This document shows, piece after piece, positions 1 through 64,000 of a DNA stretch of 64,000 bases; position 1 is the stretch's first letter; each line of letters starts with the position of its first letter. Under the pieces are notes generated by a model, which had not been told where the DNA came from, searched no databases, and worked only from the letters and a program-made list of their open reading frames with translations. The stretch covers positions 5,135,174 to 5,199,173 of the forward strand of contig CM001633.1 in NCBI GenBank assembly GCA_000309945.1. Direction: 5' to 3'. This DNA is from Leptolyngbyaceae cyanobacterium JSC-12 (GTDB taxonomy: Bacteria > Cyanobacteriota > Cyanobacteriia > Leptolyngbyales > Leptolyngbyaceae). A program made the translations under genes and the position numbers.

Positions 1-136
1 GTTCCTGCTGTGCCTGCACCGCTCTTTGATTCATAGCGTTGCTAGTGGCTTTACTGGCTGCTGTTGCTGTGGCGCTAATGGCTGCTGTCCTTGCCACCGT
101 ACTTAATAAACCTCGACCACCTCGTCTTCTAACCAT
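1..136 (-). CDS. Small Arg/Gly- and Ala-rich protein, C-terminal part off the window
   Basis: Partial gene read on the minus strand; it starts at 136 and runs off the left edge after about 45 codons. The start is supported by an AGGAGA ribosome site a few bases upstream. The visible protein opens with MVRRRGGRGLL and continues as an Ala/Thr-rich, probably helical stretch. It lies directly downstream of the DUF6325 gene with a 32-base gap, so the two are likely cotranscribed. From memory, DUF6325 genes are often followed by a small SHOCT-type or glycine-rich protein of this appearance, but the diagnostic C-terminal half is not in the window, so no function is assigned. Confidence 0.6.
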   Translation of the reverse strand, partial: MVRRRGGRGLLSTVARTAAISATATAASKATSNAMNQRAVQAQQE

Positions 137-168
137 TTGAGTCTCCTTTTACTATCACTTGACTATTA

Positions 169-588
169 CTAAACTTGAGCTGCCATTACTTCTTCAATTA
201 CATGATTGGGAATACGTTCGCTGAATAAAAGTTCGCCTTGAGCATTGAGTACAGCATCTCGGAATGCAGTGGCCCAGGTATTTTCAAACAGCATTAAGGC
301 TGCAAAAGAGTTATTGCAGAGTGACTCTGCTACCTCATAAACATCGGTTTCTGCGATCAGTCCACTAATATCAGAAATGGCTGGATCGAGGATACTGTGG
401 TCAATATCATCCATCTCATCAATTTCTGTTATGCTCACCTCACCCTTCTCATTCTTGCGAATAAAGAGGATATCAATGATGCGAATAGTTTGCTTTTCTA
501 CTAGCTGCCTGAGTGCTAATGCAATTTCATCTTTAATGAAATTGTTTGGAAATTTGATGCAAAGGATTTCGATAGGACCTAGGGACAT
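169..588 (-). CDS. DUF6325 family protein
   Basis: A 139-residue soluble protein starting MSLGPIEILCIKFPNN, which I recognise as the typical DUF6325 opening (GPIE...IKFP...). The middle carries an ELVxxxTIRIIDILFIRK-like strand, followed by an acidic stretch rich in Glu and Asp and a segment ending in a Phe-Glu-Asn-Thr-Trp motif. These features match small proteins of unknown function in cyanobacteria and actinobacteria. The start at 588 has an AGGAG ribosome site eight bases upstream. No signal peptide or membrane segment is visible. The gene is followed by the small Arg/Gly-rich gene. The molecular role is unknown; membrane or stress association is only a guess from neighbours. Confidence 0.8.
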   Translation of the reverse strand: MSLGPIEILCIKFPNNFIKDEIALALRQLVEKQTIRIIDILFIRKNEKGEVSITEIDEMDDIDHSILDPAISDISGLIAETDVYEVAESLCNNSFAALMLFENTWATAFRDAVLNAQGELLFSERIPNHVIEEVMAAQV

Positions 589-672
589 AAGAGATTCTCC
601 TGCCTTCTAATTCCGCTAATTTACAATCTAAGATTCTTTTCGATACCCTAAACTCTACACCCCGTCTCAATT

Positions 673-1950
673 CTAAAAATCCACCGCATCCCGAATAATT
701 GGGCAAGTCATACAATGCCCACCGCCGCGCCCGCGTCCAAGTTCCGAGCTAGCGATCGTGACAACTTCGATACCTTGCTTGCGAAGAGCCGTGTTGTTCA
801 AGACATTGCGATCGTAGGCAACCACTACCCCCGGTTCCAGGCAGACGTAGTTGTTGCCGCTATCCCACTGTTGCCGTTGTCTGGCGTAGGCATTGCCCTG
901 ACTCTCCACCACACGTAACTTCTTCAGTCCAAGCGACAAGGCAACCACATCCACAAACGATGCAGATTCTTTCGTGATCTCATACCCTGGTTTTTTATCA
1001 CTGGGGCGCAGGGAAAATGTCGTGACGTGATCCATAATGTCGGGATACAGGCTGACTAGATCGCGATCGCAGAAGGTAAACACCGTATCCAGGTGCATGG
1101 CAGCGCGGAGTTTGGGCATTCCTGCCACAATCACGCGCTCTGCTCCACCTTTCGCAAACAGGGCCGCTGCTACCTGCGTAATCGCCTGTCGGGAGGTGCG
1201 TTCACTCATGCCGACTAGCACGACTCCTTTTCCAATCGGCATTACATCCCCTCCTTCAAAGGTGGCAGATCCCCAATGTTGGGTTGGATCACCCCACCAG
1301 ATTTCAAATGTTGCCTGGGTGAAGCTGGGATGAAACTTATAGACCGCCGTTACGAGGACAGTTTCTTCGTGGCGGGCGGGCCAGTAAAGTGGATTCAAGG
1401 TTACACCGCCGTAAATCCAGCAGGTGGTATCGCGAGTGAAGATGGTATTCGGCAGGGGAGGGAGCAGGTATCCGGTAACACTGCTGGATTCTTGCGCGAT
1501 CCGAAGAAAGTTACCGCTGCTGTCTTTGGGAATATCATAGACAGCAAGTCCCCCAATCAGATATTCTGCCAATTGCCGAGAACTTAAACTTTCCAAATAA
1601 GTGCGTACCTCTTCAACCAGCCCTAACCCCACCTCATTTGGTGTGATTTGCTGATCTAAAATCCATTTTTTCGCCTCTGGAATATCGAGAGTTTCTGCCA
1701 ATATTTCGTGCAGCTCAATCACTTCGATGCCGCGATCGCGCATCTTTGACACAAAGTCGAAATGATCTCGCTTCGCCATCTCCACCCACAGCACATCGTC
1801 AAACAGCAGATCATCACAGTTGGCAGGAGTCAACCGCGAATGGGCTAAACCCGGTGAACAGACCAGCACTTTCCGTAGTTTGCCCACTTCGGAGTACACT
1901 CCATAGGAGACAGTAGCTGGATTGGTAGCTGGATTAGTTGCAACAATCAT
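673..1950 (-). CDS. arcA: Arginine deiminase
   Basis: Hydrolyses L-arginine to citrulline and ammonia, the first step of the arginine deiminase pathway. The protein (425 residues from the start chosen here) has the guanidino-modifying enzyme fold signatures: an N-terminal [18 protein letters not shown], an FTRDTT motif, FEGGD in the middle, MHLDTVFTF with the catalytic His, and the C-terminal GGGHCMTCP carrying the nucleophilic Cys (about residue 413). An upstream in-frame TTG at 2004 would add 18 residues, but ATG 1950 is preceded by GGAG at five bases and the extra residues are unlike the family. No ornithine transcarbamylase or carbamate kinase gene lies nearby. Immediately upstream is the remnant of an amino-acid antiporter, suggesting a former arcA-arcD pair. 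Confidence 0.93.
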
Positions 1951-1951
1951 A

Positions 1952-1985
1952 ATAGCTCCGTTGATTGGATAGCTCCGTTGATTGG
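1952..1985 (-). repeat. Two tandem 17-bp copies just upstream of arcA
   Basis: The 17-mer atagctccgttgattgg occurs twice head-to-tail with no spacer, ending one base before the arcA start codon. On the coding strand each copy contains AACGGAGC, so the Shine-Dalgarno-like GGAG is duplicated. It looks like a slippage or small tandem duplication in the 5' leader. Confidence 0.9.
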
Positions 1986-2019
1986 GTTTCAATACAAGAG
2001 TCAAAGGTATTTGATTGAG

Positions 2020-2140
2020 TTTTCGTTATCCCTAGCCCAGCAATCATCCAGGCAATCCACCCACCAAATACCCCAGTTGCCGCTCCAAACCAAGCAGGTA
2101 GAGTGAAGATGCCTGCACCAATCATTTTTAGTACAGAGAT
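2020..2140 (-). pseudogene. Remnant of APC-family arginine/ornithine antiporter (arcD-like)
   Basis: About 35 codons read VLKMIGAGIFTLPAWFG, then AATGVFGGWIAWMIAGLGI. This matches the first transmembrane segment and start of the second in APC-superfamily basic amino-acid antiporters (consensus GSMIGAGIFxLPxxFG). It is preceded by an in-frame TAA, lacks an N-terminus, and the similarity stops after GLGI, leaving perhaps one tenth of a roughly 480-residue transporter. Position right before arcA and on the same strand fits a lost arcD partner. The identification rests on a short but highly characteristic motif. Confidence 0.75.
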
Positions 2141-2183
2141 TTATTCGTCACACGGTTGAGAGTGCAATAGTTAGTCCAAGCAT

Positions 2184-2639
2184 TTACTGACAGGCTTGAA
2201 CTGCAATGCGGTAGGCAGTGTTACGATTACCAGTGATCCGGGCGTTTACCTGGAAGGGTTGCTGTTGAGTTGGAGTTCTGAACGTCAGTTGATAAAGATA
2301 GAATCGTCGTGCTTGAATTGTCCGATTTACCACTGTAGACGACGAATTATCGGGATACTTGAGGTTGACTTCGGCGGTATATCGCTCGTTATTTTCAGGA
2401 ATCATTAGACCCAGGTAGTTGGTAAAAGCGACTCCCGTTGGAACTACAAAATCGGTATTGGCATTTGAGTTGTTGGTAGCAACTACTTTTCGAATCTGGG
2501 TTTGTCTCGTAGTAACCTCCCGCAAATACTGACAGCCGCGACCAGGTTGGGGGAACTGTGCCTGTGCTGATTCAGGTGGTACCCCCAGAACCGTTGCTAT
2601 GCTGAACCCACTGGCGATCGCGATGGCAAAGACTTTCAT
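2184..2639 (-). CDS. Exported protein of unknown function
   Basis: A 151-residue protein with a typical signal peptide: MKVFAIAIASGFSIATVLGV followed by a likely cleavage after an AQA motif. The mature part is about 120 residues, rich in Asn, Thr and Gln, with two Cys (GCQYL near the N-terminus and one before the C-terminus) that could form a disulphide. Predicted strands suggest a small beta-rich periplasmic or extracellular domain. ATG 2639 is preferred to the upstream TTG 2645 because GAGGAG lies at a suitable distance. It is a stand-alone gene on the same strand as arcA. I do not recognise the family. Confidence 0.7.
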   Translation of the reverse strand: MKVFAIAIASGFSIATVLGVPPESAQAQFPQPGRGCQYLREVTTRQTQIRKVVATNNSNANTDFVVPTGVAFTNYLGLMIPENNERYTAEVNLKYPDNSSSTVVNRTIQARRFYLYQLTFRTPTQQQPFQVNARITGNRNTAYRIAVQACQ

Positions 2640-2736
2640 TATCAACTCCTCTACGCATGAAAACGATTGGTAGCAAACAAAACTTTATGAACGGGCAAAG
2701 CGTTACAGATTGCCTATCTGCTTCCGCCCTATTGGG

Positions 2737-2799
2737 TTAGATCTCAGAGCCAAAGTCTTCACGCAATTTGGCTTCCTGCTCGACAGTTAGGGTTAACAT
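2737..2799 (-). CDS. Possible 20-residue small protein
   Basis: A short reading frame beginning MLTLTVEQEAKLRED and ending after 20 residues. It has an AGGAG ribosome site six bases before the ATG, better than many real genes here. The peptide is acidic and amphipathic and looks like the first helix of a longer protein, so it may be a truncated gene rather than a functional microprotein. No family could be assigned. Confidence 0.35.
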   Translation of the reverse strand: MLTLTVEQEAKLREDFGSEI

Positions 2800-2919
2800 T
2801 GTTTTCTCCTAATGATGTTTACATGATCAAGTTTCAGGGACAGTCCACGAAATAATTTTGATGTCTGAACAATGAAACTAGACTCTCCAATTAGCCGAAT
2901 GATCAACAGACTGCATTTA

Positions 2920-3306
2920 TCAATTGCTATGATTCCAACCCAACAAGTGCGACACTTGTTTAGCTAAAGTAGCAGGATCAAATGGCTTGGTAACTGCCCC
3001 AGCAAATCCCATTTGATGAAGCTGTTTCAGAGTAAACCAGTTAGCTCTCGCGGTAATCAATATAATCGGAATGGATTGAATCATAGAATGCTGCTTCAGT
3101 TGCTCGATAAAGAGCAAAGCATCTGTTTCTGCAGCGGATGTATCCAGCAGAATAGCATCTGGACAGATTGACATACACAAATCAACTCCTTCTTGAATGG
3201 AGGTTGAAAGAATTACTCTCCATCCGCCCAACTCGCTTAAACAGATGTACAACACTTCTCGGATACTAGATTCATGCTCAATCACCAGAATTGATTTTGT
3301 AGACAT
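2920..3306 (-). CDS. Single-domain response regulator with altered acidic pocket
   Basis: A 128-residue stand-alone receiver domain. The phosphoacceptor is Asp55 (AILLDTS), the conserved Thr is in LITAR, and the Lys is in TKPFDP near the C-terminus. The usual Asp-Asp pair after beta-1 is replaced: the sequence is VIEHES, giving Glu10-His11, so magnesium binding and phosphorylation may be weakened. It has no output domain, so it would act by protein contact, like CheY or DivK. It belongs to a run of minus-strand signalling genes with the next receiver (3703-4080) and the PAS kinase. The closest relative by eye in the window is that neighbouring receiver. Confidence 0.85.
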   Translation of the reverse strand: MSTKSILVIEHESSIREVLYICLSELGGWRVILSTSIQEGVDLCMSICPDAILLDTSAAETDALLFIEQLKQHSMIQSIPIILITARANWFTLKQLHQMGFAGAVTKPFDPATLAKQVSHLLGWNHSN

Positions 3307-3346
3307 AAATAATGCCCTTCTACCAATAGGAAGGGAGCAACCTTGG

Positions 3347-3559
3347 TTAAAAGGTTGGCTTGAGCAGTTGTTTGAGCCTCAATTCAATCTGAAGATGTTG
3401 AGCTAAGTCTTCTTGCAACTCTTCTAGCACCTGCCTGGCAACTGCTACCATAACTTGTGCTGCGACGTAATCATGCTCAGATAATTTTCCTAAAGCCTGA
3501 TTCAAAACACTTGTTGCAATTTCGACGCGACTAATACTAGATGACTCATCACTAAACAT
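3347..3559 (-). CDS. Small helical protein of unknown function
   Basis: About 70 residues (MFSDESSSISRVEIATSV...), mostly amphipathic helix with an ELQEDLAQHLQIELRLKQLL tail suggesting a coiled coil. It lies between two receiver-domain genes on the same strand, 40 bases from the next one downstream. No clear ribosome site supports either ATG 3559 or the upstream TTG 3574. It could be a small adaptor or dimerisation protein of the two-component set, but that is inferred only from location. Confidence 0.5.
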   Translation of the reverse strand: MFSDESSSISRVEIATSVLNQALGKLSEHDYVAAQVMVAVARQVLEELQEDLAQHLQIELRLKQLLKPTF

Positions 3560-3702
3560 GATGAAAAAAGCCAAGCATTATTGAGTGTGTACTACGTAAA
3601 CAATCAAGTCACTGGATATAGTTGTGACACTTACCAATTGATTTGATAATTACTCAGTCAGATTAAACGAACAAAATAGGAAACTGATATGAATAGACCA
3701 GT

Positions 3703-4080
3703 TTACAAAATCCAATCTAAAAGTTCTGCAATCTGGCTCCAAATCGTGAGCGGGTCAAATGGTTTGACGATGACACCAGCGATATCCATTTTGGCAAAGC
3801 GATCGCGATCGCCCGGTAGAACTTTAGCCGTTAACACAACTATCGGAATCTTCCGAGTCTGAGGATTTGCCTGTAGTTCTTCACACAGTTGAAAGCCATC
3901 CATATCGGGCATAGAGATGTCTAGCAAAATCGCATCTATTGCTTCAGTTTGGGCAATTTGTAGTCCTTCCATACCAGAGGTAGCCGTGAAAGTTTGCCAT
4001 CCACCAAACTCTTCCAGAGATACTCGCACAACATCACGAATATCTTCTTCATCGTCCACAATCAAGATCCGTTTAATCAT
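3703..4080 (-). CDS. Single-domain response regulator (CheY-like)
   Basis: A 125-residue receiver domain with complete active site: acidic pair Asp9-Asp10 (LIVDDEED), phosphoacceptor Asp54 (AILLDISMPDMDG), Thr in VVLTAK and Lys in VKPFDP. No DNA-binding or enzymatic output domain follows. It is located 62 bases downstream of the four-PAS histidine kinase on the same strand, so it is the obvious candidate substrate of that kinase. The protein ends in DWIL directly after helix 5. Confidence 0.93.
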   Translation of the reverse strand: MIKRILIVDDEEDIRDVVRVSLEEFGGWQTFTATSGMEGLQIAQTEAIDAILLDISMPDMDGFQLCEELQANPQTRKIPIVVLTAKVLPGDRDRFAKMDIAGVIVKPFDPLTIWSQIAELLDWIL

Positions 4081-4142
4081 AGGTTATTAGGAATAGATAA
4101 TTGGTCATGGGAAGCAAGGAATGAGGATTAGGAGCTATGAGT

Positions 4143-6692
4143 TCAGTGATTAAGACTACTTTCCCCCTCTCCATTTTCCAATGGCACTGTAAAGTAAAAT
4201 GTGCTTCCTTTCCCCAAAACGCTCTCTGCCCAAATCTGCCCACCATGTTGCTGCACGATGTTCTTACAAATAGCCAACCCCAGGCCAGTTCCAGCTTTTT
4301 TGCGAGCATCAGAAATATCTACCTGCTGAAATTTTTCAAAGATGATATTGAGTTTATCTGCTGGAATACCACGCCCCTGATCGGTAACGGAGAAGAGAAC
4401 AGCAGGTACAGGATACCGAGGTGAGGAAGGTAGGGTAAGTGAGGAAAATTCTGCTGCGAGCCAAACAGTGCTGCCTGGTGCTGAGAACTTGATGGCGTTG
4501 CTCAGGAGGTTTGTCAAGGTTTGAACCAGTGCATCAGGGGATGCCCACATGGTCGCGGAAAGGGGAGTCACTGAGAAAATGATAGCTGCTTGTTCAGCGA
4601 TCGCTTGAATCCCTTCTACTGCTTGTTGCATTAGATCAGCAACCTGGCACGGCTCCATCACGAGTCGCACTTTGCCAGACTCTAACCGTTCCAGGCTAAG
4701 AATGTCATCGACCAATCGCACTAAACGTTCACTGTTGTTCAAAGCAATTCGCAGCATGTGTTTGGCTTTTTCCGGTCTGTCTTTCAATATTTCAGTTTCT
4801 AAAATGCCGAGAGCACCCCGAATTGAGGTGAGTGGTGTCCGAAGTTCGTGGCTTACCACTGAGATAAACTCATCTTTCAGTTGTTCAACTTTGAGGCGAT
4901 CGCGAATGTCTTGAATATGCCCCACAAGATAGAGGACTTGCCCATTTTGATCTCGAACTGGGGCTGTATTCATTAATACAGGAACCGTTACTCCTTGCTT
5001 AGTAACATATCGCTTTTTCATCTGAAACACATGAATTTTGCCGGAGAGCAGCTCTTCAAAACCTTTCAAATCTTCCTCAAGATCTGCTGGATGGGTAACC
5101 TTTTGGAAAGTCAGCGCTAATAATTCCGCTTCGGTATATCCCAACAGGTTGCAGTAGTGAGCATTCACCCTTAGAAACTGACCAGTTGGTAAAACCAGAG
5201 ACATCCCAATGGGCGCATCATCAAACGCTCTCCGAAACCGCTCTTCACTGGCACGCAGGGCTTCTTCCATCTGGCGTTGCTCAGTAATATCACGCCCAAC
5301 CGCCTGGAATTCAATAAATTTTCCCTGCTCATTAAAAATCGCCCGACTTTGCCATTGAGTCCAACGCACTTCTCCATGGGAATAAACTCGATTTTCAATC
5401 GTCACAGTTGGGTTATTCCAGCTCACAGAACGAATAAGTTGAGATACCTGCTCCCGGTCTGCTTCAAAAATCAGGGGTTCATAGCGGCTGCCAACAACTG
5501 TTTGCGGATCTAGCCCAAAATATCGACAATAGGCTGCGTTTGCAAAGGTAACAGTGTTGTCAGGCTGATAGCGACAAATGAATTCACTCTGATCTTCTAC
5601 AATGGCACGGTACCGGGCTTCACTTGCTTGCAGAGCAATTTCAACCTGTTTGCGATCGCTGATATCCTCCACAGTTCCAACAATCCGCACAACCTTGCCA
5701 TGTTCATCTTGGATGGGGAACGCTTGCGATCGCAACCAGCGGAGTTCTCCATCAGGACGAATGAAACGATATTCCTCATTAAATTGTTTGCCCCGTTGTT
5801 CTTGTTGTAACGCCTGGGCAATCCGATCGCGATCATCTGGATGAATATGTTTAAACCAATGAGTCATCCCCTTAACGTAGTCTTGGTCTGCTGGAGAGGG
5901 ATCATCTGGAATGCCTGAAATATTGATACAGGCGGGGTTAAGGTAGGAATATTGAGAGGTCGCTGTTTCAAAAATAAAAAATCCTTCTCGAACTGCTTCG
6001 GCGAATTGACGGAATCGGTCATTGCTTTCTTGGAGAGCAGCGGCTGTTTGTTTTAACTCGGTGATATCCCGTCCAATAGTCTGGATTTCGATGATAGTTC
6101 CCTGGTCATCAAACAATGCCTGATTCACCCACTGCACCCAGCGCATTTTTCCATTGACAACAACCCGATTTTCTGAAGTCCTAATTGGATGGGTAAAACT
6201 CAAGGACTGCATCAATTGGGTAACGTTGTTCTGATCTTCTATATCCACAAAGGGCAGAAATGATTTGCCCAATAAATCCTCTCGTTGCTGACCAAAATAG
6301 CGGCAATAGGCATCATTGACGAACAGAATGGTGGTATCTGGCAGGGAGCGGCAAATCAGTTCGCTTTGAGATTCCACAATCGCCTGATAGCGAGCTTCAC
6401 TTTGTTGCAGAGCAAGTTCTGTGGCTTTGCGATCGCTTACATCCCGAACAATTCCTAGCGCGTGGGTCTCTAGCCAATTTGCTGCTAGCCAGCCCAGGGC
6501 GATCGCCATGCTTGACATCAGCAGACACAAATACCCCAGATTCTCAACTGCCTTTTGCCCACTGCGATAAGACAAATAGCTAACCAGGATGGCGACTCCC
6601 ACTGTTTGGGACACAAGGAGAACTACCAATACCCCACGCAGAGGTATATTTGCAATGAAATGACGAAGGGAACGGAGAAGAGCAATCCGCAT
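4143..6692 (-). CDS. Membrane histidine kinase with four PAS domains
   Basis: An 849-residue sensor kinase. Two hydrophobic segments (about 19-40 and 53-72) anchor the N-terminus with almost no periplasmic loop. Four PAS/PAC modules follow (about 95-600), each ended by an ITELKQ/ISDRKQ/ITEQRQ-type linker. Then come a HisKA domain with phosphoacceptor His615 (VSHELRTPLTS) and an HATPase_c domain with an N box (NLLSNAIKFS), DQGRGIP and GTGLGLAI. The first two PAS domains resemble each other and the third closely, indicating internal duplication. It sits 47 bases downstream of the REC-wHTH-Hpt regulator and upstream of a CheY-like protein, forming a probable three-gene phosphorelay operon. Small ligands or redox cofactors are possible PAS inputs, but no specific cofactor motif is evident. 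Confidence 0.93.
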   Translation of the reverse strand: MRIALLRSLRHFIANIPLRGVLVVLLVSQTVGVAILVSYLSYRSGQKAVENLGYLCLLMSSMAIALGWLAANWLETHALGIVRDVSDRKATELALQQSEARYQAIVESQSELICRSLPDTTILFVNDAYCRYFGQQREDLLGKSFLPFVDIEDQNNVTQLMQSLSFTHPIRTSENRVVVNGKMRWVQWVNQALFDDQGTIIEIQTIGRDITELKQTAAALQESNDRFRQFAEAVREGFFIFETATSQYSYLNPACINISGIPDDPSPADQDYVKGMTHWFKHIHPDDRDRIAQALQQEQRGKQFNEEYRFIRPDGELRWLRSQAFPIQDEHGKVVRIVGTVEDISDRKQVEIALQASEARYRAIVEDQSEFICRYQPDNTVTFANAAYCRYFGLDPQTVVGSRYEPLIFEADREQVSQLIRSVSWNNPTVTIENRVYSHGEVRWTQWQSRAIFNEQGKFIEFQAVGRDITEQRQMEEALRASEERFRRAFDDAPIGMSLVLPTGQFLRVNAHYCNLLGYTEAELLALTFQKVTHPADLEEDLKGFEELLSGKIHVFQMKKRYVTKQGVTVPVLMNTAPVRDQNGQVLYLVGHIQDIRDRLKVEQLKDEFISVVSHELRTPLTSIRGALGILETEILKDRPEKAKHMLRIALNNSERLVRLVDDILSLERLESGKVRLVMEPCQVADLMQQAVEGIQAIAEQAAIIFSVTPLSATMWASPDALVQTLTNLLSNAIKFSAPGSTVWLAAEFSSLTLPSSPRYPVPAVLFSVTDQGRGIPADKLNIIFEKFQQVDISDARKKAGTGLGLAICKNIVQQHGGQIWAESVLGKGSTFYFTVPLENGEGESSLNH

Positions 6693-6739
6693 GGAGGATG
6701 CTTAGTGATACAAAAATAAACAGCGCAAAGATAAACAAC

Positions 6740-7843
6740 TTACATCGGCACATTCGTTAGTGGTTCAGCCAGTTCTTGTTTTAATGCTGCTAACAAGTGA
6801 GAAAACTGGTTGACCATGCCTGGTTCTCGATTTAAATGACTCGCCAATAGGTCTTCTATGGCTTCAGCAATCTTTGAAGCTTGACCATATCCGAAGGTGC
6901 CTAATCCACCAGATAGTTTGTGTGCTTCTTTGCGAGCGACATCCCGTTGATTGGTGCTAAGGTCACCCGCTTGCAGCGATCGCTCTACTGATTCCAACAC
7001 AGCAATGCGTTGTTCCAGGGATAACCGAAATCGTTTTGCAATATTTTGAATGGTTGTGATGCCTTGCAGGGTGCGCCTATCCCAATCACTCTCTCGATCT
7101 GTTGCCAACGCATAACCAGCAACAACTTCCGCATCTGTGATCGTCTGGAAATTTGCCTCATCTGAGGGTTTTGGCTTTAATCGATAGCCTAGCCCATACA
7201 CAGTTTCAATCAGATCAGTCTCCATTCCAGCAGTTTTCAACCGTTGCCGCAAGTCTTTGATTAAGTTTGTGACCGAGCCTTCAACAGGCGTATCATCCAT
7301 TGCCCACAAATGATCAATAATGGCACTGCGGCTAAAAACACGCTTGGGGTGACGCAGGAATAATTCTAGTAAGCTGTATTCTTTAGGACGCAATGCGATC
7401 ACCCGATGTTGATAAGTCACCCGCGCTGAAACCGGATCTAAACAAAGAGATCCCCAGGTTAATATAAAAGTGAATGCTCCTCTGCTACTGCGCCGCAGGA
7501 GCGCTCGCACTCTCGCCAGCAGTTGAGACGGATCGCTAGACTTAGGAAGGTAATCATCAGCACCCGCATCCAGTCCAGCCACAATGTCCTCGCTGGAATC
7601 TTTTACCGTCAACATCAAGATCGGCGTCTGACAATCTTGAGCACGGAGGCAACGACAAACTTCAATCCCATTCAGAGTGGGAAGCAAAACATCTAGAAGA
7701 ATCAGATCATAGTTCCATTGCGTTGCCAGGGCAAGCCCCACAGAGCCATCGGCGATCGCATCAACAGCATATCGGTGACTAGAGAGCGTAGCTGAAAGGA
7801 ACTCACTAGTAGGCTGATCATCTTCTATAAGAAGAATTTTCAT
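6740..7843 (-). CDS. OmpR-type response regulator fused to an Hpt domain
   Basis: A 367-residue protein with three modules: a receiver (about 1-120, Asp51 as phosphoacceptor, GADDYLPKS carrying the Lys), an OmpR/PhoB winged-helix DNA-binding domain (about 130-225, ending in the typical ETVYGLGYRLKP), and a C-terminal histidine phosphotransfer domain around His308 (EAHKLSGGLGTFG). REC-wHTH is a normal transcription factor, but the added Hpt is unusual and would let the same polypeptide receive and pass on phosphoryl groups. The PAS kinase gene begins 47 bases downstream. A second protein of the same plan, with an extra receiver, is encoded at 23681-25228. Confidence 0.92.
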   Translation of the reverse strand: MKILLIEDDQPTSEFLSATLSSHRYAVDAIADGSVGLALATQWNYDLILLDVLLPTLNGIEVCRCLRAQDCQTPILMLTVKDSSEDIVAGLDAGADDYLPKSSDPSQLLARVRALLRRSSRGAFTFILTWGSLCLDPVSARVTYQHRVIALRPKEYSLLELFLRHPKRVFSRSAIIDHLWAMDDTPVEGSVTNLIKDLRQRLKTAGMETDLIETVYGLGYRLKPKPSDEANFQTITDAEVVAGYALATDRESDWDRRTLQGITTIQNIAKRFRLSLEQRIAVLESVERSLQAGDLSTNQRDVARKEAHKLSGGLGTFGYGQASKIAEAIEDLLASHLNREPGMVNQFSHLLAALKQELAEPLTNVPM

Positions 7844-8081
7844 CGTGAATCCCCCTTTATTAAAGCCGCCCGCTCCTAAAGCAAGCAGTCTATCAAAATG
7901 ATTAGTTTATTGTATTTTCACAGAAATAATTAGCATAAAAAATTAAGGAATTTATAAAAGCCAAAGAACTAATATTCTTTGTTACGAAAATTCACCTAAT
8001 CTAGCTTCTCTCATCCTGCTATAGCTCAACGAGATAGAGTAGCCTGACGATACATCACCTTTGCACCAGGAGGGTTTGGAG
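7844..8081. other. AT-rich intergenic region
   Basis: This stretch upstream of the REC-wHTH-Hpt gene is strongly AT-rich (for example around 7900-7980) and presumably holds its promoter. No hairpin, RNA gene or confident operator was seen; a possible small frame follows at 8082. Confidence 0.5.
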
Positions 8082-8162
8082 ATGCCGTATCAATCTTTTT
8101 CTGTTGCCAGAGAACCAGACCCAACGGTTGAAAAACAAATACTTATAAAGAAATACTTATAA
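8082..8162 (+). CDS. Possible 26-residue small protein
   Basis: A short frame opening MPYQSFSVAREPD with an unusually strong AGGAGG-type ribosome site. Its last codons are made from a tandem 14-bp repeat. No homologous family was recognised; it could be a microprotein or the head of a lost gene. It lies in the intergenic space between two minus-strand genes. Confidence 0.28.
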   Translation: MPYQSFSVAREPDPTVEKQILIKKYL

Positions 8163-8164
8163 AG
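8137..8164. repeat. Tandem 14-bp direct repeat
   Basis: The 14-mer aaatacttataaag occurs twice without spacer, ending just before the stop codon of the following minus-strand gene. It is AT-rich and probably arose by slippage. Confidence 0.85.
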
Positions 8165-8169
8165 ATAGT

Positions 8170-9318
8170 CTAGACGTCTTCATTCACTGGCTGTAGGCTA
8201 ATTTCAGATGGAGATGGCGTGTTGTTTTGAAGCGCACTGTTATACAAGATCTGCATCACTCGCGAGCCAGGTTCGCTGAGTGCATCACGAGCAACGATCG
8301 CTACTCTACCAGTCACACTTGTGGTATATTCAGCCACAACATCCCCAAAGGAATTCCGTTGAATTGCAACAGTTTGACCTGGAGTAACCGCGTCATTTAA
8401 GTCAACCAATAACTCCAGATATCCGCCGCAGGTTGCACGAATTGTTTCCAGGGCATCTCCAATAAATGTTCCAGCTTCCTTCGCTGTGCGACCGATTGTT
8501 CCGCCGATCACATTGTAGTGCTTGAGCACATTCATGCTGCCTTCAACCGTCATAGCAATCTTGCGGGCATCAAAGATGCGAGGACTGCCAATTTCAACCG
8601 TCAGTGCTGGAATTTCAGTTTCCACGAGAGCGGTTTCCAGAGTGCCCCTGAGTCCGGGATCATTTTTGATTTGTTCAACTGGAAACAACTCCGCCATCTG
8701 CCGAATGTCTGATTTGCGCATATCGGCGAAGAGAAACATGGTGAAGTCACTCCCTGTGGAAACCGTGTGATAATCAATCGCAATATCCACATTATTCTTG
8801 AAGAGTCGATTCCAGAGAATGCCAGCATGACGAGTTGGTGCGTCATTTCCGGCTTCGTCACCCGGCCACACCCGGTTAAAGTCGAAATGTAAACCACCAC
8901 TCTGAGCGCTCAACCAGTGGCTCTGCGTATACTCTACGGCGGGACGAGCAATGCCATACGCCGCCATGACGGTTCCTGCCATCTCCGCAGGGTCGAGGTT
9001 CGTCATAATTTGCTGGACGGCACGAATTGGGCTGACTTCATCCCCATGAACTCCTGTAATCAGAGCGATGCGTTTGCCTTCTCGCAGTCCTTTTGCAACC
9101 ACGATGGGGACGTACCAGTGTTGTCCAGTGCCCATCTGCACACCCTGGATAAAAAAGCGATGCGTCTTGCCTGGTTCAAGATCAGCAACGTTTAACTGAC
9201 TGATAACAGGCACACCCTGAATTTTGTCCTCTGTGTAGACTGTAGCTGCTTGAGCCAGAGTGCTCATTGTATCAGCATAAGCCGCGATCGCGCTGGCCTC
9301 AACTCCGGACTGACTCAT
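8170..9318 (-). CDS. Succinylglutamate desuccinylase/aspartoacylase family zinc hydrolase
   Basis: A 382-residue member of the M14-like AstE/AspA family. The zinc-binding HxxE motif is seen as GVHGDE (His91 and Glu94), the second His ligand as AIDYHTVS, and FDFNRVWPG and VEIGSPR fit the substrate pocket and the catalytic Glu strand. The family removes acyl groups from N-acyl amino acids or acts on related amide bonds. The C-terminal 100 residues contain a barrel-sandwich-like segment (ATCGGYLELLVDLNDAV then GQTVAIQ) common in these proteins. It is a stand-alone gene with no arginine-succinyl pathway neighbours, so the substrate is unknown. The first 20 residues are Ala-rich and not family-conserved; an internal ATG at residue 18 is an alternative start. 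Confidence 0.85.
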   Translation of the reverse strand: MSQSGVEASAIAAYADTMSTLAQAATVYTEDKIQGVPVISQLNVADLEPGKTHRFFIQGVQMGTGQHWYVPIVVAKGLREGKRIALITGVHGDEVSPIRAVQQIMTNLDPAEMAGTVMAAYGIARPAVEYTQSHWLSAQSGGLHFDFNRVWPGDEAGNDAPTRHAGILWNRLFKNNVDIAIDYHTVSTGSDFTMFLFADMRKSDIRQMAELFPVEQIKNDPGLRGTLETALVETEIPALTVEIGSPRIFDARKIAMTVEGSMNVLKHYNVIGGTIGRTAKEAGTFIGDALETIRATCGGYLELLVDLNDAVTPGQTVAIQRNSFGDVVAEYTTSVTGRVAIVARDALSEPGSRVMQILYNSALQNNTPSPSEISLQPVNEDV

Positions 9319-9407
9319 CGATGACCTCCGCTTCTCATAGAGTGAAGCAAATCAGTGCATCCCAAATTTCAGGACACCTTGATCGTGTTCCTGCCTATTG
9401 ATACCAC

Positions 9408-9929
9408 TTACCATAGCCCTCTAACCATTTGAGACGTAAAGCGTAATACGCCCGTCCCCTCATCAGTTTTATAGAAGATTTGTAGCCCGTTGCTGTTTAC
9501 CTCATATCGTTCAGATGCCTGGAGCGCCTTTAGAAACATAGACTCCTGATTCATGACTGACTCTTCACATGCCTTAAAAGTAGAAGCCAGAGGACCAATC
9601 CTTAATTGATTGCCTTTAGTTGTGTAACTACCATTGAAGCGATTGCATCCGCCTGAACCAGCAACACGCCCGCCTGAAAATTCGGTCGTTAAGGCTGTGG
9701 AAGGAAGCATTGGCGTGGGAAAACCGGGGGTGGTCATATTTGCCAGTCGCCAACTTCCAGTCAATGAGGAGGATTGAGCCATTTGCAAAAAAGATGGTTT
9801 GATTAAAAGAGGTTGGGCGATCGCAGGAGTGGTGACAATTCCAAACGAACCAACAACTCCAAACGAACCAACGACTAACACAACTCCCCAACCTGTCAAT
9901 AATGGATTGCAAAAAGACTGATAACTCAT
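9408..9929 (-). CDS. Exported META-domain (HslJ-like) protein
   Basis: A protein of about 173 residues with a signal or lipoprotein-like hydrophobic leader containing an imperfect repeat (VVGSFGVVGSFG), and a C-terminal META domain: LTGSWRLANM, then GSGGCNRFNGSY, LRIGPLASTFKAC and a closing F-tract. The GCNRFxG and TxxAC signatures are those of the HslJ/META family, which occurs in heat-shock-linked and motility-linked envelope proteins with no known enzymatic activity. The upstream frame could start at 9974, but MSYQSFCNPLL at 9929 gives a better leader. Neighbouring exported genes are on the same strand. Confidence 0.8.
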   Translation of the reverse strand: MSYQSFCNPLLTGWGVVLVVGSFGVVGSFGIVTTPAIAQPLLIKPSFLQMAQSSSLTGSWRLANMTTPGFPTPMLPSTALTTEFSGGRVAGSGGCNRFNGSYTTKGNQLRIGPLASTFKACEESVMNQESMFLKALQASERYEVNSNGLQIFYKTDEGTGVLRFTSQMVRGLW

Positions 9930-10021
9930 CGTACTCTGCCGGATTAATGTGTCTTTACAATAGCAGTAGAGCAAGCTTTCTATGCAAGGATTAGCAACCT
10001 ACCCTACTGCTACAACAGCCG

Positions 10022-10528
10022 CTAAAATTGCTCAAGTCCTAAAAACTGAGTCGAACTGTTGTTAATCACCGTTCTACAACTACTGGAAATGACTCGGGCA
10101 TCGAATACTTCAATTCGACAGGTGCCTGTAGTGTTGTTGATGATCCGCAAGTTATCAGACGAGTTAAAACTCCGAACTCGACCATCTAACGTAAAACCAT
10201 TGGCGTTGGATGTATTCGTACGACGAGTTACTGCACCCCGATATTGCACTCGTGCGCGTGTACCTGGCGGTTCTGCCAGTTCAAAGCCAAAACTGTCACG
10301 GTCAATTGTCAGCACTACATTGGCATTTCGTCCTTTGGTAAAGGTAGAACCCTGAGCCACACCTCTGCCCTGGAAGGAACCCTGAGTGGAACGGGTTGTG
10401 GCAGGCGTTACCTGCTCAATTTGAGCCGTCTGTTTTGCATTTTGAGCTGTCGCATCCGGGAACAACGAGCTACCTAGGGCGATTGCAAATGTCGTAAATC
10501 CTATTAAAAATCGAACTTGCTTAACCAT
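10022..10528 (-). CDS. Exported protein of unknown function
   Basis: 168 residues with a clear signal peptide (MVKQVRFLIGFTTFAIALGS, cleavage probably after TAQN). The mature protein is Ser/Thr/Asn-rich and beta-predicted, with two Cys near the C-terminus (GTCRIE and SSCRT) that could form a disulphide. A GAGGATGTC sequence before the ATG provides the ribosome site. Located between a META-domain gene and a baeRF-type gene on the same strand. I do not recognise the family; a secreted stress protein is a guess. Confidence 0.7.
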   Translation of the reverse strand: MVKQVRFLIGFTTFAIALGSSLFPDATAQNAKQTAQIEQVTPATTRSTQGSFQGRGVAQGSTFTKGRNANVVLTIDRDSFGFELAEPPGTRARVQYRGAVTRRTNTSNANGFTLDGRVRSFNSSDNLRIINNTTGTCRIEVFDARVISSSCRTVINNSSTQFLGLEQF

Positions 10529-10606
10529 GACATCCTCACTAGAAGTTCTGAAACAACTGGTTTCACATTCTTGATTGACTAAACTAAAATGTACAACGCT
10601 ATTCGC

Positions 10607-11683
10607 TTAATATCGCAAAGTTAATGCAATATGTTGCTGTTCAGCTAATGAATCATCATTCACAATGACAACATCACCGCCCTTTGCGAGTACTGCTTCA
10701 ATAATTTCATCCACAGCATCATCCATCACTTCAACCCCACCTGGCTGATCGACTGATTCCAGCCTGCCATCGTCTGTGACAATTGCAGGTATATGATAAT
10801 TTTTTTCAACCAGCAGTAGCTTCCCCCGACCATCCTGAGCTAATCGCCAGACTTCTTCAATCGTAAATACTACTTTTTGAGTACTGATTGCGTTATCAAG
10901 TTCTTGCAGCGCATTGGAGCGCTGTGCCTCTCGAACCGTCTGCATTAGTTCCCACACTTGGGGAGTAAGTTCAGGGATAGTGATCCGGTCAAAATTGCCA
11001 GTTAAGGTACCTGCGATCGCTGATCGATATTCGGAAACCTCCCGAAAGAAGGAGATCTGTCGATCAACACCTCCCACAATTAACGGCAAAACCTCATCCT
11101 TAGCATAGGTAGAAAATGCACTGTCCACTTGCTGAAAAAATCTGCGATGGCGATCGTCAAGATAACTGGAATCAGCATGATAAGGTAAAGGAGCAGTAGC
11201 TCCAGGTCCAGTCATTTGGATGGGAAAGGTTTGATCTTGAACTTCTTCAAGAGTTTCACCCGTCCCAGCAAATAAACGAGTAGATGCTTGACTCAATAGC
11301 AGCACCCAATAACGGAGCGATCGATGCATCCCGTAAACTAAATCTCGCGTAGCAAAGGTTTGGTCAATAATTACTCGAGCGGGCACCGAAAACGGAAGAT
11401 AATAAAGCTTGGCAAAATCATGGCTAACATACAAAGCTAAGCCATCAAGCGTGTAGGGATAATTGATTTCACTAACAAGTGCATTAAGTCGTTGCAACAA
11501 CGGCTCTAACTCACGCTGAGAAAATTCTTGAGAAAGACGCGCCGTTGCCTCATCCACCAGGTTTTTGACTCGAATCGGATCTTGCTTGTTGTCAGGCGAG
11601 GTGCGATGGGTCGGTAACAGAATCGAAAGCGCAGGCACCTTTACCAAGGATTGCAATTGACTGAGATCTTGGCGCGTGATCAT
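10607..11683 (-). CDS. baeRF-family (eRF1-like) protein
   Basis: 358 residues beginning with a LSILLPTHRTSPDNKQDPIR segment typical of the bacterial archaeo-eukaryotic release-factor (baeRF) group, probably family 3. The middle shows LLLSQASTRLFAG, and the C-terminus shows KLLLVEKNYHIPA and ends with a DEIIEAVLAKGGDVVIV strand-helix-strand, as in the eRF1/Pelota/L7Ae-like domain. These proteins are predicted to act on stalled ribosomes or damaged rRNA, but the biochemical role is unproven. The gene follows the GH63-like glucosidase (137-base gap). In the window it is the only translation-linked gene. Confidence 0.8.
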   Translation of the reverse strand: MITRQDLSQLQSLVKVPALSILLPTHRTSPDNKQDPIRVKNLVDEATARLSQEFSQRELEPLLQRLNALVSEINYPYTLDGLALYVSHDFAKLYYLPFSVPARVIIDQTFATRDLVYGMHRSLRYWVLLLSQASTRLFAGTGETLEEVQDQTFPIQMTGPGATAPLPYHADSSYLDDRHRRFFQQVDSAFSTYAKDEVLPLIVGGVDRQISFFREVSEYRSAIAGTLTGNFDRITIPELTPQVWELMQTVREAQRSNALQELDNAISTQKVVFTIEEVWRLAQDGRGKLLLVEKNYHIPAIVTDDGRLESVDQPGGVEVMDDAVDEIIEAVLAKGGDVVIVNDDSLAEQQHIALTLRY

Positions 11684-11819
11684 AACAAGTTCCTATCAGA
11701 CGTGGGGATACAAACGGTGCAACTCATACCAGTTGCCAGTACTAGATGGATGAGCATAGCTGTTAGCCATGACTTGGTCAGAAATGGGGGCATCACGCAA
11801 GCCGCCCCCCAATGAGGAT

Positions 11820-14570
11820 TTACCCTCCTGCTGATTGAACGTAATGTTTTACGACTTCTCCTGGCGTGATAGTATCCAGGACGATCTCCGGAGTGACAAA
11901 GCCCAATGCCTGGATAATGCGAGCTACGCACCCCGTCCATCCAGTTTGGTGACTAGCACCAATGCCTGCTCCATTGTCACCATGGAAGTATTCATAGAAC
12001 AGAATCAGATCAGACCAGTACGGATCGGTCTGGAACTTCTCGGCTGCTCCATAAAGTGGGCGACGACCAGATTGATCCTTAAGAAAGATGCTAACAATTC
12101 GTTCACTGATCTCTTTTGTTACATCATATAGGTTCATGTACTGACCTGATCCAGTGGGACATTCAATCTTAAAGTCATCACCGTAGTAACCATAGAGCTG
12201 CAACAGTGCTCGTAGGAGCAAGAGATTCACAGGCATCCAAATGGGACCTCGCCAGTTGGAATTGCCACCAAACATTCCGGATGTAGAGTCACCAGGAACA
12301 TACCCCACTTTATACTCCTGTCCTTCGTGATAGAAAACGTAGGGATTTTCCAGATGGTAGCGAGACAGAGAGCGAATCCCATAGTTACTCAAAAATTCAG
12401 ATTCGTCCAACATGCGGGAGAGTACACGGCGGAGTTTATCTTCGTTGAGGATAGATAACATCAATCGATTTCGAACACCGGGCTTGGAGGGTGTATGTAC
12501 GTTTTGAGTTAACTCTGGATGACGCATCATGAACTCTTTTGCCCGTGCATTAAAGCGGGGTAGTTTGGCAAAGGCTTCGGATGGGAAAACAGCGACTGCC
12601 ATGAGTGACAATAGTCCAACGAGCGATCGCACCTTTAAACGAGTTGCATCTCCATTCGGAAGTTGCAACACATCATAGAAGAACCCGTCTTCTTCATCCC
12701 AAAGTTCGTCATGATGCACCCCGATCCGATCCATCGCACCTGCAATCCACATCGTATGTTCAAAAAACTTAATGGCGAGGTCTTCATAAAGGCTATCGTG
12801 GAGTGCTAACTCAATTGCAATTTGCAGCATCCGTTGGCTAAAAAACACCATCCAGGCGGTACCATCGGCTTGTTCCAGATAGCCACCCGTTGGCAATGGG
12901 GAACTGCGATCAAACACCCCGATGTTATCTAATCCCAGAAATCCTCCTTCAAACAAATTGTTGCCACTCTGGTCTTTGCGGTTAACCCACCAGGTAAAGT
13001 TAATCAGCAATTTCGAAAAGGCATATTTGAGAAACTCGATATCACCCTCGCCCTGATTGCGTTCGCGGTCCCGGGTATAGATTTCCCAGGTTGCCCAGGC
13101 ATGCACCGGGGGGTTCACATCACCAAAATTCCATTCATATGCTGGAATCTGCCCATTGGGATGCAGGTAATCTTCTCGCAGCATCAGCATCAATTGTTGC
13201 TTGGCAAAGTCTGGATCAATCAAGCTAATGGGAATCACGTGGAATGCCAAATCCCATGCAGCATACCAGGGATATTCCCACTTATCTGGCATGGAAACAA
13301 TATCGTCGTTATGCAAGTGAAACCAGTCACTGTTCCGCACATACCTTTTCTGCGCAGGGGGAGTCCAGGGCGTCACATTCCGTTCTCGCAGCCATATGTC
13401 CACGTCATAATAAAAGTATTGTTTTGTCCACATCATCCCTGCTAACGCCTGCCGCATGACATTAGTGCGATCGCTATCTGCCTGAACTGCTGAGGGGATC
13501 ACAGTGGTATAGAACTCATCAGCTTCCTGAATCCGCGCCGCAAACTGCTCCTCAAAATACACACTAAATGGCTCACCAACCTGAACTGGAGTATTTTTCG
13601 TGAGGCGGAACCGCAGTATCTTTGTTTCTCCTGCTCCAAGGGTCAGTTGATAATGAGGCGAAACTTTAGTCCCCACATTAGCAGGATTTACTGCATCTTG
13701 CTGTCCATGCACGATGTAGTTATTGATACCATCCTTTACGTAAGGACTTGCATTTGCTGTGCCAAACAATCGTTGATTGTTCGTTTCGTTTTCCGTAAAC
13801 AAGAGGGGCGTTACGCCATCACAGTAGAAGTAATAGTCTTTGATGTATTGCTGCAGCAGGGGATTGTTAATATGGGCGTGGACTACACTGTTGCTAGTCC
13901 CCTCAATTTTTGACAGGATTGGCTTTGCCCCGGTGTTCATCCAAGACCAAGTATTCCGAAACCACAACGTGGGCAATACATGAATGGGGGCAGCTTCCGG
14001 TCCACGATTGCTGATACTGATCTTAATCAAAACATCTTCAACATTTGCTTTGGCGTATTCCACGAATACATCAAAGTAGCGATCGTCATCGAAGATACCT
14101 GTATCTAATAGTTCATATTCTAACTCATATCGACTGCGACAACGATTCGTCTGCACTAAATCGTTGTATGGAAATTCCCGTTGGGGATATTTATAGAGAT
14201 ACTTCATATACGAGTGGGTTGGCGTACTGTCAAGATAGAAGTAGTACTCCTTCACATCTTCGCCATGATTTCCTTCACTATTGGTCAACCCAAACAAGCG
14301 CTCTTTGAGGATGGGATCATTGCCATTCCAGAGGGCTAACGCAAAGCAGAGCAGATTATGGCTATCCGTAATACCACCTAATCCATCTTCCCCCCAACGA
14401 TAGGCTCGCGATCGCGCATGGTCGTGTGGAAAATAGTTCCAGGCATTCCCGTCAGAACTATAGTCTTCCCGCACGGTTCCCCATTGCCGCTCGCTTAGAT
14501 AAGGTCCCCACTTATACCAATCAGCCTTACCGGAGCGATTTTGTTCAAGTCGTTGTACTTCCGCAGTCAT
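11820..14570 (-). CDS. GH63-like glucosidase (MGH1-type), copy 1
   Basis: A 916-residue soluble glycosidase. It opens with [21 protein letters not shown] and [14 protein letters not shown], then a beta-sandwich N-terminal half, and an (alpha/alpha)6-barrel catalytic half with [59 protein letters not shown] and the C-terminal [17 protein letters not shown]. This arrangement fits the mannosyl-oligosaccharide glucosidase (GH63)-related family annotated simply as glucosidase in bacteria. Probable activity is release of glucose from alpha-glucosides; the natural substrate is not known. No signal peptide, so cytoplasmic. A second copy lies at 32571-35270 with strong similarity throughout. The ATG at 14570 has an AGGA site. 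Confidence 0.88.
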   Translation of the reverse strand: MTAEVQRLEQNRSGKADWYKWGPYLSERQWGTVREDYSSDGNAWNYFPHDHARSRAYRWGEDGLGGITDSHNLLCFALALWNGNDPILKERLFGLTNSEGNHGEDVKEYYFYLDSTPTHSYMKYLYKYPQREFPYNDLVQTNRCRSRYELEYELLDTGIFDDDRYFDVFVEYAKANVEDVLIKISISNRGPEAAPIHVLPTLWFRNTWSWMNTGAKPILSKIEGTSNSVVHAHINNPLLQQYIKDYYFYCDGVTPLLFTENETNNQRLFGTANASPYVKDGINNYIVHGQQDAVNPANVGTKVSPHYQLTLGAGETKILRFRLTKNTPVQVGEPFSVYFEEQFAARIQEADEFYTTVIPSAVQADSDRTNVMRQALAGMMWTKQYFYYDVDIWLRERNVTPWTPPAQKRYVRNSDWFHLHNDDIVSMPDKWEYPWYAAWDLAFHVIPISLIDPDFAKQQLMLMLREDYLHPNGQIPAYEWNFGDVNPPVHAWATWEIYTRDRERNQGEGDIEFLKYAFSKLLINFTWWVNRKDQSGNNLFEGGFLGLDNIGVFDRSSPLPTGGYLEQADGTAWMVFFSQRMLQIAIELALHDSLYEDLAIKFFEHTMWIAGAMDRIGVHHDELWDEEDGFFYDVLQLPNGDATRLKVRSLVGLLSLMAVAVFPSEAFAKLPRFNARAKEFMMRHPELTQNVHTPSKPGVRNRLMLSILNEDKLRRVLSRMLDESEFLSNYGIRSLSRYHLENPYVFYHEGQEYKVGYVPGDSTSGMFGGNSNWRGPIWMPVNLLLLRALLQLYGYYGDDFKIECPTGSGQYMNLYDVTKEISERIVSIFLKDQSGRRPLYGAAEKFQTDPYWSDLILFYEYFHGDNGAGIGASHQTGWTGCVARIIQALGFVTPEIVLDTITPGEVVKHYVQSAGG

Positions 14571-15030
14571 GGCTATTGTCCTAAAATCTGTCTAATGCAT
14601 GGATCTTAAAGGTTTTAACGCTGAATGCAAGCAATTTCTGGATCACATATCTGCTTGACATAGTTGCGACGTACAGAAATAGTCAGCATAGTCATCCACC
14701 GAATCGAGATTGCAAACTCCGCCCTTCACAGAGCAAACAATACTTTGCCAAAAAATACCCTGATCGATTAACTAAAAAACTATTAAAGTTTGAACATGTG
14801 CTTTAATCCAGTTAGATCTCTTACCTCCGACTGAACACTTCCAAGTGAAGTATCAGCCTAAGATTAAATAGAGAAATTATATGAAAATGATATGAAGGCA
14901 ACGTAGGAATTCAGGGTCAATTATAAGAAGCAAACTCAAGTAAATACGGAGCTATGGATTGTTTCAGCGATCGCTCATCCGCCGTATTAACGGGGTATTT
15001 CAATTCATTCACCAGTCGCCGCTAGCTTTT
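14571..15030. other. Intergenic region, no gene seen
   Basis: 460 bases between the GH63-like gene and the REC-kinase gene, both on the minus strand. It is AT-rich, must hold the glucosidase promoter, and shows one HIP1-like site near 14970. I saw no convincing hairpin, ORF or RNA. Confidence 0.5.
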
Positions 15031-16158
15031 TTAGTCAGAAGTCATCAGGTTGGAAGCAAGCGTAAAATAAAACGTAGTTCCCACATCCAGTTGAGACTCA
15101 ACCCAGATGCGCCCACGATGTAACTCAACAATCTTTTTACAAGTCGCTAAACCAATTCCAGTACCCGGATAGTTTTTAGATGAATGAGCGCGATGGAAAA
15201 CATCAAATACTTTTTCAAGATTTTGAGCATCTATACCAATTCCATTATCATGCACACCAAACAACCAATCGTTTTCTCGCTTTATGACTGAAACTCTTAC
15301 TTGAGGTGTGTTGTCAGGATGAGTAAACTTAATTGCATTACTAATTAAATTTTGAAAAAGCTGAATTAGCTTTATCTCATTACCAATAAGAGTTGGTAGA
15401 GAATCATGAAACAATACAACTTTTTTTTCAGTAAGTGCAACTTGCAAATTCTCTAGCACTTGCGCTAGAATCTGATTGCAATCAACTAGTTCAAAAGAAT
15501 CACCTTGCTTTCCTACCTGAGCATAGGTCAGCAAGTCTTGAATCAAACGCTGCATCCGGTTCCCGGAATCCATCATCCGGTTTAAGTAGTCATGGGCTGT
15601 TTCATCCAGGCTGTCTTGATATTTCAAAAGTAGCAATCTAGCAAATCCTATAATACTTTGTAGGGGTTGTTGCAAATCGTGAGATACTACGTGTGCAAAT
15701 TGCTCTAATTCTCGATTAGAACGTACCAACTCATTATTTTGCTCTAGTAGTCGCTGTTGCAATCTTTGGATGTTCAGTTGATTTTCAATGCGTGCCATGA
15801 CCTCTGCTTCTTGAAATGGTTTTGTGATGTAGTCTACACCGCCTGCTGCAAACGCCCTCACTTTATCCATTACATCATCCAAAGCACTAATGAAAATCAC
15901 TGGAACATCTCGTGTTGTAGGGTCAGCTTTTAGATACTGACAGACCTCGTAGCCTTCCATCTCAGGCATTTTAATATCCAAAAGAATGAGATCAGGGGCA
16001 TCTGCTTGAGCAGATGCGATCGCGGACTTTCCATCGATTGCCTTGCGAACTTCAAATCCGCGCTTAGTCAACATTGCAGAAAGCAGACGAAGGTTATCTG
16101 GTGTATCATCAACCAGCAGGATATCGCCTTTGAAGGAATTTATCTGACCGATCATCAT
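15031..16158 (-). CDS. REC-histidine kinase (phytochrome-type HisKA)
   Basis: 375 residues with an N-terminal receiver (Asp61 phosphoacceptor, acidic pair in LLVDDTPD, Lys in TKPF) joined by a short coiled coil (QRLQQRLLEQNNELVRSNREL) to a HisKA domain with His160 (HVVSHDLQQPLQS) and an HATPase_c domain (NLISNAIKFT, DNGIGID, GTGIGLA). No sensory or membrane part, so it must be driven by phosphotransfer or protein contact. The HisKA is of the cyanobacterial phytochrome type (SHDLQQPL). Two adjacent ATGs (16158 and 16155) follow CAGGTGGC. It lies 119 bases downstream of the CHASE2 hybrid kinase on the same strand and may work with it. Confidence 0.92.
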   Translation of the reverse strand: MMIGQINSFKGDILLVDDTPDNLRLLSAMLTKRGFEVRKAIDGKSAIASAQADAPDLILLDIKMPEMEGYEVCQYLKADPTTRDVPVIFISALDDVMDKVRAFAAGGVDYITKPFQEAEVMARIENQLNIQRLQQRLLEQNNELVRSNRELEQFAHVVSHDLQQPLQSIIGFARLLLLKYQDSLDETAHDYLNRMMDSGNRMQRLIQDLLTYAQVGKQGDSFELVDCNQILAQVLENLQVALTEKKVVLFHDSLPTLIGNEIKLIQLFQNLISNAIKFTHPDNTPQVRVSVIKRENDWLFGVHDNGIGIDAQNLEKVFDVFHRAHSSKNYPGTGIGLATCKKIVELHRGRIWVESQLDVGTTFYFTLASNLMTSD

Positions 16159-16277
16159 GCCACCTGTTGAACAAGAGTCAAAATTTTGTTGATCTGAAAG
16201 GAATAGTCAGTAGAAGGTTTCACAGCTCGAGTATATTAAGCGTTAGTCAACTGATAGCGTGTATTTGAACTAATTAC

Positions 16278-19200
16278 TCACTTCATAATTTGATCGGTCA
16301 AGCGGGTAATCCGACTGAATTGATAATTGTATGTCCAATTTGTTAGTTCATTGGCAAGTGGAGCATGGGACTCTGGAATTTGCTGAATCAGTTGCAAGAT
16401 TTGCTCATCAAAACCCCTAATAGCAGCGCGGTGTAGCTCTTTCACCCATTCGTAGGGCATTTGAGCTAAGTGACAATCAAGGTTGGTTGTGTTAAGCATT
16501 TCACTAGTATTCCCATTTTTATGATGCTCCTTGCTAGCTAAGTCCTCATAAATATATTGAACTTTCAAATATTTAGCAATTTGGGCTAACAGTTCATCTT
16601 TCTGCACGGGTTTGCGAATAAAATCATCACATCCTGCGGTCAAAGCTGCCATCCTAGTCTCTTCAAAGGCATCAGCTGAAATTGCAATAATAATCGTCTT
16701 TTGGATTGAATGCTCGTTGATGGATGGATTACTATCTGTGATTTGATCTTGATCCTCCATGAGGTGTTTAGAACGCTCCATTGAAGATAAATAGTCTGTA
16801 GAAGATGATTCTAGCGATCGAATCTGTTGAGTTGTTTTATAACCATCGAGCACTGGCAGATGTAAATCCATTAAGATCAAGTGTGGATGCCAGTTTTGCC
16901 AAAGAAAAAGAGCTTCCTGCCCATTTTTTGCCTCGCACACCTCAAATCCGATTGAAGATAATAACTGAACCAAAAACTGACTATTATCCCAGCGGTCTTC
17001 CACAATCAAGATTTGGTAGATTGGTTGTTCAGGTGCTAACATCACGACTCGACGAGTTTCTGGCGCGACAATGAGATCATTATATTGGGCGATATCAGCC
17101 AAAATATCGAACCTAAAAATGCTTCCTTTTCCAACAATACTCTGAACGGTAATATCACCACCCATCAACTGCACAAACCGACTGCTGATCTTCAATCCTA
17201 ATCCTGTCCCTTCATTCGCTTGCTGCCCTGTTTTTGTTTGTACAAAAGCCTGAAATAATTGCTGCAAATCTTCAGAAGCAATCCCCGGCCCAGTATCTTC
17301 AATTTCAAAGTAAAGTCGAAAGCTTTTATTAAGATATTCGGGTGAGCGATCGCTGCACAAATTCTGGGAAACCTGACTGCTATTTTCTATTTCCTGCTTT
17401 TGGACTCTCATTGTCACACTGCCTTGGCTCGTGAATTTAATCGCGTTTCCCAGCAGGTTAATTAGGACTTGTCTTAGCTTTCCTTCATCAGTAGTAATGT
17501 ATTGAGGTAAATCAGTTGCTCGCTCAAATACGAGTGTAAGCTGTTTGTCTATAGCTTTTACTCGCAACATTTGTTCTAAACTCTCTAGAAAGTAGTGCAG
17601 ATCAAAGCTGGTTGAATTCAACCGAATCCGACCAGCTTCAATTTTGGAGAGTTCTAAAACATCATTAATTAGCTCTAGTAAATGCTGCCCACTGCGATTG
17701 ATGATATTGAGATAATTCTGATTTTGTTCACTCAAAAATGGATCATGACTCATAATTTGAGTAAAGCCAAGAATAGCATTGAGGGGGGTACGCAATTCAT
17801 GGCTCATATTTGCTAAAAATTCACTCTTTGCTCGATTGGCAACTTCAGCAGCATCTTTTGCTTGTTGAAGTTCTAACTCAGTTTTTTTACGATCGCTCGT
17901 TTCTTCCAGCAATAACAGTAAACCATTAGGTTGGGTTGCTTGATCATCAAGCTTATACACTAAAGGTTCTAGACGCAAATCAAACCAACATTCTCCCTGC
18001 CTTAAATCTTTATACGTGATTGAATGACCAGTTTTCAATTGTTCCAGGCTCGTTTGCCACTGTTCCTGAGTCAGCCAATTTGGCACTAATTCGTGACTTA
18101 AATAACTTCCGATACTAATCTGTAAGCAAGTTGAGGCAACGGGATTGCAAAACCAAACTATCCCATTTAAGTCTGCAGCTAATACTCCAATGGACATACT
18201 GCGGGCGATCGCAGACTGGGCAGATTGAGAGCGTCCAAATTGCTCTGCCAGAACTGCTAGCTGAGTGACTCTTCCCATCGCTTCTCGTGGCTGAGGGAGA
18301 GTTGATGTTTGCAGCGGAATCAGTGGATCAGAAAACTCAGTAAAAGACACTACCAGATCTTGACGATAGCGACTCCACAACCGCTCAACTTGTTGATGTA
18401 GAAGATGGTTTTCTCGTAGTCGTTCGCTGATAGCAACAGTCGCTGCTGTCGTTGTGAACAAGGCAATTGGCAGGGCAACTGGAGAGAGATAGTTTGCTTG
18501 CAACAGCAACACACTCAGGATCAGCCAACCTCCACACAATCCACTAATAATGGCAAGCTGTTGCCGAACGCCACAACTGCTTAAAATCCATCCCAAGCCA
18601 GGTCCGCCCACCAAGAAAATGACAATTAACCAGCCCAAGTTCAAAGAATGTAGAATGTCTTGTTGCAGCAGGTTATTGATAACAGTTGTGTGTAGCAAGA
18701 CACTTCCAGGCGGAGAACTTTGATCAAAGGGAGTTACTAGTGAATCGAACCCTGACGCAGAAACTCCCACCACGACAATCTTATGTTGAAAAACAGAAGG
18801 TGAAATCTTACCTTGAACAACATCAACAAATGAGTAATGAGGGAGTTGCTTGATAGAACCAACCCAGTTAATCTGAAATTGTTGATTCAAATCTGGCAGA
18901 GGGATTGGCTGTTGCACCAAGCCATAAGCTTGAATTGCGGCAACTCCCAGGGCTGGTTGTGATTGAATCTGCAAATCAATTTGGCGCACGCTACCGTCTG
19001 GTTCTTTATCTTTAAGAATATGCCCGGTCGCGATCGCGGCATCTGCCAACAGAGGCACAGGTGATAAAGGTAATCCGGTACTATCCCAGGCTTGCGCTAA
19101 TACGACTTGCCCATGTCGCAGCATTGCTTCTGCCAATTCGGCATCTCTCGAACTCGACTCAGACCAAATTAAATCAATTACAACGATACTGGAATCCGCT

Positions 19201-19460
19201 TCCGACAAAACATTTAGCAACTTGACATATTGTTGACGCGACCAGGGAAACCGCCCTAGTTGTTGAATGCTGGCATCGTCAATAGCAACTAGCACTAATC
19301 GATCATCCCAGGGATGTTCTCCCCGCATCCGAAACAGATTATGATAGGCAATTTGCTCCAAAGGCTGAAATGCTCCTGTTTGCAGGAGTAAAGCGATCGC
19401 CAGTGAAGTCAAACCTCCTGGCAATAGTCGCCATTTAAATCGATGGAGATGCCAGTTCAT
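16278..19460 (-). CDS. CHASE2 hybrid histidine kinase
   Basis: A 1060-residue membrane sensor. It has an N-terminal TM helix, an extracytoplasmic CHASE2 domain (about 34-275, with LVLVAIDDASIQQLGRFPW and VVVGVSASGFD), three more TM helices (to about 345), a PAS-like domain (about 415-525), HisKA with His554 (MSHELRTPLNA), HATPase_c (GTGLGLKIS) and a C-terminal receiver with Asp865 (LILMDLHLP). The last 55 residues after the receiver form a helical tail with ILQLIQQIP that recurs in the kinase encoded at 19824-23432. The ligand of CHASE2 is unknown. The start lies eight bases after the stop of a degenerate kinase remnant. Confidence 0.93.
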   Translation of the reverse strand: MNWHLHRFKWRLLPGGLTSLAIALLLQTGAFQPLEQIAYHNLFRMRGEHPWDDRLVLVAIDDASIQQLGRFPWSRQQYVKLLNVLSEADSSIVVIDLIWSESSSRDAELAEAMLRHGQVVLAQAWDSTGLPLSPVPLLADAAIATGHILKDKEPDGSVRQIDLQIQSQPALGVAAIQAYGLVQQPIPLPDLNQQFQINWVGSIKQLPHYSFVDVVQGKISPSVFQHKIVVVGVSASGFDSLVTPFDQSSPPGSVLLHTTVINNLLQQDILHSLNLGWLIVIFLVGGPGLGWILSSCGVRQQLAIISGLCGGWLILSVLLLQANYLSPVALPIALFTTTAATVAISERLRENHLLHQQVERLWSRYRQDLVVSFTEFSDPLIPLQTSTLPQPREAMGRVTQLAVLAEQFGRSQSAQSAIARSMSIGVLAADLNGIVWFCNPVASTCLQISIGSYLSHELVPNWLTQEQWQTSLEQLKTGHSITYKDLRQGECWFDLRLEPLVYKLDDQATQPNGLLLLLEETSDRKKTELELQQAKDAAEVANRAKSEFLANMSHELRTPLNAILGFTQIMSHDPFLSEQNQNYLNIINRSGQHLLELINDVLELSKIEAGRIRLNSTSFDLHYFLESLEQMLRVKAIDKQLTLVFERATDLPQYITTDEGKLRQVLINLLGNAIKFTSQGSVTMRVQKQEIENSSQVSQNLCSDRSPEYLNKSFRLYFEIEDTGPGIASEDLQQLFQAFVQTKTGQQANEGTGLGLKISSRFVQLMGGDITVQSIVGKGSIFRFDILADIAQYNDLIVAPETRRVVMLAPEQPIYQILIVEDRWDNSQFLVQLLSSIGFEVCEAKNGQEALFLWQNWHPHLILMDLHLPVLDGYKTTQQIRSLESSSTDYLSSMERSKHLMEDQDQITDSNPSINEHSIQKTIIIAISADAFEETRMAALTAGCDDFIRKPVQKDELLAQIAKYLKVQYIYEDLASKEHHKNGNTSEMLNTTNLDCHLAQMPYEWVKELHRAAIRGFDEQILQLIQQIPESHAPLANELTNWTYNYQFSRITRLTDQIMK

Positions 19461-19468
19461 AGCGTGAA

Positions 19469-19759
19469 TTACATCCCTTCTACGATATTGACAATTTGAT
19501 GAAATTGAAAAATTATCAGTCTATTTCTCCAATGTTTTGGCAAATGATAGATGCATTGCAGGAATCTTTTGAATGAGTTGCAAAATTTGGTGATGACTAC
19601 CCCTAACAGCACCCCAATCAACGCCATTAAGGCACTCTTGACACATCGCACAGTATATTCAGATTTTATTAACGTCGTTGATAAAACTCGCAAATTACAA
19701 GGTGAATCATCGACAGTGAGAATGTCTTTTTTTAATCCGCTAAAATAATTAGATGACAT
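19469..19759 (-). pseudogene. Remnant of a hybrid kinase (REC N-terminus joined to C-terminal tail)
   Basis: The frame starts MSSNYFSGLKKDILTVDDSPCN, a receiver-domain N-terminus very like the 19824-23432 and 15031-16158 kinases, but leaves the pattern after about 45 residues. Downstream, a second frame reads AVRGSHHQILQLIQKIPAM, the C-terminal tail of the hybrid kinases, and a third frame gives FQFHQIVNIVE, the end of that tail. So the two ends of a kinase of about 1000 residues survive, with the middle deleted and at least two frameshifts. It sits between two intact hybrid kinases that share these ends, so unequal recombination between paralogues is a likely cause. Confidence 0.85.
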
Positions 19760-19823
19760 AGAGTTGAAATGTTAAGTAGCAAAATGACAAAATTTTAATA
19801 GTTTCTTGACTGGATAAGGATAC

Positions 19824-22800
19824 TTATTGAGGAGCTTTTTCTCGATTTTGAATAAAATTCATAATCTGGTGGAACTGGAAATTTTTGACCCATTCAGTCA
19901 GAACATTGGCGATCGCAGCATGAGTGGGGGGAATTTGCTGGATCAGTTGTAATATCCGTTGATCAGAACCTCGAACCGCTGCCTTTTCCAGTTCAGTAAT
20001 CCATTCCATTGGCATAACCTGGAGCAACGAAGGATAGAGATAGGGAGATGAGTTTACGTATCTTGAATTACTTTCATTTGCAATGTATCCTCGAACTTCT
20101 ATCGGCTCATACACATACTGCACACCTAAGTGAGTAGCGATTTTCTCTAAAATAACACCCTCTCGAAAAGGTTTACCTACAAAATCAGTGCATCCGACCT
20201 CCAATGCTCGTGCACGGTCTTCTTCAAATGCACTAGCAGTTAAGGCAATAATGACAGTCTTTGGCTCACTTCCGGTCTCTCCCCTATCTGCCTCCATTGC
20301 TCGAATTTTCTGGGTTGCCTCATAGCCATCCATCACAGGCATTCGTATGTCCATCCAGATCAGGTGAGGATGCCAGCTTTGCCATAAATAAAGTGCTTGT
20401 TGACCATTTACTGCAGATTGCACATCAAAGTTAAGCGACCTCAGTAGTTTGCAAAGCAACTGCCGATTTGCCCAGTGATCTTCTACAACCAAAATTCGAT
20501 AAGTGGGTTGTCCATGAGCAAGTGCGATCACTCTGGGTTTCGTAGGATAGGTCGATAAGTGCCTAAATCGCGTTGTGTTAATTTGAACCTCAAACTGAAC
20601 TAGAGTGCCTTGATTTGGGATGCTATGAATACGAATATCTCCACCCATCAATTGCACAAATGTTCGGCTGATTGACAGTCCTAACCCCGTTCCCTCATGC
20701 AAAACTCCCTCCCGCCTCGCCTGCACAAATGGCTCAAATATAGTTTCTACTTCATCTGGAGCAATGCCAGGTCCAGTATCCTCAACTTCAAAAAAGAGAG
20801 TCGTTTCTTCTACTGTTCCCTTATCTTCTTCTTGTCCATTGTCATTCTGAGACACTTGGCTCCTCACCCTTAGGGCTACGCCTCCTTCAGTCGTAAACTT
20901 AATTGCATTTCCCAGAATGTTAATCAGTACTTGTCTAAGTTTACCTTCATCACCCTGAACATATTGAGGTACATCTGGATCGATTTCACAGATAAGATCT
21001 AAATCCTTAGAATCAGCTTTCAACCGCAACATATCTTCTAAATTTTTAAGTAGATAATGTAAGTCAAAATCACTGATATTTAATGCAACCTTTCCTGCCT
21101 CAATTCTAGACATTTCTAAAACATCATTAATCAAGTTCAACAAATGCTCGCCACTACGATTAATAATTTCCAAATATTCATAAATAACTTGATTGGATAC
21201 ACACTCTCGCATAACGACTTGGGTGAATCCTAAAATAGCATTGAGGGGAGTGCGCAATTCATGACTCATATTGGCTAAAAACTCACTCTTAGCACGATTA
21301 GAAAGCTCCGCAGCTTCTTTTGCCTGCTTCAAAGCCTCCTCCACACATTTGCGATCGCTAATATCGATGTCAACCGTGGTCAAAACCCAGCAGTTGGCAG
21401 CTTCATCGCGTTGGGGCACATACACCTCCGAAATCCAATGGATTGTGCCATCCCCATGTTGAAAACGATACTCCACAGACCCGGATCGTCCTGCCATGAC
21501 ATCCGCTTCCAATGTGGATAAGTAATGTTCCAAATCCTCTGGAACCACTTTGGAAAACCAGAAGCCTGGATCAGAGATAAAGGTTTCCATAGGAAAGCCA
21601 AAAAGCCGTTCATACCCGACGGATCGATACTCCACTTCCCAAGTTCGATCAGCAAACACCCGCACAGATGCGATCGCAGCATTAGCACTGTTTAAGACAC
21701 TACTCAGCTTTGCCTCAGAGTGTTGCAATGCTATTTCTAGTTGTTTACGAGCACTAATATCCCGCGCTACGATAATGACAGAATCATCTGTCAAAGGCGA
21801 AATACGAGCAGAAAACCACTTTGTTTCTTGTTGAATTGGTAAGCTATATTCCACATCAACCGTTTCCCCAGTTTTGAGAGTTGTTTGAATTCCCTCAAAG
21901 AGCAAATCGGCAACCTCTAGTGGCAGAGTTTCATGCAGTGTTTTGCCCAGCATCTCAGCCGCAGGCTTATACAACGTAGGGCTTGGGGAGATCTTTAAAC
22001 AACGTCCAGCGCTATCTCTAACAATAACCGCATCCGTCATAGCAGCGAATAGGCTTGATAGCTCTTTTTCAGTCTGGCGAGTAGCGATAAACTTACCAAT
22101 ACTCTGCGCCATTAATTCAATGATTTCTTTTTCATGATTTTCAAAGCCCTGTGGTCTAGGCTGTTGCGAGAAAAAGCAGAGTGTTCCGTACAACGCTTCA
22201 TCAACAAAAATAGGAGTCCCGATATAGGACTCTATCTGGAGGGATTGATAGAGTGGGTGGCAGCGCATATCGACCATCGCCCCCACATGCTCAAAAGTTA
22301 CTGTTTTTCGTTCCTCTGCCACTTTGCCGCAATAAGCATCCGATAAGCTGACGGTTAAGTTAGGCACTAAACTAGCAATATCAGATTGAACAGCGAGAAA
22401 GGTATAGCAACTGTCGTGAATACGACCCACCGCACCTGCCGAAAAATTCAGCACATCCCGTCCAGCCTGAATGTATTCGACAAAGAGGTCCTCCACGCTA
22501 CTAAACTGCGTGATACTGAGGCGATGAAGTTGTTTGAGACTGTTGCTAAACGCTGCCAGCGCTTGCGATTGTGCTAAAAGTTGGATTTCACCTATTTTGC
22601 GGTCAGTAATATCTCGTGCAACCCAAATCACTGTGTCTTGAGAAATAGGGGATACTTTCGCACTGAACCAAACTTCGCGTCTATCAATGACTAAACAATA
22701 CTCACAATCCTGAGTTTGTCTGGTTTGCAGTGTGTAGTGAATTTGCTCCAGGAAGAGGTTTGCTTGTTCATTGGAGAACACATCATGCAATGTTTTGCCA

Positions 22801-23432
22801 ATTAATTCTGCAGGGGGGAGATAGAGATTGTTGGGGTTTGTAGGCGCAATCTCCACATACCGACCTTCAGCATTGAGCACAAGAACAACATCTGTCATTG
22901 CTGCGAACAGCCCCCGCAGTTGGGATTCTGAAGCACACAATGTCTCTTCTGCTCGCTGGCGTTCTTGAATTTCCTGCTGTAGTTGTTGATTTTGCTGGAT
23001 TAGTTGCTCCCGTTGCTGTCTTAATTCCTGCTGCAATCTAATGAGATGAAATTGATGCTCAATTCGAGCAAGCAATTCCTGGGTCGCAAAAGGTTTGGTG
23101 ACAAAGTCCGCAGCACCGATCGCAAACGCCTTTACCTTATCGTCCGTCTCTTGGGCAACACTCAGGAAAATCACAGGAATATGACGGGTCTGTTCGTTGG
23201 ATTTGAGCTTTTCACAGACTTGATAACCGTCCATTCCAGGCATTTGAATATCTAGCAAGATCAAGTCAGGTGGAGTTAACTGAACATCCAGCAACGCCTC
23301 CTCACCGTTAGCAGCTAAACGAACCTGGTAGTCCTGTTTAGACAAGACTCTGGCTAAAAGCTGCAAATTATCTGGGATGTCATCAATGATGAGAATCAGA
23401 CCTTTCGGTGAATCAACTTGCTCTATGCTCAT
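19824..23432 (-). CDS. Large hybrid histidine kinase (REC-PAS-GAF-PAS-PAS-kinase-REC)
   Basis: 1202 residues, soluble. In order: receiver (Asp61 in LILLDIQMPGMDG), coiled coil rich in Gln (about 135-170), PAS (172-285), GAF (290-455), two PAS domains (460-705), HisKA with His724 (MSHELRTPLNA), HATPase_c (GTGLGLSIS), receiver with Asp1028 (LIWMDIRMPVMDG), and a helical tail of about 55 residues (ILQLIQQIPPTHAAIA). The GAF has no obvious bilin Cys. This gene is divergent from the REC-wHTH-Hpt-REC regulator, 248 bases away, a natural phosphorelay partner because a hybrid kinase of this type needs an Hpt. The ORF is complete with no frameshift. Confidence 0.94.
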   Translation of the reverse strand: MSIEQVDSPKGLILIIDDIPDNLQLLARVLSKQDYQVRLAANGEEALLDVQLTPPDLILLDIQMPGMDGYQVCEKLKSNEQTRHIPVIFLSVAQETDDKVKAFAIGAADFVTKPFATQELLARIEHQFHLIRLQQELRQQREQLIQQNQQLQQEIQERQRAEETLCASESQLRGLFAAMTDVVLVLNAEGRYVEIAPTNPNNLYLPPAELIGKTLHDVFSNEQANLFLEQIHYTLQTRQTQDCEYCLVIDRREVWFSAKVSPISQDTVIWVARDITDRKIGEIQLLAQSQALAAFSNSLKQLHRLSITQFSSVEDLFVEYIQAGRDVLNFSAGAVGRIHDSCYTFLAVQSDIASLVPNLTVSLSDAYCGKVAEERKTVTFEHVGAMVDMRCHPLYQSLQIESYIGTPIFVDEALYGTLCFFSQQPRPQGFENHEKEIIELMAQSIGKFIATRQTEKELSSLFAAMTDAVIVRDSAGRCLKISPSPTLYKPAAEMLGKTLHETLPLEVADLLFEGIQTTLKTGETVDVEYSLPIQQETKWFSARISPLTDDSVIIVARDISARKQLEIALQHSEAKLSSVLNSANAAIASVRVFADRTWEVEYRSVGYERLFGFPMETFISDPGFWFSKVVPEDLEHYLSTLEADVMAGRSGSVEYRFQHGDGTIHWISEVYVPQRDEAANCWVLTTVDIDISDRKCVEEALKQAKEAAELSNRAKSEFLANMSHELRTPLNAILGFTQVVMRECVSNQVIYEYLEIINRSGEHLLNLINDVLEMSRIEAGKVALNISDFDLHYLLKNLEDMLRLKADSKDLDLICEIDPDVPQYVQGDEGKLRQVLINILGNAIKFTTEGGVALRVRSQVSQNDNGQEEDKGTVEETTLFFEVEDTGPGIAPDEVETIFEPFVQARREGVLHEGTGLGLSISRTFVQLMGGDIRIHSIPNQGTLVQFEVQINTTRFRHLSTYPTKPRVIALAHGQPTYRILVVEDHWANRQLLCKLLRSLNFDVQSAVNGQQALYLWQSWHPHLIWMDIRMPVMDGYEATQKIRAMEADRGETGSEPKTVIIALTASAFEEDRARALEVGCTDFVGKPFREGVILEKIATHLGVQYVYEPIEVRGYIANESNSRYVNSSPYLYPSLLQVMPMEWITELEKAAVRGSDQRILQLIQQIPPTHAAIANVLTEWVKNFQFHQIMNFIQNREKAPQ

Positions 23433-23680
23433 TAAAAATGTTCCTAACAGGCTGTCTTGGGTGGTGATGATGGCATCAAAACCGTGATTTCTTTCTTTAA
23501 TTTAGTTGGCAAATGGCTTGTATTGGGGGCTATGATTTTGATATTTTATAAGATTTGTTCTCAGTTTAAAACTTTGATATAGTGATGTTTTGGGTCTTGG
23601 TTAAAGTACTCTCCTCGGCGTTGCTGTTAAACGACATGAGCTAATTTGTAAAAGAAAACTGGCTTAGCCTCAGATCACCC

Positions 23681-25228
23681 ATGCGGATTCTGCTCGTTGA
23701 TGATGATGAATTGCTGGCACAAACGCTGGCACACAATTTGACATCCCAACACTATGCTGTAGACCTCACAACAGACGGTGAAATGGGTTGGGATTATGCT
23801 CAGGCAGCCAATTATGACCTAATTGTTCTGGATGTGAATCTTCCTAAGCTTGATGGGATTCGCCTCTGTCAACGATTACGGCAGACTGGGTATCGTAAGC
23901 CCATCTTGTTGCTCACAGCGAAAGGAGCAAGTTCAGATAAGGTCTTGGGACTAGATGCTGGTGCTGATGACTATGTTGTTAAACCTTGCACCGTTGAAGA
24001 ATTGGGTGCTCGGGTTCGCGCCTTGTTACGTCGTCAGCAGCCAACTGGCTCACCTATTTTGGAGTGGGGTGCTCTACGGCTTAATCCCAGTACTTGTGAG
24101 GTGATGTATGGTGCTCAGGAAATTTCTCTGTCTGCGAAAGAGTACAGCCTGCTAGAGATGTTTTTGCGTCAACCTCAGCGCATTTTTAGTAGCAGTTTGA
24201 TTTTGGAGCATTTATGGGGGTTTGAGGATGCGCCAAGTGAGGAAACGGTAAGAACACACATTAAACGACTGCGGCGCAAGCTCAAATTGGCTGGAGCAGA
24301 GGATTTAATTGAAACGGTGTATGGGATGGGGTATCGTCTTAACCCGCTAACACCCCAAGCCCCATCGGTTGAACGGGCACGTTCCGCGGCAATCGCCCTT
24401 TGGAATCAGTTTAAAGCTCCCTGTTTAGAGCGTATGGCAGTGCTTGAGCAAGCAGTGCTGGAGTTAGAGACGGGTTCTCTATCAGAAGCCTTGCGAAAAC
24501 AGGCAGAATATGCGGGGCACAAATTGTCGGGTTCACTGGGGATGTTTGGATTTCCTGAAGGATCGCGCCTGAGTAGGAAGATTGAACACTGGTTCCAAGC
24601 CTCTTATGCAACAGCCGATCTGCCTAAACTCAAAACCCTGATGGCAAAGCTTTGTGAGGAATTGCAGCAAGCGCCTCGATCCTCGGAGGACACCGACTGG
24701 CAAACTAGCCTGGAAGAAGCGATCGCCGCCCAGAAAATGCCAGCAACCAGTTCACCAGAAGCGCAGGCGACATCAGTGGTTCTACCTAGCCCATCCCAAT
24801 CAGAAATTACCGTTTTGGCAGTCGATGATGACCCTGCTGTACTGGATTCCTTGCACCAGTTTCTCCCCCGGTGGGGGATTCGTCTACAAACGCTGGATGA
24901 TCCACGTCAGCTTGGGGCGACGCTCGCAACAACCACTCCAGACGTTTTGCTGCTAGATGTTGAAATGCCGCATATGGATGGAGTGCATTTGTGCCAGCAA
25001 ATTCGTGGCGACCGTGCCTGGATTGGGCTTCCCATCTTGTTTCTCTCTGCCCGAACCGATACCCAAACAGTTCAGCGTCTTTTCAGCGCCGGAGCAGATG
25101 ACTATATTGCTAAGCCGTTTGCCGAATCAGAAATTGTTATCCGTATTTTTAATCGGTTACAGCGTAATCATTTGTTGCGCAGCCTGGGAGCAAATGATAA
25201 GTATTTGCAATGTCATGAGATGGAATGA
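23681..25228 (+). CDS. REC-wHTH-Hpt-REC transcription regulator
   Basis: 515 residues: a receiver (Asp51, GADDYVVKP), an OmpR/PhoB winged-helix domain ending ETVYGMGYRLNP (about 125-225), an Hpt domain around His280 (AGHKLSGSLGMFG), a Pro/Ser-rich linker, and a second receiver (about 380-500, Asp426 in VLLLDVEMP, Lys in AKPFAE). Having receiver, DNA-binding, Hpt and receiver in one chain allows internal phosphorelay steps. It is divergently transcribed from the large hybrid kinase and 137 bases upstream of a CheY-like gene. Its first 300 residues closely match the 6740-7843 regulator. Target promoters are unknown. Confidence 0.93.
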   Translation: MRILLVDDDELLAQTLAHNLTSQHYAVDLTTDGEMGWDYAQAANYDLIVLDVNLPKLDGIRLCQRLRQTGYRKPILLLTAKGASSDKVLGLDAGADDYVVKPCTVEELGARVRALLRRQQPTGSPILEWGALRLNPSTCEVMYGAQEISLSAKEYSLLEMFLRQPQRIFSSSLILEHLWGFEDAPSEETVRTHIKRLRRKLKLAGAEDLIETVYGMGYRLNPLTPQAPSVERARSAAIALWNQFKAPCLERMAVLEQAVLELETGSLSEALRKQAEYAGHKLSGSLGMFGFPEGSRLSRKIEHWFQASYATADLPKLKTLMAKLCEELQQAPRSSEDTDWQTSLEEAIAAQKMPATSSPEAQATSVVLPSPSQSEITVLAVDDDPAVLDSLHQFLPRWGIRLQTLDDPRQLGATLATTTPDVLLLDVEMPHMDGVHLCQQIRGDRAWIGLPILFLSARTDTQTVQRLFSAGADDYIAKPFAESEIVIRIFNRLQRNHLLRSLGANDKYLQCHEME

Positions 25229-25364
25229 TGTGAGGATTTTCAACACTATTCGGGAATTCTGATTGGAGATTCTGTTTTAGGAGCATTGGCGTATGATTCC
25301 ATAGGTTCCACTCAATCTTGTACACTCAGTTTAGTTAATACATTATTAAAAGCAATCTAATTCT

Positions 25365-25739
25365 ATGGCGGTGAAACGGATTTTAGTCATTGATGATGAG
25401 GCAGATATCCGAGAAATTGCGAAAGTTAGCCTGCAAATGACCAAGCAATGGGATGTGCTAACGGCAGCTTCTGGTAACGAAGGAGTTGCGATCGCAGCGG
25501 ATAAACAACCCGATGCGATTTTGCTAGATGTGGTAATGCCGGAAATGGATGGGCTGGCAACCTTGAAACAGTTAAAGAACAACCCTGCTTCTCAACTGAT
25601 TCCGGTCATTTTGTTAACGGCGACAGTTAAAATCGCAACTCGCAAACAGTATGTTCAGCTTGGAGCTAAAGCAGTGATGAATAAACCCTTTGATCCAGGT
25701 GTGTTGGCAAATCAAATCGAAGCAGCTTTAGGCTGGTAA
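25365..25739 (+). CDS. Single-domain response regulator (CheY-like)
   Basis: 124-residue receiver with intact active site: Asp10-Asp11 (VIDDEAD), phosphoacceptor Asp55 (AILLDVVMPEMDG), Thr in LLTATV and Lys in NKPFDP. No output domain. The last 28 bases overlap the 3' end of the convergent membrane kinase gene (25712-27328), an arrangement that can cause antisense interference. It follows the REC-wHTH-Hpt-REC gene on the same strand and resembles the receiver at 3703-4080. Confidence 0.92.
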   Translation: MAVKRILVIDDEADIREIAKVSLQMTKQWDVLTAASGNEGVAIAADKQPDAILLDVVMPEMDGLATLKQLKNNPASQLIPVILLTATVKIATRKQYVQLGAKAVMNKPFDPGVLANQIEAALGW

Positions 25740-27328
25740 GCCAGTCTGGTTGCACTGAGGAGAGAGGATGCCACAAGGTTGCAAACCTGTTGACGCACGG
25801 GGATTTCGACAACAAATTCAGCCCCTCTGTCCCGTCTGGGTTGACATTCAAGCGTGCCGCCGTGTTGCTCTACCACAATCTGGTAACTAATGGACAGTCC
25901 CAACCCAGTCCCTTTACCCACTGGCTTAGTTGTGAAAAATGGATCAAATAGCTTGGCTCGAACTGCATCTGGAATTCCAGGTCCATTATCTGCAATAGAG
26001 ATTGAGACGCGATCGCCTGCGCTTCTTCGAGTCCGAATCATAATAGCAGGTGTGTGCCGATCAACCCCGTCTTCTATCGCATCAACTGCATTGGTCAAAA
26101 GGTTCATAAAGACTTGATTCAGGGAACTCGGGTAGCATTCAACCAATGGTAATTGTGCATAATCTTTGAGGATGATGATTTTGGGACGTCGTGCGTTCTC
26201 CTGTAAGCGGTGTTGTAAAAGCATCAATGCGCTATCAATGCCTTGATGGATGTCAACCGTTTTCATTTCTGCTTCATCCATATGCGAAAACTGACGCAGC
26301 GATTGCACAATCCCTCGAATTCGCTCAGTACCTATCTTCATTGAGTTCAACAATTTTGGCAGATCATCCCTCAAAAAATTCAGATCAATGTCTTCTATTT
26401 TTTGTTGCAGGCTAGCAGAGGGAGACGGGCATTCTATCTGATAGTGATAAATCAATTCTAGTAGGCTCTGCATATAGTAGAGAGCATGATTCAGATTGCC
26501 CTGCACAAAATTCACTGGGTTGTTAATTTCATGAGCAATTCCAGCAACTAGTTGTCCCAGACTGGACATCTTTTCAGTTTGAATCAATTGCGCTTGCGTT
26601 CGATGTAACTCCTGAATGTAGCGTTGAATATCTGCTTCCTGCGATCGCACTTGTTGGGCAATTTTACGACCATAAAGCACTGCACCACTGACAATTAGCA
26701 GCACGAGAATTGCAACAATGTACCCCAGCTTTTGCACTAACATTGCCATTTCCGCTTGTTGTTCTAGTAGTTGAGTGTTAGTACGACTGACTTTTGTTTC
26801 CAAATTATGTAGTGCTTCAGTGAGGCCAGCAAACTTCTGATCCATGATTGCCATGCGCTCACCAGCGAGATTGGGTAAGTTTCGTTGAAAATAAGAGAAG
26901 ATCAAATCAGCTTCATTAACCATTTCAGTCATACATCGATTTACGACTCTCAACTCTGCCAGGATTGGAGTACTTAAATCAGGATGCACATTACGATACA
27001 CTTCTGCCTGAATTGTTTTCATCTGGTTCGTGAAGAGAGTCAGTGCGACACGCATTCGTTGAGATTCGGCAACAACATTGCGCGATTCAAACACATCATT
27101 ACCTGGTGCATTTACTCTTGAGGCTAGTGCTCCAAGTTCTGAAATATGATTACGCCGATCTGCCCACTGTTGATTGACGACAATCGTTCCCTGATAAAGG
27201 CTGGTAATGCGATTACTAAAATACAAATTGGCAATGACTGCAACCAGGCTAAAGGCTGCCAGACAGTAGTAGCCAATGTACCATTTAGGGTAATTCTGTT
27301 GTGGCTTGAACGTGATCACTTTGTTCAT
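25712..27328 (-). CDS. Membrane histidine kinase (NtrB-like HisKA)
   Basis: 538 residues: TM helix about 18-38, an extracytoplasmic helical sensor of about 160 residues, TM helix about 203-222, a coiled coil ([19 protein letters not shown]), HisKA with His266 ([13 protein letters not shown]) and HATPase_c ([28 protein letters not shown]). The N-linked four-helix-type sensor lacks a recognisable named domain. The same overall plan is found in the IS-interrupted kinase at 53236-55421, with the same HEINNP HisKA type. The gene is convergent with the CheY-like gene and overlaps it by 28 bases; that regulator or one elsewhere may be its partner. Confidence 0.92.
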
Positions 27329-27749
27329 TCTGACTCCATCACTAAACCAACTGATTCCCGCTCAGGAAGGATTTCACCCCCCAATCGAACCATAGAATTT
27401 CAGTAAATGATTCCCAGCAAATCAGTTGAACTTATTGGTCTCACGATAAAAAAGAATTGTGGCAAGCTTGTGGCAACCTGTCACGTTAGCAAGAATCTTC
27501 TGATAGTCAATTTCCAGCAGGATTTCTATTAACGTGCTTCAAACTTGGAATTTGCATTGAGGAATCTCATATATCTGTATAGAGTTGAAGCAATAGTTAA
27601 AGCAATCATTAGCTGGATCGAAATAGAAACTCCTTAGAATAGCGGGCAGTTTGTCACATCGATGTCACATTTAAAATTTACTATCGAGAGAGGTAGAGTC
27701 AGTTTTCTATAAGCTGATTCAGCCATTAGTCTTATTAGATGTTCTCATT
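27329..27749. other. Divergent intergenic region
   Basis: 421 bases between the membrane kinase (minus) and a small plus-strand gene, so it should hold two promoters. It is AT-rich. No inverted repeat, RNA gene or confident regulator site was seen. Confidence 0.5.
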
Positions 27750-28088
27750 ATGCTGGCACAGTTGCCCCCACTCAATTCATCCCCCTTGAATCAAGGTTTA
27801 GGTAAGATGGTGCCTCCATTAGTTTTAGACGAATGCTTAGTAAATCGATTCAAATACTGGAAAGAGGGAATTCGGCAAGGGATGTGTCACAATGGTGAGT
27901 TGTATGCCTTGTTACAAGAGTTTTCAGCAGACGAACGTTTAAGAGCTTATGCTATGGCATACGAACAGACTGAGAAAGGCGTAGAAGTTTGTATCACAGT
28001 TTCTAAGAAATCCTATTGCGTTTGGTTGCGTTTGCGATCGCTCAGCCATTTAACTGAATCTTCATTAATGCCGAGCAGCGAGAGATAA
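27750..28088 (+). CDS. Hypothetical protein, 112 residues
   Basis: A soluble protein of 112 residues with three Cys (LDECLV, GMCHNG and KSYCVW). The central part GELYALLQEFSADERLRAYAMAYE is helical, followed by a two-stranded region (VEVCITVSKKSYCVWLRLRS). I do not recognise a named family. It precedes the HisKA-EAL gene by 110 bases on the same strand, so a signalling role or cotranscription is possible but unproven. Confidence 0.6.
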   Translation: MLAQLPPLNSSPLNQGLGKMVPPLVLDECLVNRFKYWKEGIRQGMCHNGELYALLQEFSADERLRAYAMAYEQTEKGVEVCITVSKKSYCVWLRLRSLSHLTESSLMPSSER

Positions 28089-28198
28089 AATTTTCCATAT
28101 TTGTGAGCAGCCATCTTACCAATGATTCAACACTAAATAATTTACGAACTGAGTAACTTACGATAGTTTACATACTAATTTTTGTCAGGATAATCTGT

Positions 28199-29269
28199 AT
28201 GAGCGAAGTGAATAATCATCATCTACTGAATTTGCAACAAGTTTCTGTTGAAAGTCATACAGCTGCTGCTCAATTATCCGATTTATCCTCCTTCATCAGT
28301 CATGAACTGCGAACCCCATTAACTTCAATTCAAGGTGCTTTAAGATTGTTGCACATGGGGCATCTTGGCTCACTTACAGAAGAAGGTCAACGTCTATTAA
28401 ACATTGCAATTCATAATACTCATCGCCTCACACGATTGGCAGAAGCAATTGAGCATGAACCTGCTATTTCAATGAGCATCATTTCAGAGCTTGAGATTGA
28501 ACAATTGCAATTAGAAAATGATTTTTATTCCGCTTTTGAGTGCCAGGAACTGCAACTGTTTTATCAACCCATTATCGCTATTCAAACTAACCGAATTACT
28601 GGATTTGAGGCGCTTGCCCGCTGGCATCATCCTAGCAAAGGATGGATCTCTCCTGCTACATTTATTCCATTAGCTGAGAAAATAGGGCTGATTCACCAGC
28701 TTGGACTATGGAGTTTAGAGCAGGCATGTCGTCAGCTAGCTGAGTGGCAGCAGCAATTTCCAACTCAGCCCCCCCTTACCATGAATGTCAATCTCTCAAC
28801 CTTACAGTTGCTGCAACCTGACCTAGCACCTCAAATTTTGCACATAATACAGTCAACTCATATTGCTCCCAGTAGCTTAAAGTTAGAAATTACAGAAAGC
28901 GCACTGATTGAAAATTATGAAGCAGCGATCGCGATTCTTTCTAACCTGAGAGCGATCGGTGTTCAATTCTACGTGGATGATTTTGGCACTGGGTATTCAT
29001 CGTTAGGAAGATTGAAAGAGTTACCAATCGATGCTCTGAAAATCGATCGCTCATTTATTAGTGGGAGAAAGTGGGATATTAGTGAAACTATCTTATTACT
29101 AGCCAACAAACTAGGACTAGATGTAGTCGCTGAGGGTGTTGAAACTTCAGAAGAAGTAGACTCACTTAAAACATTAGGCTGCCATCATATGCAAGGGTAT
29201 TTCTTTTCAAGACCCATTGATAGTCAAATGGCTAGTGATCTACTTGCATCATATGCGATAATGAACTAG
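28199..29269 (+). CDS. HisKA-EAL fusion protein (c-di-GMP phosphodiesterase-like)
   Basis: 356 residues combining two modules rarely seen directly joined. Residues about 25-90 are a HisKA dimerisation/phosphoacceptor domain (FISHELRTPLTSIQGALRLL, His35) with no HATPase_c domain after it. Residues about 108-350 are a full EAL domain: FEALARW with Glu137, NVNLS, LEITESAL, DDFGTGYSS, ALKIDRSFI, AEGVET and QGYFFSRP. All motifs associated with metal binding and catalysis appear present, so c-di-GMP hydrolysis is likely. The segment after DRSFI is a few residues shorter than usual. With no kinase domain, His35 could accept phosphate from another kinase, or the module may only dimerise the protein. 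Confidence 0.9.
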   Translation: MSEVNNHHLLNLQQVSVESHTAAAQLSDLSSFISHELRTPLTSIQGALRLLHMGHLGSLTEEGQRLLNIAIHNTHRLTRLAEAIEHEPAISMSIISELEIEQLQLENDFYSAFECQELQLFYQPIIAIQTNRITGFEALARWHHPSKGWISPATFIPLAEKIGLIHQLGLWSLEQACRQLAEWQQQFPTQPPLTMNVNLSTLQLLQPDLAPQILHIIQSTHIAPSSLKLEITESALIENYEAAIAILSNLRAIGVQFYVDDFGTGYSSLGRLKELPIDALKIDRSFISGRKWDISETILLLANKLGLDVVAEGVETSEEVDSLKTLGCHHMQGYFFSRPIDSQMASDLLASYAIMN

Positions 29270-29310
29270 AACTAAGATAGCAACAAACTAAGCCAATTAG
29301 CTTCTGTTAA

Positions 29311-30009
29311 CTATTTTACTTCTGCAGCTGCAAACTTAGGAATCCTGCCTTTCTTGACTGCAACCACCACATCCTACATTGTGCAAAGTGATAAGGTTGT
29401 GTCATCCTTTTTGCTGTACAGATTCACAACCATCTCTGCACCACCTAGTTGAATACTAAGCTGTATTGAGTTGCTCAATGTAAGCATGGGCAAATTGCTT
29501 TTGCTCTTGATTTGCGAAAAATATCGCTGAACGATACTGTATTCCCGAATCAAGTCCCTGTCGATTTCGCTGAGTTGGGTCATTGTGCAACTGAAAAATA
29601 GACTTGAAGCAACTGACCAGTAGGAAACCCTGGTCGGATCGTAGATGATTTCCACAGATTCAGCATGTTTCGTTCTACCCAGACTGACTGCTTTCTAAAC
29701 AGCCGTACAAGCACTACCACCTGAATAGCCAGAAACAACCTTTATTACTCTTTCAAGATGTTCAAATACAGCTTCCATGCCCCAAAAGCAACCTCCAGCC
29801 AAAACCAATGTTTGCTTGCCTTTTGCTTTAGACATGGAAATATCCAGCACTAGTTCAGGTAGCCTTTTTGGGGATGAAGCAGTTGAAAGCAGCGTTACTG
29901 GATTGGAAGAGGTAACCTGAGAAATGAGACTGATTAATGCGATCGCAATTATAAAAGCTAAGGACAAACTCAGCGTAAATTGGCAAGTAGACCAGCTGAA
30001 AGGAGACAT
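29311..30009 (-). pseudogene. msrA: msrA-like pseudogene with a tail copied from the neighbouring gene
   Basis: One reading frame interrupted by two TAG codons (29695-29697 and 29374-29376). It begins with a membrane anchor or signal ([17 protein letters not shown]), then the MsrA active-site region [19 protein letters not shown] and VSGYSGGSA. After the first stop it continues [16 protein letters not shown] and MTQL, the next conserved part of methionine sulfoxide reductase A, though decayed. It then changes to GGAEMVVNLYSKKDD, and after the second stop DVVVAVKKGRIPKF. That end closely copies the C-terminus of the adjacent exported gene (30064-30441). So an msrA fragment is joined to a duplicated fragment of its neighbour. 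The peroxide-repair enzyme is presumably inactive. Confidence 0.85.
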
Positions 30010-30063
30010 AGCATCCAGGGTACACTGATGGTAGGGAATAGTAACAGGCAATGTATTTCAGAT

Positions 30064-30441
30064 TTATTTAACTTCACTTGCCAGAAATGTAGGGATTTTA
30101 CCCTTTCGGACAGCAACAACTACATCGTAAGTAGCACAGTAAGCAAAGGTCACGTCATTCGCTTTGTTATAGAGATTGACGACCATACCTGCGCCACCAG
30201 GCTGAACTGCAATAGGTTCTAAATCACCATAGAAAAATCGCCGTAGCTGATCACCGCTACCAATTTGACCTTTGTTTTTAGCAATCAGATTAATTTTTTC
30301 CTGAGCGCCTGGACCAGCCTGTTTTGTTTCAGCCGCAATGGAAGCTTGATAGCTTAACGGATTAATTGCTTGAATTGAAATATCTCCGACTGTGACCAAA
30401 CCAACCATTGCAATCCCTGTGAACAGATGAGTAAGTTTCAT
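30064..30441 (-). CDS. Small exported protein of unknown function
   Basis: 125 residues with a signal peptide (MKLTHLFTGIAMVGLVTVG). The mature part has a helix (GAQEKINLIAKNKGQIGSG) and a beta-rich C-terminus: PGGAGMVVNLYNKANDVTF, then YDVVVAVRKGKIPTF. AGGAGT before ATG 30441 fixes the start; an in-frame start further upstream lacks such a site. The C-terminal 45 residues are duplicated in the pseudogene immediately downstream, showing a past tandem copy. The family is unknown to me. Confidence 0.7.
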   Translation of the reverse strand: MKLTHLFTGIAMVGLVTVGDISIQAINPLSYQASIAAETKQAGPGAQEKINLIAKNKGQIGSGDQLRRFFYGDLEPIAVQPGGAGMVVNLYNKANDVTFAYCATYDVVVAVRKGKIPTFLASEVK

Positions 30442-30873
30442 TATGTGACTCCTGAGTTGAATTAAAGGGTAATGCAATCAATCTCTAAGTGAACTCATAG
30501 CTCACTGATTTAAGTTTCTCAGCTAGTTCTGAAATATATCTGAAACAAAACCAGATGTTTCCTGAAGTTATCCAGATAAATCATTTAGCAAACTCTCAGT
30601 AATTTCTCAGCCTTTTATTCAAGACTTTAAAGGATTTGATGCAACTATGACTAAATACATTGATTAAGGAAAATAAGTTTTGCCTGAAGAGAATTAGATG
30701 TATATGACAGTTTTGTAAGCGTTCTTATCAAGCACTTAGATTAGTCTGTTACATGTTTAAGTCTTTTCTAACCTGGGCTATCAAAACTTGTTTTAAGGTG
30801 AATCTTATTCAATGCATCAGGCATTTTGCAACGATCAACACTCATGCAATTTATTGAACAAAGGAGACTATTA
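30442..30873. other. Divergent intergenic region
   Basis: 432 bases between two divergently transcribed exported-protein genes, strongly AT-rich (for example around 30540-30720). It must hold both promoters. An in-frame extension of the downstream gene reaches back to 30826 but lacks a ribosome site. No hairpin or RNA gene was identified. Confidence 0.5.
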
Positions 30874-31329
30874 GTGAGAAGACTGACTTATACCCTTTTG
30901 TCTAGTCTGGTAATTTTATCAACTGCAATGCCAGCTAAAGCTGAAACACCAACCTTCATGATCGCTCAATCAAATTCGACTATAGAACGGATGTTTGAAC
31001 AGCAGCGTGTACTGACTGATGACATTCAGACCTTAATGGCACAAATGAAAACCATGATGGCACAAATGAAAGCGCTCACATCTCTGCCAGATGGGCAATC
31101 CCCTACAATGGCTGATTTGTACAAACAGCAACAAATTCTAATGACTAGACTAGAAGCCGCATTACCACGAACAAGACTGGATACTATTCCACCAAGGAGC
31201 AGCGCAGCGACTGTTCAAGCAATACACGAGCAACAAACAGCACTTGTAGCTGAGATGAAAACCATGATGGCTGAGATGAAAGCGATGATGGAGGTTTATC
31301 GAGGGCGCGTTACCAATAACAGACGGTAA
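30874..31329 (+). CDS. Exported Met-rich coiled-coil protein
   Basis: About 151 residues starting at GTG 30874, which is preceded by AAAGGAG; an upstream ATG in frame (30844) lacks a site. A signal peptide (LTYTLLSSLVILSTAMPAKAE) leads to a mature helical protein. Two similar Met-rich blocks occur: LMAQMKTMMAQMKALTS near the middle and LVAEMKTMMAEMKAMMEV near the C-terminus. They look like an internal duplication and form amphipathic helices with a Met face. Secretion plus Met-rich helices could fit copper or silver binding or a periplasmic coiled coil, but neither is established. A strong inverted repeat follows the gene. Confidence 0.75.
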   Translation: MRRLTYTLLSSLVILSTAMPAKAETPTFMIAQSNSTIERMFEQQRVLTDDIQTLMAQMKTMMAQMKALTSLPDGQSPTMADLYKQQQILMTRLEAALPRTRLDTIPPRSSAATVQAIHEQQTALVAEMKTMMAEMKAMMEVYRGRVTNNRR

Positions 31330-31344
31330 GTTACCTTATTGTGA

Positions 31345-31403
31345 AAAAATGTTTGCAAATTAGAGTTGCGATCGCATCCAACAGGCAATTTGCAAACATT
31401 TTT
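31345..31403. terminator. 17-bp perfect inverted repeat between convergent genes
   Basis: Arms aaaaatgtttgcaaatt (31345-31361) and aatttgcaaacattttt (31387-31403) are exact inverted copies separated by 25 bases that contain a HIP1 octamer. The outer A/T runs give a T-tract for transcripts in either direction, so it probably ends both the Met-rich gene (plus) and egtD (minus). Confidence 0.8.
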
Positions 31404-31433
31404 ACTTTTCGGATAGCGCCAAAATCATCTATT

Positions 31434-32465
31434 TTACGGACATTCATCACCACCGCATTGACGTTGACAAAGGAGCAAGCCAAACCAGCCATCTGGATCA
31501 GTCCAACTGTGTATAGGTTTGAGCGCATGACTTTCTAAATCACGCATGAGAGTCAATAAATGGAACTTACGAGAGATTTCAGTACGTATTGTTTCCTCAG
31601 ATTGCAGTGTTATTCGATAGTTTAATGCATCAAAAGTAACAGTTTGGAGATTTAGACTACGAAGATGCATTTCAATTTGATGTTTCAGCGGATTATAAAA
31701 TGCCCAATGTGCAAATTGTTTCAGATTAAAATCTGCATGAAATCGCTGATTGAGATGGCGCAAAATATTGAGATTAAACTCAGCCGTTATCCCTTGCGCA
31801 TCATTGTAAGCAACTTCAATTAAGCTAACCGATTTTTGCAAATCTACCCCTAGCAAAAAGAATTCTCCTGGTTGCAGTGCCTGTTGAATTTGAGCTAAAA
31901 ACTGATCGTATTCCTGTCCATCGAGATTCCCTAAAGTACTCCCCAGGAAAATTAACATTCGATTGTCTAGTTCTGCAGGCGGTAAATGGCGCAGCGCTTG
32001 CTCATAGGTTCCTGCTAATCCGCATAACTTCAAGCTAGGGTATTGATGTAACAATGTCAACGCAGTTGTTTTGAGAATTCCAGTACTGACATCGATGGGA
32101 TAGTAGTGTAGCTGATGGTTGAGCGTACGATAGGCTTCCAGCAATAAACGCGTTTTGCGAGAGCTACCACTACCTAGTTCTACGAGTTCACAAGTTCCTG
32201 TCAATTGAGCAATGTCAAGTGCATGTTGCTCCAAAAGTACCTGCTCAGTTCGAGTAGGATAGTACTCTGGTAAAGTGGTGATCTGTTCGAAGAGTTCAGA
32301 TCCACGATCATCATAAAGATAACGACAGGGTAACGTCTTGGGAAACTGGCTCAATCCGTGACAGATATCTTGCCCATCATCGATTGATGCTCCTACAGAT
32401 GCACAAGCAATCCAGCGAAAACGAGGATGCTCAATGTACTCACTGCTTTCTTGAGTAATCTCCAT
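31434..32465 (-). CDS. egtD: L-histidine N-alpha-methyltransferase
   Basis: 343 residues of the EgtD (DUF2260-type) family, which trimethylates histidine with SAM as the first step of ergothioneine synthesis. Visible motifs are CRYLYDDRGSELFEQIT, LPEYYPTRTE, the SAM site VELGSGSSRKT, YYPIDVS, and IFLGSTLGNLD, then LLGVDLQKS and the C-terminal SWTDPDGWFGLLL. GGAG before ATG 32465 supports the start. No egtB is adjacent, so the rest of the pathway would be elsewhere if present. It lies 105 bases downstream of the GH63-like gene on the same strand and ends towards a bidirectional hairpin. Confidence 0.87.
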   Translation of the reverse strand: MEITQESSEYIEHPRFRWIACASVGASIDDGQDICHGLSQFPKTLPCRYLYDDRGSELFEQITTLPEYYPTRTEQVLLEQHALDIAQLTGTCELVELGSGSSRKTRLLLEAYRTLNHQLHYYPIDVSTGILKTTALTLLHQYPSLKLCGLAGTYEQALRHLPPAELDNRMLIFLGSTLGNLDGQEYDQFLAQIQQALQPGEFFLLGVDLQKSVSLIEVAYNDAQGITAEFNLNILRHLNQRFHADFNLKQFAHWAFYNPLKHQIEMHLRSLNLQTVTFDALNYRITLQSEETIRTEISRKFHLLTLMRDLESHALKPIHSWTDPDGWFGLLLCQRQCGGDECP

Positions 32466-32570
32466 TTGTAGTCTCCAAATTGTAAATTATTGATAACCAA
32501 GGATGAATAGGGCAAGTTAGGATTACTTAGCTGGTGCGCTCTCTGAGAGCATAAGGACATTGAGATTTGA

Positions 32571-35270
32571 TTATCGATTTTGTGCCCGATACTCGCCATA
32601 CTGCTGAATCAACTGAGCTACTAATCCCGTCCAACCCGTTTGATGACTGGCTCCAATTCCAGCACCATTATCACCATGAAAATATTCATAAAACAAAATA
32701 TAATCACGCCAATGAGGGTCAGTTTGAAAACGCTTTGTCCCCCCATAGACTGGGCGTTGACCTACTGAGTTTCTGAGAAAAATTCGAGTTAGCCGTTGAG
32801 ATAACTCAATAGAGATTTCCTGAAGAGTCATCATTTGACCTGATCCAGTAGGGCATTCAAGCTTAAAGTCATTCCCTAAATAGTGATGAAACTTCTGTAA
32901 TGACTCAACTAACAAAAAGTTTACTGGAAACCAAACAGGACCACGCCAGTTGGAATTTCCGCCAAATAACCCACTTGTGGATTCTGCTGGTTCATAGTCC
33001 ACTCGACACTCTACTCCATTGACATAGAAAATGTAAGGGTGAACCGCATGGTAACGGGAAACCGCTCGAATGCCATACTCTCCAAAGAATTCAGATTCAT
33101 CCAACATTTTTTGTAAAATGCGCCCCAGTTTCTCTTTAGAAACGATCGCCAATAATCGTCTTGCACCAGTTCCTGGTGTTTCCATACAAGCCACATTTTG
33201 TCGCAAGTCAGGACGATTACGAATAAACCATTCCAGGCGTTTCTTGAAATTAGGAAGTTGTTTGAGCGTTTCTGACTCCAAAATTTCAACTGCAAACAGG
33301 GGGATTAACCCCACCATTGATCGGACCTTCAATTCAATCTGGTGATCATCTGGTAAATGCAACACATCATAGTAAAATCCATCGGTGTCATTCCATAGTG
33401 AGGCATCCATTTCGCCAATATGATTCATTGCACTGGCTATATAAAGATAGTGCTCAAAAAACTTGGTAGCAATATCTTCATAGACTGGATTGGTTTTGGC
33501 TAATTCCAGGGCGATCGCCAACATATTCAAACAATACATTCCCATCCAACTGGTACCATCCGATTGGTCAATGTGTCCGCCTGTGGGCAGTGCCGCGCTC
33601 CGATCAAAAACACCAATATTATCCAGTCCTAAAAATCCCCCTTGAAAAACATTGTTGCCTTCTGTATCTTTGCGATTCACCCACCAGGTGAAATTAAGCA
33701 TGAGTTTCTGGAATACTCGCTCTAAAAACTGGCGATCGGCTCTGCCATATAATTGCTGTTCAATGTGATAAACTCGCCAAGTTGCCCAGGCATGGACTGG
33801 TGGATTCACATCACTAAATGCCCACTCATACGCTGGAATTTGCCCATTCGGATGCATGTACCACTCTCTTGTCAACACATCTAATTGGTACTTAGCAAAT
33901 TCGGGATCAATCATAGCAAAGGTGATACAGTGAAATGCGAGATCCCACGCAGCAAACCAGGGATATTCCCACTTGTCACACATAGAAAGAATGTCATCTG
34001 TGTAGAGATGAAACCACTCATGATTTCTGCCTCGTTTGCGTTCATTAGGAGGCGGGGGTGTAGCTGGATCACCCTTCAACCAGTCTTCCACGATGTAGTG
34101 ATAATACTGTTTACACCATAACATTCCAGCGAATGCCTGCCGCTGCACATTTCGCTGATCGTCACTGAGTAGATAGGGCGTAAGGTGATGATAAAATTCA
34201 TTGGCTTCTTGAAAACGTTTTTGTAAAATCGCATCAAAGTTAATGAATAGAGATTTTAGATTATTCAATGAATGATTTAATCCAAATGCATCTGGAGAGA
34301 TATCACAAAGCCGCAGGTGAATCACTTGAGTTTCTCCAGGTGCGATCGCTAATACGTAGTGAACCGCAGCTTTAGTACCGGTTTGAGCTGGATTGATTGC
34401 ATCAAGTTGACTATTAACAATATAGTTGTTAATGCCATCCTTGAAATAGCCGGATGCATTAGGAACTCCTGAAATTCGTTCAGTATTAGTTTCATTTTCA
34501 GTAAATAATAGCTCCGCTTGACCTTGAGCATACAGCCAGTACTCTCCTAAGGTCGGATGGAGTGCCTGGATAATATGACTATCGTTCTCAGAAGATACTG
34601 TTTGTAAAGTTGGTTTTTGGCGATCGCGATTCCACGACCAAGTATTCCGAAACCAGAGCAAGGGCAGCAAATGAAGTGTTTTGGCTTCTGGTCCGCGATT
34701 AACTACTGTAAGTTGGATCAGGATATCGTCAACTGACTGCTTAGCGTATTCCACAAATACATCAAAGTACCGTTCCTCATCAAAAATCCCAGTATCCATC
34801 AACTCAAATTCTGGTTCACGACGGCTGCGACGACGATTTTCTTCCACAAGTTGATGATAGGGAAATGCTTTTTGAGGATACTTATAAAGCGCTTTCATAT
34901 AGGAATGAGTAGGAGTATTATCTAAATAAAAATAGTATTCTTTAACATCTTCCCCATGATTCCCTTCATTTCCTGTTAAGCCAAATAAACGTTCTTTCAA
35001 AATCGGATCTTCACCATTCCACAGCGCGATCGCAAAACATAACCGCTGATGATTATCTGAAATTCCCAGCAAGCCATCTTCGCCCCAACGATATGCCCGT
35101 GATCGTGCCTGATCATGAGTGAAATAGTCCCAGGCAGAACCGTAGGGGCTGTAGTCTTCACGCACGGTGCCCCATTGACGATCGCTCAAGTATGGTCCCC
35201 ACCTGCGCCAATGAGCTTGATAGGCAATTGCAGCTTGCAGACGTTCTTCTTCTGCGGTTATGGTTGGCAC
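32571..35270 (-). CDS. GH63-like glucosidase (MGH1-type), copy 2
   Basis: 899 residues, paralogue of the protein at 11820-14570. Shared landmarks include [108 protein letters not shown] and [17 protein letters not shown]. The same fold and probable alpha-glucosidase activity are inferred. Start is GTG 35270 with AGGAGG eight bases upstream. No signal peptide. It lies between the UPF0182 gene and egtD, all minus strand. Two paralogues separated by some 18 kb suggest different substrates or regulation, or a recent duplication followed by divergence. Confidence 0.88.
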
Positions 35271-35389
35271 GATGGAATCCTCCTAACTGAATTCATCAAT
35301 GATACGTTCATCGATGATCTGGAGTATTAACCGGAAACCCAATACAGGACTGAGGATAAGATTAGAAATTGATGAAAGGAAAAATTCTT

Positions 35390-38386
35390 CTATGGTGCTG
35401 TCGTTGGTTCTTCTACTGGGCGAATAATCGTAGTACCTGGTGTTACTTCAGGTGAAAAAATTGCCTGCAATGATTCTTCTAACGTGGGTGACATCACAAT
35501 CCGGTTTTCATAAGCCACAATGACGCGTACTAGCGTTGGCAGACTATTCTGTGTAGCTTCCAGATAAAGCGGTTCAACATACAACAGGGATTGTTCAATT
35601 GGAATGATCAACAAATTACCTTGCACAGCTCTTGAACCCTGACGATTCCAGAGAGAAATTTGTTGAGAAATGACCGGATCTTGATTAATCCGTGCCTCAA
35701 TTTGTTCTGGACCGTATACTAATCGTTCTTTAGGAAAGGTATACAACAACAATTTGCCGTAATTCTCACCGTCCGACCGCGCTGCTAGCCAGGCAATCAG
35801 ATTTGTGCGTTGACGTGGTGTATACGGGAGTAGCAAAATGAATTCTTCAAATGGCACAATTGGCAGACTTGTGATCAAATAATATGGCTCTACTTCGCGG
35901 GCTTCATCAGCATATACTTCGTTCGGAATCTGCCACTGGTCTTCTCGGTTATAGAATACTTGGACATCGGTCATATGATAGGTCATGAGCCGATTAGATT
36001 GCAGTTTGAAAAAATCAACAGGGTAACGAATATGGCTCCGCAAACTGGCAGGCATTGCTGTGAGTGGTTTGAATAGACTGGGAAACACATTTGACCAGGT
36101 GGTAATTATTGGATCACTGGGATCTGCCACATAAAATTCAACAGAGCCGTGATAGGCATCAACAACAACTTTGACAGAATTGCGGATGTAATTAATTCCT
36201 TCCTTACCTGGGTCGGAATAGGGATAGCGATCGCTGATTGTGTACGCATCCACAATCCAGTAAAGATAATTTTGATCAGTCTCTCCAGGTTGTTGGGTAT
36301 CTGCTGTAACAAGATAAGGATCACTGTCGTATCGTAGAAACGGCGCGATCGCCTGAACCCGGTGCTTAATATTCCGGCGGAATAAGACTTTCGTTTCTGG
36401 CAAAAAATCACGGGTAAACAATACCCGCCAATCTCGCAAATAGATAGCAAACAAAGTTCGTCGCCACCAAGAACCAATATTCACGCCTCCCCGACCACTG
36501 TAGACGTTGTAAGCATTTTCGCTGCCGCTGGGAAAATCTAGCTCTCGCGTCAGCGTTTGAGTCATGACATAGGTATTCGTGATTTCCCCATAGTAAATGC
36601 GTGGCATCCCAATTGGAATACTGTCACGAATAACCGAGCTGGATGTTGTCAGCGCTCCCGTTTCGCTACCAGTAATATCTTTCACGAAATATTCTGGTAG
36701 TCCGCCCGGTCCCACTGTATTCACCGGACTCATCGTAAAGCCAAAGCCATGAGTGTAAATCAGATGACGGTTGACCCAGGTTTGGGCTTCTTGCGGAACG
36801 GCGCTGTAGTCTAGCTCCCGTGGAGCAATGAGAACTTGCCGTTGTTCCGTTGGAGCCGTCGATTGTTCAGGTCCTAGACGATTTGGAGGAATAGTGGGAG
36901 CACGCGAGGTAACATCGGTTTGCAGAGTGTAGCGATCAATGTCTGCATCAGGAAACCGATAGTAAGGACGAAATTGTTGCAATTGACGATTGGTTTCTAA
37001 CAGAGGACGTTGATCCCACAAGCGAATGTTGCGAACAGTTAATTCATTTTCCTTTAAATCAGCCTGGGTCAGTTGCCCTTTTGGATCAAAGTTGATTGTA
37101 TCGATCGCTTCTAACCCAAAGGCTTGCCGTGTGAGGGCAATTGTTCGCTCAATAAACGGCTGTTCTTGCGCCAGTTCATTGGGTTGCACAATCACATACT
37201 GCACCCCATCAGGAATGACGATACCCGCAATTACCAGAACGCCAAACAATCCTAATCCAATTTTGACCCAGTGACGACGGGGAGACTTGGGTCGCCAAAA
37301 AACCGTGCGATACAAGAGGTACACGGCGATCGCCAATGCTAAAAAGCTCGTTCCAGTGTAGATAGGAAGTTGAGCATTGACATCGGTATAGCTAGCGCCA
37401 AATGCTACTCCACGCGGCGAATATAACAGTTCATATCGACTCAGCCAATAACTGAGGGCAACTGCTAAGACGAAGCTACCACTAACCCCATAGAGATGTC
37501 GCTGTTGTGCAGATGTTAATCCTGGAAACCGACCCTGACTTAAGCTATTGGCAGACGTTAAATAAGTCAGTGCAACAGCGATAAATCCAAACAAGAACAT
37601 CCCAAACAACCACATTTCCAGCAATTCCCAAAAGGGTAAAGCGAAAACATAAAATCCAATATCATGCCCAAATAAGGGATCATCTTTGTTAAATGCGGTA
37701 GGATGCCAATATTGCAGGATCACTGTCCATTGCTTCGAAAATAGCCATCCCAACAGGATGCTGAACGTTACTGCGATAGCGCTCAGTAATAATCGCGGAT
37801 AAATCAACAGAGCGATCGCAATTCCTGCGATGATGCTACCCAACCACCAAATTTGGTCAACAAACCGCGTTCCGATTCGCCAAAGATTGCTAGGATTCAA
37901 GCGGGAAACAAAGGTGCTAGATAGTGTGGGACCTGATTGCCAATAACTGACCGCAAGTTGTCCGAAATATACCAGTAAACAACCGACTAATAAGCTCAGT
38001 CCAATCGTCAGAGGTAAGAGCGATCGCAGATTGAATCCACTCGTTGAAGGTGTATTTGCAGCATTAGAACGGGGTAACTCGATTGGATAGGGAGAGGGAA
38101 ACTGTTTCTTGAGCTTATTACCAGCTTGAATTTCGTCAGAAACATTAGAAACTTCAGGATACTTTAATCGCTGAGCTAACGCTAAATTACCTAGTAAATA
38201 TAGTGCGGTGCATCCCGTTACGACAATTAACAAAGCCAGTCGCGTTTGCAACCTAAGTAGAAAGGCGGGAAGGTATTGAACTTCTTGAAACCAGAGAATT
38301 TCGGCTCCCAGGCGAGTTGCTAAATCAAGTAGCAGCCCCAATCCCACGAGAACTGTAACCAGTTGAAAGCAGCGTTTCCAAATCAC
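35390..38386 (-). CDS. UPF0182 family membrane protein
   Basis: 998 residues. The first third contains about seven hydrophobic segments (from residue 8 to about 400, for example [47 protein letters not shown]). The remaining 600 residues are a large soluble domain with motifs typical of UPF0182/COG1615 (NEYRxx-like regions, [23 protein letters not shown], and a closing VEPLYLEA). The function of the family is unknown. The C-terminus ends in a Pro/Thr-rich tail. Downstream (119 bases) is the second GH63-like gene; a gap of about 1 kb lies upstream. Confidence 0.9.
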
Positions 38387-39324
38387 AGATAAATGTTTAT
38401 TGCATCAGGACAGCGTAGATTTAACTATACCTCGGAGTTCGGACAGACGGCACTGGCAAATCATCCATCACGATGTTTCTGAGTTTTTGAATGTTGGTGG
38501 TTAAGGTTGCGATCTCTGCAAATTTCTTTTGCCATTAGGTTTTCAAAGACAGCACGGATTCGACTGAAGTTTCGTAATACCTTTTGGCATCAATATTGAG
38601 AAAATTATCTAGCAGAAAATTTCGTTCGAGCGGAAATTGTTGACAACTGTGTAGTTACGGGTAAGTAAATTCACAGTTTCAGGTTTCTATCAGAATATCC
38701 CAGCAAGTAAGCTTCAAATCGAACTTTCAGCATAGAAATAGCCATATCCACAGACTCATAAGCAATTTTCTCCTTACCTTCACAGTATTACTAGCAACAT
38801 AGAAGCTCTGTATAAACATTTAGATATGTATATTTATGTAATACTATGTGCATAATTAAAGTTTTACAAAGCAGTGGTTTTACTGCTCTCTCCAAGAAAA
38901 CTTTCAAGGTAGAGCTACGGTCAAGCGACTAAGGTGATATTGACTAGCGGAAAATGACAGATGAGGTAATGACTCACTGAATCACAGTGTGTAAGGCTCT
39001 CAGATTTTCCTGAGTCGCACTAGTTCTAAAACCTGCTATTACCTGCCTGGTATTTTTCTCAAAGAAAGAGCCAGCCATTGCACAATGTTTTCGCCTGCTG
39101 TAGTGCCAATCTAGCTACTTCGCCCAGTCGCGTGTGCATGCATTGTGCATCTTTTCCAGCAAGCGATCGAAGCAACAGCAGATGTTTTTCTCGCAGCCAC
39201 TCGATCTGCTGCGTGTGATCGAGTGGGACCGATCGCTGTTAGCCAAGCTGCATGTGTTGCTAACTAGTGCATCACTAATTCCTACCCAAGAACTGCCTAA
39301 AAGAAGCTGTTTGATGAAGTGAGT
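38387..39324. other. Long intergenic region without supported genes
   Basis: About 940 bases between the UPF0182 start and the terminator beyond pflB. It holds the UPF0182 promoter. Short frames such as 39134-39322 (plus) have no ribosome site or recognisable similarity. The segment looks like eroded coding or spacer sequence; I see nothing conserved with confidence. Confidence 0.5.
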
Positions 39325-39330
39325 GCTTTA

Positions 39331-39362
39331 AAAAAGCTGGATCGAGCGATCGCTTGATCCAG
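39331..39362 (-). terminator. Rho-independent terminator of pflB
   Basis: A 26-base near-perfect palindrome (39337-39362, one mismatched pair, centred on a HIP1 GCGATCGC) is followed, reading on the minus strand, by CTTTTTTAAA. It lies about 70 bases past the pflB stop. Confidence 0.8.
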
Positions 39363-39428
39363 GTACTGCTAATTGCAGCTAGCGAAACAACTTCCTCACA
39401 TCAGGAGATAGACCATACAACAACGGAT

Positions 39429-41657
39429 TTAGAAGCGATCGTGGAAGGTACGCTTAATCACATCTAGCTGTTGTTCCCGAGTCAACTTAATGAAGTTGAC
39501 AGCATAACCAGAGACTCGAATCGTTAATTGTGGATAGAGTTCTGGATGATCCATTGCATCCAGCAGAGTGTCTCGATTCAAGACGTTGACATTAATATGG
39601 TGTCCGCCATCGTGGAAATAGCCATCTAACATGCCTACTAAATTCGTGAGGCGATCTTGCTCTGTTTTTCCTAATGCTCCTGGTACAATTGAGAAGGTGT
39701 TTGAGATACCGTCTTGAGCATCGGCATAGGGTAGTTTGGCAACTGAGGCCAACGACGCGATCGCACCTTTGCTATCTCGTCCGTGCATGGGGTTTGCCCC
39801 TGGTGCAAAGGGTTCTCCTGCCTTCCGCCCATCTGGAGTATTCCCTGTTTTCTTGCCATAAACGACGTTGGAAGTAATGGTGAGTACTGATTGCGTTGGT
39901 ACTGCGTTCCGATAAGTTGGGTGCTGCTTCAGTTTGTTCATGAAGCGTTTCACTAGATCGACAGCAATCTGGTCAACGCGATCATCATTATTGCCATATT
40001 TGGGAAACTCACCTTCCGTTTGGTAATCTACTGCCAGCCCTTCTGCATTACGAATTACTTTGACGTTGGCGTATTTAATGGCCGATAAGGAATCTGCCAC
40101 AACAGATAATCCAGCAATGCCACACGCCATTGTACGGAAAACATCGCGATCGTGCAGTGCCATCTCTAACCGTTCATAACAATATTTGTCATGCATGAAG
40201 TGAATGACATTAAGTGTGTTGATGTAGGCTTTTGCCAACCAATCCATCATGCGATCAAACTTTTGCATCACCTCGTCATAGTTCAAATAATCAGACGTAA
40301 TGGGTGCATAGGCAGGTGCAATTTGTTCACCCGATTTTTCATCCTTTCCACCGTTGATAGCATAGAGCAAGCATTTTGCCAGATTCACTCGTGCACCAAA
40401 AAACTGCATTTGCTTACCAACTCGCATAGCAGATACACAACAGGCAATAGCATAATCATCGCCCCAATAAGGACGCATTAAGTCATCATTTTCATACTGA
40501 ATTGAGCTAGTTTCAACGGAAACTTTAGCGCAGTATCGTTTGAATGCGATTGGTAACCGTTCTGACCATAAAACAGTGAGATTAGGTTCGGGAGCAGGAC
40601 CTAGTGTGTATAGGGTATTGAGAATGCGAAAACTAGTTTTGGTAACCAGCGGTCGCCCGTCAATGCCTATACCACCGATGGACTCTGTAACCCAGGTTGG
40701 ATCTCCAGAGAACAATTCATTATAGTCAGGAGTTCGCAAGAAACGCACCATCCGTAATTTCATTACAAAATGGTCAATTATTTCTTGTAAATCTGATTCG
40801 CTAAATTTGCCTTGCTTCAGATCACGCTCAAAGTAAATATCGAGAAATGTAGATACTCGTCCCAATGACATGGCTGCCCCATTCTGCTCTTTAACAGCAG
40901 CAAGATAAGCCAGATAAAGCCACTGCACAGCTTCTCTTGCATCAGCAGCAGGACGACCCAGATCAAAGCCATAGCTTGCCCCCATTTGTTTCAATTCAAA
41001 TAAGGCTTTGATTTGTTCGTTAATTTCTTCTCGTAATTGAATGATTTCTGCATCAATCGTATCAACCTGGAGTGATTCCAGTTGGGCTTTCTTGTCATCA
41101 ATCAGGCGATCGACCCCATACAGAGGTACACGACGATAATCTCCAATAATGCGTCCTCGGCCATAGGCATCGGGCAGCCCAGTGATGATACCAGAATGCC
41201 GCGCTAGTCGCATTTCCTTGGTATATCCATCAAATACGCCGTCGTTATGGGTTTTGCGATATTTGGAAAAGATATTTTCTGTTGCCGGATCGAGCTGATA
41301 ACCATAGGACTCTAGTGAGGCTTTGACAACGCGGATACCCCCAAAGGGCATAATTGCTCGCTTCAGTGGTTTATCGGTTTGTAAGCCGACAATTTGTTCC
41401 AGGCTGCGATCAATGTAACCAGGTGCATGAGATGTAATGGTTGAAACGATGGCTGTGTCTGCATCTAAGATTCCGTTTTCACGTTCTTGCGCCATTAACT
41501 GAGCCACTTGTTGCCATAATGCTCGTGTTCGGCTTGTTGCCTCTTCCAGGAAAGTTTCATCTCCTTCATAACTGGTGTAATTTTTCTGGATGAAATCGCG
41601 CACGTTGACTTCTGTTATCCAAACACCTGAATTAAATCCGTTCCATTGTTCAAACAT
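39429..41657 (-). CDS. pflB: Pyruvate formate-lyase (formate C-acetyltransferase)
   Basis: 742 residues, normal length for PflB. It converts pyruvate and CoA to acetyl-CoA and formate without oxygen, using a glycyl radical. The catalytic Cys pair is Cys406-Cys407 (AIACCVSAM) and the radical Gly717 lies in [11 protein letters not shown]. Other family segments are [17 protein letters not shown] and [21 protein letters not shown] precedes the ATG. No pflA activating enzyme lies next to it in this window, so activation must be supplied from elsewhere. A small gene and PEP synthase lie upstream on the same strand; a terminator follows. Its presence implies dark, anoxic fermentation ability, since the radical is oxygen-sensitive. 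Confidence 0.96.
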
Positions 41658-41701
41658 AATATTCTAAGCCTCCTGGAATGAGTCAGTACTGCTAAGGTGG
41701 C

Positions 41702-41968
41702 TTATTCTGCTTCTAAGTCCATTAGCCTTAGCAGTTGATGCAGCGAGCTTTGATGAGTGGAGCAAGATGAGGATGAATCGCTCAGTGCCCAGCAGCGCTC
41801 TAAATAGTCAGTTCGATGCTCGTAAAAGTGTTCCCATGACAATGCACTTAACAAAACTCGCCAAATTGCAATCAATGGAAACAACACATGAAACGATCGC
41901 GGTTGAGCTTGAGCGATCGAGCCAGATATTAGCTCTAATTCCTTGTAGCGTTGCCATTGAACATTCAT
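41702..41968 (-). CDS. Small hypothetical protein between ppsA and pflB
   Basis: 88 residues from MNVQWQRYKELELISGS. It contains a hydrophobic middle (FHVLFPLIAIWRVLLSAL), then a Trp/Glu-rich segment and a Ser/Cys-rich tail. GAGGA lies upstream of ATG 41968; a longer frame to 42058 would overlap ppsA. The gene is on the same strand as both neighbours with gaps of about 70 and 45 bases, so it is probably in the same transcript. Not a recognised family; it may be a regulatory or stabilising peptide for the fermentation genes, but that is speculation. Confidence 0.55.
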   Translation of the reverse strand: MNVQWQRYKELELISGSIAQAQPRSFHVLFPLIAIWRVLLSALSWEHFYEHRTDYLERCWALSDSSSSCSTHQSSLHQLLRLMDLEAE

Positions 41969-42035
41969 AGCTGTTTGTCCTCTGGTACTCCACGATTCAG
42001 TTATAAGTGAAAAACATGAGGAATTTGTGAGGGAT

Positions 42036-44468
42036 TCAACTGGCTTCAACGGCTGCAATTTCCAGCAGGGTCTTCAGAACTGAATCGGGGTTAAGGCTGA
42101 TGGAGTCAATCCCTTGTTCAACCAGGAAGCGGGCAAATTCAGGATAGTCGCTGGGGGCTTGACCACAAATCCCAATTTTGCGATCGCGCTGTTTGGCAGT
42201 GGCAATTGCGCTGGCAATCATTCGCTTGACGGCATTGCTACGTTCATCAAACAGTCGTGCCACCAGAGCCGAATCGCGATCCAGTCCGAGGGTTAACTGG
42301 GTCAGATCATTGGAGCCAATGGAGAAGCCATCAAAGACTTCACTAAACTCATCTGCCAACACAACATTGCTGGGCAGCTCACACATAACGTATACCTGTA
42401 GCCCGTTTTCACCTCTAACCAATCCATGTTTTGCCATTTCTGATAGCACCTGCCTGCCTTCTTCGGGCGTGCGGCAGAAGGGAATCATGAGAATGACGTT
42501 AGTTAAGCCCATGTCATCTCGAACCTGCTTCATTGCCTGGCATTCCAGGGCAAAGCCTTCCCGATAGCGATCGTCATAATACCGAGAGGCACCCCGCCAG
42601 CCAATCATGGGGTTTTCTTCATGCGGTTCAAATTGCCGTCCTCCCAGGAGGTTTGCGTATTCATTGCTCTTGAAGTCTGACATTCGAACTACAACGGGTT
42701 TGGGATAAAAGGCAGCCGCGATCGTGCCAATGCCATGTGCCAGTTTATCGATAAAAAACTGGGCTTTGTTTTCATAATGTGAGGTAAGTTCTGCAATTTT
42801 ATACCGCGCCAGTTCATCGTCTAGTTGGTCAAAGTTTAGCAATGCCAGCGGATGTGCCTGAATGTGGTTAGCAATGATGAATTCCATCCGAGCCAGCCCA
42901 ACCCCATCATTGGGAATGGCAGACAAACTGAATGCCTCTTCCGGATTGCCCACGTTCATCAAAATTTTAGTGCGGGTACGAGGCAAATTTTCTAATGCCA
43001 CTTCTTTGATTGCAAACGGAAGTAGCCCGCTGTAAACTCGCCCTTCCTCACCTTCAGCACAGGAAACAGTGACTTCCTGCCCCGTTTGCAGAACAGTAGT
43101 AGCGGTACCACAACCGACAATCGCTGGGATACCCATCTCTCTAGCAATAATAGCAGCATGACAGGTGCGTCCACCCTGATTTGTAACAATCGCGCTCGCT
43201 TTTTTCATAATCGGTTCCCAATCAGGATCGGTGCGGTTAGTTACCAACACTTCTCCTGCCTGGAATTGATCAATTTTGTGGACATCCAGAATAACTCTAG
43301 CTTTGCCCTGCCCGATCATTTCTCCGACCGCCCGTCCTTTTACTAAAACAGTGCTTCTCTCGTTTAGTTCATAGCTCCGTAGCACATTCTGTACTTTTTG
43401 AGATTGCACGGTTTCTGGACGTGCTTGTACGATAAATAAATCATTTGTGATGCCGTCTTTTGCCCATTCAATGTCCATCGGTGTATATACACCACGAACA
43501 CTAGAGTAATGATCTTCAATCTCACACGCCCACCGAGCAAGTGTCAAAATTTCATCGTCAGTCAGTGCAAATTGGTGACGTTGCTCAGGTGGAACTGAAA
43601 TATTTTTGGTAAATTTTGATCCTCCTAAATCGTAGATCATTTTAATTTCTTTAGTCCCTAGCCGTTTCTCTAGAATGGGACGGAATCCTTGCTTTAGAGT
43701 TGGTTTGAATACCAGGTATTCGTCTGGATTGACCGCTCCCTGCACCACATTTTCACCCAAGCCGTAGGCAGCGGTAATCAAAGCTGCATCCTTAAAGCCA
43801 GTCTCCGTATCGATAGAAAACATAACACCAGAGGATGCCAAATCAGACCGCACCATTTTTTGTACACCGACTGAAAGAGCAACATTCAGGTGATCAAATC
43901 CTTTGATTTGACGATACGAGATAGCACGATCAGTAAAGATGGAGGCAAAACATTTATGGCAAGCTTCCAGTACTCCTTTGATGCCGTGTACATTCAAATA
44001 GGTTTCTTGCTGTCCGGCGAAGCTGGCATCTGGAAGATCTTCCGCCGTAGCGCTGGAGCGAACTGCAACATCAGTATCTTCGCCATAGTGGTCACAGAGT
44101 TTTCGATATCCCTGAATGATTGCTTCCTGTAATTCATCGGGAAAAGGGGTTTGCAGAATTAGCGATCGCGCTTGCTTGCCGACTTGACGCAAACTCAGCA
44201 CATCCTCAACATTCAAATCTGCAAACAGGTGGCGTAATTTTTCTTCTAGCCCAGCAATCTCAATAAAGTAACGGTAAGCATGAGCCGTCGTGGCAAATCC
44301 ATCAGGAACGTTGATTCCCTTTGGAGATAGTTGTTGTAGCATTTCTCCTAGGGAGGCGTTTTTACCACCAACCAATGGAATGTCTTTAATGCCAACCTCT
44401 CTAAAAGCTAAAACAAATGCGTTTGTTTGAGGATGCAAGGATGATTGAGCGGCCGTTGTTTGCAGCAT
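42036..44468 (-). CDS. ppsA: Phosphoenolpyruvate synthase
   Basis: 810 residues from MLQTTAAQ. It converts pyruvate and ATP to PEP, AMP and phosphate. The N-terminal ATP-grasp part has VGGKNASLGEM and VRSSATAEDLPDASFAGQQ; the phosphohistidine domain has His437 in GGRTCHAAIIAREMGIPA; the C-terminal TIM barrel has MSDFKSNEYANLLGG, NPMIGWRG and IGSNDLTQLTLGLDRD, ending near GICGQAPSD. GGAGG precedes ATG 44468; the ORF extends seven codons further but without support. It is followed by a small gene and pflB on the same strand, giving opposing pyruvate fates. A role in gluconeogenesis or in restoring PEP after dark fermentation is inferred. Confidence 0.95.
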   Translation of the reverse strand: MLQTTAAQSSLHPQTNAFVLAFREVGIKDIPLVGGKNASLGEMLQQLSPKGINVPDGFATTAHAYRYFIEIAGLEEKLRHLFADLNVEDVLSLRQVGKQARSLILQTPFPDELQEAIIQGYRKLCDHYGEDTDVAVRSSATAEDLPDASFAGQQETYLNVHGIKGVLEACHKCFASIFTDRAISYRQIKGFDHLNVALSVGVQKMVRSDLASSGVMFSIDTETGFKDAALITAAYGLGENVVQGAVNPDEYLVFKPTLKQGFRPILEKRLGTKEIKMIYDLGGSKFTKNISVPPEQRHQFALTDDEILTLARWACEIEDHYSSVRGVYTPMDIEWAKDGITNDLFIVQARPETVQSQKVQNVLRSYELNERSTVLVKGRAVGEMIGQGKARVILDVHKIDQFQAGEVLVTNRTDPDWEPIMKKASAIVTNQGGRTCHAAIIAREMGIPAIVGCGTATTVLQTGQEVTVSCAEGEEGRVYSGLLPFAIKEVALENLPRTRTKILMNVGNPEEAFSLSAIPNDGVGLARMEFIIANHIQAHPLALLNFDQLDDELARYKIAELTSHYENKAQFFIDKLAHGIGTIAAAFYPKPVVVRMSDFKSNEYANLLGGRQFEPHEENPMIGWRGASRYYDDRYREGFALECQAMKQVRDDMGLTNVILMIPFCRTPEEGRQVLSEMAKHGLVRGENGLQVYVMCELPSNVVLADEFSEVFDGFSIGSNDLTQLTLGLDRDSALVARLFDERSNAVKRMIASAIATAKQRDRKIGICGQAPSDYPEFARFLVEQGIDSISLNPDSVLKTLLEIAAVEAS

Positions 44469-45073
44469 AAACTCTTTTCCTCCACTCATTTATAATCTAT
44501 GGCATGAAGCAGCTTGGGTTCTCGCTAAAGCTTCACACTACTGGTATAGAAAGAAAGTTTGGGGAACTTGTGAGCATGGCTACAATTAGTTTTCTACCTC
44601 TCCTTGGAGAAAATACTCAAGGCTCTTATTCAGTGAACTGATATTGTGTCAATTGCTTAACAGTGTCCATACTTAATCTCAAACTCCAATCGCCAGCACC
44701 GAAGCGTTCAAAGGCTCAATTTTGCGGTTGGGAGACTTGAGTCTGGATTTATCAACCTTTCAGAATGACTTAGAGGCTGCTTTAAAGGTCCGGTTTCTAG
44801 TGATTGGGACGACTAAAGTTGTTACTACAAACAGAAGAACACGGATGAATGCGGCTTCAACGCCTCTATCTGCAATGACGCCCGGAACATTAGGACTTAA
44901 GGTTTCCCAAGAAACAATTTAGGGAAAGACAAGAAACATGCTAAGAATAAAGTAAAGCACGATTAGAGCAAAAACTGGGTTGCTTAAAAATACAGAAATC
45001 AACCCCCTGCTAAAACCTGGATATTGAACTGTGATGTTGATCTGTTTTTTGTCGTGATTGAGGACATGAGCAT
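44469..45073. other. Divergent intergenic region without supported genes
   Basis: About 600 bases between ppsA (minus) and the FTR1 gene (plus). Two overlapping short frames exist (44722-44922 plus, 44919-45101 minus), the latter with a hydrophobic stretch, but neither has a ribosome site or recognised similarity. It may contain a decayed membrane protein gene. Promoters for both genes are expected here. Confidence 0.45.
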
Positions 45074-46012
45074 ATGGACTGGAGTCCAGCAATTCCAACA
45101 TTTTTAATTACTCTGCGAGAAGGGGTTGAAGCTGCACTAGTGGTAGGAATTGTGCTGGCCTGTTTGCGGCAGGCAAAACAGTTTCAACTCATTTCTTATG
45201 TCTATTTCGGTATTGTTGCAGGGCTGGGAGCCAGTGTTGTGGTGGGAGGCTTGCTGCTGCAACTCTTGCACCAAGTGCAAAATGTAACTACGCCCAGCAT
45301 TGTGATGATGCGGCAATTGCTGGAAACAGGGTTGAGTGTATTGGCGATCGCGATGTTGAGTTGGATGCTGATCTGGATGACACGACAGGCGCGATCGCTA
45401 AAAGCCGAAATTGAAGGCTCGGTGCAGTCAGCTGTTGCCGGAAATGGGATTGCTGCCTGGGGAATCTTTAGCTTGATTGCTACTGCTGTATTACGAGAAG
45501 GATTTGAAACTGTTCTGTTTGTTGCAACACAATTTCAAACAGGTTGGACTCCCTTGTTGGGTGCGATCGCTGGAATTGTCGGAGCCGTGATCATTGGAGT
45601 GCTCCTGTTCAAATGGGGCATTAAAATCAACCTCAAACAGTTTTTCCAGGTGATGGGAACTCTGCTCTTACTGATTGTGGCTGGGTTAGTGATTTCAGCT
45701 TTACGACACCTGGACATCGCCGCGATCGCCTTTGTGCAACTTCATCCCCAAGCTACCTCACTGTGCTGGTCAGCGCCACCTACCTGTTTACTGGGTCCAC
45801 TAGTGTGGGATGCTCATGCTATCCTACCAGACAAGGAATTTCCTGGCATTATCCTCAAAACCTTGTTTGGATATAGGCAAACGCTCTATATGGTGCAGGC
45901 GATTGGCTATTTACTATTTCTGAGCGTGGTGGGTAGTCTCTATTTCCGTAGTTTTAATCCTGTCAGAACGACGTCATCAAAACCAGATCTTGCTCTCAAA
46001 AATGCGGAGTGA
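45074..46012 (+). CDS. FTR1-family iron permease
   Basis: 312 residues with about seven TM helices. The two REGxE motifs that bind iron in Ftr1/EfeU permeases are present: LREGVEA (Arg15-Glu19) and LREGFET (Arg141-Glu145). The loop before the last TM contains WSAPPTCLLGPLVWDAHAILPD. Such permeases move ferric or ferrous iron across the cytoplasmic membrane, in bacteria usually with a partner oxidase (EfeO/EfeB), which is not adjacent here. It is a single-gene unit ended by an inverted repeat shared with the convergent antiporter. Iron import fits the iron-stress operon about 10 kb downstream. Confidence 0.9.
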   Translation: MDWSPAIPTFLITLREGVEAALVVGIVLACLRQAKQFQLISYVYFGIVAGLGASVVVGGLLLQLLHQVQNVTTPSIVMMRQLLETGLSVLAIAMLSWMLIWMTRQARSLKAEIEGSVQSAVAGNGIAAWGIFSLIATAVLREGFETVLFVATQFQTGWTPLLGAIAGIVGAVIIGVLLFKWGIKINLKQFFQVMGTLLLLIVAGLVISALRHLDIAAIAFVQLHPQATSLCWSAPPTCLLGPLVWDAHAILPDKEFPGIILKTLFGYRQTLYMVQAIGYLLFLSVVGSLYFRSFNPVRTTSSKPDLALKNAE

Positions 46013-46138
46013 GGCTTTATGCACGCCGAGATAATTCGCAACAAGCTTGCCAAAAGTGAGCTAACCTGGTTGACTGACAAATCCTTTTCCCCTCATCCCT
46101 AAATTCCTTCTCCCACTGAGGGGTTACCTTGTACACAC

Positions 46139-46199
46139 AAGTAGCCCAAACTAGGATAGAGACTCTGAGAGCAGCGATCGCGTGCTGCTAAGGCTACTT
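46139..46199. terminator. Nested inverted repeats between convergent genes
   Basis: Outer arms aagtagcc/ggctactt (46139-46146 and 46192-46199) enclose inner arms agcagc/gctgct (46170-46175 and 46184-46189) around a HIP1-like centre. It sits between FTR1 (plus) and the Na+/H+ antiporter (minus). Probably a bidirectional terminator, though there is no clear T-tract. Just upstream is a tract ccctcatccctaaattcct like a dispersed cyanobacterial repeat. Confidence 0.5.
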
Positions 46200-46280
46200 A
46201 ATATTTGTGCGGAATTATTGAATGGCAGTAGTTGAGCAACGAACTATATTTGCTCTTTGCCTTATTGGTGACAAGTTTGG

Positions 46281-47852
46281 CTATGCTTGCATATCGTCAA
46301 GGTTTTGCTGCAAAAAAGGAGCTAACTCTCGGTTAAGTTGTCCAGCGCGGACAAGTTCAGCATAGGTATCGGCTTCTACTGCCAGCAATTCTAACTTGAA
46401 CTGTTCAGTAGCAAATTCTCGTAAATCGGGATGCTCATCTTGTAAGGTATCAATTTCAGTTTCCAGGCGACCCATTTCTCCTTTAATCAAAGATTCTTGA
46501 TAGCGGTAAAATTCTGGCTCGATCGCTGGGCGATTTTCGGCTTGATTGAGATATTGAAGCACCCGTTTCAAGGCAGCTAACCGAGCGATCGCCTCTAAGA
46601 ACTCTTGCTTAAGAGGTTGATTTCCCAACAACTTCAGTTGTTCCAATAAGGGTTTAATCGTCAATCCTTGCACTAGCAATGTGAACAACACCACCCCAAA
46701 CACAGTTGCAATAATCTCTTCACGATCTGGCAAAATGGCAGGCACACTCAATGCTAGCGCAATCGAGACGGAACCTCTTAGCCCGCCCCACCAGAGCACA
46801 GTTTGCTCTTGAAGTGGAATACTGGATTCGGTAATGCGATTACTTAGAGCACTCAAACTGTAGATTGCGATCGCCCGTGTTATTAGCATGGCAATCAGTG
46901 TGATCGCGATCGTATTCAGATTTTGTCCTAATACATTGAACCGAATTTGGTCACCAATTAGCAAAAACACAATCGAATTCACAAAAAATGCTAGAAATTC
47001 CCAAAACTCACTCACAATAATGCGAGTTCGAGGATTCATCCCAATCCGAGAACCAAAGTTGCCTAAAATTAACCCCATAGTCACGACTCCAATTACTCCG
47101 GAGCCGCCTAGATCCTCTGTAATCAGGTAGGTGCCATAGGCAGAAACGAGAGTTAGTGACTGTTCCACCAAGGGCAAGTCGAAGCGCTGTGTCAGGTAGG
47201 AAATGCCAAAACCAATCAAACTCCCAATGGCAATTCCAAGCCCCACGACCCGTACAAATTCGAGCACAGCTGATTGAAGCGACAAATCTGCAGTTCCCAG
47301 CGGCAACGCTACCAGAAAGCTGAAGGCAACTACTGCCATCCCATCATTAAATAGACTTTCTCCTTCCATTAAGATGCTGAGACGGCTCCCCACTCCCAGT
47401 TCTCGAAATAGAGCAATGACCGAGACCGGATCGGTGGCAGATAGGCTAGCTCCCACTAGGAGTGCAGTTGTTAAAGAAACTCCTGCCAGTTGATTTAACC
47501 CTAAAGCGATCCCCGCGATCGCAATCACAACTCCAATCACAGCGAAGAGACAAATAGGCACTAATTCTCGTTTCAACTCTTGCCACTTCAAGTTCCACGC
47601 CGCTTCAAACAAGAGGGGTGGTAAAAAAATAGACAAAATCAGTTTGGGCGATAAATCTACCAACCGTACATCGACAAATGCTAGCCCTAACCCAACAATG
47701 ACCAATAGCAGCGTGTAGGGAATCTGGCGAAACCAGCTAAAAATGCGAGGTAAGGTTGCCACGCTTAGGGAAACGGACAACACTAGCAGAAATTGCTTGA
47801 GGTTTGTTTCGATCGCCACTTCGCTGAAGGTTGCATCCATAATCTCCATCAT
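46281..47852 (-). CDS. CPA1-type Na+/H+ antiporter
   Basis: 523 residues: about twelve TM helices followed by a cytoplasmic tail of about 120 residues. The CPA1/NhaP signatures are ATDPVSVIALF and EGESLFNDGMAVV (Asp in the ion path), and IVFLLIGDQIRF and WGGLRGSVSIALAL in the second half. It exchanges Na+ for H+ to control salt and pH. The C-terminal helical tail (ALKRVLQYLNQAENR, GEMGRLETEIDTLQDEHPD) resembles NhaS-type regulatory tails. Two nearby ATGs (47852 and 47840) are possible starts. Divergent to the 1265-residue hydrolase-like gene. Confidence 0.92.
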   Translation of the reverse strand: MMEIMDATFSEVAIETNLKQFLLVLSVSLSVATLPRIFSWFRQIPYTLLLVIVGLGLAFVDVRLVDLSPKLILSIFLPPLLFEAAWNLKWQELKRELVPICLFAVIGVVIAIAGIALGLNQLAGVSLTTALLVGASLSATDPVSVIALFRELGVGSRLSILMEGESLFNDGMAVVAFSFLVALPLGTADLSLQSAVLEFVRVVGLGIAIGSLIGFGISYLTQRFDLPLVEQSLTLVSAYGTYLITEDLGGSGVIGVVTMGLILGNFGSRIGMNPRTRIIVSEFWEFLAFFVNSIVFLLIGDQIRFNVLGQNLNTIAITLIAMLITRAIAIYSLSALSNRITESSIPLQEQTVLWWGGLRGSVSIALALSVPAILPDREEIIATVFGVVLFTLLVQGLTIKPLLEQLKLLGNQPLKQEFLEAIARLAALKRVLQYLNQAENRPAIEPEFYRYQESLIKGEMGRLETEIDTLQDEHPDLREFATEQFKLELLAVEADTYAELVRAGQLNRELAPFLQQNLDDMQA

Positions 47853-48252
47853 TAGCCGTGCATCTACTTGTCTTCAGCAAGATTAGAGCACGACCGCTAC
47901 AATCGCAAATAAATCCGCAGGACGGCAACAGAATTCTCAGGTAGAAAGCCCGAAGTCCAGTTAAATGTCCGGGCAAAAGAACCAACTACCCCAGGCAGGT
48001 GACACTTCTAGAAGCATTTTTACAACGTGAAATGGGACAATCGTCTACCCTGATATTTAGCGTTGGACAAGTGGAAGAAATCTGACGGGAATAAGATTTA
48101 CCGTGATTCACTGTTTGCAGAGGCGATCGCTGATGCTGAGTAAATCTTTTTTACTTTCTTTCTAATTGCCTTTTCAAACACTCTCTAAATATTCAACAGG
48201 AATTTATTCTCGGCAGTGGTAGGATTTACATCCAGGAGCGTTTATCCACTGG
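47853..48252. other. Divergent intergenic region
   Basis: 400 bases separating the antiporter and the large plus-strand membrane gene, so both promoters are here. No strong hairpin, small gene or recognised operator was seen. Confidence 0.5.
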
Positions 48253-51200
48253 ATGGGCGAGTTTATGTCATCACTAATGGATCGCGTTTGGGAAATCCTG
48301 GGTTGGGTATTTGTGTTAAACGGGGAAGTCTTCCAGACTGTGACGACTTTACCAGGAGGTATGACCCTTGCTATTTGTGTGGTTCTGCTGGCAGGGCTGT
48401 CGCTGGCAATAGGTCAAGCCATCGTCTTATTTATTAACCGCGTTAAACCTATCCGGTTTATCTTCACGTTGCTCATTAGTGCAATTTTATATTTGTTTGA
48501 ATTTTTGTTTCTGGTACTCAGCACATGGCTCATTTGTTTGTTGCCCGGCTCCGTTGATGTACCGCTTCCAGCTTTGGTTATCGTTCTGGGGTTAAGTTAT
48601 GCGCCGTTATTATTCAGCTTTTTGGGAGCGTTGCCATATTTGGGGTTTCCGCTGTTAAGGATTCTCTCTATCTGGCATTTACTGGCGATGGTCGTGGGCT
48701 TTGGTGCAATCGCGAATATTGGTGCTGGGTTTGCCTTTGGGTATGTAGCCTTTGGTTGGTTTGTGAAAGAACTGCTGAGTAATACCGTTGGTCAGCCCAT
48801 TGCTCGCTTGGGTAGAGCTATTTCTGAGCGCGTTGCAGGAGTAGACCTGGCAGACAACCGGGCAGAACTGGCTGAACGAGTTCAGTCTCGCTTCAGTAGT
48901 CTCTCTTCACCCATGGTGTCTGCTTCACAAACAACACTTCCCGAAGTACAAGCGCTAATCCAGGCAAGCGATCGCTCCCATCCCCAAGCTGCTCAGGCAA
49001 TTGCTCAAGCTGTTACAGCCCATCCCTTATCAGCCACCAGTAGCGTTCTGCTGCAAGACACTGGTGCGATCGATTCCCTAGTGGAATTTACCTACAAAAC
49101 CAGCAGCATTCCTAAACCAATCAAACTGGTTCTGAGTTTACTGGGCTTAGTGGGACTGTTTGTCGTCGTGATGATTTTGCTACGCCCAATCAGAGACGGA
49201 CTGTTTGGTTGGTACGAAACCTTGCCCCGTTTTACTCGCTTGATATTTGATCTGAGTTGGATCGGCATCGTTGCCATTATCTTTGCTGGGCTGTTAGCGC
49301 CGCTTGAAACCTTAGGTTGGTGGGCTGGTTGGTTTGGCGATGAAGTTGATACCGCTCAAGCTGCTGTTCCTGCTGGTTCCATCCCCTTTGACTGGGACAA
49401 CAACGACAAACCATCACGCTACCTTATCTATCTTGACGGTGTTGGGCAATCTGGCGAGGCATACACCCCCGATGTTGAGGACTTTTTGACCGCCCTAAAG
49501 CCAGCACTCCCGGAAGATATAGAACTGGTACATGGGTTAATGATGTATTCCGTTTTGAACAAGCCCTTGAATGAAGACCGACCGTTGGCGTTTTTGTGGA
49601 AACTGGCAGATAAAATGCGTTGGAAAAATCCAATGGCGCTACTGGGCTTAATGGTCAACGTGCGAAATGCATTGATCGTGATGGTGTCAGCGGATAAGCG
49701 CTACGGTCCCATCTATAATCGCGGCATTGCTCAAGTGCTTTACAACGGCTTAGTCAAGAGAGGTTATCCACCTGGTAGTGGTATCCCGATTACGCTAGTT
49801 GGCTACAGCGGGGGTGCTCAAATGTCTGTTGCCTCTGCTCCTTACTTGAAACAGGCGTTAGAAGCACCCATCGATGTCATCTCGCTGGGGGGGGTGATGA
49901 GTGCAAACAACGACTTCCTGAAACTAGAGCATCTTTATCACTGGATTGGCGACAAGGATGTGGTGCAGCGGTTAGGTCCCTTGCTGTTTCCTGGACGCTG
50001 GAAGTTCTTCATATTGTCTTACTGGAATCGGGCCTTACGCAAGGGTAAAATCTCGATTCTCTCATCTGGACCGGTGGGGCATCAGGTTCCAGGCGGATAC
50101 ATGGACCCTAACGCATTTTTACCGGATGGACGCAGTCATTTACAACAAACAATTGAATTCATTCTGCAAGTTCTAACTGGGAATCTGTTGGAGACGAAAC
50201 AGCGCTTTCCAGTTAAATCCAGTAATTATTCACTCTATAAGCAAGCAGACTTTAACAATCCAGCTTATTACCCACTGAATCAAACTGTTGATGTAACTCA
50301 GTATCCAGCGATCGCATCCTGGATGGGTCGCTTAATTTTGCCCAACCGAGACGCCCGCTCAACCGTCCGAGGGGTGCTGTTTGAAGTTCACCATACCGCA
50401 CCTGGCTATGAGCACTTAGTTGGACAAAGAGTGATCCTGCGTTGGGCAAATCTCCCTATGATCAAAGATCTGGTGCAAGCCGCGAGACGGGATTTGCACT
50501 TCAGCGCCGATGCGGAATACACCAGTAAATATGGCGGCTTAATTCATCCTGAACGCCTGAACCACTGGCAACAGGTGGGACCATTGGAATCATTGGCAGG
50601 CTCCTATCCAACAGACGACATGATTGTGATGTTGAACGAGCCAGTGGAAGTTGAAGAAGGTGAAGTTAATGACAGTCAACCACCTCTATCATCTTTCCCA
50701 TCCCCTCATCCCATCCCCTCCACAATTCTTCGCATCTGCAGCCAACCCGTCCAAATCACTGGGCGCTTTTATGCCTTGGTGCGGTTTGTGCAGCCCATTC
50801 CTGGAACAGATCAGTTTCGAGTGGTGCATTTCAACAAAGCAACCCGCGACTTTAATGGAGCAGAGGATGTGGTGCGGTTACCAGAAGTGGTAGTTGCTGC
50901 GGCATATGGTAGCTCTCCATCAACTAGCCGCGGTCTGGAAAGGTCTCCGTTCAATGAAACTGGCTGGTACATTTACGGTGCCAAGGATGATCGGGGCGTT
51001 TTCGTAGTGCAGGCGTTGGGACCACGGGCATTATTCCGCTTGCAACCAGAGGAAGTGGTATTTGGCAAGAAAGCATCTTACCGTTACATTCGCAAACGGT
51101 CCTGGGCAAATATTAAGGCGCAGAAGGGAGATATTTCATCAGTTTTGTGTGTGGGGAATAATCATGTCTCCCCTTCAGCGATTCAAACTGCCATTGATGA

Positions 51201-52050
51201 TTGGAAAGAGGGCGATCGCGCATTGTTAATCCACGTCTATGGTGGGATTGGAGGTAAAAAGGCAGAACCAGCCGCGGCTACCCCCATTTTCTTTGGACAC
51301 TTCGCTTTTGGTGTAGCGAAGGTAGTTCGTGAACCGTTGACTGATGAATTGCGATTCGACTTACGTTATCACCAGGTATATACCCATAACACGGATGGGT
51401 TAATTGCAGGCACTCTTCACTGGTCACGGTACATGGGCGATCGCCAGTTTGGGTGGCTCGGCACCCGTCCTGTGTGTGACATTCTGATCAAACATGATGC
51501 TTTTACTGGTTATTACGACTTTTCTACCGGGCGGCAATCGCCCTTTGACTATATGCTGGCGCAACTAGAAGTGATGACTGCCCGCTATCGAATTGGAGAC
51601 GGAACTGGAGGCACCTACGTCGGTGCAGCTAGCAACTGTGCTCAAGATTCTAACCAGGCAATGTTTGCCAGTCTGCGACAAATCGAGCGCAAAATTCGTG
51701 CCAATGCAGATGCCCTACAGCGATGGAGCGAAGTCCATCCTGAACAAGCCTATCGTTTCAAAGACTTGCTTGCCCTGGGTAAGGAACTTAAACAGCAACT
51801 ACAGCCATTAGGTGGAGAACAATCTGCTTGGGAACGCAACGAATATAACTTAGGGACCACTCTGGAAGATGATCCCATCCACAACTTGTTGACTGGACTA
51901 GGCAGTTGGCGAACTATGCTGCCCCGTCTGGCTAGCGATACAGTCGTTAAAGTTTTTCTTGATCATGGTGCAAGCGTTTGGGTACTGCGAACCAATCAAG
52001 TCGGGGGCTATGATCCTGACATTGAGCCGATCGCTCCGATGACGTTGTAA
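48253..52050 (+). CDS. Large membrane-anchored hydrolase-like protein, 1265 residues
   Basis: About eight hydrophobic segments lie in residues 1-370 (for example TLAICVVLLAGLSLAIG, IFTLLISAILYLFEFLFLV and LVLSLLGLVGLFVVVMILL), then a large soluble part. Around 390-620 it resembles an alpha/beta hydrolase: RYLIYLDGVGQSGE and a GYSGGAQMS nucleophile elbow with Ser519. The far C-terminal part has FFGHFAFG (His1016) and VGAASNCAQDSNQAMF (Cys1129), an arrangement like permuted papain-type (YiiX/LRAT-like) domains where the His precedes the Cys. The family is known to me only as uncharacterised large cyanobacterial proteins. A lipid- or envelope-directed hydrolase is inferred. Starts at 48253 or 48265 are both possible. 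Confidence 0.8.
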   Translation: MGEFMSSLMDRVWEILGWVFVLNGEVFQTVTTLPGGMTLAICVVLLAGLSLAIGQAIVLFINRVKPIRFIFTLLISAILYLFEFLFLVLSTWLICLLPGSVDVPLPALVIVLGLSYAPLLFSFLGALPYLGFPLLRILSIWHLLAMVVGFGAIANIGAGFAFGYVAFGWFVKELLSNTVGQPIARLGRAISERVAGVDLADNRAELAERVQSRFSSLSSPMVSASQTTLPEVQALIQASDRSHPQAAQAIAQAVTAHPLSATSSVLLQDTGAIDSLVEFTYKTSSIPKPIKLVLSLLGLVGLFVVVMILLRPIRDGLFGWYETLPRFTRLIFDLSWIGIVAIIFAGLLAPLETLGWWAGWFGDEVDTAQAAVPAGSIPFDWDNNDKPSRYLIYLDGVGQSGEAYTPDVEDFLTALKPALPEDIELVHGLMMYSVLNKPLNEDRPLAFLWKLADKMRWKNPMALLGLMVNVRNALIVMVSADKRYGPIYNRGIAQVLYNGLVKRGYPPGSGIPITLVGYSGGAQMSVASAPYLKQALEAPIDVISLGGVMSANNDFLKLEHLYHWIGDKDVVQRLGPLLFPGRWKFFILSYWNRALRKGKISILSSGPVGHQVPGGYMDPNAFLPDGRSHLQQTIEFILQVLTGNLLETKQRFPVKSSNYSLYKQADFNNPAYYPLNQTVDVTQYPAIASWMGRLILPNRDARSTVRGVLFEVHHTAPGYEHLVGQRVILRWANLPMIKDLVQAARRDLHFSADAEYTSKYGGLIHPERLNHWQQVGPLESLAGSYPTDDMIVMLNEPVEVEEGEVNDSQPPLSSFPSPHPIPSTILRICSQPVQITGRFYALVRFVQPIPGTDQFRVVHFNKATRDFNGAEDVVRLPEVVVAAAYGSSPSTSRGLERSPFNETGWYIYGAKDDRGVFVVQALGPRALFRLQPEEVVFGKKASYRYIRKRSWANIKAQKGDISSVLCVGNNHVSPSAIQTAIDDWKEGDRALLIHVYGGIGGKKAEPAAATPIFFGHFAFGVAKVVREPLTDELRFDLRYHQVYTHNTDGLIAGTLHWSRYMGDRQFGWLGTRPVCDILIKHDAFTGYYDFSTGRQSPFDYMLAQLEVMTARYRIGDGTGGTYVGAASNCAQDSNQAMFASLRQIERKIRANADALQRWSEVHPEQAYRFKDLLALGKELKQQLQPLGGEQSAWERNEYNLGTTLEDDPIHNLLTGLGSWRTMLPRLASDTVVKVFLDHGASVWVLRTNQVGGYDPDIEPIAPMTL

Positions 52051-52082
52051 AAGGGGACGAGAGTCAGGATTGAACCACACTT

Positions 52083-52316
52083 CTCGTCGTTGGGAGACGC
52101 AGTTGCTGGCGTCGCTTCTGTAGTACGCTGATTAATTTCTGGGTCTTCCAAGCGGGATAAGGAAACAAAAGATGAAATTCCCCAGACCAGAATTAGAACT
52201 AGTGTTAGCAGCAATAATCGGATATTCCGATAAATAAAGTTGTCATTAGATTTAGCTAAGGTTGGTATATGTCCAGCAAATGACTGAATTAGATTGTTAG
52301 TCAGAGGGGCTGTCAA
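52083..52316 (-). pseudogene. N-terminal remnant of an RND efflux pump
   Basis: The frame contains NIRLLLLTLVLILVWGISSF then SLSRLEDPEINQR, the first TM helix and following conserved LPRxEDPE segment of AcrB-type RND transporters (normally about 1000 residues). Similarity ends near residue 78; the rest of the pump is missing. Reading towards the pump it starts head-on with the tetR remnant, overlapping its 5' end by 15 bases, so the original intergenic region has been lost or rearranged. Confidence 0.8.
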
Positions 52317-52825
52317 TTGATCGTTTAGCGATAGAACTGGGTATGAGCAAAAGTGGCTTGTTTGCCCATTTCGGCTCTAAAGAAGAGTTGCAACTGGCAG
52401 CGATCGCCATGGCGCTGGATATTTGTACAACCGAGGTGATTCAACCTGCCAAAGAGGCTCAACCGGGGATCGCTCGTTTGCAAGCATTGTTCGATGCCTG
52501 GTGTTCTTATGGCAAGCGCAAGGTGTTTCGGGGCGAATGTTTCTCTGCTGCAGTTGCCGCAGAGTTTGATAGTCGTCCTGGTATTGTGCGCGATCGCTTG
52601 GCTGATTTAATACATTAATGGCTAACATTATGGGAACAGTTTATTCAAGAAGCAAAAGACTTGGGAGAACTGCGTGCCAATGTAGATGCAGCACAGATGG
52701 CGTTTGAATTGCACACGATGATGTGGGGTGCCAACGCAATGCTGCAGTTGGATAACAATAAGGAAATGGGGGAACGAGTTAAAAAGGCAATCCGCGATCG
52801 CTTAAGAGGACAAAGTTTAATTTAA
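52302..52825 (+). pseudogene. TetR-family regulator, truncated and with an in-frame stop
   Basis: A helix-turn-helix appears as GLSIDRLAIELGMSKSGLFA then HFGSKEELQLA, typical of TetR repressors. The first helix and start codon are missing: an in-frame TAG precedes SEGLSI. The frame then continues through a TetR ligand-binding core (FRGECFSAAVAAEF) to a TAA at 52616-52618, after which the same frame continues WLTLWEQFIQEAKDLGEL and ends ANAMLQLDNN to 52825. So both ends of the gene are damaged. It faced the RND-pump remnant, so it probably was its repressor. Confidence 0.85.
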
Positions 52826-53206
52826 TGCGGTACTAATGACTCGCTGTAACTCTTCTTCGGTCCAGGGTTTGTAAAGACATGCATGTAGATTAGCTTCTGT
52901 CCTGGCACGTTCGATCGCTGCTTCATCAGCCTGTCCAGTAATCATCACTGTAATAATTTCGGGAAACCGTTGATGTACTTGAGCCAAGAACTCATCTCCT
53001 TTAATGTTTGGCATCAACCAATCAGACACAATTATCAAAATCTTAATCTGTTCTTGCTCTAGTTCATCAATCACAGTCCAGGCTTCTTCAGCACTGCGGG
53101 CAACCTCATACACATAGCGACTTCCAAATAATCGCTTCAACTGTGCTTTGAGAGCCATCAAAACAACTGCTTCATCATCCACACAAAGAATGGCAGCATC
53201 AGACAT
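52817..53206 (-). CDS. Receiver-domain response regulator
   Basis: 129 residues from MSDAAILCVDDEA; GGAGAG lies eight bases upstream, so ATG 53206 is preferred over the TTG further up. Complete receiver: Asp10-Asp11, phosphoacceptor Asp62 (IIVSDWLMP), Thr in VMITGQ and Lys in YKPWTEEEL. The KPWTEEEL ending is common in receivers linked to c-di-GMP or HD-GYP systems, but here no output domain follows. The stop overlaps the end of the tetR pseudogene by nine bases on the opposite strand. It lies 29 bases downstream of the split membrane kinase and is its likely partner. Confidence 0.9.
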   Translation of the reverse strand: MSDAAILCVDDEAVVLMALKAQLKRLFGSRYVYEVARSAEEAWTVIDELEQEQIKILIIVSDWLMPNIKGDEFLAQVHQRFPEIITVMITGQADEAAIERARTEANLHACLYKPWTEEELQRVISTALN

Positions 53207-53235
53207 TGCACCGTCTCTCCAGATTTTTAACTCAA

Positions 53236-54318
53236 TCAACTTTGCTCACTAGTTTCTAGAGGTAACCAAACCCTAAACTGAGTATGTCCTGGTTGACTCT
53301 CTACCTTCATGAACCCCTGGTGTTTATCAATGATTTTTTGACAGATATACAACCCTAAACCACTTCCTTCTCCAGGAGGTTTCGTTGTGAAAAAGGCCTC
53401 AAACATCTTCTGTTGAATCTCTTCTGGAATACCTTCTCCAGTATCTGTAATACTGACCTCAATCCCATTTCCCTGCATATAAGTTGCAATAGTTAATGTC
53501 CCACCCGATTCCATTGCTTGAATAGCATTGTGAACCAAATTTGTCCAAACCTGAATCAATTCATCAGGATATCCTAAAACACCAGGAATATCTTGATAAT
53601 CCCGCACTATCTGGATATTTCGTTTGAGTTGATTATGGTACATTTCAAGTACATTTTCTAACCCATCCGTGACTCGTAGTGGCTGTTTCTTATTACTTTG
53701 ATCAAAACGAGCATAACTTTTGAGAGCAAACACAATCTTAGAAGAGCGATCAACTGCCCTTAAAATCATCTGACTATTCAGAAATGAACAAGTCAAGTTA
53801 TAGGCAAGTTGTATCGCCCATTCACTCTGATCTCCCTTTAGAAGAGGCAGTAAAAACTCAAATTCTTCATGAATGCCCATATCGATTAAGAGATCGGCCA
53901 CATATCTTGCGTCCTCAATCTCATGGGCTTGTAGTTGACTAGTCATTCTACGTTTAAGTTCCCGATCTTGAATAGTGATCGAGGATGATTGCGCATTGAG
54001 AACTCGAGTTATCAGCTGAAAGAAGCTTTCTTGCTCTTCAGAATTCAAGCGTTGAGTTAAGTAAGGTAGTTCAACAAAAGCTTCTTGCAATGCATTGCAC
54101 GTATTGCTGGCTGATGCCTTGATCGCACCTAGGGGATTATTAATTTCGTGAGCAACTCCAGCCACCAATTGCCCTAAGGCTGCCATTTTTTCTTGTTGGA
54201 TTAACTGATTTTGCGTCTGTTGTAGCTCTTGGAATGCAGTCTCTAATTCTCGATTTTTTTTGTGCAGTCGTTTACTAAATTCATGAAACAGAAGACTAAC
54301 AATAATCGCAGCAAAAAA
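53236..54318 (-). pseudogene. C-terminal half of a membrane histidine kinase interrupted by IS200
   Basis: Carries the end of the second TM helix (FFAAIIVSLLFHEFSKRL), a coiled coil (NRELETAFQELQQTQNQLIQ), HisKA (AGVAHEINNPLGA; His63 of the leftover frame that starts within the IS at 54336), and HATPase_c (NLVHNAIQAMESGG, DTGEGIP, GSGLGLYICQ). The 5' part of the same gene lies beyond the IS at 54831-55421. Removing 54319-54830 rejoins both parts in frame to a 557-residue protein. This fragment alone could be translated from a TTG inside the IS end, so a soluble kinase core might persist. Confidence 0.85.
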
Positions 54319-54830
54319 TGAACTACCCCGCTGCAAGCAGACGGGGTATCAGAATCAAAAAAGAGTAAGCTGCTCATCTCGGTGTAGCTTGAGATATTCG
54401 TTACCCTGATTTTTGACGTAGTTCGCAATCATCCCTTCATCCCCGTGTTTCCCAACTGTACTTGCAAAATAGCCATCACTCCAAAACTCTCCACCCCATA
54501 GCTTTTGCTTCACCTGAGGACAACGCCGAAACACTTCCCTTGCGGTCAAACTCTTGATCATTTTGACCAATTTGGTCACGCTGTATGTCGGCACCGATTG
54601 GACTAAAAAGTGCACATGGTCTTTGTCTACACCGATTTCTATAAATTTAATCTCGTAGCGTTTCTCAATCTCCAGGCAAACTTCTCGCAAAACTTCATCG
54701 ACCTGTTCATCAAACACAGCCCGCCGATACTTTGCTGGAAACACAAGGTGGTATAGCAAAACCGTAACGTTATGACTTTTGTGGATGTACTCGCTCATCC
54801 CTGCATTTTACGCTGCAGAGCAGCGGGGAA
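54319..54830 (-). mobile_element. IS200/IS605-group insertion sequence, single-ORF type, 512 bp
   Basis: Intact Y1 transposase gene flanked by subterminal hairpins: at the left end CGCTGC-TCT-GCAGCG and at the right end ACCCCG...GCAG CGGGGT. No terminal inverted repeats or target duplication, as expected for this group. The ends were placed at TTCCCC (54830) and GTTCA (54319) because this makes the host kinase continue in frame across CAA/TTT. Exact borders could shift by one or two bases. Confidence 0.85.
54355..54798 (-). CDS. tnpA: IS200-type Y1 transposase
   Basis: 147 residues. The HUH metal-binding motif is DKDHVHFLVQ (His61 and His63) and the catalytic Tyr127 lies in IANYVKNQG, as in TnpA of IS200/IS605 elements that move single-stranded DNA. 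Neighbour TnpB is absent. The ORF is intact, so the element may be active. Encoded on the same strand as the kinase it interrupts. Confidence 0.93.
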   Translation of the reverse strand: MSEYIHKSHNVTVLLYHLVFPAKYRRAVFDEQVDEVLREVCLEIEKRYEIKFIEIGVDKDHVHFLVQSVPTYSVTKLVKMIKSLTAREVFRRCPQVKQKLWGGEFWSDGYFASTVGKHGDEGMIANYVKNQGNEYLKLHRDEQLTLF

Positions 54831-55421
54831 TTGACCCATAGAGATTAAAGAAAAGGCTGTTCCTAAATCTGCAAGTTTACGAGTCTGATTTTTCTGCCGA
54901 ACCTGGAGCTTTTCTAAGGTTAAAATTTCGGCATATAATTCATCATAAATCTCATCAAGACCGTCTGCATCTACCTTGATGGCTTCCTTCACCTTTCCTT
55001 GCTCGATCAGCATGAGCACATCGTCAATTTTAGTCTTATAGCGTGCATAGCCATTGAAAAATTTTTCCAGGTTAAACTGTTGATCAAGTTGATCAAATTG
55101 GTGAAGTTTATCCAACACTTCACGAGTGTTTTGTCGGTTTTCAGCCAGTTCCTCAGTCAGGTCTTTGTCAATTTTCCCTTTGGAAATACCTTCCCATTCC
55201 AATGCATTGAGTCTGCTAACTTGCTCTTTGACTTGAGTTAAAAGAAGTCGTGCATCGTTGCTTCGCTCTGCTATCTGATTGAGCTGATAAATGATTGCAG
55301 CACTCGCGATCGCAACTGCAACGGCAGGCAGCAATATCGACCAGGTTGCAAATTTAAATCTTAGACTAGACAGAGCATTCGCAAATTGAGCACTTGCAGG
55401 ACGAGCCAAGAATTTAACCAT
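54831..55421 (-). pseudogene. N-terminal half of the IS200-split membrane kinase
   Basis: 197 codons from MVKFLARPASAQFANALSS: a TM helix (LLPAVAVAIASAAIIYQL), an extracytoplasmic helical bundle (NDARLLLTQVKEQVSRL and EKFFNGYARYKTKIDD), and the start of the second TM helix (GTAFSLISMGQ) where the IS begins. The helical bundle resembles four-helix sensor domains. In the genome it reads on into the IS, ending after about 11 foreign residues. Together with 53236-54318 it makes a kinase of 557 residues. Confidence 0.85.
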
Positions 55422-55854
55422 GTATCTGAAAAATCAAATAAAAAAGTATCCTTAAACTTCACGCTGGGTACGAATGAACACACAACTTACTTAACCTGAT
55501 CCTAAAGAAACAATGTGACATTCTTGTGACAACCGTTGGTTGTCAGAGCCTGCGATGGGCATTGGAGTCTGCATTCGCTCAAAGCAGTTTAGAAGTTTAG
55601 AACTGTGTCAAACGCATATCAGAGATTCGTTATTGAAAATCTTTCTGACTATTTACAGCGATATATCTATTTCCATCGACTCAAGGGTGCTCATCATTTT
55701 GGAAAAATCAGCCTTTGAGAGCATCACTCAAAATGGCCGACAATTTTTTACAAAACTTTACTTTATGTTATTGCGACTTATTCTAAACTAGCCTTTACTA
55801 GCTTATTGATTTTTATTCTCAATAAGTTAGAGATTTGTTCAACATATTGACACT
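55422..55854. other. isiA upstream region
   Basis: 433 bases between the split kinase (minus) and isiA (plus). A frame at 55540-55791 has no support. It is AT-rich near isiA and should carry the iron-responsive promoter; the inverted repeat at 55802-55826 lies here. Confidence 0.5.
55802..55826. promoter_or_regulatory. Inverted repeat before isiA, candidate Fur-type operator
   Basis: Perfect 8-bp arms cttattga/tcaataag with a 9-base spacer, ending 28 bases before the isiA start. AT-rich palindromes in this position of isiA genes are usually FurA sites. A match to any defined Fur box was not computed; a leader hairpin is the alternative. Confidence 0.45.
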
Positions 55855-56883
55855 ATGCAGACATACGATAATCCGACGGTCAAATATGACTGGTGGGCAG
55901 GGAATGCCCGCTTCGCCAATCTGTCTGGTCTATTCATTGCGGCGCATGTCGCTCAAGCCGCACTCATTACGTTTTGGGCAGGTGCTTTCACATTATTTGA
56001 AATCTCTTGGTTTGACCCAACCCGTCCCATGGGCGAACAAGGAGTCATTCTCCTACCTCACCTTGCGACATTGGGACTGGGTGTAGGAGATGGAGGAAAA
56101 GTGATTGATACGTATCCTTATTTTGTTGTAGGGGCAGTTCATCTGATTTCCTCTGCAGTATTGGGGGCAGGGGCATTGTTCCACACTTTTCGAGCACCCG
56201 AGGATCTCAAAACCGCAACGGGACAAGCCAAGAAATTCCATTTTGAGTGGAATGACCCCAAGCAGTTGGGGCTAATTTTAGGGCACCATCTGCTATTTTT
56301 GGGTTTCGGAGCGTTGTTATTGGTGGCTAAAGCTATGTACTGGGGCGGGCTTTACGATGCAGCATCACAAACAGTGCGAATCGTCACAGCGCCAACTCTA
56401 AATCCAGCCATTATTTACGGCTATCAAACTCATTTTGCGAGTGTTGACAATCTTGAAGATTTGGTTGGTGGTCACATTTATGTGAGTATCCTGCTAATTG
56501 CGGGTGGTATTTGGCATATCCTTGTACCGCCGCTGAAGTGGGCAAGAAATGTGCTAATTTTTTCAGGCGAAGCAATTTTGTCTTACTCATTGGGTGGAAT
56601 TGCATTAGCTGGTTTCGTCGCTGCCTATTTCTGTGCTGCGAATACGCTGGCATATCCTGTTGAGTTTTACGGCGCACCCTTAGAAATAAAACTGGGAATT
56701 GCTCCCTACTTTGCAGACACTGTAGCGTTGCCCCTGGGTGCTCATACTCCACGATGCTGGTTAGCAAATACTCATTTCTTCCTAGCATTCTTTTTCTTAC
56801 AAGGGCATCTGTGGCACGCATTACGAGCAATGGGATTTAATTTCCGTCAACTTGAGCAAGCACTCAATTCCGTAGAAGTTTGA
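55855..56883 (+). CDS. isiA: Iron-stress-induced chlorophyll-binding protein (CP43')
   Basis: 342 residues, typical length of IsiA. Six TM helices with His-rich chlorophyll-binding positions, for example [80 protein letters not shown] and [19 protein letters not shown]. The long lumenal loop of PSII CP43 is absent, as in IsiA/Pcb antennae. It surrounds photosystem I under iron starvation and dissipates or harvests light. It is followed by flavodoxin (isiB) and isiC on the same strand. A terminator-like hairpin follows the stop, which fits the usual excess of isiA mRNA over isiAB. Confidence 0.95.
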
Positions 56884-56896
56884 TTCCTCACAGAGC

Positions 56897-56957
56897 AGAG
56901 GGATTTCTCCAACATCATGATTATGAACGGATAGAATCCCTCTTTCTTAAATTTTTG
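56897..56957 (+). terminator. Hairpin with T-rich tail after isiA
   Basis: Arms agagggatt (56897-56905) and aatccctct (56935-56943), then TTCTTAAATTTTT. Located just after isiA and before isiB, so probably a partial terminator giving more isiA than isiAB transcript. The other 280 bases before isiB show no further feature. Confidence 0.65.
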
Positions 56958-57240
56958 TATCAACATTCGAAGCCGTAATTTCTCCTTAGAATCGGGTTGG
57001 TATTGCCCTGGTTGTAGACAAAGGATGCCTCTTTTATTAGAGGATGTATTAGAGGATAGTTATGCGTTATCAAGTTGCGATCGCATTCAGAATTTGAAAC
57101 ATTACTGGATATGTATACTGCTCAAGCCAGATTATCAAAATAATGCTTGGGATAAACTTATCCAGATCTAACATCCCTGTCATTGAGAGGAAGATTCACA
57201 GTCAATCCAATTGCTAAACAACAGCATAGTAGGAGTAAAG

Positions 57241-57753
57241 ATGGCAAAAATTGGTTTGTTTTATGGTACTCAAACTGGCAAAACTCAAACAGTTGCTGAA
57301 TTAATTCAGAAAGAGTTTGGTGGTGATAGCGTTGTTGATCTATATGACATCGCAAATGCCGATCCCAGTGACTTTGAAGCATATCCATACATTATTGTAG
57401 GTTGTCCAACCTGGAATATTGGTGAGTTACAAAGTGACTGGGAGGGCTTCTACGATGAATTAGATGCAATTGACTTTAAGGGCAAGAAAGTTGCATATTT
57501 TGGTACTGGCGACCAAATCGGTTATGCAGATAATTTCCAAGATGCTATGGGTATTTTGGAAACAAAGATTTCTACCCTGGGTGGTACAACCGTTGGCTAT
57601 TGGTCTACTGATGGTTATGATTTCAGTGAATCAAAGGCGGTTCGGAATGGAAAGTTTGTTGGATTAGCAATTGATGAAGATAACCAGTCTGAACTGACAG
57701 ATAGTCGCATCAAATCGTGGATTGCTCAATTGAAGCAAGAGTTTGGTATCTAA
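57241..57753 (+). CDS. isiB: Flavodoxin
   Basis: 170 residues from MAKIGLFYGTQTGKTQT (FMN phosphate loop T-Q-T-G-K-T). Further FMN contacts are in VGCPTWNIGELQSDW and FGTGDQIGYADNF, and the C-terminus YWSTDGYDFSESKAV is the long-chain flavodoxin insert. It replaces ferredoxin in photosynthetic electron transfer when iron is scarce. AGGAG lies upstream of ATG 57241. It forms an operon with isiA and isiC. The family match is very clear. Confidence 0.96.
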   Translation: MAKIGLFYGTQTGKTQTVAELIQKEFGGDSVVDLYDIANADPSDFEAYPYIIVGCPTWNIGELQSDWEGFYDELDAIDFKGKKVAYFGTGDQIGYADNFQDAMGILETKISTLGGTTVGYWSTDGYDFSESKAVRNGKFVGLAIDEDNQSELTDSRIKSWIAQLKQEFGI

Positions 57754-57850
57754 CCTGTGTTGAAAGGAAGAATTTTGATGACACGAACTTCTTCCTTTCA
57801 TTGATTTGTTTACAGATCGTTCGAGGCAATACTCTTTTAAGGATTTACGA

Positions 57851-58609
57851 ATGTCTGAACTGCCCGATGCTCTCTGGCTCAATGTAAGTGCGGCTCTACA
57901 GGGATTTGATCGCCCGTTGCTTAAATCTTTATCTCATCATGTTTCTATTGCACAGTGGCAATATTACCAACCGCAGGATGAGGGGTTGTCTTTAGAAACT
58001 GCACTAGTTTTACTCCATGATTATTTGAAACAACATCCTCGTCCAATTCATCTGCTAGGGCATGGCACAGGTGGATTGTTGGCATTGCTTTACACTCGTC
58101 GCTATTCTGAACGGGTGCGATCGCTAACGCTATTATCTGTGGGGGTACACCCTGCGGTCGATTGGCAGGCTCATTACTATGCCCAACTGCAACTCTTGCC
58201 CTATTCGCGTAGAATGCTGTTAACCCAAACGGTGTTCAACCTATTTGGTTACCAGTCTCCTCCAATTGCACGAGAACTTCAACAGTTATTAGAGCGAGAT
58301 CTAGAGAGTTCTTTATCACCTCATAGTTTGTATCAGAGGGTCAGTTTTTTCCCAGGTGGAGTAACGGTGCCTCTTTTAGTATGTGGCAGCAACACAGATA
58401 TGGTGATTGATCCTAATTTGTTACAGGGATGGCAACCTTGGTTAAAACCGGGCGATCGCCTTTGGGTTTGCCCTGATGGGCGTTACTTCTTCCATTTCTT
58501 TCATCCACAACTTGTGAGTCAGCAAATTACTCAGTTTTGGATTTCTCAGCAGCCACAAACTAACACAAACATAAGTTTAGAAGTAATTTCTTCCAATAAG
58601 TCCAGGTAA
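57851..58609 (+). CDS. isiC: Alpha/beta-hydrolase of the isi operon (IsiC-like)
   Basis: 252 residues from MSELPDALW. An alpha/beta hydrolase with a GHGTGG elbow; the nucleophile position between the two glycines is Thr-Gly rather than the usual Ser, so catalysis may be altered (HLLGHGTGGLLALL). A late Asp and His (VIDPNLL, YFFHFFHP) could complete a triad or be relics. The gene follows isiB by about 100 bases and is placed like isiC genes encoding esterase-like proteins in cyanobacterial iron-stress operons. AAGGA before the ATG fixes the start; the longer frame from 57806 has no site. Confidence 0.8.
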   Translation: MSELPDALWLNVSAALQGFDRPLLKSLSHHVSIAQWQYYQPQDEGLSLETALVLLHDYLKQHPRPIHLLGHGTGGLLALLYTRRYSERVRSLTLLSVGVHPAVDWQAHYYAQLQLLPYSRRMLLTQTVFNLFGYQSPPIARELQQLLERDLESSLSPHSLYQRVSFFPGGVTVPLLVCGSNTDMVIDPNLLQGWQPWLKPGDRLWVCPDGRYFFHFFHPQLVSQQITQFWISQQPQTNTNISLEVISSNKSR

Positions 58610-58611
58610 AT

Positions 58612-58938
58612 ATGCTCTCCCTTATTAGTCTTGCTGTATCTAATTTCATCAGATTTTTATGGTGTCCAACTTTAATCTGGATAGGATTGGTTGGATTTTT
58701 CTTAGCAATTTTCTATGCTGTGCAGGATGGAGTTGCCAGATTAAGACGCTTACATCAAATTCCCTGCAGCCGTTGTGTATTCTTCAGTAGTGATTATCGC
58801 TTAAAGTGCGCAGTACACCCTTGTAAGGCATTATCTGAAGAAGCAATTAATTGTTTAGATTACGAAGCATCAGCTCATCGATCCAGGCGATTCCTAACAG
58901 GACAATCCTCTATAAAAACCCCCAAATCCCTCGCTTGA
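58612..58938 (+). CDS. Small membrane protein at the end of the isi operon
   Basis: 108 residues; the start follows the isiC stop by two bases, so translation is probably coupled. One hydrophobic region (LIWIGLVGFFLAIFYAV) anchors it, and a cytoplasmic or lumenal part carries a Cys cluster: IPCSRCVFF, LKCAVHPCKA and INCLDYE (five Cys). The spacing could bind a metal or iron-sulphur cluster, but this is not established. Location suggests induction by iron starvation. Family not recognised by name. Confidence 0.7.
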   Translation: MLSLISLAVSNFIRFLWCPTLIWIGLVGFFLAIFYAVQDGVARLRRLHQIPCSRCVFFSSDYRLKCAVHPCKALSEEAINCLDYEASAHRSRRFLTGQSSIKTPKSLA

Positions 58939-58967
58939 CAAGCTTGTTACCTAGATTACGTAAAATC

Positions 58968-59012
58968 AGCGAAAAGAGCTTGGCTTAGTGTGTAACCAGA
59001 ACCCTTTTCGCT
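58968..59012. terminator. Inverted repeat between convergent isi and hli operons
   Basis: Perfect 9-bp arms agcgaaaag (58968-58976) and cttttcgct (59004-59012) separated by 27 bases. It lies between the plus-strand isi operon and the minus-strand hli pair, so a bidirectional terminator is likely. Confidence 0.6.
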
Positions 59013-59042
59013 TAACTTCACTGAGTAAACAGAGTAATCAGC

Positions 59043-59285
59043 CTATGCCACAGTGCTAAACAATACAGCCCACAATACACCTACAGCAGCGATCGCCAGC
59101 AACAGATTAGTGAAAAAGCGACCCGCTTCTGCATTAAAGCCCAGCGCCTTGTCTTCCTGCCCTGCGGTAAAAAACAGCGACCAAGCCTGATTCGCGGTAA
59201 TCACCTCAGACTGAGCATTAAACTCAGGTCTGAAAACAACGGGACCAATCAGATACTTATCGGGAAAATTGAAGTCCGTTTTCAT
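59043..59285 (-). CDS. Small membrane protein downstream of hli (possibly LilA-like)
   Basis: 80 residues: a soluble N-terminus (KYLIGPVVFRPEFNAQSE) and one TM helix at the C-terminus (RFFTNLLLAIAAVGVLWAVLF). AGGAG lies upstream of the ATG. It follows hli by about 60 bases on the same strand and is probably cotranscribed. In Synechocystis an hli gene is paired with the light-harvesting-like gene lilA; this gene might be its equivalent, but I cannot confirm it without comparison. The segment GFNAEAGRFF is only faintly similar to the chlorophyll-binding motif of HLIPs. Confidence 0.7.
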   Translation of the reverse strand: MKTDFNFPDKYLIGPVVFRPEFNAQSEVITANQAWSLFFTAGQEDKALGFNAEAGRFFTNLLLAIAAVGVLWAVLFSTVA

Positions 59286-59344
59286 GAGAGTTTTCTCCTA
59301 AACTGCATCTACTTACTTGTCTAAATTTCGTCCTTAGGGAAAGC

Positions 59345-59554
59345 TTACAGCCCTGTTAGCCACCCAATCACACCATGCCCGGTGACAACTTCTAGTGCCA
59401 GAGTTGCAACAAAACCAATCATTGCCAACCTTCCATTCAACTTTTCAGCGTATTCATTGAAGCCAAATTTTTGGGTGTCATCCACATACATCTTGGGTTC
59501 AACCGCATAGACATTCGCGCGTCCGCCTTCTTCCATCACCTGTCCACGAACCAT
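59345..59554 (-). CDS. hli: High-light-inducible protein
   Basis: 69 residues with the CAB/ELIP/HLIP motif FNEYAEKLNGRLAMIGFVA in one TM helix, followed by ALEVVTGHGVIGWL. The Glu and Asn in ExLNGRxAM are the chlorophyll ligands. HLIPs bind chlorophyll and carotenoids and protect newly made PSII and chlorophyll synthase under high light. The start ATG 59554 has GGAG eight bases upstream. An HLR1-like site lies about 25 bases upstream of the start, and a small membrane gene follows. Confidence 0.95.
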   Translation of the reverse strand: MVRGQVMEEGGRANVYAVEPKMYVDDTQKFGFNEYAEKLNGRLAMIGFVATLALEVVTGHGVIGWLTGL

Positions 59555-59579
59555 AGCATCGTCTCCTTTCGCTTAATCT

Positions 59580-59597
59580 TATGTAACAAAATATAAC
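59580..59597 (-). promoter_or_regulatory. HLR1-like (RpaB) element upstream of hli
   Basis: On the coding strand the sequence is GTTATATTTTGTTACATA: two TTACA-type half-sites, one exact (GTTACATA) and one with a single change (GTTATATT), spaced by two bases. This fits the HLR1 pattern of high-light genes bound by the regulator RpaB. Its position 26 bases before the start would place it at or near the transcription start. Confidence 0.6.
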
Positions 59598-59706
59598 GTA
59601 ATATGAATAATTATTGCAACAATCTTGACAGGTGAATTTTTCGTATTAGCCGAACCTGGATAGGCAGGCTAACCATCACATCGCTACTCTTTTTTAGGGC
59701 GAAACC

Positions 59707-62700
59707 TCACAAGCTATTGCCAATCAAGATGAAGGGTGCCCAGTAGTAAGGATGGGAAAAATCGGGCGATCGCCCTTGGGTTGACCAAGTTCCTGGTTCT
59801 GCTGCAATCAGGATATCGGACCGCTGAGGGGCATCTTTAGCCGTAAGATTGCCTTGCAGTAATTCCAGTTGCGCTCGCTGGAGCGCAGCGGCTTTAGTCA
59901 TGGTGCCCTTTGCTAATTGTTTATAAAACTGTTGCATCAGGAGACTAGTACTGGCATCATTCACCAGCCAGAGAGAGGCAAGGACAGATTTGGCTCCTCG
60001 ATGTAGAAAGTAACCACTGATGCCAGAGATTTCAGTACCGTCCTGGGCAGACCTACTCAACCCGGTTTCGCAAGCACTTAGAACAACGAGATGGGTAGAG
60101 TGGAGTTGGTTGAGGCTGGCAATTTCTGTAATGGGGAGGCGATTGCCGTTGCCCAACAGTAAAAAAGACTCTGTAATGCTTCTGGGGTTGAAACTACCAT
60201 GCGTGGCAATGTGCAGCACGCGGAAGGAGGCAATATTTTCGCGTAGCGTATCAGCCGTAAACGCTTCATCCAGGTGAATCTTACCAGGATAGATCCCTTG
60301 ATTATTGCCATCCTGAACGATCGCATTAAGCTCAGCCGGGACATTGGGGAGTGGAGCAAAGGTTGAGAAAGCTTTAGAAGTTCCCAGCGCCAGGACAGTT
60401 GGCAATTCCCCATTGGGAGAGAAGCGATCGTTCATGTCACTCTCGGTCGTGATCATATTAGACAGTGCATAGCGTTGTGCCAAATATTGGTTCCCATCAT
60501 GCAAAGCGGCAACTGGGATGTAGCGGGTAACATGATCAAGCGAGAAAATCAGAGCTTGTTTAGGATTTTTCGCCAGTTCGGTTTGCAGAGGGGGCGGCAC
60601 CAACCAGTTGTAGAGTTGAGTGCTGGTCGCTTTGAGCGCATCTAAGTTGCTGAAGGGTGAGCCAATTTGCTGGCGGAATTTTTGAACTGTTGCGGTCAGT
60701 TGAGCCTGCGTGACGCTGGGAACGACGATCGCAGTGCCGTTGCCCTGCGCATCAGTCCACACTACCCAGAACTTATCGCCAACCACTAGATTTTGAATCA
60801 GCAGTGTCTCCGGTTTTGCCTTGAGAATGGCTTGGGGATTCCCAAGTTCACTGAGAATTTTGTTACTTTCCTGAGTGATGCGATCGCGGTTGCGAGTCAG
60901 GAATTGGCTGAGGGTGATCAGGGTTTCCGGAGTCAAGGATTTTTCAGTAACCTGCTCTTCAAATGTCTGGAGTGTTTTGGCTTCGAGGGGATGGAAAGGA
61001 AGTTGAACTGGCAATGAATCCGTGTCTTCATTACCATAACTACGAACTTCTTGAACCTTTAAGAGTTCTAAAATTGATTGGGCTTCCCGAATGCGCCCCT
61101 GAGTCAATAGTAAATCCGCTAAACTGCGATAGGTTCCAGCCACAGAACTTGTATAAATCTCTTGTAAGTCTCTTGGTAGTTTCTTAATTTCTTGGCGAAT
61201 GGATTCACTAGTATTGACAGATTGCTTGTAAAAAACGATGGCTAACTCAGGTTGATTTTGCTTTTGTAACGTTGCGCCAATGTAGCTCAACGCAATGCGT
61301 TCCCCATCACGATTTTTGATTTGACGTGCCATTTCCAATCCTGACTTGTGCAGGTCGATCGCCTTGGCATAGTCCCCAATTGCTAAGTAGGCATTGCCCA
61401 GTGAGCCTAAGGTTTTTGCTTGCCCACGTCGATCATTCACTGCTTGAGCAATTTCTAGACTGGCTTGGTAATACCGGATAGCTTCTAGATACTTCCCCTG
61501 CGCAACGTAAGCATTGCCCAGGTATCCAAGTGACTTTCCTTCTCCCCGGCGATCGCTAATTTCCTGGGCAGCCTCTAAACTTGCCTGGTGATATTTGATC
61601 GCCTCTTGATAGTCGCCCTGGTCATGATAGGCGTTGCCCAGATAACCCAATGACTTGGCTTTGCCCAATCGATCATTAAGCTGAATCGCAATTTCCAGGC
61701 TTTGCTTGTAGTAATCAATCGCTTTGGGATAGTTTCCCAGCGACCGATACACCAGTCCTAAAAATCCCAAAGATTGTCCCTGACCACGTGTTTCTTTAAT
61801 CGCGCGCGTAATGGCTAAACGCCGTTCATGAAATTCGATCGCTTTAGCATAGTTTCCTTGCGCCCGATAGGCATTCCCTAGGTTCCCCATCGCATTTCCT
61901 TCCCCCTGGCGATCGCCAATCTCGCGGGCAATGGCTAACCGTTGCTCATGATATTTGATAGCTTGTGTATAGTTGCCCTGAGCGTAATAGTTCATCCCTA
62001 GGTTGCCCAATGCTGATCCTTCGCTGCGGCGATCACCAATCTCGCGAGTAATTCCTAGACTCAGTTGGTGATATTCCATTGCTCTTGCCGAGTCTCCCCG
62101 CGTGCGATAGGCAACCCCCAGATTAATCAAAGATTCTCCTTCTCCCTGCCGATCACCAATCTCCTGGGCGATCACTAAACTCTTACGATGAGACTCGATT
62201 GCCCGATCATATCGCCCCAGTGCTTCGTAGGCTTTACCCAAATTTCGCAAGGCGATCGCTTCTCCCCGGCGATCTCGCAGCTCCCAGGCAATCTGCAAAC
62301 TCTGAGTGTAGAGGGAAATTGCCTGGTCTGTGTTGCCTAATGAAAGATAGGCAACTCCCATATCACTGAGTACCCGTCCTTCCTCTAGACGATCCTGAGT
62401 TTCCCGTTTAATGGTTAAGCTCTGTTCATGGAAAGAAATCGCTTTCGTGTAATCGCCAAACGCCAGGTAAGCCGTCCCTAAACTGCCTAGTGCTCGTCCT
62501 TCAAGCCGACGGTTTTTGAGGAGTCCGCGGGCGATCGCTAGACTTTGTTCGTAATAGCGGATGGCGTTCTCATACTGAGCCAAAGACTCGTACACCGTAC
62601 CCAGCCCAAGCAGTGCTTCAGCCACCCCATGCTGATTAGTTAGTTGCTGATAAATTAATCGCGTCTGCTCATAGTAGCGCATGGCTTGTTCATACCGGGC

Positions 62701-63120
62701 AAGTACCTCATAGCCATGCCCCAGGTTCATCAGTGCCTCTGCTTCCTTATCGCGGGCATTCGTCTGCTGAAAAATCCTGAGGGCTTGTTGGTAGTACGCG
62801 ATCGCAGGTTCATACTCAGATAAATTCTGAGACACATTCCCCAGGCGCATAAGTGCAATTGCCCCGCCCTGAAGGTCTTGCAATGCTCGATAAATTTGCA
62901 CTGCTTGCTGCAAAGTCTGCTTCGCCGCTTCAAACTGCTGAGCCTGGGCTTGCTGGGTACCCTGTTGTAAAAGCTTGTCGGCATCTGACTTGCGTTGAGG
63001 GATTGTCTGCCCCACAGTCTGCTCTACAGTCTGTGCCATGCCTGACAACTCAGCCATCGGCACCAATCCCACCAGCCCTGCAACAAATCCAGCCAAAACA
63101 ACGAACATTCCGTCGTGCAT
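59707..63120 (-). CDS. Secreted TPR-CHAT domain protein
   Basis: 1137 residues. A hydrophobic N-terminus (MFVVLAGFVAGLVGLVPMAE) is a likely signal or anchor. Residues about 47-640 are around fourteen tetratricopeptide repeats of 40 residues (GNAYxAQGNYxKAIxYHExxLAIA pattern). Residues about 820-1137 are a CHAT caspase-like protease domain with His974 (LHIATHGSF) and Cys1017 (LSACETG). CHAT proteins are caspase-clan proteases, some working with gasdermin-like or CRISPR-linked partners; many cyanobacterial ones have an unknown target. No obvious effector gene is next to it. An AGAGG site precedes ATG 63120. The gene ends about 150 bases before the hli promoter. Confidence 0.93.
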   Translation of the reverse strand: MHDGMFVVLAGFVAGLVGLVPMAELSGMAQTVEQTVGQTIPQRKSDADKLLQQGTQQAQAQQFEAAKQTLQQAVQIYRALQDLQGGAIALMRLGNVSQNLSEYEPAIAYYQQALRIFQQTNARDKEAEALMNLGHGYEVLARYEQAMRYYEQTRLIYQQLTNQHGVAEALLGLGTVYESLAQYENAIRYYEQSLAIARGLLKNRRLEGRALGSLGTAYLAFGDYTKAISFHEQSLTIKRETQDRLEEGRVLSDMGVAYLSLGNTDQAISLYTQSLQIAWELRDRRGEAIALRNLGKAYEALGRYDRAIESHRKSLVIAQEIGDRQGEGESLINLGVAYRTRGDSARAMEYHQLSLGITREIGDRRSEGSALGNLGMNYYAQGNYTQAIKYHEQRLAIAREIGDRQGEGNAMGNLGNAYRAQGNYAKAIEFHERRLAITRAIKETRGQGQSLGFLGLVYRSLGNYPKAIDYYKQSLEIAIQLNDRLGKAKSLGYLGNAYHDQGDYQEAIKYHQASLEAAQEISDRRGEGKSLGYLGNAYVAQGKYLEAIRYYQASLEIAQAVNDRRGQAKTLGSLGNAYLAIGDYAKAIDLHKSGLEMARQIKNRDGERIALSYIGATLQKQNQPELAIVFYKQSVNTSESIRQEIKKLPRDLQEIYTSSVAGTYRSLADLLLTQGRIREAQSILELLKVQEVRSYGNEDTDSLPVQLPFHPLEAKTLQTFEEQVTEKSLTPETLITLSQFLTRNRDRITQESNKILSELGNPQAILKAKPETLLIQNLVVGDKFWVVWTDAQGNGTAIVVPSVTQAQLTATVQKFRQQIGSPFSNLDALKATSTQLYNWLVPPPLQTELAKNPKQALIFSLDHVTRYIPVAALHDGNQYLAQRYALSNMITTESDMNDRFSPNGELPTVLALGTSKAFSTFAPLPNVPAELNAIVQDGNNQGIYPGKIHLDEAFTADTLRENIASFRVLHIATHGSFNPRSITESFLLLGNGNRLPITEIASLNQLHSTHLVVLSACETGLSRSAQDGTEISGISGYFLHRGAKSVLASLWLVNDASTSLLMQQFYKQLAKGTMTKAAALQRAQLELLQGNLTAKDAPQRSDILIAAEPGTWSTQGRSPDFSHPYYWAPFILIGNSL

Positions 63121-63528
63121 CTAGTCTGCCTCTGACGTAAAGCCTCTAGTCGATCTTCTCTCCAGCGCAGCCGAGTTATGCAAGTTTCATGAACTGCCAA
63201 GATTATCACTTTAATTCAGCAGTTCTTGAGCCTATTCATCGAATCTTTTTGTTTTAGCGGACGGGATGGATACCATCCTTCTCCTGGCAGTTTGCAGCGT
63301 GTAAAACTTTCCCGAAGGAGACGATGATGTGATGTAGAGGAACTTTAGGTGTACTGAGCAACGTCGTGGAAAGAGTCTTGAGGTCAATGGGCATGGAGGC
63401 ATTGCGCCAAATCCAATGCCTGTTGATGGTAATGAGTGCATGAGGCCTGATTGTTCAGGCGATGCGGTTTATGTGAAACATCGCAACGCCCCCATTGCAA
63501 ACTTAATGGTTTGAGGTTCATTGTCTTT
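63121..63528. other. Divergent intergenic region
   Basis: 408 bases between the TPR-CHAT gene and an exported protein gene. It contains a small perfect hairpin (gcctga-ttgt-tcaggc, 63445-63460) without a T-tract. Short frames here lack support. Confidence 0.5.
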
Positions 63529-64000
63529 ATGAAATGCATTCATTCACTCGCGGCTGTATCAAGCCGTACTGTTGCATCTAAACATGTTCTATTAGGTCTT
63601 GCACTGACTAGTGTTTTATCGGGCAGTGTGATACTAGGAATCAGTTCTACAGCGTCTGCTGCGACTTCGGGAACTGCAACTGCCCAAGCAGTTCAAGATT
63701 TCTTAGATCAACCCGTTCAAAATCGCCGAGTGCCCAATCGGCGATCGCGAGACGCCATTATTCAACTAGTATTGCAAGCTGCATCCCAGCGATCGGGCAT
63801 TCCGGTCAATCAACTGAGTCTCTCTCGGTTAACTGCGACCACCTTTGATAATTCCTGCAGTTTCAACTTTGGCGAAATTTGTAATGACATTTATCAACCC
63901 ATTTCTGGATGGAAAGCGATCGTTAATGTGAAAGGGCAGTCCTGGCTTTATCATGTGAATCGGTCTGGGTCTCGGATTGTGTTGGATCCAAAAGTGCTGA
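63529..64000 (+). CDS. Exported protein, 3' end beyond the window
   Basis: 157 codons are visible, open to the right edge. The start MKCIHSLAAVSSRTVASKH gives a long leader with a hydrophobic core (VLLGLALTSVLSGSVILGIS) and a likely cleavage after TASA. The mature part reads FLDQPVQNRRVPNRRSRDAI and LVLQAASQRSGIPVNQLSLS, then a beta segment with two Cys (DNSCSFNF and EICNDIYQP) and GWKAIVNVKGQSWLYHV. It resembles small periplasmic proteins that bind or inhibit, but no family was recognised. No strong ribosome site was seen. Confidence 0.65.
   Translation, partial: MKCIHSLAAVSSRTVASKHVLLGLALTSVLSGSVILGISSTASAATSGTATAQAVQDFLDQPVQNRRVPNRRSRDAIIQLVLQAASQRSGIPVNQLSLSRLTATTFDNSCSFNFGEICNDIYQPISGWKAIVNVKGQSWLYHVNRSGSRIVLDPKVL

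Follow-up and report, generated by a model that had tools for sequence, protein, structure and literature searches.

What kind of enzyme is the long membrane protein encoded at positions 48253-52050, and does it carry one catalytic center or two? The gene lies on the + strand of the window, by which we mean the whole 64,000-nucleotide stretch of Leptolyngbyaceae cyanobacterium JSC-12 DNA that was analyzed. A preliminary description had presented its product as an uncharacterized, 1265-residue membrane protein with two putative hydrolase centers. We found that the reading frame indeed runs from ATG to stop over 1265 residues, and that the membrane assignment agrees with both hydropathy, which gives several membrane segments, and the AF2 model, which contains long helices. 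The term uncharacterized likewise fits: no family profile matches the whole protein, whether from Pfam and NCBIfam at E up to 10 or from PADLOC at E up to 0.01, and seven separated relatives gave no NCBIfam match at E up to 0.1. Sequence searches of the PDB with the window protein (P0001), A1, and A2 returned only matches with E of at least 0.28. Among the matches listed from open-licence PMC articles, none had a Yip1-hydrolase or M3 protein as its topic, judging by titles and abstract openings. Full-length relatives do exist, and we assessed conservation of the full protein in an alignment with 55 of them.

The protein consists of three parts: a Yip1-like module (residues 1-210), helices together with an alpha/beta hydrolase (ABH) domain (residues ~285-645), and a module that we call M3 (residues ~650-1265). 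In the first of these (48253-48882, + strand), five long helices are modeled by AF2 (36-54, 66-95, 105-126, 131-154, and 158-178); the Yip1 domain has five membrane helices. The likeness to this domain (PF04893) extends to weak profile matches in relatives, with Pfam Yip1 matching 2 of 42 (best E 1.1e-6). It has limits, however: among three stand-alone relatives scanned, L086 (E 7.6e-6, 26.3 bits) and L093 (E 4.4e-5, 23.8 bits) both fall below the curated Pfam cut-off of 28.6 bits and L085 has no match, and the Pfam scan of the window protein itself gave no Yip1 match. The Yip1 family is reported from archaea, bacteria, and eukaryotes (PMC5898192). A poorly conserved linker follows (residues 212-285; 48886-49107, + strand), with pLDDT below 50 over 212-284 in the AF2 model and mean identity of 12-29% in the alignment blocks between 201 and 300. 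Beyond it, hydropathy and the AF2 model place two more membrane helices (residues 288-354; 49114-49314, + strand). Lysine-plus-arginine counts bearing on topology disagree. The fused form is positively charged in loop 1 and in the stretch that follows TM5. Of 10 Chloroflexota M3 ORFs, 9 lack any signal or membrane segment, the exception being L227, with a hydrophobic stretch ahead of any clear start. CPBP-type M3 ORFs mostly start with positive residues at the N-terminus, ahead of a membrane segment; in L090 and L116 the positive residues follow their membrane segments.

The preliminary description had placed a serine-hydrolase elbow at Ser519, and the evidence bears this out. The GYSGG motif (residues 517-521; 49801-49815, + strand) is the only GxSxG found in the protein. 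It lies in a domain (residues 380-645; 49390-50187, + strand) that both VIA-align and Foldseek relate to alpha/beta hydrolases: model residues ~270-645 align with dienelactone hydrolase 7jka (Z 14.0, rmsd 3.4, 209 aligned), and the best Foldseek match is YjfP (E 3.1e-3). Pfam Thioesterase weakly matches 7 of 42 relatives (best 0.012). The predicted triad acid, Asp569 (49957-49959, + strand), and the predicted triad histidine, His610 (50080-50082, + strand), are each present in 101 of 101 ABH ORFs; at the Ser519 position, 98 of these have Ser and the other three Gly. All three triad residues are kept in every one of the 55 full-length relatives. The fold of the predicted model, the GxSxG elbow, and the Ser-Asp-His order are those by which members of the alpha/beta hydrolase superfamily are recognized, and from sequence and model together we firmly assign residues ~380-645 as a predicted alpha/beta hydrolase with a Ser519-Asp569-His610 triad. 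In fold and triad this domain resembles the dienelactone-hydrolase-like alpha/beta hydrolases, esterases, and thioesterases (7jka, TesA, YjfP). In contrast to these, the window protein is membrane-anchored, is fused to Yip1-like and M3 parts, and has no Pfam match.

The third part, M3 (residues 650-1265; 50200-52047, + strand; AF2 pLDDT 85.5, pTM 0.90), has no Pfam or NCBIfam match in the window protein. Here a His1016...Cys1129 pair had been proposed, in a layout like that of permuted papain-like or LRAT-type domains. Ser519, His1016, and Cys1129 are all placed as claimed and all conserved. We evaluated M3 in 118 distinct sequences spanning at least 450 residues, from which shorter and identical ones had been dropped. 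His1016 (51298-51300), the candidate catalytic histidine, is present in all 118 and starts a strand (model 377-387); Gln1041 (51373-51375; 117/118), the candidate polar third residue, lies in the next strand (model 394-402); and Tyr1112 (51586-51588; 118/118) is a candidate NlpC/P60-type signature tyrosine. The candidate nucleophile, Cys1129 (51637-51639), is Cys in 116 sequences and Ser in the other two; it starts a long helix (model 490-510), directly preceded by a loop (model 477-485) with pLDDT below 50. His994 (51232-51234; 117/118) is a possible alternative catalytic histidine; all five codons are on the + strand. In the full-length alignment, His1016 is kept in 55 of 55 relatives and Cys1129 in 54. 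When conserved M3 columns were shuffled, an ordered His-polar-Tyr-Cys arose in 436 of 20000 trials (2.2%), with windows that were set post hoc. Permuted NlpC/P60 enzymes are described as carrying His, polar, Tyr, and Cys residues in permuted order, with lipid-like substrates proposed (PMC3142127), and M3 resembles this group (LRAT/YiiX) in the order of its residues, in a His that opens a strand, and in a Cys that opens a helix. Among relatives, the serine and putative cysteine centers have been lost separately: three have Gly at Ser519 and intact M3 residues, and two have Ser at Cys1129 and an intact GYSGG.

Conservation, residue order, and placement in the model thus favor the proposed layout, but comparisons of profile and fold do not. 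M3 is a module of ~600 residues, not a small domain like the permuted NlpC/P60 enzymes, and shows no HMM-HMM or Foldseek similarity to them among the matches listed. HMM-HMM comparison (hhalign) with LRAT, C92, and NlpC/P60 alignments, run also with the 118 M3 sequences and three narrower stretches, gave a probability of 0.1-0.2%. The positive controls were themselves modest (LRAT versus C92, 39.6; LRAT versus NlpC/P60, 48.0), and the second half of M3 gave higher values with the first half of the module (3.0-3.6) than with the papain-like families. Foldseek found nothing significant for M3 in the PDB (best E 0.61) or in BFVD (best E 0.14), and no papain-like structure appeared among the best 50 of 172 PDB matches, the four VIA-align matches, or the best 50 of 229 BFVD matches. 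The VIA-align matches cover model residues 36-291, and therefore barely test the His/Cys half of the module. Those for the beta-rich part (residues ~675-930; 50275-51042, + strand) are weak and OB-fold-like only, with Z of 2.0-2.7, which is not significant. Pfam matches among 57 relatives are scattered and weak (best E 0.0098), no family matching more than four of them. Because the profile comparisons link M3 to no known member family, we do not file M3 as a member of the permuted papain-like group; from its sequence and model, a second, cysteine-based catalytic center in M3 is plausible.

The distribution of the three parts bears on whether they work together. The fused, single-chain form occurs in cyanobacteria and Eremiobacterota, and separate-gene arrangements occur in Chloroflexota. 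The separate genes adjoin one another in the order M3-Yip1-ABH (L085, L086, L092), in the fusion order Yip1-ABH-M3 (L228, L230), or as ABH then M3 (L229, L231). Two findings weigh against the two-center reading favored below: L084, L227, and L232 have M3 and no ABH match in the stretch examined, and the fused form has no constant neighbor genes, the commonest groups within two genes being present in 6-7 of 72 loci. Elsewhere, in Nonomuraea, Microvirga, and S. fredii, an ABH gene belongs to a cassette in the order glycosyltransferase, small membrane protein, ABH, which hints at glycolipids. A viral or phage origin was considered and rejected: the 27 stretches of viral contigs that fit the pattern include no relative, and phage records gave no match.

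It is possible, if doubtful, that the serine hydrolase is the sole enzyme and that M3 is a non-catalytic substrate-binding module or scaffold, with its conserved His, Tyr, and Cys serving a structural role or binding a metal or cofactor. This would agree with the lack of a convincing enzyme fold or family match among the matches listed, with the beta-rich first half, and with the 59 M3 columns conserved at 97% or more, many of which a four-residue center leaves unexplained. However, Cys1129 is the sole Cys column at that level and so has no near-invariant Cys partner, it stands at a helix start in the model, and M3 ORFs that lack the hydrolase still keep His1016 (25/26, one gap) and Cys1129 (24/26, two gaps). 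Very unlikely, in our estimation, is a membrane-bound protease or amidase whose substrates are peptides or peptidoglycan and to which the hydrolase is an accessory. The NlpC/P60-type residues of M3 and the polysaccharide deacetylase gene adjoining M3 in L086 would suit such an enzyme, but deacetylase homologs occur in only 5 of 72 loci, and the hydrolase is nearest to dienelactone hydrolases, esterases, and thioesterases.

A further alternative, quite unlikely, is an LnsAB-like lipoprotein N-acyltransferase in which, by analogy, M3 would be the LnsA-type catalytic part and its membrane partner would be CPBP in the paralog, or the Yip1-like and hydrolase parts in the window protein. In Staphylococcus, LnsA (permuted NlpC/P60, by remote homology) and LnsB (remotely CPBP-like) are described as acting in lipoprotein N-acylation (PMC7387801). 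The own-genome paralog L094 similarly joins M3, a putative permuted papain-like part, to an Rce1-like/CPBP domain; this combination was found in L094 and L020, two of the three such proteins scanned, and EExxxR occurs in 9 of the 11 M3 proteins that are extended at the C-terminus. The window protein, however, carries a hydrolase and a Yip1-like module and no CPBP domain in the Pfam scan, the CPBP-type domain being found only in paralogs such as L094. Moreover, in contrast to the LnsAB setting, Lnt scores over its curated cut-off in this genome (E 2.0e-70) and in 34 of 37 M3-bearing genomes (G151, G223, and G315 are absent from that count), and lipoprotein N-acylation is therefore already covered in most of them. 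The Lnt tally at E 0.001 (280/292) is lax, as a control also matches in 12 of 14 genomes. M3 as a replacement for Lnt is not supported by the count of 34 in 37.

With some hesitation, we favor as the best reading a membrane-bound, two-center acyl hydrolase or acyltransferase acting on lipids or lipoproteins. Its probable role is to remove or shift the fatty-acyl groups of membrane lipids or of proteins modified with lipid, and it is reasonable to infer that the substrate is a lipid or an acylated protein. Anchoring in the membrane is predicted to come from the Yip1-like module and the helices beyond the linker, and the Ser519-Asp569-His610 triad would cleave an ester or thioester in a substrate that is a lipid or carries one. 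In M3, Cys1129, with His1016 (or His994), Gln1041, and Tyr1112 in a permuted papain-like arrangement, would accept an acyl group and then hydrolyze it or hand it on. Because the modules adjoin as separate genes elsewhere and are fused here, both centers may work as one system. A bolder and rather unlikely extension would make M3 a new, highly diverged branch of the permuted papain-like thiol acyltransferases that serves two membrane systems, one pairing it with CPBP as an LnsAB-like single chain and the other with the Yip1-like module and serine hydrolase. In the latter, the serine center would free or capture the acyl group and the thiol center pass it on, giving two-step lipid or lipoprotein remodeling in one chain.

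The ~600-residue M3 module is not described by the family libraries searched. If both proposed centers are active, the fused protein would be an acyl-processing enzyme with two centers in a single chain, located in cyanobacterial and Eremiobacterota membranes and encoded by separate adjoining genes in Chloroflexota. The M3-CPBP fusion would also provide an independent way to ask why papain-like and CPBP proteins cooperate, a question that PMC7387801 leaves open for LnsAB.

The open reading frame at 48253-52050 (+) runs from an ATG to a stop codon and encodes 1265 residues. The preliminary description placed two putative hydrolase centres in this protein; Ser519, within the sole GxSxG (GYSGG), His1016 and Cys1129 all lie at those positions in the translation. 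Borders read from relatives divide it into a Yip1-like part (1-210), an alpha/beta hydrolase (~285-645) and a C-terminal module, M3 (~650-1265). Upstream, Pfam identifies an FTR1-type iron permease (window 45074-46012) and a Na+/H+ exchanger (46281-47852); at 55855-58609, reading of the sequence suggests a flavodoxin gene together with one for an IsiA-like chlorophyll protein, as in iron-stress operons, and directly after them comes an alpha/beta hydrolase gene (Pfam).

We found that the predicted serine centre is well supported by the model and by conservation. All 50 VIA-align matches listed for the model that includes the hydrolase (mean pLDDT 76.7) fall within residues 268-645, and most are titled as a dienelactone hydrolase, esterase, lipase or thioesterase; dienelactone hydrolase 7jka gave Z 14.0 and rmsd 3.4 over 209 aligned residues. 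The top Foldseek match was YjfP (3.1e-3), with none at 0.001 or below. Ser519, Asp569 and His610 are each present in 55/55 sequences of the full-length relatives' alignment. Among 101 hydrolase ORFs, distinct in sequence yet including close relatives, Asp and His are invariant and Ser occurs in 98; the three others, from Rhizonema/Scytonema by record title (loci L069, L071 and L072), carry GFGAG. The five ORFs of this set that lack M3 retain all three residues. The first part, modelled with five membrane helices, is named only Yip1-like: Pfam Yip1 matched 2 of 42 relatives (best 1.1e-6) and, below cut-off, two of three stand-alone relatives, and did not match the window protein.

The second proposed centre, of permuted papain-like layout, stood in part. 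Fifty-nine columns of M3 are at least 97% conserved among 118 sequences, and Cys1129 is the only Cys among them (Cys1075 is retained in 71/118). His1016 and Tyr1112 are found in 118/118, Gln1041 in 117/118 and Cys1129 in 116/118, with Ser replacing it at L024 and L077. In the M3 model (mean pLDDT 85.5, pTM 0.90), His1016 starts strand 377-387 (model numbering, as for the ranges that follow), Gln1041 ends the following strand (394-402), and Cys1129 starts helix 490-510, directly after a loop (477-485) with pLDDT below 50. Xu et al. (PMC3142127) assign catalysis in NlpC/P60 enzymes to four residues: a polar residue and a signature Tyr join the Cys/His dyad. In permuted members the Cys lies close to the C-terminus, and lipid-like substrates are argued for. 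The residue order of M3 agrees with theirs. Alternatively, His994 (117/118) could be the dyad histidine, with His1016 as the polar residue, and a pattern finder returned this assignment ahead of others. Random shuffling of the conserved columns reproduced the ordered pattern 436 times in 20000, and its windows were chosen after the protein had been seen, so the His-polar-Tyr-Cys arrangement is suggestive, not decisive, as a sign of a catalytic centre.

Residue conservation, order and strand/helix placement fit the proposed permuted papain-like layout; profile and fold comparison gave no link to it. HMM-HMM comparison of M3 with LRAT, C92 and NlpC/P60 alignments (30, 23 and 25 sequences) gave probabilities of only 0.1-0.2%, against controls of 39.6 (LRAT-C92) and 48.0 (LRAT-NlpC/P60); the two halves of M3 gave 3.0-3.6 with each other. 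Foldseek listed no significant match among the best 50 of 172 in PDB or of 229 in BFVD. Since neither search shows a link, we liken M3 to a papain-like enzyme rather than filing it as one: the cysteine centre is a plausible candidate, and M3 may act in the manner of a permuted enzyme.

A few relatives bear on both centres: those with Gly519 retain the M3 residues (L069, L071 and L072 keep the Cys motif despite GFGAG), and those with Ser1129 retain GYSGG. Such separate loss would be expected of two distinct centres, though of decay as well. Charge counts are inconsistent between forms as to the membrane side of the catalytic parts.

Relatives carry the three modules fused, divided behind the Yip1-like part, or separate. 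Separate ORFs follow the fusion order at L228 and L230, and adjoin as M3, Yip1-like, hydrolase at L085, L086 and L092. L229 and L231 have hydrolase then M3, with no Yip1 match within the short stretch examined; L084, L227 and L232 have M3, with no hydrolase match within the stretch examined. Extra stand-alone hydrolase genes lie near the fused gene on the opposite strand (L044:7348-8481 (-), L048:8659-9738 (-)), and M3 proteins at L090, L116, L122, L123, L125 and L126 have other short N-terminal extensions with a hydrophobic segment. The JSC-12 genome (5.53 Mb, one contig) encodes three M3 proteins: the window protein, a hydrolase-M3 protein beside a Yip1-like protein, and an 862-residue form without hydrolase. 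Matches (E 0.001) occur in 32 of 58 genomes, a set made up of JSC-12 and relatives, and a species-genome scan gave 72 loci which, by record title, belong to Cyanobacteria, Candidatus Eremiobacterota and Chloroflexota/Caldilineaceae. The M3 profile matched 37/292 cyanobacterial genomes (E 1e-5) and 6/251 of the phylum containing the L085 genome (E 0.001). The viral contigs and phage records searched held no relative; 14 plasmid records matched, 12 through the hydrolase part alone (10 of them Sinorhizobium).

The 862-residue paralogue (L094:868-3456; C1:515567-517402, (-)) comprises an N-terminal hydrophobic segment, M3 with GHF and Cys-x-QDSN retained, and an Rce1-like (CPBP) domain (PF02517, 3.1e-9). 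Of three C-terminally extended M3 proteins scanned, L020 also matched Rce1-like (1.1e-6) and L023 did not; EExxxR occurs in 9 of 11 such proteins, being missing from these two. This fusion recalls, as the two are described, a pair of S. aureus proteins that jointly N-acylate lipoproteins: LnsA, remotely homologous to permuted NlpC/P60 enzymes, and LnsB, with remote homology to CPBP; their individual roles are described as not yet assigned (PMC7387801). Lnt exceeds its curated cut-off in JSC-12 (2.0e-70), by our count in 34/37 M3-bearing genomes, and in 128/292 overall, so there is no lipoprotein N-acylation gap to fill, which counts against an LnsAB-like role.

Hydrolase genes also adjoin genes for a glycosyltransferase-like protein (Pfam, Nonomuraea copy only) and a small membrane protein in Nonomuraea, Microvirga and S. 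fredii (L233, L234, L236). Since Pfam matches nothing in the small protein, its likeness to the Yip1-like part is one of position and hydrophobicity only. The 61-74% identity of the Microvirga and S. fredii products to their Nonomuraea counterparts, between an actinomycete and two rhizobia, suggests transfer across phyla. The S. meliloti pSymA hydrolase copy (L237:4497-5579), shorter and with the elbow CYGGG, looks decayed. A patatin-like gene lies upstream of the cassette in Nonomuraea, and the cassette fits, indirectly, lipid or glycolipid chemistry.
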